The notes under the pieces were generated by a model. The model did no database searches, had not been told where the DNA came from, and saw nothing but the letters and a program-made list of their open reading frames with translations. From assembly GCA_011390955.1 (NCBI GenBank), contig JAABRM010000037.1, forward strand, positions 1 to 64,000: a DNA stretch of 64,000 nt, read 5' to 3'. Position numbers and translations under genes: made by a program. The stretch comes from Oscillatoriales cyanobacterium (GTDB taxonomy: Bacteria > Cyanobacteriota > Cyanobacteriia > Cyanobacteriales > Laspinemataceae). This document shows positions 1 through 64,000 of this stretch, piece after piece (position 1 is the stretch's first letter; each line of letters opens with the position of its first letter).

Positions 1-128
1 TTCTCGTTCCCAGGGTCTCCCTGGGAATGCCCGAATAGAGGCTCTGCCTCGTGTGTAGGGTAGTATATACGGATACGAGGCAGAGCCTCGCTTAGTGGGG
101 TTCCCAGGGAGACCCTGGGAACCAGAGA
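1..128. repeat. Palindromic three-hairpin element, copy 1
   Basis: The stretch contains three nested palindromes: an outer arm reading GTTCCCAGGGTCTCCC, an inner pair GAGGCTCTGCCTCG / CGAGGCAGAGCCTCG, and a closing arm GGTTCCCAGGGAGACCC. Related copies lie at about 28816-28938, 32693-32818, 32867-32992 and 53406-53530. There is no coding capacity, so it behaves like a non-autonomous MITE or REP-type element. The left edge may extend beyond the window. The next 180 bases up to the dehydratase gene show nothing recognisable. Confidence 0.8.
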
Positions 129-311
129 ATTTCTGATAAACTAAGAGTAAGTGTGCTTGGGAGCCAAAATGCCCGACGATGAGCATTCGTCGCGATCGAA
201 TTCGGATGCCACGCAATTGGGTATTTTAACTAAAAAAAATCATGGAGCCCGCCAAATAAATTGTTTTTGACTGCCAAGCAAGCCCCCAACAGAGAAGGAA
301 TCGACAGAACC

Positions 312-1373
312 ATGATCAATTTGTATCGTAACGCTGCTACCATAGAAGCCCCGAACTTGCCGGTTTCTTATGGCGATGTACAGAATGCCGCCCGTTATTT
401 AATGGTGCAAGCCAAGCACACTCCGGTAATGATCTCACGCACGGTCAATAAAATGACTCAAAGTGAGGTGTTTTTTAAGTGTGAAAACCTCCAACGGACG
501 GGATCTTTTAAGTTTCGCGGCGCGTACAATGCCCTGGTGCAGTTATCTTATGAACAAAAGCATCGGGGAGTGTTGACTTATTCTTCGGGGAATCATGCCC
601 AAGCATTAGCCTTGGCAGGGCAGTTATTAGGTATTCGTCCGGTGATTGTGATGCCCGAAGATGCCCCAGACGTGAAAAAAACCGCCACCGAAGGATATGG
701 GGCAGAGGTGATTTTTTATAATCCACGCAAAACCACTCGCGAAGAGTTTGCCCAAGAAATCGCTGAGGCACGAGGGTTAACGATTATTCCTCCTTATGAC
801 GATCGCGCAGTGATTGCCGGTCAGGGTACGGTGGCGAAAGAGTTGATCGAACAAGTGGGTCAGTTGGATATTTTATTGGTTTGCTGTGGCGGCGGGGGTT
901 TATTGTCCGGCTGCGCGATCGCCGCTCATGCTTTGTCCCCTTCTTGCCGCGTGATTGGGGTAGAACCAGAAGCCGCCGATGATGCTACCCGGTCGTTCTA
1001 TAGCAAAACATTGTGTATGGTGCATAATCCTGAAACCATTGCCGATGGCGCCCGGACGCCCTCGTTGGGGAAACTGACTTTTCCTCTGGTACAGCATTAT
1101 GTGGATGAAATGATTACCGTATCTGAGTCAGCGATCGCCCGGGCGATGTTTTTCCTGTGGGAACGGATGAAATTAGTGGTAGAACCTACGGGGGCGATCG
1201 CTACTGCGGCGCTTTTAGAAGGCATGATTTCTGCTTCCGAAGAACGCATTGGCGTGATTATCAGTGGTGGCAATGTGGACTTAGCCAAAATTCACTTATA
1301 TCGGCAAATTATGAATCAATCTGTCACCGATGCGATCGCGCCACCGAATCATCTCTTGAGCGATTTCATCTAA
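312..1373 (+). CDS. PLP-dependent threonine/serine dehydratase (fold type II)
   Basis: A cytoplasmic pyridoxal-phosphate enzyme of the threonine ammonia-lyase / serine racemase / threo-3-hydroxyaspartate dehydratase group, expected to deaminate a beta-hydroxy amino acid to a 2-oxo acid. The Schiff-base lysine sits in GSFKFRGAYN (Lys67 counted from the chosen start), followed by SSGNHAQALA and the phosphate-binding loop CCGGGGLLSG. It is about 353 residues long and lacks the C-terminal ACT regulatory domain of biosynthetic IlvA, which favours a catabolic or racemase-like enzyme. I chose ATG 312 because AGAGAAGGAA lies just upstream; an in-frame TTG at 261 would add 17 residues without a ribosome-binding site. 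The TAA stop is part of a MITE end (TAATAGAC). The exact substrate cannot be assigned. Confidence 0.88.
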   Translation: MINLYRNAATIEAPNLPVSYGDVQNAARYLMVQAKHTPVMISRTVNKMTQSEVFFKCENLQRTGSFKFRGAYNALVQLSYEQKHRGVLTYSSGNHAQALALAGQLLGIRPVIVMPEDAPDVKKTATEGYGAEVIFYNPRKTTREEFAQEIAEARGLTIIPPYDDRAVIAGQGTVAKELIEQVGQLDILLVCCGGGGLLSGCAIAAHALSPSCRVIGVEPEAADDATRSFYSKTLCMVHNPETIADGARTPSLGKLTFPLVQHYVDEMITVSESAIARAMFFLWERMKLVVEPTGAIATAALLEGMISASEERIGVIISGGNVDLAKIHLYRQIMNQSVTDAIAPPNHLLSDFI

Positions 1374-1473
1374 TAGACTTCTTGCTTTCATTCCAAAAAG
1401 CCCCCCTTGGGAAGGGGGGTTGGGGGGATCGAGATCAGATTCGTAGGGTGGGCAATGTTTTGCCCACCCTACT
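1371..1473. repeat. MITE remnant plus GTAGGGTGGGC palindrome
   Basis: Begins TAATAGACTTCTTGC and contains CCCCCCTTGGGAAGGGGGG then TTGGGGGGATCGA, the core of the G-rich MITE family seen at 16184, 19646, 25273 and 36694. The right terminus is missing. It is followed directly by GTAGGGTGGGCAATG / TTTTGCCCACCCTAC (1443-1473), a separate palindromic repeat found at least six more times in the window. The MITE end supplies the stop codon of the upstream dehydratase. Confidence 0.7.
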
Positions 1474-1504
1474 ACCTTCATAAAAGTAGGGTGGCCAAAA
1501 GTTA

Positions 1505-2728
1505 ATGTCAGTCGATATTTTTGAACAAATTAAAACTGCCACACAAACCCTGGGGGCGAATAAAGTTCGCACCAGTTTAACCATGCTGGGAATTATCATC
1601 GGCAACGCGGCAACGATCGCCACAATTGGGGTGGGTTCAGCGGCAAAAGTGTATATCCGCGAGCAAATTCAATCTCTGGGGACAAATCTGCTGTTTATTC
1701 AGCCGGGGAGTCGCGGGACGCGACGAGTGAATATCGGCGCCGCGCAGAAGTTGGTGCTATCTGATGCGGAGGCGATCGCTTCTCAGGTGTCCCTAGTTGA
1801 GGCTGTTTCCGCCGAATTAAATAGTTCTGAGATCGTCCGCTATGGGAATAAAAATTTTTCGGCGTTAATCTTTGGCACGATTCCAGATTTTATGGCGGTT
1901 CGCAACTACAAAGTGCGATTAGGTCGGTTTATCACGGATTTAGACTTAAAGCGAAATAATCAAGTGGTGGCGATCGGGTCTGATGTAGCCACGGCGCTGT
2001 TTGGGGATCGAAACCCCATTGGCGAAAAGGTCAGAATCAAAAATGTTAGCCTGGAAGTGATTGGGGTGATGGAATCGAAAGGCACGTCCCTCGGTACTAA
2101 TTACGATGAAACCGCGATCGTGCCGATTACCACAATGGCCAACCAAATTATTGGCCGTCGTTCCCCTTATGGACTGCCGGTTTCTTTTATCTTTGCGGCG
2201 GTTAAAAATGAACAAACCATGACAATGGCACAGTTTCAAATCGAAAACCTGTTGCGGCTGCGGCACAAAGTCACCGACGAAGATGGTTTTAGCGTGCGTA
2301 ACCAAAAAGATATGCTGAATCGATTGCAAGCGATTAGTGGGGCATTGGCGCTATTTTTGGGGGCGGTCGCCAGTATTTCGCTGTTGGTGGCAGGGATTGG
2401 CATTATGAATATCATGCTGGTGTCGGTGACAGACCGCACCCAAGAGATTGGTTTACGCAAAGCACTAGGGGCGTCCCCGCGAGATATTTTGATTCAGTTT
2501 GTGATTGAATCGGTGATTCTGTCGGTGATGGGGGGTGCGATCGGCACCGGACTCGCAGTTAGCGGAATTGTGTTAGTGGGTTATTTCACCCCATTTTCCC
2601 CAGGGGTTTCCATCGGCGCGATCGCCCTAGCTACGGGAGTTTCTGGGGCGATCGGGTTATTCTTCGGCGTATTCCCGGCCCAGCAAGCGGCAAAACTCGA
2701 TCCCATTGTCGCCTTAAGAACAGCTTAA
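1505..2728 (+). CDS. MacB/FtsX-type ABC transporter permease
   Basis: Membrane component of a MacB-like type VII ABC exporter or lipoprotein mechanotransmission complex. The order is typical: one N-terminal transmembrane helix (about residues 25-45, MLGIIIGNAATIATIGVGSA), a large periplasmic MacB_PCD-like domain (about 50-245), then three C-terminal helices forming the FtsX domain (about 275-400), including VTDRTQEIGLRKALGA, a motif common to these permeases. At 407 residues it has normal length. The ATPase gene follows after 43 bases, so the two form an operon. No MacA/HlyD adaptor is present in the window. The exported substrate is unknown. Confidence 0.9.
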   Translation: MSVDIFEQIKTATQTLGANKVRTSLTMLGIIIGNAATIATIGVGSAAKVYIREQIQSLGTNLLFIQPGSRGTRRVNIGAAQKLVLSDAEAIASQVSLVEAVSAELNSSEIVRYGNKNFSALIFGTIPDFMAVRNYKVRLGRFITDLDLKRNNQVVAIGSDVATALFGDRNPIGEKVRIKNVSLEVIGVMESKGTSLGTNYDETAIVPITTMANQIIGRRSPYGLPVSFIFAAVKNEQTMTMAQFQIENLLRLRHKVTDEDGFSVRNQKDMLNRLQAISGALALFLGAVASISLLVAGIGIMNIMLVSVTDRTQEIGLRKALGASPRDILIQFVIESVILSVMGGAIGTGLAVSGIVLVGYFTPFSPGVSIGAIALATGVSGAIGLFFGVFPAQQAAKLDPIVALRTA

Positions 2729-2771
2729 GCATCAAAATGAGGATATTTCCTCAGTTATTATTTAGCCAAAA

Positions 2772-3542
2772 ATGAATCAACCATCAAATCAAACCAATCA
2801 AACCACCGCACTGTTAGAACCAGAAAAAAAACTTGCGATTGCGATCGTTTCTCTGGAAAACATCTTTAAAGTCTATGGCAGTGGCAACACCGAAGTCAAA
2901 GCCCTGAACGGAGTCAGTCTCACCATTGAAGCGGGGGAATATTGCTCAATTATGGGGGCATCTGGTTCGGGTAAATCTACCGCCATGAATATCATCGGCT
3001 GTTTGGATCGTCCGACCAGTGGTTTATATTACTTAGACGGGGTAAATGTCGCTAATTTACCAGAGGCAGACCTGGCAACTATTCGTAATCGTAAACTCGG
3101 ATTTGTGTTTCAGCAATTTCATTTGTTATCCCAAATGACTGCCCTAGAAAATGTTATGTTGCCGATGGTTTATGCGGGGGTGGGAAATCGCGATCGCCGA
3201 GAAAGGGCCGAGGTAGCATTAACGCGAGTGGGTTTAGCAAATCGGATGAATAATAAACCCAATCAACTTTCGGGAGGACAACAACAACGGGTGGCGATCG
3301 CCCGGGCGATCGTCAATCATCCAGTAGTTTTATTAGCCGATGAACCCACTGGGGCATTAGATTCCCATACTACCCAGGAAGTGATGAATATTTTTTCTGA
3401 ACTTAATGATAGTGGCATGACCATTGTCATGGTGACACATGAACCGGATGTTGCCCGTTGTACTCGGCGCATTGTTTGGTTTCGGGATGGGCAAATTATT
3501 CACTCTCATTTAACCCCGGATGATTTACACCAAGCATTATAA
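2772..3542 (+). CDS. MacB/LolD-type ABC transporter ATP-binding protein
   Basis: ATPase partner of the preceding permease. Walker A is GASGSGKST (about residues 62-70), the Q-loop is VFQQFHLL, the signature is LSGGQQQR (about 166-173) and Walker B is VLLADEPTGALD (about 186-197), followed by the H-loop VTHEPD. The sequence belongs to the MacB/LolD/SalX subfamily, which drives mechanical export and is not an importer. A Gln/Asn-rich N-terminal extension of about 25 residues precedes the domain. The gene ends at the edge of the CRISPR remnant. Confidence 0.92.
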   Translation: MNQPSNQTNQTTALLEPEKKLAIAIVSLENIFKVYGSGNTEVKALNGVSLTIEAGEYCSIMGASGSGKSTAMNIIGCLDRPTSGLYYLDGVNVANLPEADLATIRNRKLGFVFQQFHLLSQMTALENVMLPMVYAGVGNRDRRERAEVALTRVGLANRMNNKPNQLSGGQQQRVAIARAIVNHPVVLLADEPTGALDSHTTQEVMNIFSELNDSGMTIVMVTHEPDVARCTRRIVWFRDGQIIHSHLTPDDLHQAL

Positions 3543-3543
3543 T

Positions 3544-3645
3544 TTCCAATCCCTAATAGGGATTATATGTCGTTGCGACGGGTCAGATGATATGCCAGCG
3601 CATATTCGATTTCAATCCCTAGTAGGGATTATATGTCATTGCAAC
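3544..3645. CRISPR. Two-repeat CRISPR remnant
   Basis: Two 36-base units (3544-3579 and 3610-3645) differ at only four positions and flank a unique 30-base spacer (3580-3609). Each repeat carries the internal dyad AATCCCTA-TAGGGATT and ends GTCATTGCAAC or GTCGTTGCGAC, which closely resembles the cyanobacterial type I/III repeat with TTTCAATCCC at the start and TTGCAAC at the end. No cas gene lies in the window and no third repeat is visible. It is either a decayed array or an orphan mini-array. Direction is not determined. Confidence 0.72.
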
Positions 3646-3718
3646 GACCGGGATCGGAACCCTTAATCATTTAATTGTCCAGGTTCATTTGCGCGAATCG
3701 ATTTAATCATACCACAAA

Positions 3719-3758
3719 AACCCGGTTTTATCGATATTTTTATCAATAAAACCGGGTT
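3719..3758. terminator. Bidirectional hairpin terminator between ABC ATPase and mdh
   Basis: A perfect 13-bp stem AACCCGGTTTTAT / ATAAAACCGGGTT (3719-3731 and 3746-3758) with a 14-base loop lies between two convergent genes and is bordered by A- and T-rich tracts on either side, as expected for termination in both directions. Confidence 0.75.
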
Positions 3759-3825
3759 GATTTCTTATTACCAGAAAAAGGCGATCGCTGGGATATAAAA
3801 AAACTAAATTGAACCTAAATTGAAC

Positions 3826-4800
3826 CTAAATTTCCCCCACCACAGCCTTAGCTTCATCAATATTGGCTCTAACGGTTTCCGCACATTTAGATAAAGCGGC
3901 TTTTTCGCTATCAGTGAGGTCTAAGTTGAGGATTTTTTCTACCCCATTTGACCCTAGCTGACAAGGCATTCCCAGGAAAACATCGTTAATCCCATAAGCC
4001 CCTTCAAGATAAGCGGCAACGGGCAACACTCGCGCCTGATTTTGCAAAATGGCTTCACACATTAAACAAGTGGAAGAAGCTGGGGCAAAATAAGCACTGC
4101 CAGTCTTCATCAGATTGACAATTTCTGTCCCACCTTTGCGAGTGCGATCGACGAGACGCTCAATGGTTTCGGAATCCATGAGTTCCGTTAGAGGAACCCC
4201 ATTCACGGTGCAGTAGCGAGGAATGGGCACCATTAAATCCCCGTGGTTTCCCAACACCATCGTATGAATATCTTGAATGGAAACGCCGAGTTCCATAGCA
4301 ATAAAGGTTTGGAACCGGGCAGCATCCAGTACCCCCGCCATCCCCATCACCCGTTGAGTGGGCAGACCGCTGGCTTCCCAAGCGAGATAAGTCATTACAT
4401 CCAGGGGATTTGTGACTAAAATTAAGATCGTGTTGGGCGATCGCGCCAAAGATTGTTTCGTCGCTTCCACCACGATCTTGGCATTGGTTTTGAGCAGATC
4501 CTCTCGACTCATCCCCGGTTTCCGGGCTAAACCCGCAGTAATCACCACGATGTCGGAATTACTGGTATCCGCGTAGTCATTAGTGCCAATAATTTGGCGA
4601 TCGTGGCGTTCTACTCCTCTGGCCTCCATGAGATCCAGGGCAATGCCTTGGGGCATTCCCTCGACAATATCGACCAAAACAACATCAGCAATATTTTTTT
4701 CAACCAGACGTTGAGCGAGGGTACTGCCAACCCGACCGGCACCGATCACGGAGACACGGGCGCCCCGGAGAAAAGAGGAAGACAACGAGAAAGAGGTCAT
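3826..4800 (-). CDS. mdh: Malate dehydrogenase
   Basis: NAD-dependent malate dehydrogenase of the LDH-like (type 3) group; oxidises malate to oxaloacetate in the cytoplasm. The Rossmann motif is VIGAGRVGS (GAGRVG at residues 20-25), substrate-binding arginines are in LARKPGMSR (Arg93 and Arg99), NAD/substrate contacts in VTNPLDVMTY, the third substrate arginine in DAARF (about Arg162), and the catalytic histidine in GNHGD (His186). The 324-residue length is normal, with a short Ser-rich N-terminal extension. The gene lies 17 bases downstream of ndhO on the same strand, so the two may be cotranscribed. Confidence 0.95.
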   Translation of the reverse strand: MTSFSLSSSFLRGARVSVIGAGRVGSTLAQRLVEKNIADVVLVDIVEGMPQGIALDLMEARGVERHDRQIIGTNDYADTSNSDIVVITAGLARKPGMSREDLLKTNAKIVVEATKQSLARSPNTILILVTNPLDVMTYLAWEASGLPTQRVMGMAGVLDAARFQTFIAMELGVSIQDIHTMVLGNHGDLMVPIPRYCTVNGVPLTELMDSETIERLVDRTRKGGTEIVNLMKTGSAYFAPASSTCLMCEAILQNQARVLPVAAYLEGAYGINDVFLGMPCQLGSNGVEKILNLDLTDSEKAALSKCAETVRANIDEAKAVVGEI

Positions 4801-4817
4801 AACTTGAAGGTGATTAA

Positions 4818-5033
4818 TTACTTAAATTCTTCCAGTTGATCGATCCGCAACCAAATATTTGGGGTGGGCACTTGGCCAAACTTAATCAAAGCATAATCGC
4901 CCCTAGTTTCTTGGATTTCCCCTTTGGTTTCAAAAATATACGCCGGGAAACGCGGATCGCTGGCTTTTGCTTCTACACTATTTGCTAACTTTTCGCGCAC
5001 AGCGCGAACAAAACTGCCTTTTTTAATTGCCAT
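4818..5033 (-). CDS. ndhO: NAD(P)H-quinone oxidoreductase subunit O
   Basis: Small peripheral subunit of the cyanobacterial NDH-1 complex, located on the cytoplasmic side of the thylakoid membrane and involved in cyclic electron flow and respiration. The 71-residue sequence is typical: basic N-terminus [16 protein letters not shown], then [21 protein letters not shown] and the C-terminal [11 protein letters not shown]. It lacks transmembrane segments, as expected for NdhO. It is the first gene of a likely two-gene unit with mdh. Confidence 0.93.
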
Positions 5034-5345
5034 AAGTGATTGTCTCAGATTTTTAGCTTACTTCCTTGAATTTTAATCTTTTTTTCGCTTTTTAGAGTAT
5101 TTTTTCGAGAAATTCAAGAAATCAACATCAAATAGATAGACTGACTATTGTCATCCCCTAAAAGGCTGATGGATTTCCGCATTCGCGGGAATGACTTATG
5201 TTGAATCAGACTTAAGTAGGCTCCAGGATTTAAAGGCGCTCTAGGGGGGGTTCGGTGGGCGATGCCCACCCTACATTTAAGATTTATGGGTCAGTTTTAT
5301 TGAATGGATTGGAGCGGTTAATCATTAAAAAGCCTAATTAAAAAA
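5034..5345. repeat. Intergenic region with two small palindromic repeats
   Basis: The region between ndhO and mutM holds one copy of the GCATTCGCGGGAATGAC repeat near 5178-5195 (related to copies near 16337, 26137 and 39103) and one copy of the GGTGGGCGATGCCCACC palindrome near 5254-5270. No gene or RNA is visible. Confidence 0.6.
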
Positions 5346-6260
5346 TTAATTAAATCTTTGACATTGGGGGCAAAAATGACTAGAACGCCCGCCTAACTTC
5401 AACCGCTGAATCGGGGTGGCGCAGACTCGACAAGGTTGACCCGTGCGGTTATATACCCAAGCAACTCCAGCATAGTTGCCATTCACACCCTGGACATTGA
5501 GAAAATTACTAAAGGTGGTGCCCCCAGCGGCGATCGCGTTTGTCAAAACTTCGATAATACTGTGGTGCAATCGCTCAATTTGTGGTGATGTGAGGGTGGA
5601 ACAAAGCTGGGTTGGGGCGATGCCACTGAGAAATAAGGCTTCATCCGCATAAATATTCCCAATTCCCGCCACGATCGCCTGATCCAGTAAAGCGGTTTTC
5701 ACTGCCCGTCGTCTGCCTGCCATCTGTTTTGTCAGATAGTCCACGGAAAACTCTGGGGCAAAAGGTTCTGGGCCTAAATTTTGTAACCCAGTGACAACTT
5801 TGGCTACATCGGTTTCGGGAGGCACCCACCACATCCGCCCGAAGGTGCGCTGATCCACAAACCGTAACTCTCCCACTGCCGCGCGATTCGTTCCGGGATC
5901 CGCTTTCGCGGAATCGCCTGCTGGGGATGCCCCGGCAAAAAACAAGCGCACGCGGGTGTGTTTTTGTAACGGAGTTTCCGGTTCAACCCACAAAAGCTGG
6001 CCGGTCATCCGTAAATGAACCCCTAACCAACCGGCAGACTGGGGCGGATTTGCCGTCGTGTGTAATTCAGCGAGTAAATATTTCCCTTGACGATGCCAAA
6101 GATGAATGGTGACACCCTGGAGGTGAGCTAAAAAATCCGTAGCAGAAATCGGGGGGGCAATGGTGCGAGCCAGCAACACATCTCCCCCCACAATTTCTTG
6201 CGCCAGGGTTTTATGATTTAAACCCTGACGCACCGTTTCCACTTCTGGCAATTCTGGCAT
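5346..6260 (-). CDS. mutM: Formamidopyrimidine-DNA glycosylase
   Basis: Bifunctional base-excision repair glycosylase/AP lyase removing 8-oxoguanine and formamidopyrimidines. It begins with the invariant PELPEVETVRQGL, providing the catalytic Pro2 and Glu3; the conserved lysine loop reads GKYLL. The H2TH helix region includes AIVAGIGNIYADEALF. The C-terminus carries the zinc finger CRVCATPI-21-CPQC, close to the canonical FPG finger. At 304 residues it is slightly longer than E. coli MutM because of an insertion after RLFFAGASPAG, a feature common in cyanobacteria. It is followed downstream by the 311-bp repeat-bearing gap and lies 130 bases downstream of psaE. Confidence 0.95.
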   Translation of the reverse strand: MPELPEVETVRQGLNHKTLAQEIVGGDVLLARTIAPPISATDFLAHLQGVTIHLWHRQGKYLLAELHTTANPPQSAGWLGVHLRMTGQLLWVEPETPLQKHTRVRLFFAGASPAGDSAKADPGTNRAAVGELRFVDQRTFGRMWWVPPETDVAKVVTGLQNLGPEPFAPEFSVDYLTKQMAGRRRAVKTALLDQAIVAGIGNIYADEALFLSGIAPTQLCSTLTSPQIERLHHSIIEVLTNAIAAGGTTFSNFLNVQGVNGNYAGVAWVYNRTGQPCRVCATPIQRLKLGGRSSHFCPQCQRFN

Positions 6261-6390
6261 ATCGCCTAGAAACCAAAAAAGGTCATGCGATCGGCACTCC
6301 TGAAAAAAATCGGGCGAATTGGCTATGTTTTACCAACCATGAAGGAAAATTACTGGCAAATCGCTTTCGCCCGATCGTTTTCCTGAGATC

Positions 6391-6627
6391 CTACTTCTTC
6401 GCGGCTTTCTTGGCTGGGGCTTCCACCTCAACCAATTCATCCAAAGCGAAGTTATTGGTGTTCACGCCACCAGCACTGCCACTAAACCCGTTGTAATTCA
6501 CTTTGTCAAAGCGAACAACCACTGGATAGAGGATACCGCTTTGATCGACAGAGGCCACAGTGCCAACATCTTGATACCAGTAAGACTCTTTACGCAGAAT
6601 CCGAACCTTAGAACCACGTTGAACCAT
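6391..6627 (-). CDS. psaE: Photosystem I reaction centre subunit IV
   Basis: Stromal-side PSI subunit that supports ferredoxin docking and cyclic electron flow. The SH3-like fold is clear from [27 protein letters not shown], the central [13 protein letters not shown], and [13 protein letters not shown]. It has 78 residues including a short Lys/Ala-rich tail (APAKKAAKK) seen in several cyanobacterial PsaE proteins. It is monocistronic by spacing. A strong promoter is expected for a photosystem gene but I could not assign -35/-10 boxes by eye. Confidence 0.96.
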
Positions 6628-6728
6628 AAGTGCTTTATCCCCTTAAGTGAATTATGTTTTATGGGTTGATTTTTTCTCAGGGTACTATGCTCTTGGGATT
6701 CTCGGTCAGTTCTACCCTTTAAGTTTTA

Positions 6729-7388
6729 TTAAGATTCTCGCCAACTGACCCGCACAAAATACGCCTGCCTGCCCCACAAGTCTTGTGTAGCCTGGATATT
6801 TTCAATTGCCAGATTAAACGGAATCGACGTTGTGAGATATTTTTGGGCGACGCTACCCAAATCTGGCGCCAGGGTAGCGGCAGTGGTAGCGGCCACCCCC
6901 AAACCAATCAGTTGCGAAATCGGGCCACGGGGCCACAGCAAATGAACCCCCAGGGCAAAACTCGCAGTCAGAAGCATTCCCACGGACAAATTTGTCCCAC
7001 AACGGGGATGTACCGCTAAATCCCATTCGCCGCTAGTCAGACGAGTCAGGGCAATTTTGGCCGCTCGTTCCAGTTGTTGTTTACTCACTTGACCATAGAG
7101 ATAAAATCCTCGATCCGTAGACATACCGCCGAGGCCTTGGTTATCCCGTGCTGAAACCGTTGAACCCCCGGTAAAGTTGCGGGGATCGGATTCACTCAAT
7201 ACCCACACTGTTGCGTGTTCTAGGGCATGAACTTGACGCAACATCAAGATTTCTTTTAAGCCAGGGATAAACTCAAGTTGCTTGAGCAGATCGGAGTCCT
7301 GGGTCGGATAAGGGACAAAATCAAAGGGAGACTGGCTGCCCACAGAGGAAGATCCAGGGGAGTTCGTCATAAAATTAGGCGCCTCCAA
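6729..7388 (-). CDS. Cyanobacterial membrane protein, DUF6391-like
   Basis: A 219-residue protein with an Asp/Ser-rich N-terminus, a region LRQVHALEHATVWVLSE containing a HxxEH-like motif, HPRCGTNLSVGMLL, and two hydrophobic segments (about residues 140-160 and 165-185). This pattern matches a conserved but uncharacterised cyanobacterial family that I recall as DUF6391. The His/Glu/Cys residues could bind a metal, but no activity is established. A second possible start is the internal Met at residue 7. The family name is from memory and is the least certain part of the call. Confidence 0.65.
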   Translation of the reverse strand: MEAPNFMTNSPGSSSVGSQSPFDFVPYPTQDSDLLKQLEFIPGLKEILMLRQVHALEHATVWVLSESDPRNFTGGSTVSARDNQGLGGMSTDRGFYLYGQVSKQQLERAAKIALTRLTSGEWDLAVHPRCGTNLSVGMLLTASFALGVHLLWPRGPISQLIGLGVAATTAATLAPDLGSVAQKYLTTSIPFNLAIENIQATQDLWGRQAYFVRVSWRES

Positions 7389-7641
7389 AAATTATCATTA
7401 TCAATGCATTATCAATATTTTCCGTCATCAAGGCGATATAAAGGCGATCGCCGAACCAATTAGGGTTGATTATTTTACCCATCAGATAGGGTTTTGCGCT
7501 GATGAATGTTTGATGCTTTGGCTGATTTTTTGCCCCATGAAAAATTTAGCAAAAAAACCTATTTTGCCCAAAACCCAAGTAATCATTGAACAGCTTATCT
7601 ATCCGCTGGGTAATTTAGTCATTTTTGAGGAATTTTGTGGG

Positions 7642-8376
7642 TTATTGTTTGCCATCAAAAGGTTTACCGTCCCGAAAATCTCCGGCAACTCGTCGGCCAT
7701 CGGGATAAGTCAGCGTCCCCTTTCCGTGGGGAACTCCGCCGCGTAACTCCCCTTCATAGCGGATGCCGCCGAAAAAGGTACAAGTCCCTCTGGCATCTAG
7801 TCCTTGATTGAAAAATTGCCCTTGACAACGGCTGCCGTCGGCTCGCACAAATACTCCTTGACCAAAAGGAGAACCGGCAAAGAATTCTCCTTCATAGTAA
7901 TCGCCATTTCTATAGGTAAATCTTCCTCGGCCAAAGGGTTGGCTACTGCGTACATCAGTTTCAATATTTCTAACAATCTGAAACCCTCCCTCGTAGCGAT
8001 CGCCCGTTTCATAAATCACTCGACCGCTAACGATCGTTCCATCTTGAAAAGTGCCTTCATAGCGGGCATCATTGGCAAAGATGAAAGCTCCTTGGCCATT
8101 GGGACGGCCATTTCTAAACTGTCCCTCATAGCGATCGCCATTGGCATAGACATAAATGCCTTGACCATCGGGCACCCCATTGACTAAATTGCCTTCATAG
8201 TTGTCCCCACCTTGATAATTACATTTCGCTCGACCTGTGGTAATTCTCGGTTCACAAATTGGCGGTCTATATTCCTCTTGAGAACCACCAGGTACAGGAT
8301 TAATCCCCTGAGCGATAAATTCCCAAACGAAAGCCAATAAAATTGTGCTTCCTAGTTGGGCGATTGACTTTTTCAT
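7642..8376 (-). CDS. Secreted MORN-repeat protein
   Basis: A 244-residue protein with an N-terminal hydrophobic segment (about residues 5-25, a signal peptide or anchor), a linker with two cysteines, and then about seven or eight MORN repeats of about 20-23 residues built on the pattern GDRYEGQFRNGRPNGQGAFI. Examples are YEGNLVNGVPDGQGIYVYAN, YYEGEFFAGSPFGQGVFVRA and YEGELRGGVPHGKGTLTYPD. MORN arrays form beta-hairpin rods that bind lipids or proteins; the role here is unknown. The gene stands alone. Confidence 0.88.
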   Translation of the reverse strand: MKKSIAQLGSTILLAFVWEFIAQGINPVPGGSQEEYRPPICEPRITTGRAKCNYQGGDNYEGNLVNGVPDGQGIYVYANGDRYEGQFRNGRPNGQGAFIFANDARYEGTFQDGTIVSGRVIYETGDRYEGGFQIVRNIETDVRSSQPFGRGRFTYRNGDYYEGEFFAGSPFGQGVFVRADGSRCQGQFFNQGLDARGTCTFFGGIRYEGELRGGVPHGKGTLTYPDGRRVAGDFRDGKPFDGKQ

Positions 8377-8414
8377 CGTTACAACATCTCCTATTCTCTC
8401 ATCAAATTTTAATC

Positions 8415-8541
8415 AGTGATTCATCATCTAACCCATCCTCAAAATAGGCAAAAATAGACAACCATTTATAGAACATCCATGACAATTCATCATCACTAAT
8501 TACCAGCAGAAATTTTATTCATTCCTCGATGATGAATCACT
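8415..8541. repeat. Inverted repeat pair upstream of the MORN gene
   Basis: AGTGATTCATCATC at 8415-8428 recurs in inverted orientation as GATGATGAATCACT at 8528-8541, with a related CATCATCACTAATTA between them. The 127-base unit has MITE-like shape without coding capacity. No second copy was found in the window. Confidence 0.45.
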
Positions 8542-8632
8542 AATCATTTGTTTTGACTAGACCAATAATCTTCAGTAAATTAATTAAATATTATTGGTAA
8601 AATCAACCTATTGGGTGATAAACAAGTACCAA

Positions 8633-9862
8633 CTATTTTTTCTCATCAGTGGCGATCGCGACTGCTTGCCCAATGGTTTTTCTCACTTCCACGCCATTTT
8701 GTTCCAAAATAACGATAGGTTCACCGCTATCTTTTTCCACTCGTTTTACAGTCACCTCACCATTGGCAATTTTTTGCCCCACCTTAATATATCGACTGCT
8801 TGGCTCATTGGGAGCCTTGGCAATAATTTGAATTTGATTACCCACTTCAATCACCCCAGTCACTTCTGTGGCATCAGCCAGTTTAGTATCTGGTGGGGGT
8901 GCTGGAGGCGGCGACTGGGGCACCTGTGCCACTGGGGGTGGCGGTAGTTGGGCAGGGCCAATTGGCGTCGGTAAAGCGGGTAAATCAGGAACTCCACGGG
9001 GTGTCAGCGCCGAAGCAGGAATTTGGGCGACGATCGGTTCACCTTTGGGAGCCGGAGGTAGCTTGGGGCCAATTGGCGTGGGTAACTCCGGTACATCAGG
9101 AACCGATCGCGCTTGTAACTGTGGCAAAGCGACGGTTCTGGCATTAGCAGGACTGCTGGCTACCGGGCGATTGCCCCCTCCCCCTGTAGGACTCACCCCT
9201 CGACCATTGCCCCCTGGGGGACTCACCCCTCGACCATTGCCCCCTGGGGGACTCACCCCTCGGCCATTGCCCGCCGGAGGACTCACCCCTCGGCCATTGC
9301 CACCGCCCTGTGCCTGACGTTGGTTAGTCGCCGGATTCGTCGCATTCCCATTCCCCCCTGGGACTCCTAGAGGTCTCTGGAGTGAAGGCGTAGCGCCTGG
9401 GGGTGGTGCTAGAGCGATCAAAGGTAACTCCGGCAACTCTGGGACAGATCGAGGTTGTAGGTTTTTTACCGCTTGTTCAAGCTGTTGAGGAGGCGATAAC
9501 TCCTCCTGCTCGACTGGCGGTGGTTTCAATCCTGGCGCCCCAAAAGGGTTTGACCGATTTTGGCCTTTTTCCCTTTCAATTTGTGCCAGCCTCTGTTCAG
9601 GGCTGGTCGGCTGAAGCAAATTCCCGATCGCCGTCGGATCGTTTCCCGGCACCATCGGAGTCTTAAAATCTGCACTGGGTGGCGCTTCAGGTGGCTTTTG
9701 AGCCGCTGGATCCGTTGCCGCTTCTGGTGCAGCAGTGGTGGCTGGAGCTTCTGTAGTTGAATCCGTAGGAGTAGTTGCTGCCGGTGGTTCGGTTTCTCCC
9801 CCACAAGCAGTCAATAAAAGAATCATTATGGCTGTAGATGCCGTTAATGAAGATGAACGCAT
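8633..9862 (-). CDS. Proline-rich repeat lipoprotein with C-terminal PilP-like domain
   Basis: A predicted lipoprotein: the N-terminal hydrophobic stretch ends in the lipobox LLTACGG. I chose ATG 9862 because an in-frame TTG at 9874 only adds four residues. The body is low-complexity Pro/Ala/Gly/Thr and contains three versions of R(S/G)VP(E/D)xPxLP and four tandem GNGRGVSPPGG-type units. The last 75 residues, starting near TEVTGVIEVGNQIQIIAK, form a compact beta-rich segment resembling PilP or other periplasmic secretin-associated domains (GQKIANGEVTVKRV, EPIVILEQNGVEV). This C-terminal resemblance is inference only. The gene is monocistronic. Confidence 0.72.
   Translation of the reverse strand: MRSSSLTASTAIMILLLTACGGETEPPAATTPTDSTTEAPATTAAPEAATDPAAQKPPEAPPSADFKTPMVPGNDPTAIGNLLQPTSPEQRLAQIEREKGQNRSNPFGAPGLKPPPVEQEELSPPQQLEQAVKNLQPRSVPELPELPLIALAPPPGATPSLQRPLGVPGGNGNATNPATNQRQAQGGGNGRGVSPPAGNGRGVSPPGGNGRGVSPPGGNGRGVSPTGGGGNRPVASSPANARTVALPQLQARSVPDVPELPTPIGPKLPPAPKGEPIVAQIPASALTPRGVPDLPALPTPIGPAQLPPPPVAQVPQSPPPAPPPDTKLADATEVTGVIEVGNQIQIIAKAPNEPSSRYIKVGQKIANGEVTVKRVEKDSGEPIVILEQNGVEVRKTIGQAVAIATDEKK
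9189..9303. repeat. In-frame 30-bp minisatellite inside the lipoprotein gene
   Basis: About four copies of a 30-base unit (plus-strand reading GACTCACCCCTCGACCATTG then CCCCCTGGGG) encode tandem NGRGVSPPGG decapeptides. The units differ by a few bases. Copy number could change without breaking the frame. Confidence 0.8.
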
Positions 9863-10224
9863 GACCAGTTCCAAAACTCTTTATTACAAGATAGCTCGAA
9901 GATTACCAAAATCAAGGGATACTCTGGATTTCGTCCGGCTTATATATTGCTAATTTGGTCAATTTGCTACAAAACTTTACCTTTGGCAGCGATCGGCTTT
10001 TTTAACTGCGAGTTTTTTGGGCAGTAAACCCTGTCTCCAGCCCTAAAGATGGGTGAATCTGGAACCGCCTGCGATCGAATAGCTGGCAACGGCAGATGCC
10101 AAAATATCTTGATTCTTTGACATTTTCCCAAAATAAAAGTATAATACAATACAGACATCAAATTGTTTTGTCATCAATACCATAAATCACTTAAGTAACT
10201 AGATTTAAATCAGGATCAAAGAAA
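9863..10224. other. Intergenic region without convincing genes
   Basis: Divergent promoter region between the lipoprotein gene and the DUF4278 gene. A 64-codon minus-strand open frame (9967-10161) ending in AGDRVYCPKNSQ is present but has no family resemblance I trust. No repeats or RNA are visible. Confidence 0.4.
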
Positions 10225-10659
10225 ATGAAACTTAGCTATCGTGGTCTTAACTACAACGACGATCCCCCAACCATTGACATGATGGAAGAGGCAGGGGGCT
10301 TATATCGGGGTTGCCCGTGGCAAATTCGGTATCCTCGTCATGTTCCGGTCGCTCAACCCAGTCACTCACTTAAGTACCGTGGCGTCCCTTATCTTAGTCA
10401 TACCAAAACAGAAAGTCAGGTGGCCGACTCCACACCCGCAAACGCTCCCACCGCTGTAACAAGCATAAAAAAAACCGGAGGAGTGTCGAACCGTAAACTG
10501 GAGAAAGCAATGATGATGCAGGAGGTGGAGAAAATTCACCGGGCTAATATTTGCCGGAATTTAGAACGACGGATGAATATCGCACAAGCGAAAGGCGATC
10601 GAAAACTGATGAATCTACTACAACAAGAATGTCAAGATTTGGCTTGTGCCTTGTTTTAG
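10225..10659 (+). CDS. DUF4278 domain protein
   Basis: A 144-residue cytoplasmic protein starting MKLSYRGLNYNDDPPTIDMM, the hallmark start of DUF4278, a small cyanobacterial family of unknown function. GLYRGCPWQIRYPRH completes the domain, and LKYRGVPYLSHT at about residues 48-60 looks like a second partial copy of the YRG motif. The C-terminal half is basic and helical (KLEKAMMMQEVEKIHRANIC). AAAGAAA just upstream of ATG 10225 is a weak ribosome-binding site. A rho-independent terminator follows. Confidence 0.85.
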   Translation: MKLSYRGLNYNDDPPTIDMMEEAGGLYRGCPWQIRYPRHVPVAQPSHSLKYRGVPYLSHTKTESQVADSTPANAPTAVTSIKKTGGVSNRKLEKAMMMQEVEKIHRANICRNLERRMNIAQAKGDRKLMNLLQQECQDLACALF

Positions 10660-10687
10660 CCGTTAGCCGTCAGTTTTCCGCCTTCAG

Positions 10688-10713
10688 TAGGGGCAAAAAT
10701 TTTTTTGCCCCTA
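10688..10713 (+). terminator. Terminator of the DUF4278 gene
   Basis: TAGGGGCAAAAA (10688-10699) pairs with TTTTTGCCCCTA (10702-10713) with a minimal loop, and the 3' arm begins with a T tract. It lies 29 bases downstream of the stop codon. Confidence 0.65.
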
Positions 10714-10788
10714 AATCATGTTATTTGTTAGTTGTTATTTGTTAGTGCGATTCGTTCAGGCGGAAAGTCTAGGGATAAAACCCAAAAC

Positions 10789-11547
10789 GTGCGTCTGGTG
10801 TAGGCTCTGACCTACATAACTCTGGTGGTGTACAGGATAGTCCTGTAGGCCTGGATTCCCGGAGGGTTTTTCCTCCGAGGTCATAGACACCTCACCCCAC
10901 GGTAAAGACTCACTATCTTTACTCGTGAAGCGGGTAGGAAAGCCGATCATCCCTAAGCAGATGGGAAAAATCAGCAAGTCAAGCGCTCATGGGCAGCGAG
11001 AGCGAATTCCCGGCTTGAACCCTCTCCAAACAAAAGTAGCGAAACTGCTTGTTACGCTGCGTCCAAAAGGGCATAGGGAAAGGTGACGAATTTAACAAGT
11101 CAGTCACAAAGGAATCCCAGAAATACCTAGGGGGACAGGGAAGACCCTAAAAGCGCATTCAACCACCACTAGGGAACGAAGTAAACCCATATTTCTCTTA
11201 CCAGTAATGGTAAGTAGCGATAGCGTGTAAGCGGATGAAATATTGGGAATGGGATGTGGCAAGAAAGCTCTTTTCCGCCGGTTTTGCCAGCGGATATGCA
11301 GACGTGCCACGGCTGTGAAGTTAGCGATTATTAGTAAGTCCAAAGGACGCACAAAACCAGTCGCTTACGACATGGTGTGATTTTAAAGGGACAAAGGATG
11401 AACGCTATGCCAAACGGGAACGTTTAACGATTTCCCCATTAGGATGCTATTGGTTTAGCAAGCGCAGAACGGAGCGGAGTGCCGTGAAAGTGGCACGCTC
11501 CGTTCTGAATGGGAGGTGGGAGTTGTGAAGCTCCCATCGACCCCTAC
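10789..11547 (+). ncRNA. ORF-less group II intron (IIB-like ribozyme)
   Basis: The segment starts with the group II 5' consensus GTGCG (10789) and ends in a domain V/VI pair. Domain V is the hairpin around GAACGGAGCGGAGTGCCG, TGAAAG and GGCACGCTCCGTTC (about 11465-11507); domain VI is around TGGGAG / CTCCCA, and the 3' end reads CCCCTAC. A hairpin loop at 10860-10877 exposes GGTTTT (EBS2) and a loop near 11275-11296 exposes GTTTTG (EBS1); these are complementary to AAAACC and CAAAAC immediately 5' of the intron. At about 759 bases it has no room for a reverse transcriptase/maturase, so splicing or mobility would need an enzyme in trans. The 3' boundary is accurate to a few bases. Confidence 0.85.
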
Positions 11548-11760
11548 CGTTGTTGGTTGTTGGTTGGTGGTTGTTGGTTGGTGGTTGGGGTGTAATTGAT
11601 AATTGACAATTGATAATTGATAATTGATGATTGATAATTGACAACAAACAACAAACAACAAACAACAAACAACAAACAACAAACAACAAATAACAAACAA
11701 CAAATAACAAACAACAAATAACTAATAAACAACAAACAACAAATAATTTTAATTGTTAAA
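11548..11760. repeat. Simple-repeat block (GTTGGTTG, AATTGATAATTG, ACAACAAACAAC)
   Basis: Directly abutting the intron end is a T/G-rich block of GTTGTTGGTTG units, then AATTGATAATTGACAATTG units, then a long run of ACAACAA units to about 11745. The same two families recur throughout the window. Apparent Leu/Cys/Val-rich reading frames here are products of the repeat. Confidence 0.85.
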
Positions 11761-11860
11761 TGATTCTAAATTTTCTGAAAATAGAGAAAAAATAGCCCTT
11801 ACTTCTCAAAAGATTGCAGTAGAATTAGACCCTGGGTGAAATTGCCGTGAGGCACTTAAA

Positions 11861-12478
11861 ATGGCTTACTTATGCAATCTGGGAACCGGGCAACAGGTTT
11901 ATCTAGAAAATCAAGGAACACAGACCATCGTCACAATTATGAGTGGTGGGCCGGGTCAACAGCAACAAGCGAGTAGTGGTTTCTCCACGGGTCGCTGGAC
12001 TGAACCACCAACGGTGTTCCGAACGGACAACGGCGTAATCTTGCGGATTAATTCTGAAACGGGTCAGCATTTTGTCCAACTCCAAGGCAGCAGCATGGGA
12101 GTGATGAGTCAGAGTCCTTCTCTGTCCAATGCTCAACAGCTACAAGTTCAGCAAACATCAAGTGCGGTATCCGGTCAGCAGCCGATGCAGCCGATGCAGC
12201 CGATGCAGCCGATGCAGCCGATGCAGCCGATGCAGCCGATGCAGCCGATGCAGCCGATGCAGCCGATGCAGCCGATGAAAATGGGGGATATGGAGATGTC
12301 CATGAACCCTATGCAAATGCGTATGGGCAATATGGAAATGAGCCTGGGCAAATCTTCTAGCCCTTCTTCCAGCGCTGATTTATCATCCGGATCGGGACGG
12401 CATTTTTGTCCCCAGTGTGGTAATCCGGTGCAGCCAAGCGATCGCTTCTGTCCCAGTTGTGGCAACCGCTTGGAGTGA
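11861..12478 (+). CDS. Zinc-ribbon protein with MQP tandem repeat
   Basis: A 205-residue protein in three parts. Residues 1-80 form a beta-rich domain (YLCNLGTGQQVYLENQGTQT, VFRTDNGVILRINSETG). Residues about 106-140 are an eleven-fold PMQ repeat followed by a Met-rich segment (MKMGDMEMSMNPMQMRMGNM). The C-terminus is a zinc ribbon with CPQCGNPV and CPSCGNRLE. The Met-rich segment could bind Cu(I) or act as a flexible linker; neither is shown. Zinc ribbons of this sort usually mediate protein or nucleic-acid contacts. I do not recognise the N-terminal domain. Confidence 0.75.
   Translation: MAYLCNLGTGQQVYLENQGTQTIVTIMSGGPGQQQQASSGFSTGRWTEPPTVFRTDNGVILRINSETGQHFVQLQGSSMGVMSQSPSLSNAQQLQVQQTSSAVSGQQPMQPMQPMQPMQPMQPMQPMQPMQPMQPMQPMKMGDMEMSMNPMQMRMGNMEMSLGKSSSPSSSADLSSGSGRHFCPQCGNPVQPSDRFCPSCGNRLE
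12179..12277 (+). repeat. Eleven perfect copies of a 9-bp coding minisatellite
   Basis: CAGCCGATG is repeated eleven times without a mismatch (99 bases), encoding (QPM)11. Perfect identity implies recent expansion and a likely variable copy number between strains. The period keeps the frame open. Confidence 0.95.
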
Positions 12479-12493
12479 CATTAATTTAGCAAA

Positions 12494-12530
12494 TAAAGAA
12501 CCTGGTTTCTATAAGAAATCAGGTTCTTTA
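12494..12530 (+). terminator. Terminator downstream of the zinc-ribbon gene
   Basis: TAAAGAACCTGGTTTCT (12494-12510) pairs with AGAAATCAGGTTCTTTA (12514-12530) over 17 bp with one G-T pair and a three-base loop. It starts 16 bases after the stop codon. Confidence 0.75.
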
Positions 12531-12720
12531 CTTGCGGGAAAAATTGACAAAAATTGTTGACAAAATTTTTTGAGGTCAACCAACTGATATCTTTATAATT
12601 TTTTTATCCTTTGCCGGGAATTTTAGTAGTAAAATATAACCAAATTTATGATTGCCCGAATTTAATTTAATCTAATAAAATATCCTGAATTTTTAACTTT
12701 ACGTTTTAACTTTTTAATAC

Positions 12721-12832
12721 CATTTACAAAAATTCATCCAACAGCCCCTAAGATTCGTAGGGTGGGCAAAAACCTTTACTACCCTACCATATATGATGGT
12801 GTAATTTTGCCCACCCTACAATATAAATACTT
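12721..12832. repeat. Dispersed 110-bp repeat with GTAGGGTGGGC palindromes, copy A
   Basis: Starts near AAAATTCATCCAACAGCCCC and includes TAGGGTGGGCAAAA, CCTACCATATATGATGGTG and TTTGCCCACCCTACAATATA. A second copy lies at 63701-63813 with the same order of segments. It is non-coding and lies between the zinc-ribbon gene and the transglutaminase gene. The rest of the 12479-12925 gap is AT-rich with no other feature. Confidence 0.75.
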
Positions 12833-12925
12833 ATTGTTGCATTTTTTTTTAATTCGTATATTTTTTAAGTTTCATAATCATAAAAATCAAAGGTTAGCCA
12901 TTGAGGTAAAAATCAGGAAATTACT

Positions 12926-15900
12926 ATGTCAATTGAAGTTGCGCTGAATCACCAAAAATTATACAGATTTGAACGTCCGGTTATTTTGGGTCCACATATT
13001 CTCCGCCTAAGACCCATCCCCCACTGTCGCACGCCGATTAAAAGTTATTCGTTAAAAATTACTCCAGAAGATTATTCAATTCACTGGCGACGAGATGTTA
13101 ACTCTAATTGGATTTGTAAATTAAATTTTCCGAACAGAACTGACATTTTTAAGCTAGAAGTAGATTTAGTGGCTGAAATAAAAAGCATCAATCCTTTTGA
13201 TTTTTTGGTTGATGATTATGCGGCTGAATATCCGTTTAATTATAGCAAAAAAATTCGGCGAGAGTTGCAATCCTATTTACCCAAAGAATTACCCAAAGAA
13301 GCCGGTGGCAGTTTATTGACTGGGTGGGTTGATAAATTGGATAAGTCACCCCAATTTACTACTAGCTTTATTTTAGCGGTGACACAAAAATTACACGAAG
13401 AAATTAATTATGCGGTGCGTTTAGAAGAAGGTATCCAATCCTGCGAAGAAACCTTAAAGACAAAAGTTGGTTCTTGTCGGGATACCGCATGGTTGCTAGT
13501 GCAAATTTTCCGTCATTTAGGGTTAGCGGCTCGATTTGTTTCCGGTTATTTGATCCAACTGGCTGCGGATCAAAAACCTTTGGACGGGCCGGGGGGTCCG
13601 GAACACGATCTGGCTGATTTACACGCTTGGGCAGAAGTTTATCTGCCTGGGGCTGGTTGGATTGGTTTAGACCCGACTTCGGGAATGTTGGCGGCTGAGG
13701 GTCATATTCCTCTGGCTTGTGCTGCTACTCCAGACATGGCGGCACCGATCGCCGGTACAATTGAACCTTGTGCGAGTCAATTGGATTTTTCGATCGCGGT
13801 TTCTCGGATTAAAGAAACTCCCCGAATGACTAAACCTTATACTCCAGAACAATGGTCGGCGATCGCGAATTTAGGAGAGGCAGTCGATCGACAACTTACA
13901 GAGGCAAATGTGGGCTTAACAATGGGAGGAGAACCCACATTTATTTCCATTGATGATTATCAGTCAGTAGAATGGCAGGTCGGTGCTTTGGGGGAAGAAA
14001 AACGCCGTTTGGCGGGAAGTTTGCTCCACCGCTTGCGCGATCGCTTTTCTACCGGCGGATTACTCTATTATGGCATGGGTAAATGGTATCCGGGGGAAGC
14101 CTTACCCCGTTGGGCATTAGGTTGTTCTTGGCGGTGCGATCGGGTGCCCTTATGGCGAAATTTTGAGTTATGCGCTGAGGATAATCAAGATTACGGCTAT
14201 GGTATCCAAGAGGCTACCAAATTTGTCAATGAATTGGTCAAACATCTGGGAGTAAGCCCAGAGAATATTACCTCAGCTTATGACGAAAATGGTGAGTTAC
14301 AGGCTTATATTTTACCATTATTGTGGGGCGAAAAAGACGGCGAGGAACAATGGATTAGTTGCCCGTGGCAAAGTTCGCCTAAGTTTACTTTAATCGCCGG
14401 AGAGTCTCCAGCGGGATTGCGATTGCCGTTCCAATCTCTTGAGTGGGCAGATCCGGAAGATATCCAGTGGGAAGTATTGGTAAATCCAGATCGACAAAGC
14501 CAACCTTTGGGGGATATTTTTGGCCGAGTGGCGGCCAGAACTGCGGGGAGAAATGCCGAAACAAAATCGGCAGTTTCGGCAAAACCTAATAGTATTAAAG
14601 TCGCCCTCGCGGTAGAAGTTCGCCAAGGGATAGTTTATGTCTTTATTCCCCCGATTAGTGCCGCTGAAAATTATCTAGATTTAATCGCTTGTGTGGAAGA
14701 TACGGCGGCAGCACTTCAGTTAAAAGTGAAAATAGAGGGATATACTCCTCCGGGCGATCGCCGCTTACAAGGATTTCAAATTACTCCTGACCCAGGAGTA
14801 ATTGAAGTGAATATTCATCCGGCCCAGAATTGGTCAGAATTGGTGAATATTACCAACATTCTTTATGAAGAAGCGAGACTGACTCGCTTAGGAACTGAAA
14901 AATACACCTTAGATGGCAGAACGGTCAGCACTGGGGGAGGTTCTCATATTACGATTGGCGGTGTCACCACCAGTGAAAGTCCGTTGCTGCGTCGCCCAGA
15001 TTTGCTGAAAAGTTTGATTACATTCTGGCAAAATCACCCCAGTTTGTCTTATTTATTTTCTGGGGAATTTGTCGGGCCAACCAGTCAATCGCCCCGGGTC
15101 GATGAAGCCCGCAACGATACCTTGTATGAGTTAGAAATTGCTTTGGCGCAATTAGAAAACAGCGAGAATATATCCCCCTGGTTAGTTGACCGACTGCTGC
15201 GAAATTTCCTGGTTGATATTAGCGGTAATACCCACCGTTCGGCATTTTGTATCGATAAATTATATCCGGTAGAAAATCCGCGACTTCAGTTAGGATTATT
15301 AGAGTTTCGGAGTATCACCATGTCCCCCCATCCCCAGATGAGTTTGGCGGTGAATTTATTAATTCGCGCATTGGTGGCTAAGTTTTGGCAGCAACCGTAT
15401 AAAAACCGTTTGGTTCGTTGGGGTACTATGCTCCATGATAAGTTTTTCCTGCCCCATTATATTGCCCAGGATTTTCAAGATGTGATTAGCCAATTACAAC
15501 AGGCTGGTTATCCGTTTGAATTTTCCTGGTATGAGCCATTTTTTGAGTTTCGCTTTCCTCGGTATGGGGAAATTAATCAAAATGGAATTCAGTTAGAATT
15601 GCGTCAGGCATTGGAACTTTGGCCAGTGTTAGGAGAAGAGGTAAATAATGGCCGGACGGCGCGATATGTGGATTCGTCAATGGAACGCATTCAAGTGTTA
15701 TTAACAGGGGCAACAGAAGGACGACATATTGTCACCTGTAATGGCTATCCAGTGCCTTTGCAGTCCACGGGAGTACAGGGAGAATTTGTGGCGGGAGTCC
15801 GCTATCGAGCGAGACAATTGGCGGCAACTTTACATCCAGCGATCGCGCCTTCTATGCCCTTAGTTTTTGACATTGTTGATACTTGGGTAGAACGGTCTAT

Positions 15901-16105
15901 CGGCGGTTGTATGCTTTATGCCAACGCTCCAAATGGGGCAGAATGGACAACTTTTCCGATTAATGTTCGGGAAGCGCAAGGACGTTTAAGCAGTCGCTTT
16001 GTCCCTCATGGTCATACTCCGAATCAAATCAAAGTTCCCCCAGTGCAAATCAGTCCAGAATTTCCTTGTAATCTAGATTTGCGTCGAGTGGGTTTAGGGA
16101 TTTAA
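12926..16105 (+). CDS. Transglutaminase-like / DUF2126 protein
   Basis: A 1059-residue cytoplasmic protein combining a bacterial transglutaminase N-terminal beta domain (residues 1-90), a transglutaminase/protease core with the triad Cys184 (VGSCRDTAW), His233 (LHAWAEVYL) and Asp249 (GLDPTSG), and a long C-terminal DUF2126 region (from about 310) with the motif LTMGGEPTFIS. This fused form is common in proteobacteria and cyanobacteria. The exact reaction is not known; the core could act as a peptidase, amidase or transamidase. RBS is weak (CAGGAAATTACT upstream of ATG). It appears monocistronic. Confidence 0.88.
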   Translation: MSIEVALNHQKLYRFERPVILGPHILRLRPIPHCRTPIKSYSLKITPEDYSIHWRRDVNSNWICKLNFPNRTDIFKLEVDLVAEIKSINPFDFLVDDYAAEYPFNYSKKIRRELQSYLPKELPKEAGGSLLTGWVDKLDKSPQFTTSFILAVTQKLHEEINYAVRLEEGIQSCEETLKTKVGSCRDTAWLLVQIFRHLGLAARFVSGYLIQLAADQKPLDGPGGPEHDLADLHAWAEVYLPGAGWIGLDPTSGMLAAEGHIPLACAATPDMAAPIAGTIEPCASQLDFSIAVSRIKETPRMTKPYTPEQWSAIANLGEAVDRQLTEANVGLTMGGEPTFISIDDYQSVEWQVGALGEEKRRLAGSLLHRLRDRFSTGGLLYYGMGKWYPGEALPRWALGCSWRCDRVPLWRNFELCAEDNQDYGYGIQEATKFVNELVKHLGVSPENITSAYDENGELQAYILPLLWGEKDGEEQWISCPWQSSPKFTLIAGESPAGLRLPFQSLEWADPEDIQWEVLVNPDRQSQPLGDIFGRVAARTAGRNAETKSAVSAKPNSIKVALAVEVRQGIVYVFIPPISAAENYLDLIACVEDTAAALQLKVKIEGYTPPGDRRLQGFQITPDPGVIEVNIHPAQNWSELVNITNILYEEARLTRLGTEKYTLDGRTVSTGGGSHITIGGVTTSESPLLRRPDLLKSLITFWQNHPSLSYLFSGEFVGPTSQSPRVDEARNDTLYELEIALAQLENSENISPWLVDRLLRNFLVDISGNTHRSAFCIDKLYPVENPRLQLGLLEFRSITMSPHPQMSLAVNLLIRALVAKFWQQPYKNRLVRWGTMLHDKFFLPHYIAQDFQDVISQLQQAGYPFEFSWYEPFFEFRFPRYGEINQNGIQLELRQALELWPVLGEEVNNGRTARYVDSSMERIQVLLTGATEGRHIVTCNGYPVPLQSTGVQGEFVAGVRYRARQLAATLHPAIAPSMPLVFDIVDTWVERSIGGCMLYANAPNGAEWTTFPINVREAQGRLSSRFVPHGHTPNQIKVPPVQISPEFPCNLDLRRVGLGI

Positions 16106-16183
16106 TCAATTCACCCTGGCGTTGCACTACTTATGCCTAAGTAATGCATGATTATTTTGATCCCTGGTAGGGGCAATTCCTAT

Positions 16184-16271
16184 ATTAGACAAGAGTGCAA
16201 AATTCTTATGCATCCCCCCTTTTTAAGGGGGGTTGGGGGGATCGAGATATTTATTTTGCCAGAGGTCTATT
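16184..16271. repeat. G-rich MITE copy
   Basis: ATTAGACAAGAGTGCAAAA at the left and TTTTGCCAGAGGTCTAT at the right form imperfect terminal inverted repeats around CCCCCCTTTTTAAGGGGGG and TTGGGGGGATCGA. Length is about 88 bp. A separate short repeat CATTCCCGCGAATGCGGGAA lies at 16335-16356. The remainder of the 16106-16462 gap shows nothing else. Confidence 0.7.
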
Positions 16272-16462
16272 GCCCCTACGTTTGGGGTTTAATATAGCGT
16301 TTCTCATGCTTATGAGGTACTGCTGCATTCTCTGTCATTCCCGCGAATGCGGGAATCCACAGAGTTACTACACCTTACAAGATTTCTAACTGCTATAACA
16401 TCCAGAAAGCGTAAATTGGGATACTGAACCGTGTTTTTTACGTTTTTTCAGTCATCAGCACT

Positions 16463-19177
16463 TTAGGTAATCATTTCATTCACCGGGAAACGGTCAATTA
16501 ACCCCATTGCACGACGAGCATTATCTCGCAAACTACTAGACAGGTGGGGGACATGGGGAATTTGGGATAAGAAATCCAAAGTTCGCCGTAAAATGCGGAC
16601 AATATCTCCTTCATCCAAACTGGTATGAGCATAAAGCTCAGACCATTCCACCCCTAAAGCCCACTGTTCCACCAAAGCCACCAAGTCCCGTTCTAGCCAT
16701 ACGGGTAGCGCCACCCCATGCCGTCGCTGGACTTTAAACAGGTTGCGGCGGCAGTTTTGTTGCAGCAGATTTAAAGTGGTTTCTACTTCGGAGGAAAGCT
16801 CATATTTTGTCCAACTATCTGGACGAGAAACCTCAGTGACTAAAGCGGCAGAAGCAGCGGCTAAGTGATGCGGGTCAAGGTTATCTAAAACGCCAGCATT
16901 TAAGGCTAATCCTAACCACAGTTCATTATCGCCGCGAATGGCCGCCGCACTTTCTCCCAAGGGGGTGACTTCATAGCCGATATTATCCTCGGTGTCATCT
17001 TCTTCTCGGTAAGTTGGCAGCAAGCATTCCATTTCCACCAAGATATCAATTAGTTTGATAAATTCTTGCCAGTTACAACCCAGGTCTTTCTGGAGTTCTG
17101 TTTCCTGACGCCGGATTTCTTTTTCTAGGTCTTGGACTCGGTTTTGACGTTTCAGTAAGGTACTCGGCGAACCGAATTTATTTAGAGGATGAGTGGATAA
17201 CTGGGCTTCTAAGGCGGCGATTCGTTGCTGTTGGGCATAGACTTCTGGGGCGACAACGGGTTCCGTCCGTTCCGTCCGCGCTAGGATTTGCGCCGCAATG
17301 GGGGCAGTATCATCATCTCCTTTTCTAGATTCACCGGGTTTGAGCATCATGGCGCTGGGAATGGATAAGTCGGATTCCTGATTCAACGTAATTTGTGCTT
17401 CATGTACCGCTACCACGTCAGCACTTGTGACCACATACCAGCGATTATCTTGACCTAGACAAATCAGATTCGGTGATTTTCCCGGACCGGGAAACCGATC
17501 GATCAATAAGGCGAGAATGGGATGTTTGGTGGTGACATGACGCCCTTTCAGACGGAGAAGAGTTCCCGGTTTTGCGCTTTGTAGGGCTAAAGCGGCGATC
17601 GCTCTTTGAGTTTCATCCGCTTGTTCTTCCAGGATTTTCAGCAACCTTTGCTCGACTTTCAAGCGTTCGCGTAACTTTTGATAGCCTTTGTAAACCTCCT
17701 CATCGATTTCCCCCACTTGGGATTTCAGTAATTGCAGTTGGGTTTTCAGCGCCTCGATGTCTGCCAATTCTGGTTTCGCCCGTTGAGACGCTAAATACTG
17801 ACCAAAGCTGGATTCGACTAATTCTTTGGCCACTTCCAGGGGATGAGTTTGCAGCAAGTTCAGCACCATGCCATAGCTGGGGGCAAACTGGCTGACCAAG
17901 GGATCCGCACCTTTGGTGGCTAAAATGGCGGCTTCTTTCGCCCCTTCAAACCGTGTTTGCAATGTCACCACATAACCTTGGGGGTCCATGCCTCGGCGAC
18001 CGGCCCGACCGGACATTTGCAGGAATTCTGAAGCGGTGAGTAGGCGATGACCTTCGTCAGTCCGCTTGGATAGACTGGAAATTAAGGTGGTGCGGGCGGG
18101 CATATTAATCCCGGCAGCCAGGGTTTCGGTGGCAAAGACCACTTTAATTAATCCCGCTTGAAAGAGTTCTTCCACCAGCCCTTTCCAGGCGGGTAAAATC
18201 CCCGCATGATGAGAAGCAACCCCGCGTAATAGGGGTGCTAACTGATGGGCTCGGTTGCCTTCAGGATTCCGCTCTAAAAAGTCTTCCACTCGTTCCCGTA
18301 ACTCACGGGCTTCCTCTGGGTTGACTAAGGTCAAATCGCCGATCGCTTCGACTGCGCGATCGCACCCTCTGCGGCTAAAGATAAAATAAATCGCCGGGAG
18401 CATATCCCGTTCCCAAAGTTGGGACAGGACAAACGGTAAGGACGGTTCTTGGCGGCGGATGCTACCGCTTCTGCCTCGGGGTTTTAGTTTCGGGTTGATT
18501 TTTGCCCGTTTGCCGTCGAGCAGAGGCACCAGACCTTTGGTGGTACAAAAATGAAATTGGAGGGGAACCGGGCGAAAATCTGAGTAAATCAGTTCCGTTG
18601 GCCCGTGGACTTGACAAATCCAATCCGTAAGCTGTTGGCTGTTCGCCACCGTCGCCGAAAGTGCCACCAGTTGGATTTCCGGGGGGCAATAGATGATGGA
18701 TTCTTCCCAAACCGTTCCCCGTTGGCGATCGTTCATGTAGTGGCACTCATCCAGCACCACCGCTTCCACCCCATCCAGGGAAGTGCCCACCGCGCCAATT
18801 TCCGTGCCATAGAGCATATTCCGAAAGATTTCGGTGGTCATCACCAAAATCGGCGCATCACGATTCACGGATAAATCGCCGGTTAAAAGTCCCACTTTCT
18901 CTGCACCAAACTGGTGGCGAAAATCCCGCAGTTTTTGGTTAGAAAGGGCTTTGAGGGGCGTAGTGTAAAAGACTCGCCCCCCTCTAGACAAGGCTCGGTG
19001 AATTACATATTCACCAATTAAGGTTTTCCCTGAACCTGTAGGGGCACAGACGACGACGGATTGACCGGCATTCAAAGCGGCGATCGCCTGTTGCTGGAAA
19101 TCATCTAGTTCAAAGGGAAATAGATTTTTGAGATTTTCTGACAAATTAAGGGGAACACTCACGCAATTCCAATTCAC
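16463..19177 (-). CDS. Ski2/Mtr4-like DEAD/DExH-box RNA helicase
   Basis: A 904-residue superfamily 2 helicase. Motif I is APTGSGKT (residues 45-52), motif II is LDECHYM (DExH variant, about 138), motif III is LSATVAN, motif VI is QMSGRAGRRGMD. The C-terminal third is helical with a DSHCT-like domain (ILRRTLDFLSQIP). Mtr4/Ski2 proteins unwind RNA for the exosome or related exonucleases; the cyanobacterial orthologue is assumed to act in RNA turnover or rRNA maturation. It is monocistronic. Confidence 0.9.
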   Translation of the reverse strand: MNWNCVSVPLNLSENLKNLFPFELDDFQQQAIAALNAGQSVVVCAPTGSGKTLIGEYVIHRALSRGGRVFYTTPLKALSNQKLRDFRHQFGAEKVGLLTGDLSVNRDAPILVMTTEIFRNMLYGTEIGAVGTSLDGVEAVVLDECHYMNDRQRGTVWEESIIYCPPEIQLVALSATVANSQQLTDWICQVHGPTELIYSDFRPVPLQFHFCTTKGLVPLLDGKRAKINPKLKPRGRSGSIRRQEPSLPFVLSQLWERDMLPAIYFIFSRRGCDRAVEAIGDLTLVNPEEARELRERVEDFLERNPEGNRAHQLAPLLRGVASHHAGILPAWKGLVEELFQAGLIKVVFATETLAAGINMPARTTLISSLSKRTDEGHRLLTASEFLQMSGRAGRRGMDPQGYVVTLQTRFEGAKEAAILATKGADPLVSQFAPSYGMVLNLLQTHPLEVAKELVESSFGQYLASQRAKPELADIEALKTQLQLLKSQVGEIDEEVYKGYQKLRERLKVEQRLLKILEEQADETQRAIAALALQSAKPGTLLRLKGRHVTTKHPILALLIDRFPGPGKSPNLICLGQDNRWYVVTSADVVAVHEAQITLNQESDLSIPSAMMLKPGESRKGDDDTAPIAAQILARTERTEPVVAPEVYAQQQRIAALEAQLSTHPLNKFGSPSTLLKRQNRVQDLEKEIRRQETELQKDLGCNWQEFIKLIDILVEMECLLPTYREEDDTEDNIGYEVTPLGESAAAIRGDNELWLGLALNAGVLDNLDPHHLAAASAALVTEVSRPDSWTKYELSSEVETTLNLLQQNCRRNLFKVQRRHGVALPVWLERDLVALVEQWALGVEWSELYAHTSLDEGDIVRILRRTLDFLSQIPHVPHLSSSLRDNARRAMGLIDRFPVNEMIT

Positions 19178-19794
19178 TTTAATCGGTATTTAATATTCAC
19201 AGGATTGACCGACGCCCCAACTCGGATCCAGCACAGCAGGGCAAGCCCCTACCTAAGTTCAGGTATAGATCAACTAACCTGTACTTGGGTCTTGATTGGA
19301 GTTGTGGTCAAAGAAAAAACCTTAGACTACACAATCCAAAACTGCCTCCAGGATTTACAGTTTTCCCGAAGGGCGCACCCTCGATCGCGAAAAAGCTTTT
19401 TTCGGGGTGGTTGGGGGGCGATCGCTGCTGCCGAAGTTATCCCAGGTATAGGGCAATGAGTCATTAATCTTTAGTCTAGTATGTTCTTTCCGATCCTAAA
19501 TTGTAATCCGTGGCGACAGGAGGGGAGGGTGGGAAGTTGGGCAATTATCGGGAGAACGAGAAGTTGCCCCTCCCCTTCACAGAGGCAAAAAAAGTCCTGG
19601 CGATCGCACCCGTAGGGGTCAACCACCGGCAAAGGTCTGACAAAAAGGTCTCACAAAATTGTCAAAAACCCCCCTGTTTGAGGGGGGTTGGGGAGATATT
19701 TCTTTAGCGATGCACTCTGGTCTATTAAAACGAAATCAACATCAACCAGCGATTCATTTATAACCGGGCTAAGAATTTTCCCAAAACGACAAAA
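19178..19794. repeat. Intergenic region with a G-rich MITE copy
   Basis: About 617 bases between two minus-strand genes. A MITE-family copy spans about 19646-19728: GGTCTCACAAAATTGTC, then CCCCCCTGTTTGAGGGGGG and GCACTCTGGTCTATTA at the right end. The rest has short open frames without family resemblance. No RNA is visible. Confidence 0.55.
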
Positions 19795-20544
19795 CTACAT
19801 TTTTCTTGCCCAGGCTGTTCCCGTAAACAAGAAGACAAATAAAGCCCCAGAAACCAAAGCGCCAATGTTCCATTTTATGGAATTTTTAAATAAACTGATT
19901 TGGCGATTTGATTTAGCCTCCTGAGCTTGGGTTTGCATCGTCGTTTCTGCCTGACTAATCACCTCAGAGACTTGTTTTTTAATCTCATCAATTTGTTGAG
20001 AATCCGTAATATTCGGCGCACGACCTTGGGTGTCTAAACGGCTAATCAAATCCTGCATTTCCGCTGGAGTGCTTGCCTTAGCCAGTAGATCTTTCACTTG
20101 GGCAATTTGTTCTGTCCGCTGCTTCATTTCCGTATCAATCTGAGCATTGCTGCGGTTATTCAACCGCACAGTATTGATAATTCCCAAGGGGGCTAACAAA
20201 AAAAAGATCGCCGCGAATAGCACGGTTAACCAGGACAACAACTTAACCAGGGGAATTTCCCACTTTTTCCGACCCAGTTTTTCCCCGTAAAATACCAAAA
20301 CCATCCCAATCAAAGGCACAGGAACTCTTTCCACTAATTGCCCAATGGTTTGAAATTCCCACCCCGGATTTAAGAAATCCGGGGGAATGAAAATAGAGAT
20401 GGTATCGAAGAAGGAGAAAATTAATAAACCATAGCCAATCCAGCGAAACAGCGTTGCTGACCTTAATAAGCTAAAACCAAACTGGCGAATATCTTCTACC
20501 GACTCTTGTAATTGATTGATGTTTGAGTCACTCATATTTGTCAC
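19795..20544 (-). CDS. hpsJ: HpsJ-family membrane protein
   Basis: A 249-residue protein with about three N-terminal transmembrane helices (about residues 30-55, 70-90 and 105-130), a helical soluble section rich in Gln/Asp/Lys (about 135-215) with coiled-coil character (IDEIKKQVSEVISQAETTM), and a final transmembrane helix (about 222-243). This matches the HpsJ family, linked genetically in Nostoc to hormogonium polysaccharide secretion and gliding. It follows the exosortase genes on the same strand by 52 bases, consistent with the usual pairing. A second Met at residue 4 is an equally good start. Confidence 0.8.
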   Translation of the reverse strand: MTNMSDSNINQLQESVEDIRQFGFSLLRSATLFRWIGYGLLIFSFFDTISIFIPPDFLNPGWEFQTIGQLVERVPVPLIGMVLVFYGEKLGRKKWEIPLVKLLSWLTVLFAAIFFLLAPLGIINTVRLNNRSNAQIDTEMKQRTEQIAQVKDLLAKASTPAEMQDLISRLDTQGRAPNITDSQQIDEIKKQVSEVISQAETTMQTQAQEAKSNRQISLFKNSIKWNIGALVSGALFVFLFTGTAWARKM

Positions 20545-20596
20545 TATATTGTTTACAGGTAGATTGTGATTTTTCAGGATTTCCTAAGCTGAGATT

Positions 20597-20797
20597 CTAG
20601 CATTTTATAGCCAAAAAATTGGAAAAAACTAAGTAGCTTTTTAGGGGTGGTAGATAAAGGGCTCCGGGGGTTTCCTCTTCTTTTTTTGGCGGTTCGATTT
20701 CCGGAGCGAGTAAGATTTCGATCGCCACCACCAAGATGCCAGCCAGTATTATCGCCAAAAAGGGAATGCGTAAGTTATTCAAAATACTACTCCCCAT
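20597..20797 (-). CDS. Short exosortase-operon membrane protein, probably truncated
   Basis: Only 66 residues: an N-terminal transmembrane helix (about residues 9-30, IPFLAIILAGILVVAIEILL) and a short Pro/Glu-rich tail. It starts with ATG overlapping the exosortase TAA (TAATG), so it is translationally coupled. In other cyanobacteria this position is held by an exosortase-system-associated protein of about 200 residues or more; only its anchor seems to remain here. It could alternatively be a genuinely small protein. The 52 bases between it and hpsJ cannot hold the missing part. Confidence 0.55.
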   Translation of the reverse strand: MGSSILNNLRIPFLAIILAGILVVAIEILLAPEIEPPKKEEETPGALYLPPLKSYLVFSNFLAIKC

Positions 20798-21696
20798 TAT
20801 GACTCTACCGGATCCTGTGGCTTAAGTTCATCCTGTTTCAGGAGTAACATATAGAACAGCCCGAAAATCCCGACCGCAATCATACCAAAGATCAGGGAAC
20901 CATCTCCTTCATGCCAGTAATCAAAAGAATCTGGTTTTGAGGAAGCGGCCAAAATTGCCATCAGGGCAACCCGAACCGCATTGACGATAAATCCAGTGGT
21001 TAAGGCAAAGCTGAGGATCAAAAGTTTATGAAGCCTTTGATTAAATCGTTCCAAAGGAAACATGATTAAACAAATCACCGATAGTCCCAACAGATAAGTC
21101 ATGGATTCCATCCCTGAACAGCCACCATAGACTTTGATCGACCCCCCCGGTAAATAAATGAAAACATCTTCTAAGATCAGTTCATGGCCAGTGTACCACA
21201 GCATAAAAGCGGATATTTTGGCCGTAAATGGCGAGATGTCAATTTTGAGCAAATCATTAATAATGACCCCAGGAATTCCCAAAAAAGCTAAAATAATTAG
21301 CGCTGATTTGTACTGTTTTAAGCCTTTGATGCCTGATGCGATTAAGGCAACCCCAAGCCCTGAGACAAATGGCATCAGACGCAACAGTGGATCGTAGGTA
21401 TCTAATTGACCGGAAAGTTTGGCGGGCATTGGCAGGATTGTGAATAAAAAGAAACCAATCAGTAGAGCGCCAATAAAACTGCCAATTCGATCGCTTTTCA
21501 GATTTAACTCTTGACGTTTTTCCCAAATCAGCGATCCCACAGGTAGCCAAAATAAAACACTCATGCCTAAGTGGGCTTGATCGTCGATTTTCCAAAGGAT
21601 TGCTAAGTTAACGATCGCTAATCCAATCGCGATCGCGCCTAACCAAGCGGATGGCTCTTTCAGCATTTGAACTGGATCGAGTTCGCTCTTATTCAT
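20797..21696 (-). CDS. Cyanoexosortase (probably type B)
   Basis: A 299-residue polytopic membrane transpeptidase of the exosortase/archaeosortase family, expected to cleave and anchor PEP-CTERM-type surface proteins. Catalytic residues are all present: Cys193 in YGGCSGMESM, Arg242 in NAVRVALMA and His262 in YWHEGDGSLIF. About eight hydrophobic helices are visible. First gene of a tight unit: exosortase, truncated associated protein, hpsJ. Type A and B cannot be separated by eye with certainty; the hpsJ context favours type B. Confidence 0.88.
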   Translation of the reverse strand: MNKSELDPVQMLKEPSAWLGAIAIGLAIVNLAILWKIDDQAHLGMSVLFWLPVGSLIWEKRQELNLKSDRIGSFIGALLIGFFLFTILPMPAKLSGQLDTYDPLLRLMPFVSGLGVALIASGIKGLKQYKSALIILAFLGIPGVIINDLLKIDISPFTAKISAFMLWYTGHELILEDVFIYLPGGSIKVYGGCSGMESMTYLLGLSVICLIMFPLERFNQRLHKLLILSFALTTGFIVNAVRVALMAILAASSKPDSFDYWHEGDGSLIFGMIAVGIFGLFYMLLLKQDELKPQDPVES

Positions 21697-22009
21697 TAAG
21701 ACCTCCTATTTTATATTTGACTCAATCAATTTATTTCTAGAAAAATTCCAGATATAAAGTTTTTATGCACCCATATTTGGTAATTATTTGTGAATTATTG
21801 TCTGCCTAACATTAAGTCAAAGCCCTAAAATATAATCAATCAATTAATTTGGCATATTTATTGATTTTTCTAGTTTTTTTAACTCTGGCTTTTCCTTCAC
21901 TAATATAACAGTTAGCATCGGTGATTCGTCAAGGAATTATCGCGGATCTTCATCATATCTTTAAAAACTGAATTTCCTGGCGGTTGGGAAAGCATCTGGG
22001 AAAGCATCT
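21697..22009. other. Intergenic region between exosortase and CHAT-cyclase genes
   Basis: AT-rich region that should carry the exosortase operon promoter. I see no repeat family member, RNA or open frame here. Confidence 0.4.
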
Positions 22010-24460
22010 CTAAGGATTAATTTGATACAAGCGCACGGGGTCGGGAATTCCCTTGAGTTGCTGCGCTCCGATATAGGTGACATGGATCGATAAATGATTT
22101 TTAATCACTTCATAGACCGTATCAGAAATACAAATGCCCCCTGGATTGGCTTGACTTTGCAGACGGGCGGCTAGATTCACTCCAGCCCCAAAAACATCAT
22201 CGCCACTGAAAAATACATCACCGAGATGAACCCCAATCCGATGTTCTAACACTAAATCGGGCGGTAAACTTGCCGCATTTTTCCTCAAGGTTTTTTGGAT
22301 TTGTTGAGAACAAGCCACCGCTTTGACGGCGCTGTCAAAGTAAATTAACCAGCCATCGCCGGTTGATTTGAGGACTCGTCCACCATATCGCTGACAAATT
22401 TCTCGAATTAAGTCAAAGTCTCGCTTCAATAATTCGAGCATTTGCTGTTGGTTGGCGACCATGTGAGCGGTGGAGTTGACCACATCGGTAAAAACGATCG
22501 CCGCTAAGGTACTGTTTTCTTCCAGCGACCCTAGAGAAAAAGGGGCGGCCAGAGGCATATTCTCAGGGATTGCTGACATTTGATTTGGGCTGGAAACCGG
22601 ATCCCGTGGGCGAGTTTTTTCCGGGATGTTCCCTGATGGGATGCTGCCGAAACCCCCTGGGAGGCGATCGCTGAAATATTGGCGGTATAGTTCCCCCAAA
22701 GGCATCACCGCATTGCCTTGAAATTTGACTAAGCCCATACTGCGTAATTTAAACGCTTCCGCAGCATTAATCTCGATCGCCCGATCGCATCCCATCACCT
22801 GTTTAGTCGCCGCGACTAAATCTGGATCCTGTTCTAAGTTTAATAAATGACGGCGTAAATGGTCATAGTAGGGGCCAGCTTCCGTGGGGGCAATTTGGAG
22901 AAATTCCCCTAAAGTCATGCGTCCTTTGGCAATTTGATAAAGGGCAACCCTGACTAGATAAGGATGTCCCCCCACCATTGTCATCAAATCCTGAATTTGA
23001 CTGTCAGACCAATTCAGTTGGTGACGCTGCACTAAATCTGTTACTTGTGCGGGGGTCAGTTCGGGCAAAGAAATCGGTAATCCCACATTAAACGGAGATT
23101 GATTAATATTCAGGGGGATATACACTTCTTTAGAATGGGCGATCGCCAAGCGTAAATTTTTCCACAGTGCCTCATTTTTGCCTCGTTCATGCCAAGCTCG
23201 CAGTAAGCCAAAAAAATCCGTGGCAATTTCTGGATGTTGAAAAATCCGATCCACTTCATCCAAACCCAATACCAATGGCTCGGAAATTTCTGCTAATATA
23301 TATTTTTGAAAGTATTTCGTGCATTTATTTTTACTTCCCAGGGGGCCTTTCCAATAATCATCAAGGCGATCGGCTAAATTTAATTCTTCGCTAATACTGA
23401 CACAAAACCACTGTAAAAATCGATCTAAACTCGCCAGAAATTCACCATCAGCAGATTGAAAATTTAACCCAACCGTTTGATATCCTTCCTGCTGAACTTG
23501 ATGTAATATCCGAGATATTAAAGAACTTTTGCCCATTTGTCGTGGGGCTTTGATGCGGATTAATGCGCCCGGTTTGCGAATTGTCTCGTAACATTCCTGT
23601 TCAATGGGCGGACGCTCTATATAAAATAAAGAATCTAAGGGAACCGGACCTTCTGGTTGTTCTAATTCCAGCGGCTTTGCTAATAAAAGATTGTCGGAAA
23701 AGTTGACTGGTTGATATCTCTTATGATGCGCGGCATAGTTCCTGGGTGCATCCAGATTTGGTTCAGTGGTTTTATGTAGTTTGCGCGAAACTTCTTCTAC
23801 CTTTTTTGCCGGTTCTTGGGGCTTAATTTCGGCGGAAAAATCAACTATTGGCTCAGAGGAGTCGCCTTTTTGCTTGAGAACTGGGGTTAAAGATTCGGGA
23901 ATGCCTTCTAAGGCGATCGCACTACAGCCAAATTCATAAGCATCTTCAATGGATCGGCCAGCGGCGATCGCATCATAAAACCCCACCGCAAATTTAATCG
24001 CTGCGCGATCGCCAATTTCTCGACTCATGCCAATCACATAATCAATATATTGACCAATTGCTGCCGCCTGTACTTCAGAATAGCAGGCATTCAGCAACAC
24101 ACATTTTACTTGGGTTTCAAATAATTTAAACAGTCTTGCCAATGCCACAGCACTGACTAACTTAACTTCTGATGCGTCATCCAGCAAGGCCAAACCCTCA
24201 GTCCCAGTCCCATGTCCAGAAAAATGGACAATTTGCGGCTCATAATCCAACAAAGCACGGCGCAGATCGTCAGGACGCACAGCCGTCCGAGAGATAATCT
24301 GGAACTGCTGGCAACGTTTGGATCGGGCCAACCCAGCTTGAATTTCCCGGACTTCCTCATCCAAGCGGAGTTTTTCCGTATTTTTGGGATTAGCAGCCAG
24401 TATCAGGATTTTTTTGAGAGAATCACGGCTCATAAACTTTGCTTCCCAGCGCGATCGCAT
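22010..24460 (-). CDS. CHAT protease-like / AAA-type ATPase / class III nucleotide cyclase fusion
   Basis: An 816-residue soluble protein with three modules. Residues about 15-190 form a CHAT caspase-like domain with the His-Cys dyad His83 (HFSGHG) and Cys126 (LLNACYS). Residues about 270-600 form a STAND-like ATPase (AAA_35 type) with Walker A PRQMGKSS (Lys311), Walker B LVLGLDEVD (Asp401) and the GGHPYLVR motif. Residues about 650-815 are a class III cyclase: metal ligands Asp659 (FTDVVNST) and Asp702 (GDGW), Lys698 and Asp755 expected to select adenine, and Asn762/Arg766 (VNLAARL) for catalysis. All catalytic residues are present, so cAMP synthesis is likely. ATG at residue 10 (24433) is an alternative start. 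It is a lone gene. Confidence 0.9.
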   Translation of the reverse strand: MRSRWEAKFMSRDSLKKILILAANPKNTEKLRLDEEVREIQAGLARSKRCQQFQIISRTAVRPDDLRRALLDYEPQIVHFSGHGTGTEGLALLDDASEVKLVSAVALARLFKLFETQVKCVLLNACYSEVQAAAIGQYIDYVIGMSREIGDRAAIKFAVGFYDAIAAGRSIEDAYEFGCSAIALEGIPESLTPVLKQKGDSSEPIVDFSAEIKPQEPAKKVEEVSRKLHKTTEPNLDAPRNYAAHHKRYQPVNFSDNLLLAKPLELEQPEGPVPLDSLFYIERPPIEQECYETIRKPGALIRIKAPRQMGKSSLISRILHQVQQEGYQTVGLNFQSADGEFLASLDRFLQWFCVSISEELNLADRLDDYWKGPLGSKNKCTKYFQKYILAEISEPLVLGLDEVDRIFQHPEIATDFFGLLRAWHERGKNEALWKNLRLAIAHSKEVYIPLNINQSPFNVGLPISLPELTPAQVTDLVQRHQLNWSDSQIQDLMTMVGGHPYLVRVALYQIAKGRMTLGEFLQIAPTEAGPYYDHLRRHLLNLEQDPDLVAATKQVMGCDRAIEINAAEAFKLRSMGLVKFQGNAVMPLGELYRQYFSDRLPGGFGSIPSGNIPEKTRPRDPVSSPNQMSAIPENMPLAAPFSLGSLEENSTLAAIVFTDVVNSTAHMVANQQQMLELLKRDFDLIREICQRYGGRVLKSTGDGWLIYFDSAVKAVACSQQIQKTLRKNAASLPPDLVLEHRIGVHLGDVFFSGDDVFGAGVNLAARLQSQANPGGICISDTVYEVIKNHLSIHVTYIGAQQLKGIPDPVRLYQINP

Positions 24461-24544
24461 GGCGAGAGTCTCTTCTAATCATAAACAGTCAGCCGGAATC
24501 GGCGAGGGAATGTGACAACATTTTTACAATTGGCCGATCGCCTA

Positions 24545-24596
24545 CCAGGATAGACCTATCAGGATAGACCTATCAGGATAGACCTACCAGGATATC
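24545..24596. repeat. 14-bp tandem repeat
   Basis: CAGGATAGACCTAT is repeated nearly four times (the last copies vary by one base) in the region upstream of the CHAT-cyclase gene. It may be a regulatory iteron or a simple expansion; function is unknown. Confidence 0.75.
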
Positions 24597-24622
24597 AATG
24601 AGTTTAGTCTAACTTTTCCGAT

Positions 24623-24847
24623 TTAGTCAGGCAGTTCCAGGCGATCGCACTGTCCCCAATTAACCCTTAAACATAACAAAAATTGCTCCTGTAGATCCGC
24701 CAACCATAATCCCCCATCCCCCGACTCGATTTTCATCCAGAAACCATGATATTCATGAAAATTTTCTGGGTCAAAAATTAACAAAAAAGCTTGATTTCGT
24801 AGCCAATACCACAAAAAATCTGGTTTTTTTTGCCAAAATGATGCCAA
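24623..24847 (-). CDS. Small hypothetical protein (weak)
   Basis: A 74-codon frame rich in Trp and Phe (FLWYWLRNQAFLLIFD, HEYHGFWMKI). It uses a TTG start and has no clear ribosome-binding site. The composition looks protein-like but no family is recognised. It may be spurious. Confidence 0.35.
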   Translation of the reverse strand: MASFWQKKPDFLWYWLRNQAFLLIFDPENFHEYHGFWMKIESGDGGLWLADLQEQFLLCLRVNWGQCDRLELPD

Positions 24848-24917
24848 TTACCCCAGAGTCACTCCTGAAATTTACCGGATTTACCACTGACCTATCAGTG
24901 ATTAGGGAATTAGATTA

Positions 24918-25175
24918 GTGAATTATTTCCAAATCGCCAAAAATATCCGACAAAATTACCATGAAATTACCATGAATAATTTACAACGCGGTCAAATGAC
25001 TTGGAAATCAGAGGGAACAATTAACCGAGTTTTATATTTACGGGGCACCCCTCACGAACCCTGGCGACATTACCAAGAATTTCCTCAATATGCTAAACCG
25101 GATTCAGGGGAAAAGAATCCAGGATATGCTACATTTCTCTGCTTACTCAGAGCGGGCTGGAAGCTGATTAATTAA
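24918..25175 (+). CDS. Small hypothetical protein
   Basis: An 85-codon frame from a GTG start; ATG 24972 (MNNLQRGQMTWKSEGT) is a likelier start, giving 67 residues. The sequence GTINRVLYLRGTPHEPWRHY looks like folded protein. No domain is recognised. It is divergent from the preceding weak frame and is not in an operon. Confidence 0.45.
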   Translation: MNYFQIAKNIRQNYHEITMNNLQRGQMTWKSEGTINRVLYLRGTPHEPWRHYQEFPQYAKPDSGEKNPGYATFLCLLRAGWKLIN

Positions 25176-25272
25176 GGTTTATTGCCGCTGCGATAAAATT
25201 ACCCAACTTCAACCAAAACCCTGCCAAATCCCAAAGTTATCCCCCCTAGGGGCAACCCTAGGGTCAATGATT

Positions 25273-25367
25273 CAATAGACAATTCTGGCTTTCCCAGGCT
25301 AAAAAGCCCCCCTTAAAAAGGGGGGTTGGGGGGACGGGTCCGTTATGAAAGCCAGAATTGTCTATTG
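25273..25367. repeat. MITE with perfect 21-bp terminal inverted repeats
   Basis: CAATAGACAATTCTGGCTTT (25273 on) and its exact inverse near 25347-25367 enclose AAAAAGCCCCCCTTAAAAAG and TTGGGGGGACGG. Total length is 95 bp. It is the best preserved member of the G-rich MITE family in the window. The rest of the 25176-25543 gap holds only a short frame overlapping the next gene. Confidence 0.88.
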
Positions 25368-25543
25368 GTTAATTAAAATCTCGCGATCGCGCTTGTATTC
25401 CGGGAGGCGATCGGATCTGCCGGGAAAAAAATCGAGGAATTTGCGCCGCGAACGGTCATTATGGTCTGAGATTCGTCATAATAGGACAAAGAGTCTGGGA
25501 ACATCATTCCTAACCACTCTGAAAGGGAGTAACTTAAAACATA

Positions 25544-26050
25544 ATGGCACGCAAATATCGCTCGGAATACGGATCGTCATCCTCGAATTCTATGTTTAAC
25601 TATGCATCTCTGGGCATCTTAGCTGGGGTGTTTATTTTGGGCATTGGCATTGGCATTGCTTTTAGTTCCACGGCAAATTTTAATAGCGAAAATGTCGCCT
25701 CTCGTGAGTTCATTGACCGAAATGCCCCGAACCCAGAACTTTGCATCCAGTATGGCGCCAGCGCGGTGGTCATGGATACGCGGGTGTTTGTGACTTACAA
25801 TCCTTTCCATGTTTATGTATCTCAACCGAAAATGGAACCGGGTTGCGTGTTGCGGACTAATAACTGGACGATTTTGGAACAAAGAAATTTAGTTCGCCCA
25901 GATCAGGTCAGAAATTGTAAGAATCGCATGAATACTTTTGGTTACACTGGGGATCTAAATCAGACGCCTACGATTAATTGTGTTTATCAGAATGATGATA
26001 ATGAGAATTTGTTTAAGAACCAATTAAGTATGATACCTTCCGGCGATTAG
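25544..26050 (+). CDS. DUF3172 membrane-anchored protein
   Basis: A 168-residue protein with a basic Ser-rich N-terminus (MARKYRSEYGSSSS), one transmembrane helix (about residues 20-42, LGILAGVFILGIGIGIAFS) and a soluble domain with ASREFIDRNAPNPELCIQYG, VVMDTRVFVTYNPF and four cysteines (CIQYG, GCVLRTNNW, RNCKNRM, INCVYQ). This is DUF3172, a cyanobacterial/plastid family of unknown function. AGGGAG 13 bases upstream of ATG is a good ribosome-binding site. Confidence 0.88.
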   Translation: MARKYRSEYGSSSSNSMFNYASLGILAGVFILGIGIGIAFSSTANFNSENVASREFIDRNAPNPELCIQYGASAVVMDTRVFVTYNPFHVYVSQPKMEPGCVLRTNNWTILEQRNLVRPDQVRNCKNRMNTFGYTGDLNQTPTINCVYQNDDNENLFKNQLSMIPSGD

Positions 26051-26186
26051 GACTATAGTTAGCCAAAGCGTTGCTGATTTATTTTGAGCATCTGACGACA
26101 TGTCCGGTTGTCAAAACCCGTATATCAAGCCATCTGTCATTCCCGCGAAGGCGGGAATCCACAAGCATTTTAGGGTATTACCACAG

Positions 26187-26552
26187 TCAGTCTAGAATAA
26201 CCGGATTTGGTATGACGACAAACAGAGGTCGTTCGACCATGATTCCTTGTGCCATCAAGCAACAAATCAGCGACGCATTTTGAACTATTCGATCCTTTCC
26301 GGGATCGCCCCGGTCGTGAAGCGAATTTATCGCGAAGATCGCGAATCGCCACCATCCCCAGGGACGATCGCGCCACAAATTCGATCGGTTAAATTTTTGC
26401 TTGGCTTGTGCATAAACTTCCTCAGTAATTTGAGTAAATCCATTTTCCTGAGCAAATTTTTCGATTTTTTTGCGGGCAGCAGGACGCACAAAAAAGGCCA
26501 AGAAAATTTTTGAACCTTTGAGTCTTTCTTCGGCGGATTTTGTCCATTCCAT
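26187..26552 (-). CDS. PCP_red domain protein with odd C-terminal extension
   Basis: Residues 1-55 (WTKSAEERLKG, FFVRPAARKKIEKFAQ, ITEEVYAQAK) match the PCP_red domain, found at the C-terminus of ChlB of dark-operative protochlorophyllide reductase and as stand-alone small proteins in cyanobacteria. Here it is a stand-alone copy. Residues 56-121 have no resemblance to the family and pass through DNA shared with a short dispersed repeat, so the native stop was probably lost and the frame now reads through. It ends 26 bases before the AMIN gene stop region begins on the same strand. Confidence 0.72.
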   Translation of the reverse strand: MEWTKSAEERLKGSKIFLAFFVRPAARKKIEKFAQENGFTQITEEVYAQAKQKFNRSNLWRDRPWGWWRFAIFAINSLHDRGDPGKDRIVQNASLICCLMAQGIMVERPLFVVIPNPVILD

Positions 26553-26578
26553 GAAATAAATTTTCCTGATTCTATTGT

Positions 26579-28381
26579 TTATGGTTGATTAAAACGCCAA
26601 TGTTCGGTGAAACGCACTGGCAAAACTTGACCCGGCGCGATCGCTGTTTGTTTCGGGGCAGAAAGCAAATTCGCCGCCAGTCCTGCGGCTGCCCCACCTA
26701 ATAATGGCCCACCGGCTAGACCACCTATGGCGGCACCACCGACTGCCCCCAAGGTAGACCAACTTAGCAGTCCATTTCGAGAAACAGCCATATCCCCGGC
26801 GATCGCATCGGATGCGGCACTGATTGGCACCATCTCACCATCGATCGCCATCGCTTCCACCACAAAACGACTGCCAGAGCGATCGCTGATGAAAGTGCCA
26901 ATCGCGGGGGTTCCCACTGGGGCGATCGCGTTGCCATTGCGGTCATAAACTTCCACATCTACAACCAGCACTTCCCGTCGAGAGGAACCGCTTTTGAGGG
27001 TAAACCCTTCTGAACCGGGATAACGTAATATCATCACCGTCCCGGCAGCTACCAACACATTCGGGTCGGTGATGGGCAAAGAATTATTGAACTGTCCCTC
27101 GGTGGCATTCCGATCGCTAGAAGCGTTCCCATCATTTTGATCGTTCGGCAGGTTGGGTACATCGATCGCCGAATTGACGGAATTGACGGAGTTGTCTGCA
27201 TCCGCTGCCCCCGTCCAGGAACGAACCGGCAAGGATTCACCGAAGATAATCACCCCATCCGACGGGGATGAGTAAGCCATTAGGGATAAGGATTGACTGG
27301 TCGATTCGTCAGTCGATTCTTCAGCGGTGGCAGTTTCCCATTCCGGTACAGCAGGTACAGACAAAACCGTTGCGGTTTCTGCTTCGGTGCTTTCTGCCTC
27401 CGTTGCCGAAATTGCGGGGGTGACGGATGCTGACTCCTCGATGGTTGCCGATGGGGTTTCACTCAGAGGGACTTGTTGCCATTCAGAATAAGGCGGTAAA
27501 GACTCCATCAACTCCTTCTCGGACGGGGTAAGTTCGCTGAAGTCGTTGACAGAGGAGGTTTGTAATGCTGATGGTGGGATGGTACTGGATCTGTCTGTAG
27601 CGTTCTGGTTTTGATTGTTCTGGTTTTGATTGTTTTGATTTTCCCAGCCTGGGGGAGGGGGTGGTGGGACAAAGATACTCGTCGTCCCTGGTGTGACTTG
27701 TTGCGTGGGCAAACCCACATCTGAACTAATTGGCACTGGGGTCATCTCCAGGGGTGGCACGATCGCGTTTTCTGGCTGACTGCCCACGGGGGGTTGATGC
27801 CCAATATTGGCGATCGCTGGCAGTTGCGGCAAAGTACCCGTGTTCTCCATCCTGGGTAAAACTTGTGACAAGGCAAATTGTGGCCGTAATACCCAACGAT
27901 TTCCTTGACCGAGGGGTTCCAGGGTGATTTGTCCGGGATGAATCGATATCCCTGGGTCAAGATCCATGACAATGCGAGTTTCTCCGGGTTTAAATTGACT
28001 GATGCGAATTCTCCGCACCAAACCCGGATAATTTTCTTCCGTAGGATTAATCCCAAAGTTGCTATTGGGAACGTCGATCGCAATTCGCGGCGGGTCAGCG
28101 AGAATAAAATACTGCGGCTTTTGCTGACTGGTGATTTGTAGTTGATGGGTATAGGGGTCATATTCCCACTGTCTCCCTTCGGCAGCGATCGCCACCGCAT
28201 GAAACTGATTCAAGCCAACGGTTAAAGGGAGTAGGCTGAGTAGACTGAGGATGCCCACATTGCCGAAACTTGAAACATTGCATAATGTGGGGGCGAGTGC
28301 ATTTAGCCAAACACTCAACCAAAATAATCGTGCTACCCTTCGCGCTGGGGCGCGAAAAGCATATTGAACCGATTTTTTCAT
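26579..28381 (-). CDS. AMIN-domain envelope protein
   Basis: A 600-residue secreted or outer-envelope protein. An N-terminal hydrophobic region (about residues 18-68) is the export signal. An AMIN domain follows (about 75-170: WEYDPYTHQLQI, PPRIAIDVPNSNF, RIRISQFKPGETRIVMDL), which binds peptidoglycan in AmiC and PilQ. The middle is a long Pro/Thr/Ser/Glu linker. The C-terminal part has a beta region and a glycine zipper (VGGAAIGGLAGGPLLGGAAA, about 555-580). Similar proteins occur with type IV pilus or cell-division machinery; a specific role is not assigned. Confidence 0.82.
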   Translation of the reverse strand: MKKSVQYAFRAPARRVARLFWLSVWLNALAPTLCNVSSFGNVGILSLLSLLPLTVGLNQFHAVAIAAEGRQWEYDPYTHQLQITSQQKPQYFILADPPRIAIDVPNSNFGINPTEENYPGLVRRIRISQFKPGETRIVMDLDPGISIHPGQITLEPLGQGNRWVLRPQFALSQVLPRMENTGTLPQLPAIANIGHQPPVGSQPENAIVPPLEMTPVPISSDVGLPTQQVTPGTTSIFVPPPPPPGWENQNNQNQNNQNQNATDRSSTIPPSALQTSSVNDFSELTPSEKELMESLPPYSEWQQVPLSETPSATIEESASVTPAISATEAESTEAETATVLSVPAVPEWETATAEESTDESTSQSLSLMAYSSPSDGVIIFGESLPVRSWTGAADADNSVNSVNSAIDVPNLPNDQNDGNASSDRNATEGQFNNSLPITDPNVLVAAGTVMILRYPGSEGFTLKSGSSRREVLVVDVEVYDRNGNAIAPVGTPAIGTFISDRSGSRFVVEAMAIDGEMVPISAASDAIAGDMAVSRNGLLSWSTLGAVGGAAIGGLAGGPLLGGAAAGLAANLLSAPKQTAIAPGQVLPVRFTEHWRFNQP

Positions 28382-28476
28382 AGTGCTAAAAAAGATTTTC
28401 CCACCCTGGGGGGTTGACCACAGTTAATCATAAACTGTAGAAAATGTTATAGAATGGTATAAAAGCAAAAACTTAA

Positions 28477-28740
28477 CGGCTTGACACCCGGAACAAAACT
28501 CTTCTCTATTGGGAGACCTGTGACAAGGCAATTGGGTATATCCACCAGTTTTAAACTTCCTGAAAATAGCTCAGTAGAGTAGCTTTGCTGTCAAATAGGG
28601 CGAGTTGCGCCCGATTTTAAGCCTGTGGACAGGGTGCTGCCGACAGTCCTGGATGAAGCAGGAAGCGAACTCTCTATTCTTCGGAGTAGTTAAAGTAGAA
28701 CCAATTTTCTACAGTTTCGTACAACGGTAATGTTTGAATT
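28477..28740 (+). ncRNA. Candidate structured RNA, HEARO / IscB-omega-like
   Basis: A run of strong hairpins in otherwise AT-rich DNA: GGGCG/CGCCC (28598-28612), GGAC/GTCC (28627-28649), CCTG/CAGG (28648-28662) and a CUUCGG-capped stem CTATTC/GAGTAG (28674-28689). The dense small hairpins, lack of an open frame and the ATGA directly at the proposed 3' edge (28741) resemble stand-alone HEARO elements, which insert just 5' of ATGA or GTGA. No IscB or TnpB gene is adjacent. The family assignment is inference; the RNA-like structure is what the sequence shows. Confidence 0.45.
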
Positions 28741-28815
28741 ATGACCTAAGCGTTCGTCCTTGACAACTAAACTTCTGCTTTGACCCGCGATTATATACGC
28801 GATTATATAGGCGAT

Positions 28816-28938
28816 TTCTCGTTCCCAGGCTCGGCATGGGAATGCCGAGCGAGAGGCTCTGCCTCGCTTGAAGAACACATAAGGAAACGAGGCAGAGCCT
28901 CGTTTTTCCCGTTCCCAGGCAGAGCCTAGGAACGAGAG
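28816..28938. repeat. Palindromic three-hairpin element, copy 2
   Basis: CTCGTTCCCAGGCTCGGC to GGAACGAGAG, with the inner GAGGCTCTGCCTCG / CGAGGCAGAGCCTCG pair. It differs from the 32.7-33.0 kb copies in the first hairpin. It lies between the RNA candidate and the lapA-like gene. Confidence 0.8.
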
Positions 28939-28948
28939 GTACGAGAGA

Positions 28949-29194
28949 TTAACGGCGCGATCGCGAATGCGTCCCGGAGGGGAATCGCGAATGCGTCCCG
29001 GAGAAAATCGCCCCAGCAATGGTGCCAATGGCTACAGCAAATGCCAACACCACACCCACGGGCATTTGAATCGATTGTAACCCTAAAAAAGATAACTGGA
29101 CGGGGGTGGCATTTTGCACGGACAAAATCGCGATCGCTCCCACCCAAATCCCTAAAATTACACAAATTAATATAGCAGTAATTTGTTTTTTCAT
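28949..29194 (-). CDS. LapA family (DUF1049) membrane protein
   Basis: An 81-residue protein with two transmembrane helices (about residues 5-27 and 42-65) joined by QNATPVQLSFLGLQS, the signature of the LapA/DUF1049 family, small inner-membrane proteins linked to lipopolysaccharide assembly in E. coli. The usual cytoplasmic coiled-coil tail is missing; after the second helix the protein ends in SGTHSRFPSGTHSRSRR, encoded by a 20-base direct repeat. The C-terminus was probably replaced by repeat DNA. Confidence 0.78.
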   Translation of the reverse strand: MKKQITAILICVILGIWVGAIAILSVQNATPVQLSFLGLQSIQMPVGVVLAFAVAIGTIAGAIFSGTHSRFPSGTHSRSRR

Positions 29195-29734
29195 CTGTTA
29201 TTTTATCTGTTATTATTATTAATTTATAGTTGACGATTAATGGACAATTGATAATAGACAACCAACTATCAACCAACCAACAACAACCAACAACAATCAA
29301 CTAACAAAATTTGCCTCTGATATGTGTTAGGGCGAAGCATACTCTTCGAGAAGGCTTCGCCTACGGGTAATAAGTTGTCGTTTTTTTCCTATAGATTCTC
29401 AGCCCGGTAAGCGAAGCTATGCCGCTAGGCTATATGCTTCGCCCCTACAGGTTCAATAATGAACAACAATCAACCAACAACAATCAACCAACAACCAACT
29501 AACAACAACCAACAACTAACAAAATTTGCCTCTGATATATGTTAGGGCGAAGCATTCGGGTAATAAATTTTTCATTTTTTCCTATAGATTCTCTGCCCGA
29601 ATGCTTCGCCCCTACAGGTTCAATAATGAACAACAATCAACCAACAACAATCAACCAACAACAATCAACCAACAACAAACAACAAACAACAACCAACCAT
29701 CAACAAACAACAATCAACAATCAACAATCAACGG
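29195..29734. repeat. Repeat-filled region with a duplicated 150-bp segment
   Basis: AACAACCAACAA units occupy most of 29250-29310, 29460-29520 and 29628-29730. Between them a segment beginning TTTGCCTCTGATATGTGTTA and ending CCCCTACAGGTTCAATAATG occurs twice (about 29311-29460 and 29524-29628), the second copy shorter. It contains palindromic GGGCGAAGCAT / ATGCTTCGCCC arms. No gene is supported. Confidence 0.75.
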
Positions 29735-31162
29735 TTAAGCCAGCTTATCAATGGCATTTGTCATTTCGGCTTCAATGTTAGCCAATTTTTCCGCTGAGTT
29801 GGTTTCAATATAAACCCGAATCAGTGGTTCAGTCCCGGAAGGACGCAACAAAATCCAGCCACCATCAGCCATATACAGCTTAATCCCGTCTTTCCGTCCC
29901 ACTTCCTTAACATGAATTCCGGCCACTTCTGCGGGAGGATTATTCAAATAAACATCTAAAACCGCAGCTTTGTGGGCTTCGGTTAAATGCAAGTCCAGGC
30001 GGTTGTTGTACAAGGGGCCATCGGCTTCTTCGATCGCTTCTTCGACCAATTGGCTGAGGGGTTTTCCTTCATAGGCGATCGCCTCTGCCACCAGCATATC
30101 GGCCAAAATCCCATCTTTTTCGGGAATATGTCCCAGAACACTTAAGCCCCCGGACTCTTCACCCCCAATCAGCACATCGGTTTCCCGCATTTTTTCGCCG
30201 ACATATTTAAAGCCCACAGCGGTTTCATACAGTTCTAAACCGTACTTAGCCGCCAGATTATCTAATAAGTGGGTTGTGGCTACAGTCCGGACAATTGCCC
30301 CACGTTTGCCCTTGTTTTTAACCAGGTGACGGGCTAACAACAATAAAATTGTGTTGGGTGTCAGTACGTTGCCTTTTTCGTCCACAATCCCAAAGCGATC
30401 GCTATCCCCGTCGGTGGCTAGACCTAAATCCGCCCCACCGCTGATGACAGACTCCACCAACTCTTGCAGTTGTTCTGGCTTGGGTTCGGGCATCCCGCCA
30501 CCAAACAACACATCCCGCCAAGTGTGGAAACTTTCGGTTTCACAACCGCAGTAAGCTAAAACTTCATCTAAGTAACCCCGTGAAGTTGAGTACAGGGCAT
30601 CATACTTAACCTTAAGTTTCGCACTACGCAGTTTATCTACATCAAGTTGGCTATAGAGAAACTTCAGATATTCTGGTTTGGGGTCAAAGGTGGAAATTTG
30701 CTCGGTTTTCTTGCTGGCTGGGGGCGCATCAGACGCCCCGGGAATATTCGCCACAATGGTATCAGTAATTTCTGGAGTGGCGGGGCCAGCGTAATCTGGG
30801 ATATATTTAATGCCGCAATAAGGGGCAGGGTTGTGAGAAGCGGTAAACATTAAAGCCCCAGCGGACTTTAAATGCAAAGCATTGTAAGCAATTACCGGCG
30901 TCGGACAATCCCGGTCTACAATTTTTACGGTCCAGCCCAAATCGGCCAAAATCTCAGCGGCAGTGTTCGCAAACTCATCGGCTAAGAAGCGGGGATCGTA
31001 GGCGACTAGAACAGGTCTGTCTTTGCTGTAAGCGGTTTCTAGGTAACTCGCGATCGCCCGAGTTACTTTGCGTACATTGGCAAACGTAAAATCTTTGGCG
31101 ATTAGTCCTCGCCATCCGTCCGTACCAAACTTAATCTCCTGTGATTCCGCTGCTGTACTCAT
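29735..31162 (-). CDS. Phosphoglucomutase/phosphomannomutase family protein, paralogue 1
   Basis: A 475-residue cytoplasmic alpha-D-phosphohexomutase. The phosphoserine loop is TASHNP (Ser109), metal-binding loop DGDSDR (251-256), sugar specificity loop GEESGG and phosphate-binding loop RPSGTEP. GTDGWRG near the N-terminus is typical. It could interconvert glucose or mannose 1- and 6-phosphates or glucosamine phosphates; the exact sugar is not certain. A clear paralogue (61375-62832) is in the same window. The gene ends directly in AACAACC repeats. Confidence 0.9.
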   Translation of the reverse strand: MSTAAESQEIKFGTDGWRGLIAKDFTFANVRKVTRAIASYLETAYSKDRPVLVAYDPRFLADEFANTAAEILADLGWTVKIVDRDCPTPVIAYNALHLKSAGALMFTASHNPAPYCGIKYIPDYAGPATPEITDTIVANIPGASDAPPASKKTEQISTFDPKPEYLKFLYSQLDVDKLRSAKLKVKYDALYSTSRGYLDEVLAYCGCETESFHTWRDVLFGGGMPEPKPEQLQELVESVISGGADLGLATDGDSDRFGIVDEKGNVLTPNTILLLLARHLVKNKGKRGAIVRTVATTHLLDNLAAKYGLELYETAVGFKYVGEKMRETDVLIGGEESGGLSVLGHIPEKDGILADMLVAEAIAYEGKPLSQLVEEAIEEADGPLYNNRLDLHLTEAHKAAVLDVYLNNPPAEVAGIHVKEVGRKDGIKLYMADGGWILLRPSGTEPLIRVYIETNSAEKLANIEAEMTNAIDKLA

Positions 31163-31199
31163 ATCAATCAGATCGCTCGTTCGTTGAAGACTTCACCCC

Positions 31200-31450
31200 A
31201 ATAGTACGACGTTTTGTTGTTTGTTGATTGTTGTTCGTTGTTTGTTGTTCGTTGTTGGTTGTTCGTTGTTGGTTGATTGTTGTTCGTTGGTTGTTGTTGG
31301 TTGATTGTTGTTCGTTGATTGTTGTTCGTTGAGAGAATTGTCGTTACGCAGCTAGGGGGGTTGCGGTGGGCGATGCCCACCCTACGCTAGGGGGGTTGCG
31401 GTGGGCGATGCCCACCTACGCAACTGAGGAATTTTCCTCGGTTTTGCCCA
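31200..31450. repeat. GTTGTTCGTTG block and two GTGGGCGATGCCCACC palindromes
   Basis: The gap between the mutase and recF has a block of GTTGATTGTTGTTCG units (31210-31335), then two adjacent copies of CTAGGGGGGTTGCGGTGGGC with the palindrome GGTGGGCGATGCCCACC (31353-31384 and 31387-31416). No gene is present. Confidence 0.75.
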
Positions 31451-31452
31451 CC

Positions 31453-32589
31453 CTAGGAATAAATTTGACCGCCTTTGACCGTGAACGTTTGCGCGGAGTC
31501 GATCCATTGTTGGGCAAAATGATCGAGGTGGGTGGTGGTGATTAGGGTTTGAAAGCGATCGCCAATAGCCTGAAATAGTTGCTGTTGCCGCTTGGGGTCG
31601 AGTTCGGCAAGGACATCATCCAAAAGGAGTACCGGGGTTTCCCCCACTACTTCTTCGATCAGTTTGAGTTCCGCAAGTTTGAGGGATAAAACTAAGGTGC
31701 GCTGTTGTCCGTGAGAGGCAAATTGCCGGACGGGTTGCTGGTTGAGAAAAAAGGCAATTTCATCCCGGTGAGGTCCGACCAAGCTGGTGCCTTGGTGTTG
31801 TTCGGCGATCGCCCGACTTTGGATTTTCTCCAAGAAAGCCAGTCCAGCTTTTTGGGCAGACTCCCGGACTGTGGGGTCTTGCATGGCTTCTACATTGGGC
31901 AAATATTTGATTTCTAAGGTTTCGCTGTGGCCGCCGATCGCCTGATGGCCGGTTTCGGCAATGGGGGCAAGTCTTTGCAAAGCCCGCGATCGCCTGACGG
32001 TGACTCGGGCGCCCAGGGTGGCTAATTGGGCATCCCATAAAGCTAATTCTGACCTTTGGGAATTTAACATCTGACCCTGTTTTTTTACTTCTTTTAATAG
32101 GGCATTTCTTTGGCGCAATACTTTATTATATTGTTGTAAAATATGAGCATAAATCGGTTCAATTTGGATTAACAATTCATCCAACCAATTGCGCCTTTGT
32201 TCTGGGCCGCCGCGCACTAAATCTAAGTCTAAGCTGGAAAATTGTACGATATTTAAAATGCCGATAAAGTCCATTTGTCTGCGGGAACTTTCGCCATTAA
32301 TGGTACAAACGCGCCGTCCGTTTTCCCGCAAGGTAATGGCCAAATCTACGGGGGCGTTTTCCCGGTGAATGGTGCTGGCAATTTGGCTAATATTTTCCCC
32401 GTGCATAATTAGGTCGCGATCGCGTCTTGCCCGGATAGTCTTTAAGCTAGATAGCAACCCCACTGCTTCCAATAAATTAGTTTTTCCTTGAGCATTTTCT
32501 CCTAGCAAAATAGTTTTTTTTGAGGAAAATTCTAAGCGTTGTTCTTGATAGTTACGAAAATGTTTTAAGTAGATATTTTTCAGATACAT
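31453..32589 (-). CDS. recF: DNA replication/repair protein RecF
   Basis: SMC-like ATPase of the RecFOR pathway that loads RecA at gaps. Walker A is GENAQGKTN (residues 30-38), the signature is ASHGQQRTLVLSLKLAE and Walker B is VLLLDDVLAELD. Length 378 is normal. It is not next to dnaN or gyrB, as is usual in cyanobacteria. The start codon lies directly in a GTTGTTGG repeat block, so its promoter region was invaded by repeats. Confidence 0.94.
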   Translation of the reverse strand: MYLKNIYLKHFRNYQEQRLEFSSKKTILLGENAQGKTNLLEAVGLLSSLKTIRARRDRDLIMHGENISQIASTIHRENAPVDLAITLRENGRRVCTINGESSRRQMDFIGILNIVQFSSLDLDLVRGGPEQRRNWLDELLIQIEPIYAHILQQYNKVLRQRNALLKEVKKQGQMLNSQRSELALWDAQLATLGARVTVRRSRALQRLAPIAETGHQAIGGHSETLEIKYLPNVEAMQDPTVRESAQKAGLAFLEKIQSRAIAEQHQGTSLVGPHRDEIAFFLNQQPVRQFASHGQQRTLVLSLKLAELKLIEEVVGETPVLLLDDVLAELDPKRQQQLFQAIGDRFQTLITTTHLDHFAQQWIDSAQTFTVKGGQIYS

Positions 32590-33093
32590 TATTGTTGGTT
32601 GATTGTTGTTGGTTGTTGGTTGATTGTTGTTGGTTGTTGGTTGATTGTTGTTGGTTGTTGGTTGTTTGTTGTTGGTGGTTGGTTGTTTGTTTTCTGGTTC
32701 CCAGGCAGAGCCTGGGAATCCTAGTCTAGAGGCTCAGCAAGAGTGTGTCCATCGTCAACAGATAATAGGAGGCAGAGCCTCCATTTCGGGCATTCCCAGG
32801 CAGAGCCTGGGAACGAGGACAACCAACAATCAACAACCAACAACCAACAATCAACAAATTGTTTTTTCTGGTTCCCAGGCAGAGCCTGGGAATCCTAGTC
32901 TAGAGGCTCAGCAAGAGTGTGTCCATCGTCAACAGATAATAGGAGGCAGAGCCTCCATTTCGGGCATTCCCAGGCAGAGCCTGGGAACGAGGACAACCAA
33001 CAATCAACAAACAACAAACAAACAACAACCAACCACCAACCACCAACAAACAACAATCAACAAACAACAACCAACAAACAACAACCAACAATA
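32590..33093. repeat. Repeat block with two identical copies of the palindromic element
   Basis: GTTGTTGGTTGATTG units (32594-32690) are followed by two copies of the three-hairpin element (32693-32818, 32867-32992; arms GGTTCCCAGGCAGAGCC). The copies together with flanking AACAACCAACAATC form a direct repeat of about 140 bp with a 174-base offset and no visible mismatch. AACAACAAACAACC units then run to the stop codon of the ATPase gene. Confidence 0.88.
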
Positions 33094-35913
33094 TTAATTT
33101 TGCTGTTGGGTTTTCCTGGATTTGTACCAGCGGACAAATAGTTTTTCTAACTCAATCCAGACAAACATTAAAGCACTAAACCCAAGGCAAATGAGTAACT
33201 CCATTGGATCGAGCCATTGGGTGCCAAAGAAATTCCGCAAGGGTTCGACATAAATCAGCATTAACTGAAGAATGGTAGTGATCGTTACCGCCCCCAGCAC
33301 ATAAGGATTAGAAAAGGGGTTAATTTCGATGGTTAAACGAGTTTTAGACCGAACCGCGATCGCGTGTCCCATTTGGGCAATACACAGGGTGGTAAATACC
33401 ATTGTTTTCCATCTGTCTGGATTGTGCATTTCATCGACAACGGCGTTGGCATGGTGATAAGACCAACCCATTAAAGTAATGGTGAGAATGGCAAAAATAA
33501 TCCCAATCCTGACCATATATAGTCCCAACCCTCTGGCAAAAATACTCTCGCGGGGACTATTCGGGGGACTTTTCATCACATCCGGTTCTGGGGGCTCCAC
33601 CGCTAGGGCTAGGGCAGGAAAGCCATCAGTGACTAAGTTCATCCAGAGAATTTGCAATGGGGTCAGGGGGACATCCGCCACGGGTAACAATAAGGGCGCT
33701 GAGGCAATGGTTAAAACTTCGCCAATATTAGAACCGAGAATATATTTAATGAATCGGCGAATATTGCTATAAACCACGCGACCTTCTTCGGTGGCAGCGA
33801 CAATGGTGGCAAAATTATCATCCAGTAAGACCATATCACTGGCTTCTTTACTGACATCGGTGCCACTGATCCCCATCGCAATGCCAATATCCGCTTGTTT
33901 CAAAGCCGGGGCATCGTTGACCCCATCTCCGGTCATGGCGACGAATTGACCGCGACTTTGCAAGGCTTTGACAATGCGGAGTTTATGTTCTGGGGAGACT
34001 CGCGCATAGACGCTGACTCGCTCAACCAGAGATTCTAGTTCCGGTTGACTCAGTTTTTCTAATTCTTGACCAATGAGGACGCGATCGCCGCTTTGGGCAA
34101 TGCCCAGGTCAGTGGCGATCGCCTTAGCGGTCAGCGGGTGATCCCCGGTAATCATCACCGGACGAATTCCCGCTTGGCGACATTTGGCGACAGCGGCGCG
34201 AACTTCGGGACGGGGGGCATCCAGCATCCCGACTAAGCCCAGCCAGACTAACTGTTGTTCCGCTTCCTCTTGGCTGGTTGTTTCGGAATATAAATCGGTG
34301 AGTGGCTTGTAGGCAAATCCCAATACCCGCAACCCTTGCGCCGCCATCAAGTCATTCTGAGTTAAAATTTCCGCTCGTTTTTCCGCCGTCAAGGGTTGAA
34401 TTTCTGCCCCTTGCTGAATTTGCGTGCAGCGGTCTAAGGTCAACTCTGGGGAGCCTTTGGTGTACATGGCATAAGCACCTTCCCCTGGTGGCTGCTGACT
34501 TATGGTGCTCATGCGCTTAGTTTCCGAGGAAAAAGGAAACTCGCCGACCCTGGGCATTTGACGGGTTAATTTGTTTTGCTCTAATTGGCCTTTGGCCGCC
34601 AGGGCTAACAGGGCGCCTTCGGTGGGGTCGCCGAGAATTGTCCATTGCTGCTTTTCTTCCTGCAACTGAGCATCATTACAGAGGACGCAACTGAGGAGAA
34701 GCGATCGCACTTCTGGATCGTTTTGTAGCTGTTCGCTGGCTATTGCTGGGACGCGACCGTTGCCAGAGGGATTTTCTATTTTAAATTCCCCCAAAGGTTC
34801 ATAGCCCTCTCCCGTCACCCGTAAGCTGTAACTAGCGGTTTGCACCCGTTGCACCACCATTTTATTTTGGGTCAGGGTGCCGGTTTTGTCGGAACAAATG
34901 GTAGAAACAGAACCCAAGGTTTCCACCGCTGGGAGTTTGCGAATCAAGGCATTCCGCTTGACCATTCTTTGCGTCCCCAAGGCCAAAGTCACGGTAATTA
35001 CCGCTGGCAAACCTTCGGGAACTACCGCCACGGCCATACTTAGGGAAATTTCTAGTAAGTCCCGAAAAGCACTTTGGTTCACCAGGGTGCCACCAATTAC
35101 CACCAAGGCGACTAAAATCAGGGAACCTGTCACCAGTACATTCCCTAGTTGAGTCATCCGCTGTTGTAGGGGGGTGGGTTCGCTTTCTACTCCCTGAATC
35201 ATGGCGGCAATGCGCCCCAGTTCCGTGTTCATGCCGGTTTTGGTGACTACCACTTTGGCGCGACCCAAGATTACTTCGGTGCCTTGATAGACCAAGTTCA
35301 GGCGATCGCCTAAGCTGGTGTTCTCCGGTAGGGTTAGTTTCACCTGTTTGGTGACAGCGTTAGACTCTCCCGTGAGGGCAGCTTCGCGGATTTGCAAGCT
35401 AGATGCAGAAATCACTCGGCCATCAGCGCTGACCTGCACTCCGGCTTCCAGCAGCATGATGTCTCCGGGGACTAACTCTTTGGCGGCTATTTCCTGGGTT
35501 TTGCCGTCGCGGATGACTCTCACTAAGGGCGATGCCATGTTTTTTAAGGCGGCTAAGGCTTTTTCCGCACGGCTTTCTTGCAGATAACCCAGTACCCCGT
35601 TGAGAATCACAATTAGGAAAATGGCGATCGCGTCTTTGGGAAAGTCACCATCCTGGATATCTAAAATTCCTGACACAAATGCTACAGCGATCAGCATGAG
35701 TAGCATGACGTTAGTAAACTGATCGATTAAAATTCCTAAAGCGGTACGACCACCCGTTTCTTGGATTTCGTTGGGTCCAAATTCGGCGTGTCTGGCAGAC
35801 ACTTGCTTGAAACTTAATCCTTGGTTGGCGTCGGTTTCCAAGCGTTCAAGAGTCTGAGGCACTGCCAAAGTATGCCAAGCAAATTGAGAATCTAGCTGAG
35901 AATGGTCATTCAT
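33094..35913 (-). CDS. P-type Ca2+-transporting ATPase (P2A-like)
   Basis: A large cation pump of the PMR1/SERCA-like group. The actuator motif is LTGESN (about residues 187-190 from the longest start), the membrane Ca2+-site motif is VPEGLPAV (305-311), phosphorylation motif DKTGTLT (Asp348), nucleotide-binding KGSPE, and hinge [15 protein letters not shown]. Ten transmembrane helices are expected, with N-terminal Cation_ATPase_N region [16 protein letters not shown] prefer ATG 35913; a GTG at 35931 adds six residues. The substrate is most likely Ca2+, possibly Mn2+. Its 3' end meets AACAACC repeats. Confidence 0.92.
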
Positions 35914-36522
35914 ACAATCTGGTGAGTACACAACGGGTTAAACAACGGGTTAAACAACGAGTTAAACAGCGACATCGCTATCATGTTATCAAGAATTTCA
36001 ACGATGATGCTAGTTGATTCAGTCAGACGATCGGCCTGAAGGGTACAGTCAATGAAAGCAAAAAATCCATTTTTAGGCTGGCTTTTCGAGAACAAGTCCC
36101 GCCGGTAAACCGTACAGGATCTGGGGGACGGTTCTGGTTATAAATATGACTGTACCCGATCTGAATCATTGGGAAAGTTGACATTTTTGGCCTTGACAAA
36201 CGCGATCGCGAATTTTCTAGTCATCAGTTTAATATATTCTTTAAAACTCCTGACATACTTCTGTTAATTTGCCCAAAAAATTACCTCAACTTTTCCAGAT
36301 TAAACCTTAAAATTTTATCGGGAAAAGTTGAGCGGGGTTAGGCTGGGATGCGCCAAGTGTTTTTACCGGATTTTGACGGACTCAAAGCCGCCATTCCCCT
36401 TCATTATAAATGAGGCGATAAATTTGTTAAATCCGCCCCAATTATTTATTGACTAAAAAAGACATTTAATCACTTATTGGCAATCGGTGACAAAAAAATC
36501 AGTCAAAGCTTCCTGCCGAAGG

Positions 36523-36591
36523 CACTGGGTTAATTGCCCCCATTGGTCTCTGGGCGATCGCTTAAGTCCACAGACCCAGGACTACCCAGTG
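36523..36591. other. Nested hairpin, possible small RNA or regulatory structure
   Basis: CACTGGGT (36523-36530) pairs with ACCCAGTG (36584-36591) and encloses a second pair CTGGG / CCCAG (36550-36554 and 36575-36579). The structure is unexplained by a neighbouring gene. It could be a small RNA, a terminator relic or chance. Confidence 0.3.
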
Positions 36592-36693
36592 AGGGTTTAA
36601 ACCGGGCAAAGATTGGGCGAAATCACCGCTAGTTTAATTAAGCATAATTCTGAGTTAGCACCGCTGATTTAACCAAAATTCAAAAGTCTTTAA

Positions 36694-36779
36694 ATAGACT
36701 TCTTGCAAAATTCTAAGAAGCCCCCCTTAAAAAGGGGGCTTGGGGGGATCAATTCGGATTTTTGCACTCTTGTCTAATA
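36694..36779. repeat. G-rich MITE copy
   Basis: ATAGACTTCTTGCAAAA at the left and TTTTTGCACTCTTGTCTAAT at the right are imperfect inverted repeats around AGCCCCCCTTAAAAAGGG and TTGGGGGGATCAA. Length about 86 bp. AATAGACAATTATAGCTTTC directly after it resembles the terminal repeat of the 25273 copy, so two elements may be joined. Confidence 0.75.
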
Positions 36780-37073
36780 GACAATTATAGCTTTCATCGC
36801 CGCGTCCCTCCTCCCAACCCCTCTTAAAACCGCCATCGGATATAAGTTTACTTTTATTGGCTCGATCGCACTATCAAGTTTTTTGAGCATCAAGTAACAA
36901 CTTGGGATATGATCGTTAAGGCGATCGATCGATACTGGATCTGAAACAACATGGAACCCACAAATAATCTGAATTAATCACTAGCTAAACCACCGGGGAT
37001 TAATTTTCACTTGACGGTTAAGCACAATCGTTCAGCCAATAACCAATAACCAATAACCAATAACCAAGAACTT

Positions 37074-38891
37074 ATGAATAATTCTTCAGAAAACTCCAAT
37101 CAAGGCAATATTTTAATCGTTGATGATGTTCCAGATAACTTGAGAGTCCTATCCACTTTACTCAATCACCACGGCTACAAAGTTAGAAATGTGATTAAGG
37201 GGAGTATGGCAATTAGAGTGGCAAAATCAGGGTTTCCTGATGTGATTTTACTGGATATAAATATGCCAGAAATGAATGGCTATGAAGTCTGCGAACTCCT
37301 CAAGTCAGACCCGGATACGGAGGAAATCCCAGTGATTTTTCTCACCGCTTTAGATGAAGTGATGGATAAAGTTAAAGCTTTTCAAGTTGGCGGGGTAGAC
37401 TACATTACGAAACCATTTCAAATTGAAGAAATGGTGGCAAGAATTAATAATCAAATTCAACTAAAAAATGCCAAGACAGAAATTAAAAAGCTTAATCGTG
37501 ACTTAGAACAGCGAGTGAGCGATCGCACCGCTCAATTAGAAGCAGAAATTGTCGAACGCAAAAAAGCCGAAGAAAAACTATCTTTTATGGCTTTACACGA
37601 CCCATTAACGGAACTGCCCAACCGCACGGGTTTGATGGCAAGACTCGATCGAGTTTTTCAGCGAGTTAAAGAAAATTCTGACTATATGTTTGGCTTGTTG
37701 TTTCTGGATTGCGATCGCTTTAAAGTGGTGAATGATTCTCTGGGTCATTTAGTCGGAGACCAACTATTAAAAGCCCTGGCGCAAAGACTACAACTTTGCA
37801 TCAAGTCTAGCGATATTATGGCTCGTTTTGGCGGCGATGAATTTGTGATTATTTTAGATGATATTAAAAATTTAGAAAATGCAATTGAAATGACGGAGCA
37901 GATCCTCAATCAATTGTCTTTGCCATTTTATTTAAATGACCATGAGATTTTTATCGGCGCCAGTATTGGCATCGTCCTGGGAACCAAAGAGTATCAAGAT
38001 TCCAGTCATTTATTGCGCGATGCTGATATTGCCATGTATCAAGCTAAAGCCAGTAATAAAACCAGTTATAAAGTTTTCGATAGAGAAATGCGCGATCGGG
38101 CGGTACAGCGGCTACAGCTAGAAACGGACTTGAGAAAGGCGATCGAACGACAAGAGTTTGTGGTGAATTATCAACCAATTATTAATTTAAAAACTGGCAA
38201 AATTATGGGGTTTGAAGCCTTAGTTCGTTGGCAGCACCGAGAGCGAGGATTGATCTCTCCCGCTGACTTTATCCCCATTGCCGAAGAAACAGGTTTAATT
38301 GTCGCCATTGACCGTTGGGTCTTGCAACAAGCTTGTCATCAACTCCGGGTGTGGCAGAGAGAAATTCCTCAAGCTTTCCCGTTGAGCATCAGTAGTAACT
38401 TATCGGTGCAACAGTTTACTCAAACAGACTTAATGCAACAAATAGATCGCGTTCTGTCTGAGACTGAACTTGATAGTCAATACTTAAAATTAGAGATTAC
38501 CGAAAGCGCCCTAATTGAGAACGATCGGTTAGCCCAAACCATGCTGGAACAGTTTAAAAAGCGTCACGTTCTCGTGAGTATTGACGATTTTGGCACGGGT
38601 TATTCTTCTTTGAGTTACTTGCATCGTTTTCCCGTGGATACTTTAAAAATTGACCGTTCTTTTATTTGTCGCATGGGTGAACTGGGTGATGATGGCTCGT
38701 CTATTGTCGATGCGATCGTCACCTTAGCCCATCATTTAGGCATGGACGTGGTAGCGGAAGGGGTGGAAACAAAGGATCAACTTGCCTACTTGCGTTTAAT
38801 TGGCTGTGAAGCCGCTCAAGGTTATTTTTTCTCTAAACCTTTAAGTAGCGAATTGGCTACAGAATTACTGAGCAAATATCCTGAGTGGTAA
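37074..38891 (+). CDS. Response regulator with GGDEF and EAL domains
   Basis: A 605-residue c-di-GMP signalling protein. Residues 10-130 form a receiver domain (phospho-acceptor Asp61 in LLDINMPEMNG, conserved Lys in YITKPF). A coiled-coil linker (about 130-170) leads to GGDEF (active GGDEF motif 253-257; the inhibitory RxxD site is replaced by KSSD), then EAL (EALVRW 381-386, catalytic loop IDDFGTGYSSLSYL 503-516). Both catalytic motifs are intact, so it may be bifunctional. It sits just upstream of two further signalling genes, separated by repeats. Confidence 0.92.
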   Translation: MNNSSENSNQGNILIVDDVPDNLRVLSTLLNHHGYKVRNVIKGSMAIRVAKSGFPDVILLDINMPEMNGYEVCELLKSDPDTEEIPVIFLTALDEVMDKVKAFQVGGVDYITKPFQIEEMVARINNQIQLKNAKTEIKKLNRDLEQRVSDRTAQLEAEIVERKKAEEKLSFMALHDPLTELPNRTGLMARLDRVFQRVKENSDYMFGLLFLDCDRFKVVNDSLGHLVGDQLLKALAQRLQLCIKSSDIMARFGGDEFVIILDDIKNLENAIEMTEQILNQLSLPFYLNDHEIFIGASIGIVLGTKEYQDSSHLLRDADIAMYQAKASNKTSYKVFDREMRDRAVQRLQLETDLRKAIERQEFVVNYQPIINLKTGKIMGFEALVRWQHRERGLISPADFIPIAEETGLIVAIDRWVLQQACHQLRVWQREIPQAFPLSISSNLSVQQFTQTDLMQQIDRVLSETELDSQYLKLEITESALIENDRLAQTMLEQFKKRHVLVSIDDFGTGYSSLSYLHRFPVDTLKIDRSFICRMGELGDDGSSIVDAIVTLAHHLGMDVVAEGVETKDQLAYLRLIGCEAAQGYFFSKPLSSELATELLSKYPEW

Positions 38892-38899
38892 ATTATCAT

Positions 38900-39285
38900 A
38901 TTTCTTACGGGTGGGGAAGCGGAGGGTGGGGAAGCGGAGGGGCAGAGGAGCAGAGGAGCAGAGGAGCAGAGGAGCAGAGGAGCCGCCAATCGAGCGGGGG
39001 AGCGCGGGGGCAGAGGAGCGGGGGTGCAGAGGGGAAAGTGAATAGTCATAAGTAGGTGAACATAATTAATTGCACTTTTCTTTCCCCGCCGATAGACTGT
39101 GGATTCCCGCCTTCGCGGGAATGACAGTTTTTCTTCTCATGGGGTATCTAGTGCATTTATTTCTGCCCGTAAACTTACCTATTTTCACTTTTCACTTTCC
39201 CCAACCAACAACCAACAACAAACAACAACCAACAACCAACAACCAACAACCAACAACCAACAACAACCAACCAACAACAAATAGC
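38900..39285. repeat. GCAGAGGAGCAGAGGA tandem repeat and AACAACC block
   Basis: GCGGAGGGTGGGGAAGCGGAG is followed by about four GAGGAGCAGA units (38939-38985). A CCCGCCTTCGCGGGAATGAC repeat lies at 39105-39124. From 39203 AACAACCAACAACC units run nearly to the next start codon. No gene is supported. Confidence 0.75.
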
Positions 39286-39297
39286 TAAGGTAAAAAA

Positions 39298-42200
39298 ATG
39301 TTAACCATTGCGGGCTGTCGAATCATTGAATTATTGTCGGAAAATCACAATTCTTTAGTCTATCGTGGCTATCGGCTGGCCGATCGGCAGCCCATTGTCT
39401 TAAAAATGATCAAAGACCCTTATCCCGATCCAGAACGTTTGGCGGCATTTAAACAAGAATATGAAATATTGCGCCGCTTAAATATTGAGGGAGCGATCGA
39501 AGCTTATCGCTTAGAAACTGGGGAACAACAAAGGCTGATTATGCTCCTAGAGGATTTTGGCGGACAGTCTCTGGCGGCCTTAAAATTAGCAGGCAAATTA
39601 GCGATCGCAGATTTTCTGAAATTCGGGATTTCAATTACCGAAACATTAGGCAAAATCCACGCTAAAAATATTATCCATCAAGACATTAACTTATTTAATT
39701 TAGTTTTAAATCCTGAAACAAAGACGATTAAAATTATCGATTTTAGTATCGCAATAATTGAATATAGGAAAAATTTAAACTTCGCAGAAAATCATCTCTG
39801 GCAAGGGACTGTTGCTTATATGTCCCCAGAGCAAACGGGACGCATCAATCGATCCATTGATATTAGAACTGATTTTTATTCTTTGGGCGTGACATTTTAT
39901 GAATTATTGACGGGTCAACTTCCTTTTCAGGGAAATGACCTGTCCATAATTCACGGTCATATTGCCAAACAACCGACTCCACCACACCAGGTTAACCCAG
40001 CAATTCCACCAGGTATTTCCAGCATTATTATGAAAATGCTGGCCAAAGATCCTGAAGATAGATACCAAAGTGCTTGGGGCATTCAATCAGATTTAGTGAC
40101 TTGTTTGATGCAGCTAGAATCCGGGGGGAAAATCAAAGATATTATTCCCGGTAAAAATGATATTTCCGATAAATTTAAGCTTTCTCAGAAAATTTATGGC
40201 AGAAATAAAGAATTTAAGCAATTAAACGCTAATTTAGACCAATTAGTTGGCCATAAACCCAGAATTTTATCCCTACCCAGGCTGGTCAAGTCGATGATTA
40301 TCGTCACTGGTGATGCGGGGATTGGTAAGTCAGCTTTGGTGCAAGAATTTTATCAACCAATTATTCAAAAGGGGGGTTATTTTATTTCGGGTAAATGCCA
40401 GCCCGATGTTCCGTATTCCCCTCTGATTACAGCGTTGGGCAAATTAATCAATCAACTTTTAAGTGAAAGCAAAGACCAACTGAATCAATGGCGGAATAAA
40501 ATTAGTTTGGCTTTGGGGAATCAACTTCAGCTAACGATCGATCTTATTCCTGATTTGAGTTTGATTCTCGATCGCCCTGAAAAGAATCCTGATTTAGATC
40601 CGGTGGTGTCTCCAGAAATTGTTCAGCAGAGTTTCCTGAATTTGCTGCGCGTTTTTTGTACCGGGGAATACCCTTTGGGCATTTTTTTGGATGATTTACA
40701 ATGGGCTGATGCGGCAACTTTAAAGTTACTTGAGTTAATTATTCCAGATTCAGAAACTTACTATTTATTTGTGATTGCCGCTTATCGTGACAATGAGGTG
40801 AGTCCGTCCGACCCGTTGGCGATCGCCCTGAAAAGAATTAGACAAAAAGGGATTATGCTTCACGAAATCAACGTTTTACCTTTGTGTCTGACTGATATCA
40901 CCGATCTGATTGCGGAAAGTTTTCACTTAGAACGGACAGCGGCAACACCCTTAGCGGCAGTGGTTGAAGAAAAAACCAAGGGCAATCCTTTTTTTATTAA
41001 AGAATTTATCACCGATCTTTATCAGCAAAAGCTGATTCGCTTCGATAGAAATGCTTTGCGTTGGGAATGGGATTTAGCGGCGATCGCCCAATGTGAAATT
41101 ACGGAAAATGTCGTCAATTTCCTGGCGGATCAAATTGTCACCTTGCCAGAACCTACCCAAAAATTATTGCCGGTTGCCGCTTGCATTGGCATGACTTTTG
41201 ACATTTCCACATTGGCGACGCTGACCGAATGCACCGCTACAGAAGTTTTGACCAATCTTTTACCGGCAATTCAAGCCAAATTATTGCTACCCTTGAATGG
41301 TGAATTAAACTACAGCCAGCCCCAGGAAGCAGAAGCGATCGCCCAATATGGGTTTAAATTTCAGCATAAAAAATTGCAAATTATTGCTGAATTTATGAGT
41401 GATTCACACTTAAGAAACTTGACCAAACTGCAAATAGGTCGATTGCTTTTACAGCAAAATCAACCGACTAAAGCCAATATTTTTGAAGTGGTTAACTACT
41501 ACAATCGCGGCATTGCGGTAATTAAAGATCGGCAGGAAAAGATTGATTTGGCAGAATTAAATTTAAGATCGGCTCAAATCGCTAAAGAACAAAATCAATA
41601 TGCAGCAGTTTTTAATTATTTACAAATTGCCAGAAAATTATTAGACGAGCGGATGCGGGAGACTCATCAATCTCTCAGCCAAACTATTTATGTAGAATTA
41701 ATCGAAGCTTACTATGTCCAAGAAAATTTTGCTCAAGCGGAAAACTTGGCCAATCTTGTTTTGCAGCAAGCCAAGAATACAATTGATGTGGTTATATTTT
41801 ATGAAATCAAAATTAAAATTAAGATTTCCCGCCAACAAATGAAGTTGGCTTGGCAAACGGGGCTCTATGTTTTAGAACAATTGGGCGTACATCTGGTAAA
41901 ATCTCTCAGTTCACTACCCCCCATAGAAGAACTGGAAAATTTACCCAATATCGCCGATGACTATAAACAAATAGCTTTGCGGATTTTAACCCTTTTATAT
42001 ATGCCAGTGCAGGCGATCGCCCCGGATCGATTATCCTCTCTGGCTCAGACAATGGTCAATCTCTGCATGACTTATGGCAATTGTGCAGAAGCGGCTTTTG
42101 CTTATGTCTTGTATGGGGTCATTCTCTGCGAAAAAATGCTTAACTTTGAATTAGGTTATCAAGTTGGAGAACTGGCTTTAAGAATTTTAGACCGCTATCA

Positions 42201-45200
42201 TAATCCTCAAGTTAGCTATATGGTATTAAAGTTATTTAATGCCAAAATACGGATTTTTAAACAGCCCGCTAAATTAGCAGTCAAAGATTTCCGCAAGCTG
42301 CTTAAGGCCGAAACAAGCTTGAAGCAGATGCCAAATTGTTGTGAAGCTGAATTACTTTATAATTTTGGTCAATTTTTCATCGGGAGATTAAAAATTCGGT
42401 TCACCCAATTTGCGGAAAATCCGCTGAATGATGCCGGTGAAGCTTCCTTGCATAAATACTTTAACAGCATTTGGCCAAATCTAGTCTGGATATTTTTAAA
42501 TAAACCGGAAAATCATTCGGAAAATCAAGAAATAATTACGTTTTGGAGTCAGGCAGAACAATTGCCAGAATCGGAAAAAACTTATTTGCATCAGCGGGGA
42601 TTGTTTAATTTCCATCTAGCTCAAACTATTGTAGCATTCGGGTTTAAAAATTACGCTGCCGCAGTCAACCATGCAATTTTAGCCGCCAACTATCAACCAG
42701 CAGCGGAAAGTGGATTGGCGATCGCTACCCATAAATTTTACAGTTCTTTAGCTATGTTAGCGCAATTATCTCATCAGGAAATTGACCCCAGCGATCGAGC
42801 AGCTTTTTGGCAAAAAATTGCCGAAAACCAGGAGCAAATGAAAATCTGGGCAGAACACGCGCCGATGAACTTTTTCCATAAATATCAGCTAGTGGAAGCG
42901 GAAAAAGCTAAATGCTTAGGGGAGTATTGGCAAGCCGGATTATTTTACGACCGGGCTATTTCTGAAGCGCAGAAAAATCACTACATTCAAGAAGCTGCAT
43001 TGGGCTATGAATTAGCGGCTGAATTCTATTTTTCCCAAAGCTTGTCAGAAATTGGGCATACTTATTTAATCAAAGCCCATCAGACTTATATCGAGTGGCA
43101 AGGTTGGGGGAAAGTTAAAGATTTAGAATCCCGATATCCAGATTTTTTCGGCGAGTCACCCCGGTTAAGGGAAAACCCGAAAATCCGCTTATCGAAATCG
43201 GAATCATCTCAAACTGGAAGTATTTCTAATCATTTGGATTTAAACGTTATCTTAAAAGCGGCGCAAACCCTATCTAGTGAAATTGTCCTGGAAACCTTAT
43301 TAGAAAAAATGATCCAACTGGTACTAGAAAATGCTGGAGCCCAAAAAGGTTATCTGTTAACCCCTCAAGCAGACCATTGGGTGATTTCCGCTTCCGGTTC
43401 GATCGCACCTAATCAATCGGAGTCCATCCAGGTACAGCCGTCAATTCCCATCGGTGGAGAAAACGATTTCCAGGCAGAAATGGGTTTTTCTAGAGCGATC
43501 GTTAACTATGTGATTCATACCCAAGAAAATCTCGTGTTAAACGATGCCGTCCATGAAGGAAATTTCACCCACGATCCCTATATTTTGCAACATCAGCCTA
43601 AATCCATTTTATGTGCGCCCCTGATTAATCAAGGCAAACTTATGGGGATTCTCTACCTAGAAAATAATCTGGCTACTGGGGCATTTACCGCAGATCGATT
43701 AGAAGTGTTAAAGCTGGTTTCTTCCCAAGCCGCGATCGCTCTGGAAAATGCCCATCTCTATGCTCAATTAGAAGACTATAGTCGCAGTTTAGAACAAAAG
43801 GTCAAACAACGGACTGAAGAATTAGCCCAAGCCACCCGTCAAGCTCAAGCTGCTTCCGAAGCCAAAAGCCTATTTCTAGCCAATATGAGCCATGAATTGC
43901 GGACTCCCCTGAATGCAATTCTCGGCTTTGCTCAAGTAATGAATCGGAGTTCTCATCTGTCACCGGAACATCAAGAAAATCTGCATATTATCATGCGGAG
44001 TGGAGAACACTTGCTTAACCTGATTAATCAAGTCTTAGATTTCTCTAAAATTGAAGCGGGACGCATCACTCTCCATCAGAAAAATTTTGATTTATTTCAG
44101 CTTTTAGACGATCTAGAAGATATGTTTCATCTCAAAGCTGAAGAAAAAATGCTGCAATTAATTTTTCACCGATCGCCAGAAGTTTCTCAGTATATTTTTA
44201 CCGATGAAATTAAATTACGTCAAGTGCTGATTAACTTACTGAATAATGCGATTAAGTTTACCGAATCAGGGGGGGTTTCTCTGCGGGTCAGGGCGGTAGA
44301 TGATTTATCCTTTTCTCATGCTTCTGCCTCTCATGCTTCTGCGTCACATCCCAGTCAGCAATTGCTGTTTGAAGTTGAAGATACGGGCATGGGGATTGCC
44401 CCCGATGAAATTAATAGCCTGTTTCAAGCTTTTACCCAAACTAAAACTGGTCAAGAATCCCAGGAAGGCACAGGTTTAGGATTAGCGCTGAGTGCTTCCT
44501 TTGTCAAATTAATGGGGGGTGAAATTCGGGTTAAATCTGAAGTGGGACATGGCACAACTTTTCAATTTAATATCCAAGTCGATCTGGTGGAACCAGAGCA
44601 AGTTGAACCACAACAACCAGAACGCCAAATTCTCTGCCTAGAACCGAATCAACCCCCCTATCGAATTTTAATTGTGGATGATAAGCCAGACAATCGTCAA
44701 CTATTAGTTAAACTTCTTAGTCCCCTGGGATTTGAAGTCCAAACTGCTACCAATGGGCAGGAAGCTATTCAAGTCTGGGAAAGTTTCTCCCCGGATTTGG
44801 TTTGGATGGATTTACGGATGCCGGTGATGAATGGCTATGAAGCTACCGAAAGAATCAAAGCGAGTCCCAAAGGTAAAGAGACGGTGATTATTGCCCTGAC
44901 TGCGAGTATCTTAGAAGAAGAACGGAGTCTGATTTTTGCAGCGGGTTGTGATGATTTGGTTTACAAGCCTTTTCGCCCCCAAACTATTTTTGAGAAAATG
45001 GCGCACTATCTGGGACTCCGTTATATTTATGAAACAACCGCTCCATCTTCCGTGAGTAGTCATGGTTCCGCCCCAAAAACAACCCTAAATCGAGAAATTT
45101 TATCGGTTATGCCTGTGGATTGGGTGGTAAACTTACATCAAGGGGCTCTGGAAGCTGATGCGGATTTTGTCGGTGAACTCATCGAAGAAATCCCAGAATC

Positions 45201-45306
45201 TCAGGCATTACTTGCTCAAGCTATTCAGGGATTAGTCAATAAATTTCAGTTTGAAAAAATTATCGAATTAACCGAATTAATTATAAATGAAGAGAAATCA
45301 AGCTGA
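39298..45306 (+). CDS. Giant hybrid Ser/Thr kinase - ATPase - histidine kinase - receiver
   Basis: A 2002-residue multi-sensor signal-transduction kinase. Domains in order: Hanks-type Ser/Thr kinase (about residues 1-270; catalytic loop HQDINLFNL and DFS in place of DFG), an AAA-type ATPase (Walker A TGDAGIGKSALV, about 345), a long helical TPR-like section (about 700-1290), GAF (about 1330-1480), HisKA (phospho-acceptor in ANMSHELRTP), HATPase (NNAIKF, DTGMGI, GTGLGLALS) and receiver (MDLRMPVMNGYEA). The architecture is known from cyanobacteria. Its 3' end overlaps the next gene by 20 bases, so they are cotranscribed and probably functionally linked. Confidence 0.93.
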   Translation: MLTIAGCRIIELLSENHNSLVYRGYRLADRQPIVLKMIKDPYPDPERLAAFKQEYEILRRLNIEGAIEAYRLETGEQQRLIMLLEDFGGQSLAALKLAGKLAIADFLKFGISITETLGKIHAKNIIHQDINLFNLVLNPETKTIKIIDFSIAIIEYRKNLNFAENHLWQGTVAYMSPEQTGRINRSIDIRTDFYSLGVTFYELLTGQLPFQGNDLSIIHGHIAKQPTPPHQVNPAIPPGISSIIMKMLAKDPEDRYQSAWGIQSDLVTCLMQLESGGKIKDIIPGKNDISDKFKLSQKIYGRNKEFKQLNANLDQLVGHKPRILSLPRLVKSMIIVTGDAGIGKSALVQEFYQPIIQKGGYFISGKCQPDVPYSPLITALGKLINQLLSESKDQLNQWRNKISLALGNQLQLTIDLIPDLSLILDRPEKNPDLDPVVSPEIVQQSFLNLLRVFCTGEYPLGIFLDDLQWADAATLKLLELIIPDSETYYLFVIAAYRDNEVSPSDPLAIALKRIRQKGIMLHEINVLPLCLTDITDLIAESFHLERTAATPLAAVVEEKTKGNPFFIKEFITDLYQQKLIRFDRNALRWEWDLAAIAQCEITENVVNFLADQIVTLPEPTQKLLPVAACIGMTFDISTLATLTECTATEVLTNLLPAIQAKLLLPLNGELNYSQPQEAEAIAQYGFKFQHKKLQIIAEFMSDSHLRNLTKLQIGRLLLQQNQPTKANIFEVVNYYNRGIAVIKDRQEKIDLAELNLRSAQIAKEQNQYAAVFNYLQIARKLLDERMRETHQSLSQTIYVELIEAYYVQENFAQAENLANLVLQQAKNTIDVVIFYEIKIKIKISRQQMKLAWQTGLYVLEQLGVHLVKSLSSLPPIEELENLPNIADDYKQIALRILTLLYMPVQAIAPDRLSSLAQTMVNLCMTYGNCAEAAFAYVLYGVILCEKMLNFELGYQVGELALRILDRYHNPQVSYMVLKLFNAKIRIFKQPAKLAVKDFRKLLKAETSLKQMPNCCEAELLYNFGQFFIGRLKIRFTQFAENPLNDAGEASLHKYFNSIWPNLVWIFLNKPENHSENQEIITFWSQAEQLPESEKTYLHQRGLFNFHLAQTIVAFGFKNYAAAVNHAILAANYQPAAESGLAIATHKFYSSLAMLAQLSHQEIDPSDRAAFWQKIAENQEQMKIWAEHAPMNFFHKYQLVEAEKAKCLGEYWQAGLFYDRAISEAQKNHYIQEAALGYELAAEFYFSQSLSEIGHTYLIKAHQTYIEWQGWGKVKDLESRYPDFFGESPRLRENPKIRLSKSESSQTGSISNHLDLNVILKAAQTLSSEIVLETLLEKMIQLVLENAGAQKGYLLTPQADHWVISASGSIAPNQSESIQVQPSIPIGGENDFQAEMGFSRAIVNYVIHTQENLVLNDAVHEGNFTHDPYILQHQPKSILCAPLINQGKLMGILYLENNLATGAFTADRLEVLKLVSSQAAIALENAHLYAQLEDYSRSLEQKVKQRTEELAQATRQAQAASEAKSLFLANMSHELRTPLNAILGFAQVMNRSSHLSPEHQENLHIIMRSGEHLLNLINQVLDFSKIEAGRITLHQKNFDLFQLLDDLEDMFHLKAEEKMLQLIFHRSPEVSQYIFTDEIKLRQVLINLLNNAIKFTESGGVSLRVRAVDDLSFSHASASHASASHPSQQLLFEVEDTGMGIAPDEINSLFQAFTQTKTGQESQEGTGLGLALSASFVKLMGGEIRVKSEVGHGTTFQFNIQVDLVEPEQVEPQQPERQILCLEPNQPPYRILIVDDKPDNRQLLVKLLSPLGFEVQTATNGQEAIQVWESFSPDLVWMDLRMPVMNGYEATERIKASPKGKETVIIALTASILEEERSLIFAAGCDDLVYKPFRPQTIFEKMAHYLGLRYIYETTAPSSVSSHGSAPKTTLNREILSVMPVDWVVNLHQGALEADADFVGELIEEIPESQALLAQAIQGLVNKFQFEKIIELTELIINEEKSS

Positions 45307-46651
45307 AAAGCACAAAGGCAATATTCTGATTGTTGATGATGTTCTGGAAAACCTCCGGTTGTTGTCTGAAATTTTGCATCAGCATGGTTATAAAGTCCGC
45401 AGTGTCACCAATGGCTCGATGGCTTTGAGGACGGTGCAAACTAAGCCCCCGCAGTTGATTTTGTTGGATATTCAAATGCAGGGCATGAATGGCTATGAGG
45501 TTTGCGATCGCCTCAAATCCGATCCCGCTACTCGGGAAATCCCGGTGATTTTTTTAAGTGCGATCGATGAGTTATTAAATAAAGTGAAAGCTTTTGAGGT
45601 GGGAGCTTCGGATTTTATTACTAAACCGTTCCAGGTGGAAGAAGTTTTAGTCAGAATTGAAAATCAATTAACGATTCAAAGACAAAAAGAACAGTTAAAA
45701 GAAGAAATTAAAGAACGAGAAAAAACCGAACAAGCTTTAGCAAAATCTAGAGCATTTTTAACCAGTGTGTTAAATAGTTCTCTGGAAGGAATTGCCGCAT
45801 TTCAGGCAGTCCGCGATCGCGATGGAAAAATTATTGACTTTGAGTGGTTGTTGGCCAATCATGTCACCACAAAACTATTAGGCATTGAACCGGATACCTT
45901 ACCCCGCGAACGCTTATTAGAAGGCTATCCTAATTTGCGGGAAGAACCCATATTTAACTTGGGAATTTCTGTGGTAGAACATGATGCGGTAGTTAATCAA
46001 GAATTTTGCTGCGATCGCCCAAAATTTAAGGGCTGGTATCATGTCGTCCTAGTCAAATTAGGGGATGGCTTTGTAATCAATTTCCGGGACATCACCCAAC
46101 ATAAAGAAATGGAAGCGGAATTAAAGCGTCTGGCGAATGTGGATGGCTTAACTCAGGTGGCAAATCGGCGGCGCTTTGATGAATGTTTGCAAAATGAATG
46201 GCGCCGCTGTATGCGGGAAAAACATCCTTTATCCTTAATTTTATGTGATGTGGATTCGTTTAAAGTCTATAATGATACTTATGGCCATCAAGCAGGAGAT
46301 GAAACTCTGATCAAAATCGCCCAAGCTATTCTTAAAAGTGTGAAACGGGCTGGAGATTTAGTGGCTCGATATGGGGGCGAAGAGTTTGCGGTGGTTCTGC
46401 CCAATACCCATGCCCCTGGAGCAATGGAAGTGGGGGAAGTTATTCGCGCTCAGGTGCGAGGACTACAAATTGCTAATATAAAATCTTTAGTCGGTGGATA
46501 TGTGACGGTCAGTCTGGGGGTTTCTACGATTATTCCTACAGATCGATTTTCCGCAGAATTACTGATTGCCGCAGCGGATCGAGCGCTTTATCAAGCGAAG
46601 TCTCAAGGCCGCGATCGCGTTTTGTTTGAGAAATTATCTGTTGATCGTTGA
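45287..46651 (+). CDS. Receiver - PAS - GGDEF diguanylate cyclase
   Basis: A 454-residue cytoplasmic response regulator, overlapping the hybrid kinase gene by 20 bases and likely its output. Receiver domain at 10-130 (Asp61 in LLDIQMQGMNG), a coiled-coil linker, a PAS-like segment (about 155-275) and GGDEF at about 280-450. The active site is ARYGGEEFAVVL (GGEEF at 363-367) with an intact RxxD product-inhibition site RAGD (354-357). It therefore should synthesise c-di-GMP upon phosphorylation. The gene ends in repeat DNA, so nothing downstream is cotranscribed with certainty. Confidence 0.92.
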   Translation: MKRNQAEKHKGNILIVDDVLENLRLLSEILHQHGYKVRSVTNGSMALRTVQTKPPQLILLDIQMQGMNGYEVCDRLKSDPATREIPVIFLSAIDELLNKVKAFEVGASDFITKPFQVEEVLVRIENQLTIQRQKEQLKEEIKEREKTEQALAKSRAFLTSVLNSSLEGIAAFQAVRDRDGKIIDFEWLLANHVTTKLLGIEPDTLPRERLLEGYPNLREEPIFNLGISVVEHDAVVNQEFCCDRPKFKGWYHVVLVKLGDGFVINFRDITQHKEMEAELKRLANVDGLTQVANRRRFDECLQNEWRRCMREKHPLSLILCDVDSFKVYNDTYGHQAGDETLIKIAQAILKSVKRAGDLVARYGGEEFAVVLPNTHAPGAMEVGEVIRAQVRGLQIANIKSLVGGYVTVSLGVSTIIPTDRFSAELLIAAADRALYQAKSQGRDRVLFEKLSVDR

Positions 46652-46865
46652 TTGTTGGTTGTTGATTGTTGGTTGTTGATTGTTGATTGTTGGTTGTTGG
46701 TTGTTGATTGTTGATTGTTGATTGTTGGTTGTTGATTGTTGATTGTTGGTTGTTGATTGTTGATTGTTGATTGTTGATTGTAAACTAACAGCAAATAACA
46801 AATAACAAATAACAAATAACAAACAACGAACAACCAACAACGAACAACCAACAACAAATAACCAA
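46640..46865. repeat. GTTGATTGTTGGTTG block with inverted ACAAATAACAA half
   Basis: About 150 bases of TTGTTGATTGTTGG units, then from 46786 the complementary pattern AACAAATAACAAATAACAA. The two halves could pair as a long imperfect hairpin, possibly acting as transcription terminator of the diguanylate cyclase gene. The repeat begins 14 codons or fewer from the stop, so the last codons of the gene already overlap it (end of protein: LSVDR). Confidence 0.75.
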
Positions 46866-47020
46866 TAAATTTTTTTATTTGTAGTTCACAAATGTTTGCC
46901 CGTTTGCATAAACTAATGGGATAAGGAAGGCTTTTGGGTTTGGGCAGATCAATCATCCCATAAAACCCGATCGCGTCAATGATTCAGTAGTTTAGTTGAT
47001 AGTACCTAGAGATAAGTTTC

Positions 47021-47566
47021 ATGGAACAGATCGATACTTCTATCGGTGTTCATGCTCCAGATTTTGAATTACCGGGAACCGATGGTGAAGTTCACCACTT
47101 AGGCCGTTATCTGCAAGAGGATCTGGCGGTGGCCGTGATCTTCTTAGCCAATCAATGTCCTAATGTGCAGCAATATATCGAACGCTTGAAGCAGCTTCAA
47201 GTTGAGTTCGGCGATCGCGGTTTGTTGGTGATTGGAATTAATTCTAACGATGGCACCGAATCTCCCGAAGACAGTTTAGAAGCAATGAAACGCTTTGCAG
47301 CGGAGCATCAGCTTAATTTTCCCTATCTGCGGGATGCGAACCAGGATGTGGCCTGTAGTTTCCAAGTCGGCCAAACCCCCGAATGTTTTCTGTTAGACCA
47401 AAAAGGGGTGATCCGTTATCACGGGGCAATTGATGATAGTCCCGGAAATTCCCATGAGGTAGATTCCGCTTATTTACAGCAAGCGATCGCCCAACTGCTG
47501 GCCAAAGAATCAATTACGATTAACTCTACCGAAACCAAAGGTTCCGCAGTGAAGTGGCGCTTCTAA
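47021..47566 (+). CDS. AhpC/TSA-like thioredoxin-fold redoxin
   Basis: A 181-residue cytoplasmic protein with an AhpC/TSA fold: APDFELPGTDGEVHHL, then the redox position AVIFLANQCPNVQQYIERL (Cys46), GINSNDGTESPEDS, a central RDANQDVACSFQVGQTPECFLLD with two more cysteines, and GVIRYHGAIDD. It is related to the thioredoxin-family proteins that occur in cyanobacteria upstream of pyrH. It could be a peroxiredoxin or reductase; the substrate is not known. Confidence 0.85.
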   Translation: MEQIDTSIGVHAPDFELPGTDGEVHHLGRYLQEDLAVAVIFLANQCPNVQQYIERLKQLQVEFGDRGLLVIGINSNDGTESPEDSLEAMKRFAAEHQLNFPYLRDANQDVACSFQVGQTPECFLLDQKGVIRYHGAIDDSPGNSHEVDSAYLQQAIAQLLAKESITINSTETKGSAVKWRF

Positions 47567-47738
47567 ATCCACAATCCCCTCGGACTCAAGGCCACTCAGA
47601 GAGAAAAGGGGAACTCTCTCCTACGAACCTCTCTCCTCTCTGCTGCCGAAAGAGATTGATGGGATGAATCGTCGAAAAATGTCCCCAGACTGGTATGTTA
47701 TGGGTGTGGGAATTAACAAATAAGAAAGTAGTCACTCG

Positions 47739-48467
47739 ATGTGTAGTGTTTATCGGCGGGTTTTGCTGAAATTAAGCGGTGAAGCTTTGATGGGCGATCT
47801 AGCTTATGGAATCGATCCATCAGTGGTTCATGGCATTGCTGAGGAAGTCGCCCATGTGGTCGCCCAGGGCATTGAAGTGGCCATAGTTGTCGGTGGCGGA
47901 AATATATTCCGAGGAGTCAAAGGGGCTTCGGCAGGGATGGATCGAGCCACCGCAGACTATATTGGCATGATTGCCACAGTGATGAATTCTTTGACTTTAC
48001 AAGATGCCCTAGAACAAATGCAGATTCCGACGCGAGTCCAGACAGCGATCGCCATGCAGGAAATCGCTGAACCGTACATCCGTCGTCGGGCAATGCGTCA
48101 TCTAGAAAAAAAACGAGTGGTCATTTTTGCTGCGGGTAGCGGTAATCCCTTTTTTACCACGGATACCACAGCCGCACTCAGAGCGGCGGAAATTGATGCA
48201 GAGGTAATCTTTAAAGCCACAAAAGTCGATGGGATCTATGATAGCGATCCTCATCAAAATCCCCAAGCGCGACGCTATGAAACCTTGACTTATTCGGAAG
48301 TTTTAACCCAAGACTTACGAGTGATGGATGCCACGGCGATCGCTTTATGTAAAGAAAATCATATCCCAATCATTGTATTTGATCTTTCGGTTAAAAATAA
48401 TATCCGCCGAGCTTTGATGGGAGAAAAAATTGGAACCATAGTCGGAGGTTTGCGTGAAACTGTCTGA
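47739..48467 (+). CDS. pyrH: UMP kinase
   Basis: Hexameric UMP kinase that phosphorylates UMP to UDP. The characteristic start [21 protein letters not shown], the [14 protein letters not shown] loop and [13 protein letters not shown] match the family. 242 residues, normal. It overlaps frr by 14 bases, so translation is coupled in the conserved pyrH-frr operon. Confidence 0.97.
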
Positions 48468-49002
48468 AGTAGAAAGTCACATGAAAAAAGCGATTGAGGC
48501 GGCTCAACGCTCTTTTAACACCATTCGCACCGGACGGGCAAATGCCTCTCTGCTCGATCGGATTATGGTAGATTATTATGGGGCAGAAACTCCGCTAAAA
48601 CAATTAGCAAATATCAACACCCCAGATGCCACCACCATTACGATTCAACCCTACGATCGCAGTAGCTTGAACGTAGTGGAAAAAGCGATTAATATGTCAG
48701 ATTTGGGCTTAACCCCCAACAATGATGGCTCAGTGATTCGCTTAAATATTCCGCCCTTAACCAGCGATCGGCGTAAAGAATTGGTCAAACTCGCAGGCAA
48801 ACTTGCCGAAGAGCAAAAAGTCTCCATTCGCAATATCCGTCGCGATGCCGTAGACTCAGTGCGGAAACAAGAAAAAAGCAAAGAAATCTCTGAAGATGAA
48901 GCCCGCGATCTTCTAGATAAAATTCAAAAACTGACGGACAAATACATTGCCAAAATTGACGAGATTTTAGCCATCAAAGAAAAAGACATTACCACCATCT
49001 AA
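48454..49002 (+). CDS. frr: Ribosome recycling factor
   Basis: Releases ribosomes from mRNA after termination together with [57 protein letters not shown] and [17 protein letters not shown] are all conserved. 182 residues. Start ATG or GTG within the pyrH end; I use the GTG 48454 that overlaps pyrH. The tail is unremarkable. Confidence 0.97.
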
Positions 49003-49014
49003 ACTCGATATTTT

Positions 49015-49200
49015 CGATCGCGTTTCTCGCATTCGTAGGGTGGGCAAGATATTGCCCACCCTACATTTAATTAATCAAACTTTTGGGGTGTAGGGTGTAG
49101 GGAATAATTAACAATTGATAATTAACAATTGACAATTAAACATAATTATCAATTATCAATTATCAATTATCAATTATCAATTATCAATTAATTCAGGGGT
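49015..49200. repeat. GTAGGGTGGGC palindrome and AATTGATAATTAAC repeats
   Basis: TCGTAGGGTGGGCAAGATAT and TTGCCCACCCTACA (49033-49064) form the common palindrome. It is followed by GGTGTAGGGTGTAGG (49087-49102) and about eight AATTGATAATTAACAATTG units in both orientations (49105-49190), which could form a long AT-rich hairpin. Confidence 0.8.
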
Positions 49201-49209
49201 GAAAAATTG

Positions 49210-50340
49210 ATGTTCGACTGTATTATTGTCGGTGCTGGTCCCGCTGGGGGCACCGCTGGTTATCACCTAGCCAAACGTGGCTACTCAGTTTTAATTTTAG
49301 ACAAAGAATCTTTACCTCGATATAAACCCTGTGGAGGAGGAGTTTCTCCCGAAATTGCTCAATGGTTTGATTTTGATTTTAGCCCCGCAATTTCCCAAAA
49401 AGTGACGCAAATTCGCCACACATGGAAAATGGGCGATGCAGTAGATGTTTCCCTGGATGAATCAGAAACAATTTGGATGGTACGGCGCAATATTTTCGAC
49501 CATTTCTTAGTACAAAAAGCCCAAGGTCAAGGGGCTGAACTGCGCGATAAAACGGAAGTCACCGCCATAGAATTTAAGTCCGATGCTTGGCAGGTGAAAA
49601 CCGCTGCGGAGGTGTTTACTGGTCGTTATTTAATTGCAGCGGATGGTTCAAAAGGGATGATGGCAAAATGGTTGGGGTTCAAAAACCGCAAACAATTCGC
49701 TTGTGGGGCTTTGGAAATTGAGCCCACTATGCCAGAAGTAAAAAACCGCCATATCGCTCATTTTGAGTTTGGTATGATTAAGAATGGTTATGCTTGGAAT
49801 TTTCCTAAAGCCGATGGTTATTCCATTGGTGCAGCAATATTTCGCGGTCAGGAGAAAAAGTCCCAAAACTTGAGACAATGTATTGCTGAATATTCCCATC
49901 TATTTGATTTGGAAGTTAAAAGTATTAAACATTACGGTCATCCGATTTTTGCCTGGAATGGTTCTCAAATTCTGCATACTCAAAATGCAGTTTTAGCCGG
50001 GGAAGCGGCTTGTGTGGTGGATCCGTTTACCGCTGAGGGCATTCGCCCGTCTATGTTTAGCGGTCTGAAAGCAGCAGAGGCGATCGCTGCTGCCTTATCT
50101 GGAGACTTGGACGCTTTGCCCCGTTATACTCAAGTGATGGACGAAGAATGGGGCAAGGAAATGATTTGGGCGCAACGACTGACCCAAGTTTTTTATCAAA
50201 TGCCCAGAATTGCCTACGAACTCGGAGTCAAACATCCTAGGGCCACTAAGCGCATGGCCCAAATTCTCACAGGTCAAGTGCGTTACTCCCAGGCGGTGAA
50301 AAGTGCCCTCAAGCGCTTGAGTGGAGGAATTATAGGTTAG
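49210..50340 (+). CDS. Geranylgeranyl-reductase-family FAD oxidoreductase
   Basis: A 376-residue flavoprotein with N-terminal Rossmann FAD motif CIIVGAGPAGGTAGYHLAK, then PRYKPCGGGVSP, the second FAD site AADGSKGMMAKWLG and the C-terminal GEAACVVDPFTAEGIRPSMFSG. These are hallmarks of the geranylgeranyl reductase/ChlP-like family. It is not the canonical ChlP (which has a longer form and its own locus); it may reduce an isoprenoid or menaquinone side chain. The order pyrH-frr-this gene is common in cyanobacteria. ATG 49210 is preferred over the TTG at 49207; AGGGGTG is the ribosome-binding site. Confidence 0.87.
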   Translation: MFDCIIVGAGPAGGTAGYHLAKRGYSVLILDKESLPRYKPCGGGVSPEIAQWFDFDFSPAISQKVTQIRHTWKMGDAVDVSLDESETIWMVRRNIFDHFLVQKAQGQGAELRDKTEVTAIEFKSDAWQVKTAAEVFTGRYLIAADGSKGMMAKWLGFKNRKQFACGALEIEPTMPEVKNRHIAHFEFGMIKNGYAWNFPKADGYSIGAAIFRGQEKKSQNLRQCIAEYSHLFDLEVKSIKHYGHPIFAWNGSQILHTQNAVLAGEAACVVDPFTAEGIRPSMFSGLKAAEAIAAALSGDLDALPRYTQVMDEEWGKEMIWAQRLTQVFYQMPRIAYELGVKHPRATKRMAQILTGQVRYSQAVKSALKRLSGGIIG

Positions 50341-50365
50341 GATAGTATTCTCTTATTTTAGCCCC

Positions 50366-50389
50366 AGAAACCAGAGAAAGCCGGTTTCT
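50366..50389. terminator. Hairpin between convergent genes
   Basis: AGAAACC (50366-50372) pairs with GGTTTCT (50383-50389) followed by TTTTAC. It lies 25 bases downstream of the flavoprotein stop and just before the stop of the converging membrane-protein gene. Confidence 0.5.
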
Positions 50390-50390
50390 T

Positions 50391-51905
50391 TTACTTCTTA
50401 TTTTTGGCGGCCTTATTTTTGGCGGCATTTCGGCGGTATTTTAACCAGAAGAAAACCACCAACCAAAATGCTATAGCACAAGCTGAACTTAATAATACGG
50501 CAATGGCGAAAGGATGTAAGTCTTTCCCATGATTTGCTTGCCAAGGTAATGTTATTTCTTCTGTCAACATTAACCCGGAACTTGAAGCCACGATCGCCCC
50601 CGCAGCAATTCCCACTCCGATCGCCTGTATATGGTCTTGTAACTGTTGGGTTTGGTCTTGCAAAATGCGATCGCGTTCTGCTTGGTCTACCTCCACCAAA
50701 CCGCGAATACTAGAAATCACCGTATCCAGTAAAATATATCCCTGTTTAAAATAGTTTAAATCCGCGCTAATTTGGGATTGAAAAATTACTGCCTCCTTCT
50801 CTCCAAATATCTGGAATATTTCCAGAGGACTAGCGGCCAACTCTGCCATATATTCCAGAATTGTTTGGTAGTTTCTGGTATTAATTGCGATCGTATTTTT
50901 GGCATATTCCAGATTACGCAACTGCTGGGAATAAATCAAAGAAGTTTTCAGCAGTTTCTTTAAATTAGTCTTCAGAAATTGCAAGTCATCATCTGAGAGA
51001 TTTGTCACATTTTCCTGACTCAAATAACTTTGACTAAACTTGCTTAAATCCGTTTCATTATTCTTCACAATCTCATCGACTTTCCTATAAAAAACGCGGC
51101 TATCTTGGAAAGTTTTGCTCACCTTATGATAATATAGCAATAACTCTGGTAACTCCCAATAACACTTCTGTAAAATTTCAGTCGGACTCTCATCAAACAG
51201 AAACCAAATCAACAAATGACCGTAAGGATTTTCCCTTAAGTTATCCCTAGGGTCGCCATACTCATAAAGATAGCCACCAAACCACTTAGCAGCGCGATAC
51301 AAAGGGGGAAAATTTGCGGTATCGGCATTTTCGTTATTTTTTAGCTGAAAAAAACTCAGCCAACATTCTTTAGCCAAATCCGCTAAATCATGGATATTCT
51401 CAGAAGGCGACTGTTTCAAATAAGCGGAAAAAAACAAAGTTTGCCCCATATATTCCGCCGGAGGTTTGGATGGAGGATTAAAGCGGTTTTTTGGGTTAAA
51501 CTTACCTAAATTTTTCACCGCATATTCATCATTACCCGGATTTTCTGGGCAGAAAATATTCAAATTCAGGGCATAGCTATCATGGATGCACTGGGGATAA
51601 ATAAAGCCTTCTAAATTCTTGTAATTTTCTTCACCATTTGTGGTAAAATATTTGTATCTTCTGCCCGTTTCTCCATCGGGATTTTCCAGTAAATCAAACT
51701 GCCGAGAAGGTCGATCTTCCCGAATGCTAAAATCTGGCTTAATTCCAAAAGCCTCTAAGATTTTATTATATTCAGCTTTCACCCATTGGGGGTTAAATTT
51801 GGGGTTAACTTCTGTACCATTAGCAGAAACCCCCAAGCCATCATGGTATTGATAGGCAAACCAATAGAGACTTGGGGCATAAATTGACTGGATATTTTCA
51901 CTCAT
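50391..51905 (-). CDS. Membrane protein with large N-terminal domain, possible CATRA-N-like
   Basis: About 504 residues from the chosen ATG (51905); upstream codons back to 51953 lack support. The first about 270 residues form an alpha/beta domain starting IYAPSLYWFAYQYHDGLG with conserved aromatic and acidic positions (FFSAYLKQS, WFGGYLYEYGDPRDN, GHLLIWFLFDES). A helical middle (about 290-430) and two C-terminal transmembrane helices (about 435-457 and 468-492) follow with a basic tail. The pair of this gene with a small upstream partner, and the topology, recall CATRA-type conflict systems described in prokaryotic cell-suicide networks; this is inference. TAG-T-ATG joins it to the upstream gene, so translation is coupled. 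Confidence 0.7.
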   Translation of the reverse strand: MSENIQSIYAPSLYWFAYQYHDGLGVSANGTEVNPKFNPQWVKAEYNKILEAFGIKPDFSIREDRPSRQFDLLENPDGETGRRYKYFTTNGEENYKNLEGFIYPQCIHDSYALNLNIFCPENPGNDEYAVKNLGKFNPKNRFNPPSKPPAEYMGQTLFFSAYLKQSPSENIHDLADLAKECWLSFFQLKNNENADTANFPPLYRAAKWFGGYLYEYGDPRDNLRENPYGHLLIWFLFDESPTEILQKCYWELPELLLYYHKVSKTFQDSRVFYRKVDEIVKNNETDLSKFSQSYLSQENVTNLSDDDLQFLKTNLKKLLKTSLIYSQQLRNLEYAKNTIAINTRNYQTILEYMAELAASPLEIFQIFGEKEAVIFQSQISADLNYFKQGYILLDTVISSIRGLVEVDQAERDRILQDQTQQLQDHIQAIGVGIAAGAIVASSSGLMLTEEITLPWQANHGKDLHPFAIAVLLSSACAIAFWLVVFFWLKYRRNAAKNKAAKNKK

Positions 51906-51906
51906 A

Positions 51907-52295
51907 CTAATTCTTTGATTTATGATCTGATTTACGATCGGCGATCGCGTCATTCACCGTATCCACAATCAAAGCTTGATTAAGAGTAACCGCTGGTCTT
52001 TCTCCTGGGGGTACTTGGGGAATAGTGCCACCTTTTTGTAACATATTAGCGCGAAGAATAGCGCGATACTCCTCCAACTCTTGCGGGTTTAACGTAATCC
52101 CATAATCCTGACACCATTGCTTAATCACCGACGCTAATTTCACGGGTTTATCCTCAGTTCCCAATAACTTTTCTACCAGACCCGACAAATTTGTCCAAAA
52201 CTGAATATCTGTCTCAGAATTATCCTTAGCTTGGATTGTAAAAGTCAGAAAATCCTCAATATCTTTTAGGGACTTTTGGTGTAAATATCACTCAT
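51907..52295 (-). pseudogene. Small partner gene with early frameshift
   Basis: A strong ribosome-binding site AAGGAG (52304-52309) lies 8 bases upstream of ATG 52295, which reads MSDIYTKSP and then stops. One base shifted, the coding continues as KDIEDFLTFTIQAKDNSETD, joining the open frame that runs to 51907 (VEKLLGTEDKPV, QWCQDYGITLNPQELEEY). Adding one base to the CCC at 52269-52271 restores about 129 codons. The gene is thus broken by a 1-base deletion, or the base is a sequencing or assembly error. A TTG at 52188 could still start a 93-residue product. It is coupled to the downstream membrane protein gene by one base. Possibly the small protein of a CATRA-like pair. Confidence 0.65.
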
Positions 52296-52586
52296 GGTCA
52301 TCACTCCTTTATCTTTATATTTATCAACTTAACAGCTTCTCTTTGTGTCCTTTGTGTCTTTGTGGTTCTTACTCCTCTTATTCCTCTTATTCCCCCCTTT
52401 TTAAGGGGGGTTAGGGGGGATCGAACTTAGGTTGGGTTTCGTTCCTCAACCCAACCTACATCTTAACAGCTTCTCTTTGTGTCCTTTGTGTCTTTGTGGT
52501 TCCTATTCCTCTTATTCCTCCCAATTCATCGGGGGGTTAGGGGGGGATTAAAATTATGTTGAATTTTGTTCCCCTAACCTAATATT
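52296..52586. repeat. Duplicated segment with G-rich cores
   Basis: TTAACAGCTTCTCTTTGTGT and the following TTTGTGTCTTTGTGGTTC occur twice (about 52328-52370 and 52462-52503), each followed by CTCTTATTCCTC and a GGGGGGTTAGGGGGG core. A related CTGTGTCTCTGTGGTTTTTC occurs near 53548 and inverted near 53632. No gene is present. Confidence 0.7.
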
Positions 52587-52946
52587 TTAGACCACGGCAA
52601 AGCCATCGTATTGACGCATAATTGGGGCATGATAGGCTAACACAATATCCTCCTTGGGAACACCTAAATCAACCAGTTCATTAGCAATTCCCACTTCAGT
52701 TCCATCATACTGAATCCAGATTTTATTATTCAAAATATCGATATGAATTAACGGGCCAAAAATGCGACTATGACGATTCCATCCAGCGTGAAACACTTGA
52801 TAATGATCCTGTTCGCGATCGAAGCAAGTATAAACAGAAATATCCCCATTAGCAGGTTTAACCGAACCGTATTGGTTTAGAACCTCTTGAATTAAATGCC
52901 GATAATGATTTAATTTTTTTGCTAAATTGTTTTCTACAGCTTCCAT
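52587..52946 (-). CDS. xisI: XisI-like protein
   Basis: A 119-residue protein matching XisI, originally described as an excision-controlling factor for the fdxN element of Anabaena: LNHYRHLIQEVLNQYG, YQVFHAGWNRHSRIFGPLIH, KIWIQYDGTEVGIANELVDLGVPKEDIVLAYHAP (shown in part). It overlaps xisH by 13 bases. No fdxN element or XisF recombinase is present, so this pair is likely an autonomous accessory module. The biochemical role is unknown. Confidence 0.92.
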   Translation of the reverse strand: MEAVENNLAKKLNHYRHLIQEVLNQYGSVKPANGDISVYTCFDREQDHYQVFHAGWNRHSRIFGPLIHIDILNNKIWIQYDGTEVGIANELVDLGVPKEDIVLAYHAPIMRQYDGFAVV

Positions 52947-53350
52947 TGTGTAATCACCTCTTCAGTTGGATCGAACACCACAATTTCTATTTTAGCTTCT
53001 TGGATAGTTTTTTGTGCAAAAGGACGGCGGAAAAATTCTTGATAAGTAAAAATTGGGATAGCTAAATATAATTGGCGTTCTGGTTCTTGGGAACTTAACG
53101 CAATCCGATAACTAAAACACTGACCAACGGCTAAGTGAAATTCATAGATAGTTGATGGAGATAAAAAACTTTTCACCTCAACGGCAATTTTTTCCACACC
53201 TTTCTCTGCGGCAATCAGTTTTTCTCCAGCTAAATCAATTTGAATGCGATTACTATCAAAATCTAAATAAAGGGGGTCATGGGTAATTGTCCATCCCTCT
53301 TTAATTAACGCTTTTTTAACAGCATCGTGAAAACGGTCTTTTGCAGACAT
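52934..53350 (-). CDS. xisH: XisH-like nuclease-fold protein
   Basis: A 138-residue partner of XisI. The sequence MSAKDRFHDAVKKALIKEGW, IQIDLAGEKLIAAEKG and KIAVEVKSFLSPS fits a PD-(D/E)xK restriction-endonuclease-like fold with Asp in IDLAGE and E-x-K in VEVKS. It is the first gene of the pair and has 13 bases overlap with xisI. Pairs like this spread horizontally among filamentous cyanobacteria. Candidate roles include excision control or toxin-antitoxin; neither can be read from the sequence. Confidence 0.92.
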   Translation of the reverse strand: MSAKDRFHDAVKKALIKEGWTITHDPLYLDFDSNRIQIDLAGEKLIAAEKGVEKIAVEVKSFLSPSTIYEFHLAVGQCFSYRIALSSQEPERQLYLAIPIFTYQEFFRRPFAQKTIQEAKIEIVVFDPTEEVITQWKL

Positions 53351-54075
53351 CGATTAAATCTCTCTGAAAATTTAAAGGTAAGGGTAGGGTGGGCAGGGAC
53401 TTATTTTCTCGTTCCCAGGCTCTGCCTGGGAATGCCTTTATAGAGGCTCTGCCTCAAGAACCACATAAACGGGTAAACTGGAGGCAGAGCCTCCCGATTA
53501 GCATTACTAGGCAGAGCCTAGTAACGAGAATTAAGTCTTCGTGTCCTCTGTGTCTCTGTGGTTTTTCTCTCTTATTCTCTCGTTTCCAGTATTCTCGTTA
53601 TTTTAGCTTTTTTTCTCAGGTTGTAGAGATTTACCACAGAGACACAGAGAGCACGGAGAGATTTCTGGGGTCTTGTCGTGGGGTGGCGAGAAACCGGGGC
53701 AAGAAACCGGGTTTCTATAAGACTTGTTCGTTGGTGGCAAAGGTTGACGTTAATTACCCGGTTTCTGGGGTCCTGGTTTCTGGGGTCTTGCCGTGGGGTG
53801 GCGCTCTGTCGATCGCGTGTTAAGCTAGATTGGGTTTGTGTGCAAAACCATCCCGACGATCGCTGTCTCCCAATTCGGCAATTGAAATGCCATCGGCAAA
53901 TTCGACCAAATTTTTCCCTGATTTTTCCCTGATTTTTCCCTGTGATTGGTCGTTCGAGCGGTCGTTTTTCCCACAGAACTTAGGCATGACCTCGCCAAAT
54001 GTCTGTCCTGAAGCCCTAAAACCTGAAGCCCTAAAAAAGCCCTGAATTATTTTTAAGTAGCCTGTCTATGTCCGT
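53351..54075. repeat. Intergenic region with palindromic element copy 5 and short duplications
   Basis: The three-hairpin element lies at 53406-53530 (CTCGTTCCCAGGCTCTGCC to CTAGTAACGAGAA), with changes in the last hairpin. TCTGTGTCTCTGTGG (53552) and its inverse CCACAGAGACACAGAGA (53632) follow. TTTCTGGGGTC motifs occur three times (53660-53800), partly as TTGTCGTGGGGTGGCG duplications. CTGATTTTTCCCTG is repeated at 53920-53942. No gene is supported. Confidence 0.65.
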
Positions 54076-55485
54076 TTGTCCCCGCATCTGAGTTTTGTTG
54101 TGGCTAAAAAGTCTGAGTCTGAACTATCACCACCGATTTTAAACGAGTTAGGCGATCGCGACTTAGGGATTGCTTCCCTCCTCGGGGATTTGCCTTTATA
54201 TTCGTTTCAGGTAGAAATCAATACCCTCTGTTATCAAGTAACTGAGATATTTGAAAAACATCCCCTCCTGCCCGGGGCGATTTTAGTCGAACATGGGGAA
54301 TTTTTTGGCATGATTTCTCGCCAAAGATTATTAGAATATTTAATCCGACCGCGAGCGATCGATCTCTTTTTAAATGCCCCGGTGCAGTTAATTTATAGTT
54401 ATGCTCGCACTGATTTATTAATTTTGAGCGATACAACCTCTATCTTATCCGCAGCGCGTTTAGCCTTGCGGCGATCGCCTCAACTCTTGTCCGAACCAAT
54501 TGTCGTCAAAATGCAATCCGGTGCCTATAACTTATTAAATCTGAGTGAATTAAATATTGCCTACTGGCAAATTCGCGGCATTGAAACTCAGTTAAGGTTT
54601 GAAAACTTGCAAACTCTTATGATTCAAACGGAGAAAATGGCCAGTTTGGGACGTTTAGTTGATGGCGTTGCTCATGAAATATTAGATCCCGTAGGATTTA
54701 TTTGGGGAAATTTAACTTATGTCACCGACTACACTCAAAGTTTAATTGAATTAATGGCCGCTTACGAGCAAGTCATGCCCAATGTACCAGAAGAAATTGA
54801 AGCCCTCCAGGAAGAAATTGAATTTAATTTTTTAAAGCAGGATTTACCCAGGGCTTTAGAAAGTATCAAAAAAGGGGCAGAACGCTTGAAAAGTCTCGCC
54901 AGTAGCTTACAAAATTTTTGCCATTTGGATGAAGTTTATCCCAAACCGGCTGATTTGCACTCGGCGATCGATAGTGTGCTGTTACTACTGAAAAGTCGGT
55001 TAAGCGGTGAAGTAAATATCGTCAAAAATTATGGTTACATACCTCCAGTTTCTTGCTATATCGGGCAACTGAATCAAGTATTTATGAATATTCTCGGTTA
55101 TGCCATTGATGGACTGATTAATCAAGAAGTGAATCAGAAATTCGATCGAGAATTTAGCGAAGCTGACTATTTAAATCCGGTGCAAGCCTTATCCAAGTCT
55201 CAGATTTCTATTACCACTACTATTATCTCTAACGAGGCGGAAATGCCCGATCGACTTGACGATCGCTGGGTGTCGATTAAAATTAAAGATAATGGAGCGG
55301 GAATGTCTGCCGAGAAATTAGAGGAACTCTATGCTTCTTTTTCTGGCAATCATCGCCGCGGGGAAAAAGAAACCAGTTTAACCGTCTCTCATTGGATTAT
55401 CACCGCCAAACATGGCGGGGAATTTCTGATGCGATCGCAGCCAGGAGAAGGCACGGAATTTGAAATTTTATTAAGGGTATATTAA
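54076..55485 (+). CDS. Degenerate histidine kinase
   Basis: A 469-residue soluble protein. Residues about 45-165 form a CBS/regulatory-like N-terminal domain (VLPGAILVEHGEFFGMISRQ, partly). HisKA phospho-acceptor His200 is in RLVDGVAHEILDP. In the HATPase region the G1 box KDNGAGM is present, but the N-box Asn is Tyr342 (MNILGYAIDG) and the G2 box (normally GTGLGLS) reads KETSLTVS with no glycines. ATP binding is therefore doubtful and the protein may act as a scaffold or phosphotransfer intermediate. The TTG 54076 start is uncertain; GTG at residue 9 is an alternative. No response regulator gene is adjacent. Confidence 0.82.
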   Translation: MSPHLSFVVAKKSESELSPPILNELGDRDLGIASLLGDLPLYSFQVEINTLCYQVTEIFEKHPLLPGAILVEHGEFFGMISRQRLLEYLIRPRAIDLFLNAPVQLIYSYARTDLLILSDTTSILSAARLALRRSPQLLSEPIVVKMQSGAYNLLNLSELNIAYWQIRGIETQLRFENLQTLMIQTEKMASLGRLVDGVAHEILDPVGFIWGNLTYVTDYTQSLIELMAAYEQVMPNVPEEIEALQEEIEFNFLKQDLPRALESIKKGAERLKSLASSLQNFCHLDEVYPKPADLHSAIDSVLLLLKSRLSGEVNIVKNYGYIPPVSCYIGQLNQVFMNILGYAIDGLINQEVNQKFDREFSEADYLNPVQALSKSQISITTTIISNEAEMPDRLDDRWVSIKIKDNGAGMSAEKLEELYASFSGNHRRGEKETSLTVSHWIITAKHGGEFLMRSQPGEGTEFEILLRVY

Positions 55486-55749
55486 TTTCTTGTAGTTAAT
55501 CCGTTCAAATTCGCCAATGGTTAGCCAATTTAATGACAATTGCAGGGAAGCTACAGATGCGATCGAAGGTCTTCGGGCATTTATCGTTTTTCCATTCCGA
55601 GAAATACGCGGCCCTCATACATCCACAGCCCCCCTGCAATCTATCAGAATGCCAATTGAATGGCAATAAATTAGAAAAACAGCATTTTGATGCAGCAGGA
55701 AAAACAGCCTATCTCCGGGTGTTTATCCCAGAAAGGTAGCCAAACTCAA

Positions 55750-56577
55750 TTAAGCGTTGGGTTCAACCCGACCGTAAAACTGACCAATAATTTTCACTTT
55801 CACGGCATCTTTAGCGCCTAAGTCCGTATCAGAATCTTGTTCGCTGATAAAGATACCGGCAATTTCACCAGTGCGACCATCAACCTTGGCGATTTTTAAA
55901 GAAATTTCCCCACCACCAGTCAGGGCACGCTTGATATTGCTGCGGGCAATTTCTTCTTTATCTGCCGCTGCGGGAAGGGCGATCGCATTATCGTATCCGC
56001 TAGCTTCACCGCGCCCCTTGGGATCCAAAAAGGCCGAAGAGCGATAAGAAGGAACGGAGAACTTGCCTTCAAAGTCGGTAGAAGTGTTAATAGTGTCCAT
56101 TCCAGGCTGGCTGGTGGCCACGAGTTTTTTAATCGTGAACAGGAAAGGAACTTCCTCACCGCCGGGAAGCACCACCGTGGCTGGTTGAAAATCGATCCCA
56201 TCTTCTTCATAGAAAGTGAGGCTGCGATCTTCGTTAATGCTCAACGGGCCGCTGATTTGGGTCAGACTGGTGGTGTAGCGAGTCAACAATTTACTGGGGA
56301 CAAATTCAGACTCTTGTTTGCGCTTATTCGTTTCTTCCTCAACGAAGAATTCTTTGGGCTGTAAACACAAATCGGTGAGGATATATGACTGGTTAGCATC
56401 AAGAGGAATGGAACCGCGAGCGGTTTCTGGTAACTCAGGACAGTTGTTAGCAAGTCCAGTATTGACAATATCTTCATAAGTCAGTTGATCCTTACTGACT
56501 GTCGGAGCTTCACTACAAGCAGTTAACACACCTAAACAGAATGCTAGGAGTGCAGCAATTACAGCGCGATACCTCAT
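55750..56577 (-). CDS. psbO: Photosystem II manganese-stabilising polypeptide
   Basis: Extrinsic lumenal subunit stabilising the Mn4CaO5 cluster. Chosen start ATG 56577 (MRYRAVIAALLAFCLGVLTAC), preceded by GAGG at a good distance; a longer frame from 56619 is not supported. The signal peptide ends with a lipobox-like LTAC, common in cyanobacterial PsbO. LTYEDIVNTGLANNCPEL, CLQPKEFFVEEE, the conserved disulphide cysteines (NNCPEL and DLCLQ), GRGEASGYDNAIALP and GQFYGRVEP are present. About 275 residues, normal. Confidence 0.97.
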   Translation of the reverse strand: MRYRAVIAALLAFCLGVLTACSEAPTVSKDQLTYEDIVNTGLANNCPELPETARGSIPLDANQSYILTDLCLQPKEFFVEEETNKRKQESEFVPSKLLTRYTTSLTQISGPLSINEDRSLTFYEEDGIDFQPATVVLPGGEEVPFLFTIKKLVATSQPGMDTINTSTDFEGKFSVPSYRSSAFLDPKGRGEASGYDNAIALPAAADKEEIARSNIKRALTGGGEISLKIAKVDGRTGEIAGIFISEQDSDTDLGAKDAVKVKIIGQFYGRVEPNA

Positions 56578-57413
56578 GTTCAACCTCAATCTCAACAAAT
56601 ATAACAACCTTAACGGCACCCAGAAGGGCTTCTCAGAGAATTTTCCAGCTAAACGATCGCCCGCGAGCTATCCACAACCCTAGCGCCAGACAGAGAGCGC
56701 AGAGCCTTCCCGAATGGATCAATCATCGGCCACCTTGTAGGGACAATTGTCCCCAGAAAAGATGTCCTGATTTTTTTCCGAGCAGCGATCCCAGTTGAAA
56801 AGCTGCCCGGTTGCCCTGAGTGACTTAACTTCGATCGCTTTCCAGATTCCCTACCGCATTTTACCGAAAAACCGGCAACATTCTATCTGATTTAAGCGAG
56901 TTGCCTATTTTGATTGTCTAAATTTACCATCGATCGCGAAGTTAATCGGATTTTAGCGACTGGAGACTGTTCTTCCTGGCGATCGCCATTCCACGATCTC
57001 TGGCTGAGACTTGTCTATCCCCGGCTGAAGCTGTGCTATATTTATCTGTGTTTTGGTCTGTGTTTTGGCGAAAATATGTCACGACAATCGTAGCCATCCT
57101 AAGTAGTTAGGCATTTTTTCCGGGGTAGATCGGTATTTGCTCGGAAAAGTATTTTTGTCGAACCAGAGTTTTTTGGGGGTGAAGCGAAGCCCCTCGCGCT
57201 TAGGGGATAATCGCCGCCATTGGCTGAAAAACCAACGAAATCATCGGAAGCAAGATTATGGGGGCTCACTTAACCTAAATCTAAAGGCAATAGAATTTTT
57301 TCCCTAAATTCTAAATTGAATTAACTTGGAGAGTCGAATTATTAAACTTAACGACTTAAAATTTATTCGCGATCGCTTGATTAGAGAAAATCATCAATAG
57401 GAGCAAGGTTATT
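56578..57413. other. Long intergenic region upstream of psbO
   Basis: 836 bases between the divergent psbO and small hypothetical gene. It should contain both promoters. TGTGTTTTGGTCTGTGTTTTGG (57047-57068) is a short direct repeat, and CCCCTCGCGCTTAGGGG (57190-57206) is a small hairpin. No coding or RNA gene can be supported. Confidence 0.45.
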
Positions 57414-57785
57414 ATGAGTGATATGGAAAAATTAAACTGGGAAAAATTTAACCACAAGTGGGAAAAAGTTGCCGGTAAAATTAGAAAATTAGCCAAAGAA
57501 AACCAAGGTGATATTGAAGCAATATTATCTCTTTTGCGCCTGTTAGAAACCTTACACAAAGAAATTAGAGATGGAGTTTTTCAAGAATGTTTACCCGATA
57601 ATCGTCAGGCGCTTTACAACTTGCTAAAAGACATTGAAAACTCTGGCGGTTGGCCATATATTTATCGAGGTAATTTACAATCTATGCTGGCTAAATTGTC
57701 CAAAGAAGACGCAAATTATTTATTAAACGATCGGGAGCAAGAATCATCAAGTTTATTGCCAGATAGCGAGGAAAATAGTCTCTGA
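57414..57785 (+). CDS. Small hypothetical helical protein
   Basis: A 123-residue acidic/charged protein (MSDMEKLNWEKFNHKWEKVA, IEAILSLLRLLETLHKEIRD, LSKEDANYLLNDREQESSSL). It is predicted all-helical, cytoplasmic and without cysteine pairs for metal binding. TAGGAGCAAGG upstream of ATG is a good ribosome-binding site, supporting expression. No family is recognised. Confidence 0.7.
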   Translation: MSDMEKLNWEKFNHKWEKVAGKIRKLAKENQGDIEAILSLLRLLETLHKEIRDGVFQECLPDNRQALYNLLKDIENSGGWPYIYRGNLQSMLAKLSKEDANYLLNDREQESSSLLPDSEENSL

Positions 57786-57885
57786 ATTATCGGCTAATTA
57801 TTGGCTAAATTTAGGCAAATGCGGGACATATCCCAATCACGCTTGCCGGATCCTGCTCATAAAATCTTCGATGTTATTCGATGTT

Positions 57886-57920
57886 AGATTAGAGACGTTC
57901 AGCTTTAACGTCTCTAATCT
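57886..57920. terminator. Strong hairpin terminator
   Basis: AGATTAGAGACGTT (57886-57899) and AACGTCTCTAATCT (57907-57920) form a perfect 14-bp stem with a 7-base loop, then ATTGGC. It lies about 100 bases downstream of the small helical gene and upstream of the converging RTX gene, so it may serve both. Confidence 0.7.
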
Positions 57921-58062
57921 ATTGGCAAATCCTGGGGAAATTACGCAGCTAAACGATGAATAGGGGCAACCACTGCCAACCCTTTGATGTCCCACTTTCA
58001 TCATATAGATTACTTGCTGGGGTAAGTCCTAATCCCTTCTCAGGTCAATCTGAATCAGTTCC

Positions 58063-59286
58063 TTAAACCGTCAAAGTCAAATCATAAGTTGTATCGCCTT
58101 CGACTCGTAAAACTCGGAGATAGTAAACTCCCGCTGTTAAAGGATCTTCAATTCTTTCGGCAAGGGTGTCAGTGTTCTCAGAAGATTGGCGAATATCAGC
58201 TTCTTCAATTAGGCCATTACCGTCGTCTTCAATTAATTGAAAATCGGCATTGGCGCTTAAGTTATCCATCACTGCTCTAAAAGTCGCATCGGATTCAAGT
58301 CTAAACCGATAGATATCGACGATATTAGAATCACTCAAAGAAGCATTATCAAGGGTTAGAGTTCCGTTGAGCGTCCCCAAATCCTCCGCTTCAGCCAAAT
58401 CGTTGATATCCTCTTCCTCATTAGTATTCTCGGTGTTCGTTGGGGTTTGGTTATTACTCGTGTCACTACCACTGCTGGTGACGGGTTGACCATCAATGGA
58501 GAGAAAATCATTAACATCAATTACGTTGGCAGAAACTCCTTCGAGGATGGCGATAATTTTCCCGGTGCTTTTTAAGGAGAAAACGGTACTTTCAACCAAG
58601 CTGTTATCTCGACTAATGGTGGTGGCAGATTCCCATGTCAGATCGTCAAAGCTAATATCGGTTTCATCAATCATTAGAAAATCTTCGGTATCGTCGTAGT
58701 CTGCAATCAAGCCTCGTCCCAGTGACTGCAAGACAAAGCGATCGCTCCCAGTCCCCCCGGTTAAAGTATCGTTGCCTCTGTCCCCCCAAAGAAAGTCATC
58801 ACCAGCACCACCCGTCAGGATGTCATCCCCTTGACCCCCGCGCAAAGTATCTGAACCATCACCCCCAAAAATTACATCGTTGCCTTGGTTGCCATTAATA
58901 AAATCGTCACCAATATCCCCATATAGGGTGTCATCTCCTTCTCCACCGAATAAATTATCATTGCCACTGCCAGCGTAGAGGAGATCGTCACCATCTAGAC
59001 CAAACAGAAAATCGTCTCCCACATTGCCGTAGAGGACATCATTGCCTAAGTCACCAGACAAGGTGTCATTTCCGTCTTCACCAAATAAGGTGTCATCGTC
59101 TTTGCCACCGTAGAGAAGATCGTTCTCTTCACCCCCAAACAGAAGATCGTTGCCTCGGTTGCCATTAAGCAGATCGTCCCCCAAGAGTCCTCTGAGGGTA
59201 TCATTTCCATCCAGACCCTGAATCGTATCCGCTAGGTTCGTGCCGATAATTTCGTTGGGGTCAAGATTACCAAGAATCGTTGTCAT
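58063..59286 (-). CDS. RTX Ca2+-binding protein with PPC domain
   Basis: A 407-residue probably secreted protein (type I secretion would be expected). Residues about 20-185 are RTX nonapeptides GGxGxDxLx (LLNGNRGNDLLFGG, GDDDTLFGEDGNDTLSGD in shortened form) that bind Ca2+ as a parallel beta-roll. A short linker region (about 185-265) and an acidic Asn/Glu/Thr linker (about 268-300) lead to a C-terminal pre-peptidase (PPC) domain (about 300-407; DIYRFRLESDATFRAVMDNL, GVYYLRVLRVEGDTTYDL). No protease or lipase domain is present, so the role may be structural or in adhesion. Confidence 0.9.
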   Translation of the reverse strand: MTTILGNLDPNEIIGTNLADTIQGLDGNDTLRGLLGDDLLNGNRGNDLLFGGEENDLLYGGKDDDTLFGEDGNDTLSGDLGNDVLYGNVGDDFLFGLDGDDLLYAGSGNDNLFGGEGDDTLYGDIGDDFINGNQGNDVIFGGDGSDTLRGGQGDDILTGGAGDDFLWGDRGNDTLTGGTGSDRFVLQSLGRGLIADYDDTEDFLMIDETDISFDDLTWESATTISRDNSLVESTVFSLKSTGKIIAILEGVSANVIDVNDFLSIDGQPVTSSGSDTSNNQTPTNTENTNEEEDINDLAEAEDLGTLNGTLTLDNASLSDSNIVDIYRFRLESDATFRAVMDNLSANADFQLIEDDGNGLIEEADIRQSSENTDTLAERIEDPLTAGVYYLRVLRVEGDTTYDLTLTV

Positions 59287-60013
59287 AGATCAAAAATTTC
59301 TCCAAATATTAATAATGACTTTTCGGTGACAGACTCAACCACAATCCTTCAGATGAGGTGAGTCTCGGTGTTTTACTCATGTTCTTACTCATCCTAGATC
59401 AAGATTCACAATCATTGATTTTTTGCCAGACTGAGGCATAATCTCCATATTTAGTGTCAAATTCAGGCCGATCGCATCAATCACTTGACCAATGGAGTGC
59501 CGGGAGTCATTCCTCGGTGCGGAGATTTTTTCAGAGATCGATCGCGGGCTAATGCTCTGACCCTGAAAAAAATCTGAGGTTGCATATTCACAGAAAAAAG
59601 AAAATAAAAAGAAAATCTGGCCACGATCTGCCAATATAATTTGGCCTGTAGGTTGTTCGGCTCGCGATCGACTTCCGCTGATGGGATTTTCCCCATCTTC
59701 TTAGCGGCAAAAGTGGGATACTCGTTTGTAAGACTCAGGGGTGTGAAACTGTAACGTAATTGTTGGACAGAGTTACCCATTGCTACTCAAAAATGGGTAG
59801 CTTTTGTCTTGCCGTCAGATATGGAGACATCACTTAAGTAGTCGGACATTTTGGCAGGGGGACTAATTTTCGTAAACATACTAGAAACCCTTGTGGCACA
59901 ATAATTACTGGATAGCTGTTCGGGGCGCTCGCCCCGATCTACGTTTTGGCTCATTAGAGATTTTTGGCCAGCCGGATTGACAAGTTTAATTATACTCATA
60001 TATCATTGTCAAA
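59287..60013. other. Intergenic region upstream of the broken TnpB gene
   Basis: 727 bases without convincing genes. CGGGGC-GCTC-GCCCCG (59921-59936) is a compact hairpin 80 bases upstream of the TnpB frame and could be the left-end structure of the IS, but no target or partner sequence confirms it. Short frames here are not supported. Confidence 0.4.
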
Positions 60014-61265
60014 GTGAAAAATTTACTCTTGTCGAGTCAAATGCAGTTAGTTGAGAAACATATAATTAACCGACAGCATAAATTTTGGCAGGAATGCGAC
60101 TATTTATCATGGCAATCCAAAAATCTTTATAACTCGGCTAATTATGTCCAGCGTCAATACTTTTTTGACACTAGAAAGTATTACAACTCGATTGATATTT
60201 ACCACCAGACGAAAAACAAAGATAGCTTATCGATACCTACCAACGAAGGTTAGTAAACAGATTGTCCGTCGAGTTGCTGAAACTTGGAAAGCTTGGTGCA
60301 GAGCGTTAAAAGATTGGTCTGGGCATCCTGAGAAATATTTAGGTAAGCCGAAAATCCCAGGATACAAGCATAAAGAACGTGGTAGAAATGTGGTGATTTA
60401 TCCCAAGGATGCGATCTCCTCTCCACTGCTATCTCGAGGCATTGTCAAGCTATCTCAGACTAATATTGAGTTGACCACTGAGGCTAATAATATAAACCAA
60501 GTAAGAATTGTTCCTAAACTTGACCACTATGTAATTGAGATTGTTTACACGGTTAGCGAGCCAGATAAATTTGATGGTAAATATCTAGCTGGTGTAGACC
60601 TGGGTTTAAACAATTTGGTGGCTATAACATCCAATCATCCCGGTATTAGACCGCTGTTGATTAATGGTAGACCATTGAAAAGTATTAACCAATTCTTCAA
60701 TAAAAGAGTAGCAAAAGCACAATCAATCAAGGCTTGTCGGCAGGTAAAACAGCTAAACAGCAAGCGAGATAGAAGGATTGACAACTACCTTCATACTGTG
60801 AGTCGGCGTGTTATTGATTGGTGTCAGTTAAATGAGATTGGTCAATTAATCATCGGGAAAAATCAACGATGGAAACAATCTCTCAATATTGGGAAAAAGA
60901 ATAATCAAGAATTTACCAATATTCCTCATGCCAAACTGATTAACTTATTGACCTACAAAGCACAATTAGCAGGGATTTCTGTAGTTTTAACTGAAGAAAG
61001 CTACACTTCTAAAGCCAGCGCTTTAGATGGCGATTATTTGCCGAATATCCAGGCTAAAACAGAAGCAAAAGTTGTGTTTAATGGTAAGCGTGTTAAACGT
61101 GGTTTATACTTGACTTCCACTGGTAGAATCATCAACGCTGATATCAATGGAAGCATGAATATAGCTAGAAAAGTAATTCCCGATGCTTTTGAGGGAATAG
61201 AGGGATTGCCGTTTATTCCTGTAGTTTTAGACCTTTGGACTAAAATTACCAACGTAGCTGTCTAA
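60014..61265 (+). pseudogene. Frameshifted IS200/IS605-type TnpB
   Basis: The N-terminal part (QMQLVEKHIINRQHKFWQEC, KNLYNSANY) opens at GTG 60014 and continues after a single-base insertion near 60224 (GATAGCT in place of GATGCT) as AYRYLPTKVSKQIV in the next frame, reading to 61265. RuvC-I Asp is in GVDLGLNNLVAI and RuvC-III Asp in NADINGSMNIARK. The usual RuvC-II Glu is replaced (LIIGKNQRWKQ) and the zinc-finger cysteines are lost (SYTSKASALDGD), typical of a common cyanobacterial TnpB branch. Glu in EESYTSK could substitute. Without the frameshift it would be about 417 residues. No TnpA and no clear omega RNA are visible. Confidence 0.82.
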
Positions 61266-61374
61266 CATTGTCTACCTTTGGGTAACTTTGTCCAGATTTT
61301 TACGAGCGGTGCTGATTCGTTGATGGTTGCTTATCTTGTCACCTGAATAGATAATTTGCATTTTTGCGGAAATT

Positions 61375-62832
61375 ATGGTTAAACACGCTTCTCTACCTGT
61401 TGATTTCAAGCCAATTAAATTTGGCACTGATGGTTGGCGGGGTGTAATTGCCGCTGACTTTACTTTTGAGCGAGTGGCTTTAGTCGCTGCGGTAGCGGCT
61501 CACGTTTTGGCCGAAGTTTATGGCCCAACCACCAATAGCCGCACGGTGATTATCGGTTACGATCGCCGCTTTTTGGCGGAGGATTTTGCTCACAGTGCCG
61601 CCCAAGCCGTGCAAGGGGCAGGGTTTGATGTGCTGTTGTCCGAAACTTATGCCCCAACACCGGCATTTAGTTGGTATGCCAATGCCCAAAAAGCACTCGG
61701 CGCGATCGTGCTGACCGCTAGTCATAATCCGGCAGCATATCTGGGGTTAAAAGTGAAAGGGGCTTTTGGTGGGTCTGTACCCCCAGAAGTCACGTTAGAT
61801 ATTGAGGCCAAACTCGATAGTCCTCTGCCACCCGCCGCCCCTGGATCTATAAAAAAATTTAATATTTGGCCGAGTTACTGCGAGATGTTGCGGCAAAAAG
61901 TCGATATTGCCGCCATTCGTGACAGCATCGCCGCCGGAAAAATTACCGTTTTTGCTGATGTGATGCACGGCGCCGCCAGTGGTGGACTCGGGCAAATTTT
62001 GGGTATGCCGATCGCAGAAATTAACGGCGATCGCGACCCTCTCTTTGATGGCGGTGCCCCAGAACCCTTACCCCGCTATCTTTCTCAGCTTTTCCGCTTA
62101 ATCCGCACGAAAGGACGGCAGCAACCCAATAGTCTCTCCGTGGGATTAGTCTTTGATGGGGATGCCGATCGCATTGCCGCCGTAGATAGCCAAGGCAATT
62201 TCCTCAGTTCTCAAGTTCTGATCCCGATTTTGATTCAACACTTGGTGCAACATCACGGGTTGACCGGAGAAGTGGTCAAAACCGTCAGTGGTTCCGATCT
62301 GATTCCCCGTGTGGCCAAACTTTATCATCTGCCCCTATTTGAGACGGCGATTGGTTATAAGTACATTGCCGATCGAATGTTAACCAATCAGGTGTTAATC
62401 GGTGGGGAAGAGTCGGGAGGTGTGGGCTATGGCACCCATGTACCGGAACGAGATGCCTTGTTGTCTGCCCTATATACCATCGAGGCGATCGTTAAATCCG
62501 GTCAGGATCTCAGTCAGCTTTACACCGCATTACAAAATCAAACCGATTATCATTTTGTCTATGACCGGATTGACTTACCCTTAGCCAGCATGGAAGTGCG
62601 GGCAAAATTATTAGCCAAACTAGAAAAATCCCCGTTAACCGAAATTGATGGTCGCACGGTGCTCAATTGCTTAACCGTTGATGGCTATAAATTCCAGTTA
62701 GCCGATTACAGTTGGCTGCTGATTCGCTTTAGCGGCACCGAACCCGTATTACGGCTATATTGTGAAGCTCCCACGATGCAGCAAGTCCGCAGCACTTTAG
62801 CTTGGGCTTCGTCTTGGGCGAATTCTGTTTAA
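61375..62832 (+). CDS. Phosphoglucomutase/phosphomannomutase family protein, paralogue 2
   Basis: A 485-residue alpha-D-phosphohexomutase with phosphoserine loop TASHNP (Ser116), metal loop DGDADR, sugar loop GEESGG, phosphate loop RFSGTEP and N-terminal GTDGWRG. It has the same domain layout as paralogue 1 (29735-31162) but differs over most loops, so the two are old duplicates or were acquired separately. Immediately downstream of the TnpB element. The sugar specificity cannot be read. Confidence 0.9.
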   Translation: MVKHASLPVDFKPIKFGTDGWRGVIAADFTFERVALVAAVAAHVLAEVYGPTTNSRTVIIGYDRRFLAEDFAHSAAQAVQGAGFDVLLSETYAPTPAFSWYANAQKALGAIVLTASHNPAAYLGLKVKGAFGGSVPPEVTLDIEAKLDSPLPPAAPGSIKKFNIWPSYCEMLRQKVDIAAIRDSIAAGKITVFADVMHGAASGGLGQILGMPIAEINGDRDPLFDGGAPEPLPRYLSQLFRLIRTKGRQQPNSLSVGLVFDGDADRIAAVDSQGNFLSSQVLIPILIQHLVQHHGLTGEVVKTVSGSDLIPRVAKLYHLPLFETAIGYKYIADRMLTNQVLIGGEESGGVGYGTHVPERDALLSALYTIEAIVKSGQDLSQLYTALQNQTDYHFVYDRIDLPLASMEVRAKLLAKLEKSPLTEIDGRTVLNCLTVDGYKFQLADYSWLLIRFSGTEPVLRLYCEAPTMQQVRSTLAWASSWANSV

Positions 62833-63104
62833 ACAGTTATTGGTTGTTGGTTATTTGTTGTTCGTTATTTGTCGATCGGCATAACGAATAACGGATTTTA
62901 GGGTGTAGGGTGTAGGGTGTAGGGTGTAGGGGAAACAATTAACAATTGATAATTAACAATTGTTAATTATCTTTAATTATCAATTATCAATTATCAATTG
63001 TTAATTATCAATTATCAATTATCAATTACACCCCAACCAACAACAAATAACCAACAACAAACAACAACCAACCAACAACAAATAACCAACAACAAACAAC
63101 AATA
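62833..63104. repeat. Repeat block before rdgB
   Basis: GTTGTTCGTTATTTG units, then four GTGTAGG repeats (62899-62931), then AATTGATAATTAACAATTG units in both orientations (62937-63028), then AACAAATAACCAACAAC units to the start codon of rdgB. It has the same composition and order as the 49015-49200 block, with CAAC repeats added. Confidence 0.85.
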
Positions 63105-63683
63105 ATGACTATTCTGGTTGTAGCGACGGGCAATCCCGGCAAACTTCGGGAAATGCAGGAATATTTGGGGGATCTGGATTGGCAGTTAGAGTTAAAGCCT
63201 CCAGAGTTGGATGTTGAAGAAACCGGGGCAACTTTTATGGCGAACGCTGAACTGAAGGCGTCCGCAGTGGCAAAGGCAACGGGACAGTGGGCGATCGCCG
63301 ATGATTCGGGGTTAGAAGTGGCCGCGTTGGGGGGCGCCCCTGGGGTCTATTCTGCCCGCTATGGTCAAGATGACCGCGATCGCATCTCGCGATTGTTGCG
63401 GGAGTTGGGCGAGCAAACCAATCGCCAAGCCCAATTTGTCTGCGCGATCGCGATCGCTCGTCCCGATGGTTCTATTGCTGTCCAAGTCGAAGGAACTTGT
63501 CCCGGAGAAATTTTGCACTCGCCCCGTGGCACCAACGGCTTTGGTTACGATCCCATTTTCTACTGTCCCACTGCGGGAATGACCTTTGCGGAAATGACCA
63601 CTGCCGAAAAGCGAAGCCACAGCCATCGCGGTCAAGCCTTCCAACTCCTGCTGCCGCAACTCCAGTTACTTCCACCGACCTAG
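63105..63683 (+). CDS. rdgB: XTP/dITP diphosphatase
   Basis: HAM1/RdgB house-cleaning pyrophosphatase removing deaminated purine nucleotides (XTP, dITP, ITP). VVATGNPGKLREMQ is the substrate-binding start, ADDSGLEVAALGGAPGVYSARYG the catalytic metal loop, GTNGFGYDPIFY and EKRSHSHRGQAF complete the site. 192 residues, normal. The start codon lies directly after AACAATA repeats. Confidence 0.95.
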   Translation: MTILVVATGNPGKLREMQEYLGDLDWQLELKPPELDVEETGATFMANAELKASAVAKATGQWAIADDSGLEVAALGGAPGVYSARYGQDDRDRISRLLRELGEQTNRQAQFVCAIAIARPDGSIAVQVEGTCPGEILHSPRGTNGFGYDPIFYCPTAGMTFAEMTTAEKRSHSHRGQAFQLLLPQLQLLPPT

Positions 63684-63700
63684 AAATCCAGAAATTATCC

Positions 63701-63813
63701 CATTGACAAAAATTCATCCCACAGCCCCTAAAATTCTTCCGGTGGGCAGGCATATTTTACCCACCCTACCATATATGATGGTGGGCTTTTGCCCACCCTA
63801 CAATATAACTACT
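63701..63813. repeat. Dispersed 110-bp repeat, copy B
   Basis: AAAATTCATCCCACAGCCCC, GGTGGGCAGGCATATTTTAC, CCACCCTACCATATATGATG and TTTTGCCCACCCTACAATAT appear in the same order as in the copy at 12721-12832. Non-coding. Confidence 0.75.
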
Positions 63814-63845
63814 AGAAATCCAGAAATTAAGAAGACATCAAAAAG

Positions 63846-63884
63846 ATATTCGGGGGATCTGCCGAAAGCAAATCCCCCGAATAT
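63846..63884. terminator. Bidirectional terminator between rdgB and glnB
   Basis: ATATTCGGGGGAT (63846-63858) pairs perfectly over 13 bp with ATCCCCCGAATAT (63872-63884), with a 13-base loop, in the gap between convergent genes. Confidence 0.75.
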
Positions 63885-63910
63885 AGATTGGTTGAAAATT
63901 ACCTGACTGC

Positions 63911-64000
63911 CTAAATCGCTTCCAGATCTTTTTCTCCGGTACGAATGCGGACAATCTGTTCTACAGGGCTAATGAAAATTTTGCCGTCGCCGATTTCGCC
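63911..64000 (-). CDS. glnB: Nitrogen regulatory protein P-II, 3' end
   Basis: The last 29 codons plus TAG of a gene running off the right edge. The translation GEIGDGKIFISPVEQIVRIR and TGEKDLEAI is the C-terminal of GlnB, the trimeric P-II regulator of carbon/nitrogen balance in cyanobacteria that binds ATP, ADP and 2-oxoglutarate. GDGKIF is the conserved nucleotide-binding C-loop region. The N-terminal about 83 residues, including the T-loop Ser49 site, lie outside the window. Confidence 0.93.
   Translation of the reverse strand, partial: GEIGDGKIFISPVEQIVRIRTGEKDLEAI

Follow-up and report, generated by a model that had tools for sequence, protein, structure and literature searches.

A protein encoded on the reverse strand of the window (the whole stretch of DNA analysed here, 64,000 nucleotides from a Planktothricoides genome) joins a CHAT domain, an AAA_35 STAND-like ATPase and a class III nucleotide cyclase in a single chain. 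Comparison with its relatives makes it reasonably likely that this protein acts as the output half of a signalling module that filamentous cyanobacteria build from two genes and two ATPases, and that its linked sensor has gone. In the module's usual form, the gene downstream would encode a partner in which a divergent AAA_35 ATPase precedes a sensor-like region, which is WD40 beside this architecture.

Results

Three domains with their catalytic residues in one chain

The original prediction had read a CHAT protease-like domain, a STAND-like ATPase and a cyclase with their catalytic residues from the sequence, and the profile search that it had asked for agrees: Pfam places CHAT, AAA_35 and Guanylate_cyc above their cut-offs (Table 1). 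The reading frame probably starts at Met10 (nt 24433), giving a protein of 807 aa, because the first ATG is not conserved and Met10 is, as judged against loci L039, L143 and L144 (numbers with L and G are our designations for loci and genomes). Three-domain proteins of this kind number at least 11, the window's included, and the counts below refer to these 11 unless otherwise stated.

Table 1. Coordinates of the features of the locus (window positions)
Feature	Position	Strand	Remarks
CDS, CHAT - AAA_35 - class III cyclase	22010..24460	-	open ORF, 816 aa
CHAT domain, residues 15-200	23861..24418	-	Pfam 43.1 bits over residues 20-174, cut-off 24
His83 codon	24212-24214	-	in HFSGHG
Cys126 codon	24083-24085	-	in NACYS
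Linker 1, residues 201-262, variable	23675..23860	-	1/62 columns invariant; pLDDT <50 over most
AAA_35 STAND-like ATPase, residues 269-597	22670..23656	-	Pfam 491.4 bits, cut-off 27; fold matches
Linker 2, residues 603-650, variable	22511..22654	-	1/48 columns invariant
Class III nucleotide cyclase, residues 653-815	22016..22504	-	Pfam Guanylate_cyc 63.8 bits, cut-off 21.9
14-bp tandem repeat, 3.9 copies	24541..24594	.	upstream of the 816-aa ORF

The CHAT His/Cys dyad is kept in 11/11 of these proteins and in all 42 CHAT-AAA_35 proteins without a cyclase that were checked, two of the 44 having been left out since their CHAT match covers less than half the length; in one of four CHAT-TIR-AAA_35 proteins the His is not visible in the dyad alignment. 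The domain matches the SAVED-CHAT structure 8tl0 at about 26% identity, by sequence and by Foldseek. With both the profile and the dyad of a CHAT protease in place, protease activity is predicted for the window protein.

The ATPase has Lys311 in Walker A and Asp401-Glu402 in Walker B, and the corresponding Lys and Asp-Glu are intact in all 11. The AlphaFold model (mean pLDDT 71.9) scores mostly 70-96 per ten-residue block over CHAT and AAA_35 and low over the cyclase, the alignment behind it having contained one other cyclase-bearing protein. Foldseek matches, each assigned to a domain from the alignment length and the target, include 2qen, ORC2, the plant NLRs RPP1 and Roq1, Avs3/4, 8bob (a maltose-system regulator that we take to be MalT), adenylyl cyclases and the activated SAVED-CHAT 8tl0. 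The matches to ORC proteins, plant NLRs and Avs3/4 bear out the STAND-like assignment, and the window protein thus has what defines a STAND NTPase, Walker A and B motifs in an AAA core of STAND/ORC-like fold; Pfam finds no nSTAND family in it at E up to 0.1. The chain is without the C-terminal sensor repeats of STAND NTPases, the cyclase occupying that place, and Pfam finds no sensor-like domain elsewhere in it; in the relatives, sensor-type repeats sit in the partner gene instead.

The metal-binding Asp residues, the Lys/Asp pair that sets adenine specificity and the Asn/Arg pair are the functional residues of class III cyclases, and all six are present here (Asp659, Lys698, Asp702, Asp755, Asn762 and Arg766) and intact in 11/11. 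The best matches among solved structures are PDB 3mr7 (E 1.9e-28) and the adenylyl cyclase Ma1120, with whose K and D Lys698 and Asp755 align; PDB titles mention 'KDA to EGY' mutants of Ma1120 with GTP. By its residues the domain is an adenine-type class III cyclase, with cAMP as the presumed product, so the combination of a protease-type and an adenine-type cyclase domain in one chain stands as originally described. The regular loss, in orthologues, of the His/Cys pair or of the cyclase Asp residues, named at the outset as the result that would make a combined function unlikely, was seen in none of the 11.

The six cyclase residues are equally intact in 6/6 AAA_35-cyclase, 3/3 cyclase-TIR-AAA_35 and 1/1 CHAT-cyclase proteins, and not intact in the one cyclase-kinase-AAA_35 protein. 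In the AAA_35-cyclase proteins that have no CHAT (L153-L158) the Walker B Glu is replaced in 6/6; a partner adjoins five of these six genes (not L155), and that of L153, the one scanned, consists of three GAF domains beyond its ATPase. At L147/L119 the cyclase holds an internal duplication of about 29 aa.

All three domains are under selection in an orphan gene

Between the window and L143, dN/dS is 0.12 in CHAT, 0.10 in AAA_35 and 0.085 in the cyclase, and 1.05 and 0.57 in linkers 1 and 2. All three domains are under purifying selection in this comparison; values of about 0.1 throughout speak against a decaying pseudogene, and the orphan is therefore not in decay. Other pairs give values between 0.03 and 0.60 for the domains and between 0.30 and 4.2 for linker 1, of which the highest rests on a very small dS.

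These values also bear on whether CHAT might be a non-proteolytic scaffold, leaving cAMP as the sole output. One protein favours this: at L159:6345-7625 (G394, a sister genus) a CHAT-cyclase fusion without AAA_35 has Arg at the catalytic His and keeps all six cyclase residues, suggesting that the cyclase output can outlive the protease. Against it, the dyad is kept throughout the 11 and the 42 proteins, and in Planktothricoides CHAT is constrained about as strongly as the cyclase, so that we hold a scaffold role to be quite unlikely.

The partner is the next gene in most relatives and is missing in Planktothricoides

The 11 proteins comprise three from Planktothricoides and one each from G390, G386, G585, G405, G578, G431, G441 and G099. 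Within the window's family, where every candidate was scored, the architecture occurs in 5/14 genomes; the scans of the phylum (386 genomes) and of the order (388 genomes) took no more than two candidates from each genome for scoring, retrieved loci for the best 30, and give lower bounds. The architecture falls in two groups on a quick AAA_35 tree, and from these sequences a single origin is neither shown nor excluded.

A divergent AAA_35 ATPase with WD40 is the next gene downstream in 7/11, at a spacing of 11-153 bases between stop-to-stop ORFs. In G386 all that is left of the partner is a stretch of 71 aa with 84% identity to its G390 counterpart. No linked partner was found at the three Planktothricoides loci: the 64-kb window has none, the G395 contig that carries the output gene has none, and in G396, a single-contig genome, none lies close to that gene. 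Given seven paired loci, one remnant and three loci with none, the window gene looks like an output gene minus its linked sensor, and the absence in Planktothricoides would then be a loss. The description of the gene as standing alone thus holds for the three Planktothricoides genomes and fails in seven of the eight others. Likewise, the ATPase had been proposed as the sensor; in 7/11 that role seems to fall to a distinct AAA_35-WD40 gene downstream, which on sequence grounds argues against the ATPase sensing by itself.

It might still be that the Planktothricoides protein has come to work as sensor and effector in one and can now do without a partner. The missing partner gene at all three loci would fit this, as would the persistence of purifying selection, but Pfam finds nothing sensor-like in the chain, and partner-type AAA_35 genes are present elsewhere in each of the three genomes. 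Examples away from the output gene are an unpaired AAA_35-NACHT gene (L168) and an AAA_35-GUN4-Macro gene (L169:2510-5044, G396). We therefore regard self-sufficiency as unlikely, if the most plausible of the alternatives. As to which gene might act in trans, L168 is the nearest by BLAST to a partner of the three-domain architecture (68% to L018), but its tree support of 84 on a long branch makes it a lead only; five other genomes match it over the AAA_35 part and not over the NACHT-membrane part.

The closest relatives are the two other Planktothricoides genomes (86-87% identity). The same neighbours surround the window gene at L143 and L144, namely genes for DUF3172, cyanoexosortase A, an HpsJ-like protein and a large protein that we presume to be helicase-like. 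Among 20 loci the window neighbours matched these two congeners alone, which speaks against positional conservation beyond the genus. Four neighbours were scanned for domains (cyanoexosortase A, the HpsJ-like protein, DUF3172 and a PCP_red protein). Two of them, cyanoexosortase A and the HpsJ-like A protein that accompanies it, lie directly downstream (19795-21696), and the PCP_red protein (26187-26552) is a small one of 121 aa, with a domain that in other settings forms the C-terminal part of protochlorophyllide reductase subunit B. The 14-bp tandem repeat that had been noted beside the gene is indeed present in the window; at L143 and L144 it is a single copy, so that it is no conserved part of the locus and is ruled out as a conserved operator. 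The window is rich in 7-bp tandem repeats, for instance 20 copies of TGTTGAT at 46639-46781.

The linkers keep no cleavage site

The original prediction went on to suggest a switch in which CHAT cuts its own protein and so frees the cyclase. Protease and cyclase do share a chain, the linkers are of low model confidence and probably flexible, and the dyad is intact in all 11. However, when the 11 proteins are aligned no conserved cleavage site is found in either linker, each of which has a single invariant column (Table 1), and linker 1 evolves at a dN/dS of 1.05 among Planktothricoides, though at 0.30 and 0.43 in two other pairs. The L159 fusion, with Arg at the catalytic His and an intact cyclase, points the same way. 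Self-cleavage is further disfavoured because class III cyclases require the pairing of two chains and not release, and on this comparison we consider such a switch very improbable.

Output and partner genes are paired across genomes

AAA_35 domains were classed by Pfam score, with cuts set by us, as output (>160 bits) or partner (about 50-130 bits). In the window genome and six others, 28/42 output genes are followed within 4 kb by a partner on the same strand (0.08 expected), as are 19/25 in five further genomes (0.05 expected); together, 47/67 output genes are paired in 12 genomes, of which 11 were picked for carrying the three-domain architecture, against 0.14 expected. These counts omit matches below 49 bits and one 66-bit G099 fragment beside a broken output gene, and include short or interrupted matches above the cuts; tandem output genes may share a partner, both being counted. 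The window gene is among the 20/67 without a partner within 4 kb, which indicate that an output gene need not always have its partner linked. Walker A is intact in 95/95 partner-domain rows, in which some genes occur twice, and the strict Walker B pattern in 77/95.

Both halves vary in what they carry. (i) Among 12 partner-type proteins, Pfam finds WD40 in six, three GAF domains in one (L153), a C-terminal CHAT in one (the second L145 partner), NACHT in one (L168, unpaired), GUN4 and Macro in one (L169, unpaired) and no further domain in L171 and L172; beside CHAT-AAA_35-cyclase genes, a simple phmmer search finds WD40 in the partners at 7/7 loci. (ii) The WD40 arrays beside this architecture are near-repetitive in 7/8 partner genes examined, the best 84-aa stretch being 80-95% identical at a spacing of 41-42 aa, while that of the WD40 partner at L145 is not (37%). 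By analogy with diversifying receptors, we read these arrays as a sign of a recognition surface that changes. (iii) In output proteins the ATPase is preceded by CHAT, TIR, trypsin-TIR, CHAT-TIR, kinase or cyclase-TIR, and in 9/17 Pfam finds a domain after it (three class III cyclases, six GGDEF); GGDEF proteins make up 6/8 output proteins of the window genome. (iv) On a quick AAA_35 tree of 107 rows the effector labels change 17 times, against a minimum of nine; the second partner tree was built without the three CHAT-TIR-AAA_35 partners and some of the CA and KA rows. (v) Between the G390 and G386 proteins (L145 and L147) dS is 0.33-0.34 in CHAT and AAA_35 versus 1.19 in the cyclase, which suggests a cyclase cassette exchanged as if by recombination.

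Two further loci illustrate the arrangement. In G390, a cyclase-TIR-AAA_35 protein (L161:4590-6752) is followed by two partner AAA_35 genes. On contig C57 of the window genome, four AAA_35-WD40 partner genes cluster beside two AAA_35-GGDEF genes (L164:10-16371), and each AAA_35 domain shares about 88-99% identity with its best match within the cluster. At E up to 0.001, the window genome as a whole yields 46 CHAT, 30 class III cyclase, 14 cNMP-binding and 16 AAA_35 matches.

Discussion

How would such a module work? The active site of class III cyclases is built from two chains, and crowding often activates caspase-fold proteases, so that one ATP-driven hetero-oligomer would be enough for both outputs without any self-cutting. 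Once a signal is sensed, the two AAA_35 ATPases would join in an oligomer that depends on ATP; this would crowd the CHAT domains into active proteases and pair the cyclase domains, creating the two-chain site from which cAMP would be made. In Planktothricoides, the output protein would be maintained with a sensor acting in trans or with a trigger of its own. Hetero-oligomerisation, co-activation and trigger are all steps that we infer. The GAF partners and GGDEF outputs speak for general signalling, and a role in cell death or defence is not established.

A Pycsar-like antiphage cyclase system appears most improbable. PADLOC does return PycC matches, all weak (best 29.7 bits), and a chat match (79.5 bits), but the cyclase has adenine-type residues and the three neighbours scanned with PADLOC, of the four, include no Pycsar effector.

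Parts of the proposed module are familiar from other systems. Activation of SAVED-CHAT is CRISPR-linked. The CHAT domain is common to the window protein, SAVED-CHAT, whose structure 8tl0 is titled an activated filament, and Craspase; those two differ, so far as their descriptions were available to us, in their CRISPR-linked activation, whereas the hub here is an ATPase. Of published ideas the nSTAND2 two-gene system comes closest; in the passages available, it likewise has a two-gene operon with a STAND-type NTPase in both genes and swappable effectors on one (Kaur et al. 2021, PMC8195603). Two of its features fail here: (i) an adjacent pair of STAND NTPase genes is absent from the window, although present at 7/11 loci; and (ii) the effector-bearing NTPase of nSTAND2 is described as eroded, with GT4 or HEPN as usual effectors in the same passages (PMC8195603), whereas the AAA_35 Lys and Asp-Glu are intact in 11/11 and the effectors are others. 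A TRADD-N protein of Gemmata massiliana, which also has a nucleotide cyclase, an FGS and a caspase domain, resembles ours in uniting a cyclase and a caspase-fold protease in one predicted conflict protein, but, as far as that text describes it, has a TRADD-N adaptor, no AAA_35 hub and another domain order (PMC8195603). Cyanobacterial metacaspases that carry GGDEF or an AAA domain similarly join a caspase fold to a cyclase-type domain or an ATPase; they are metacaspases and not CHAT proteins, and the passages seen describe neither the three parts together nor a partner ATPase (PMC3501461). APAF-1/NLR-type STAND receptors and Avs3/Avs4 share the ATPase fold, and the combination of WD40 sensor and caspase is APAF-1's, according to the portions consulted (PMC7159879); in contrast to these, sensor and output would here be on two ATPase proteins, with a second-messenger enzyme added. 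Finally, the MoxR-vWA ternary system has exchangeable slots occupied by cyclase, caspase-like, trypsin-like, TIR and kinase domains, as here, in the sections available (2020, PMC7159879), but no MoxR or vWA domain was found among the four neighbours scanned. The term AAA_35 is absent from the main texts of PMC7159879, PMC8195603 and PMC10907252; in the limited literature collection searched we found no mention of PF14516, and no AAA_35 pairs in the titles and abstract openings among the matches listed.

Taken together, these comparisons lead us to propose, more tentatively than the reading of the window protein as an output half, that paired AAA_35 ATPases form a large uncharacterised cyanobacterial class in which a sensor ATPase serves an output ATPase with exchangeable cassettes. 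An apoptosome-like assembly might then fire protease and cyclase together, and Planktothricoides could be a natural experiment in which the output half has stayed under selection after the loss of its sensor. If this were true, caspase-like proteolysis and cAMP signalling would be linked through one ATPase hub, the logic of NLRs and the apoptosome would be split over separate sensor and output proteins, and these small two-gene pairs would allow sensors (WD40, GAF) and outputs (protease, TIR, kinase, cAMP and possibly c-di-GMP) to be swapped.
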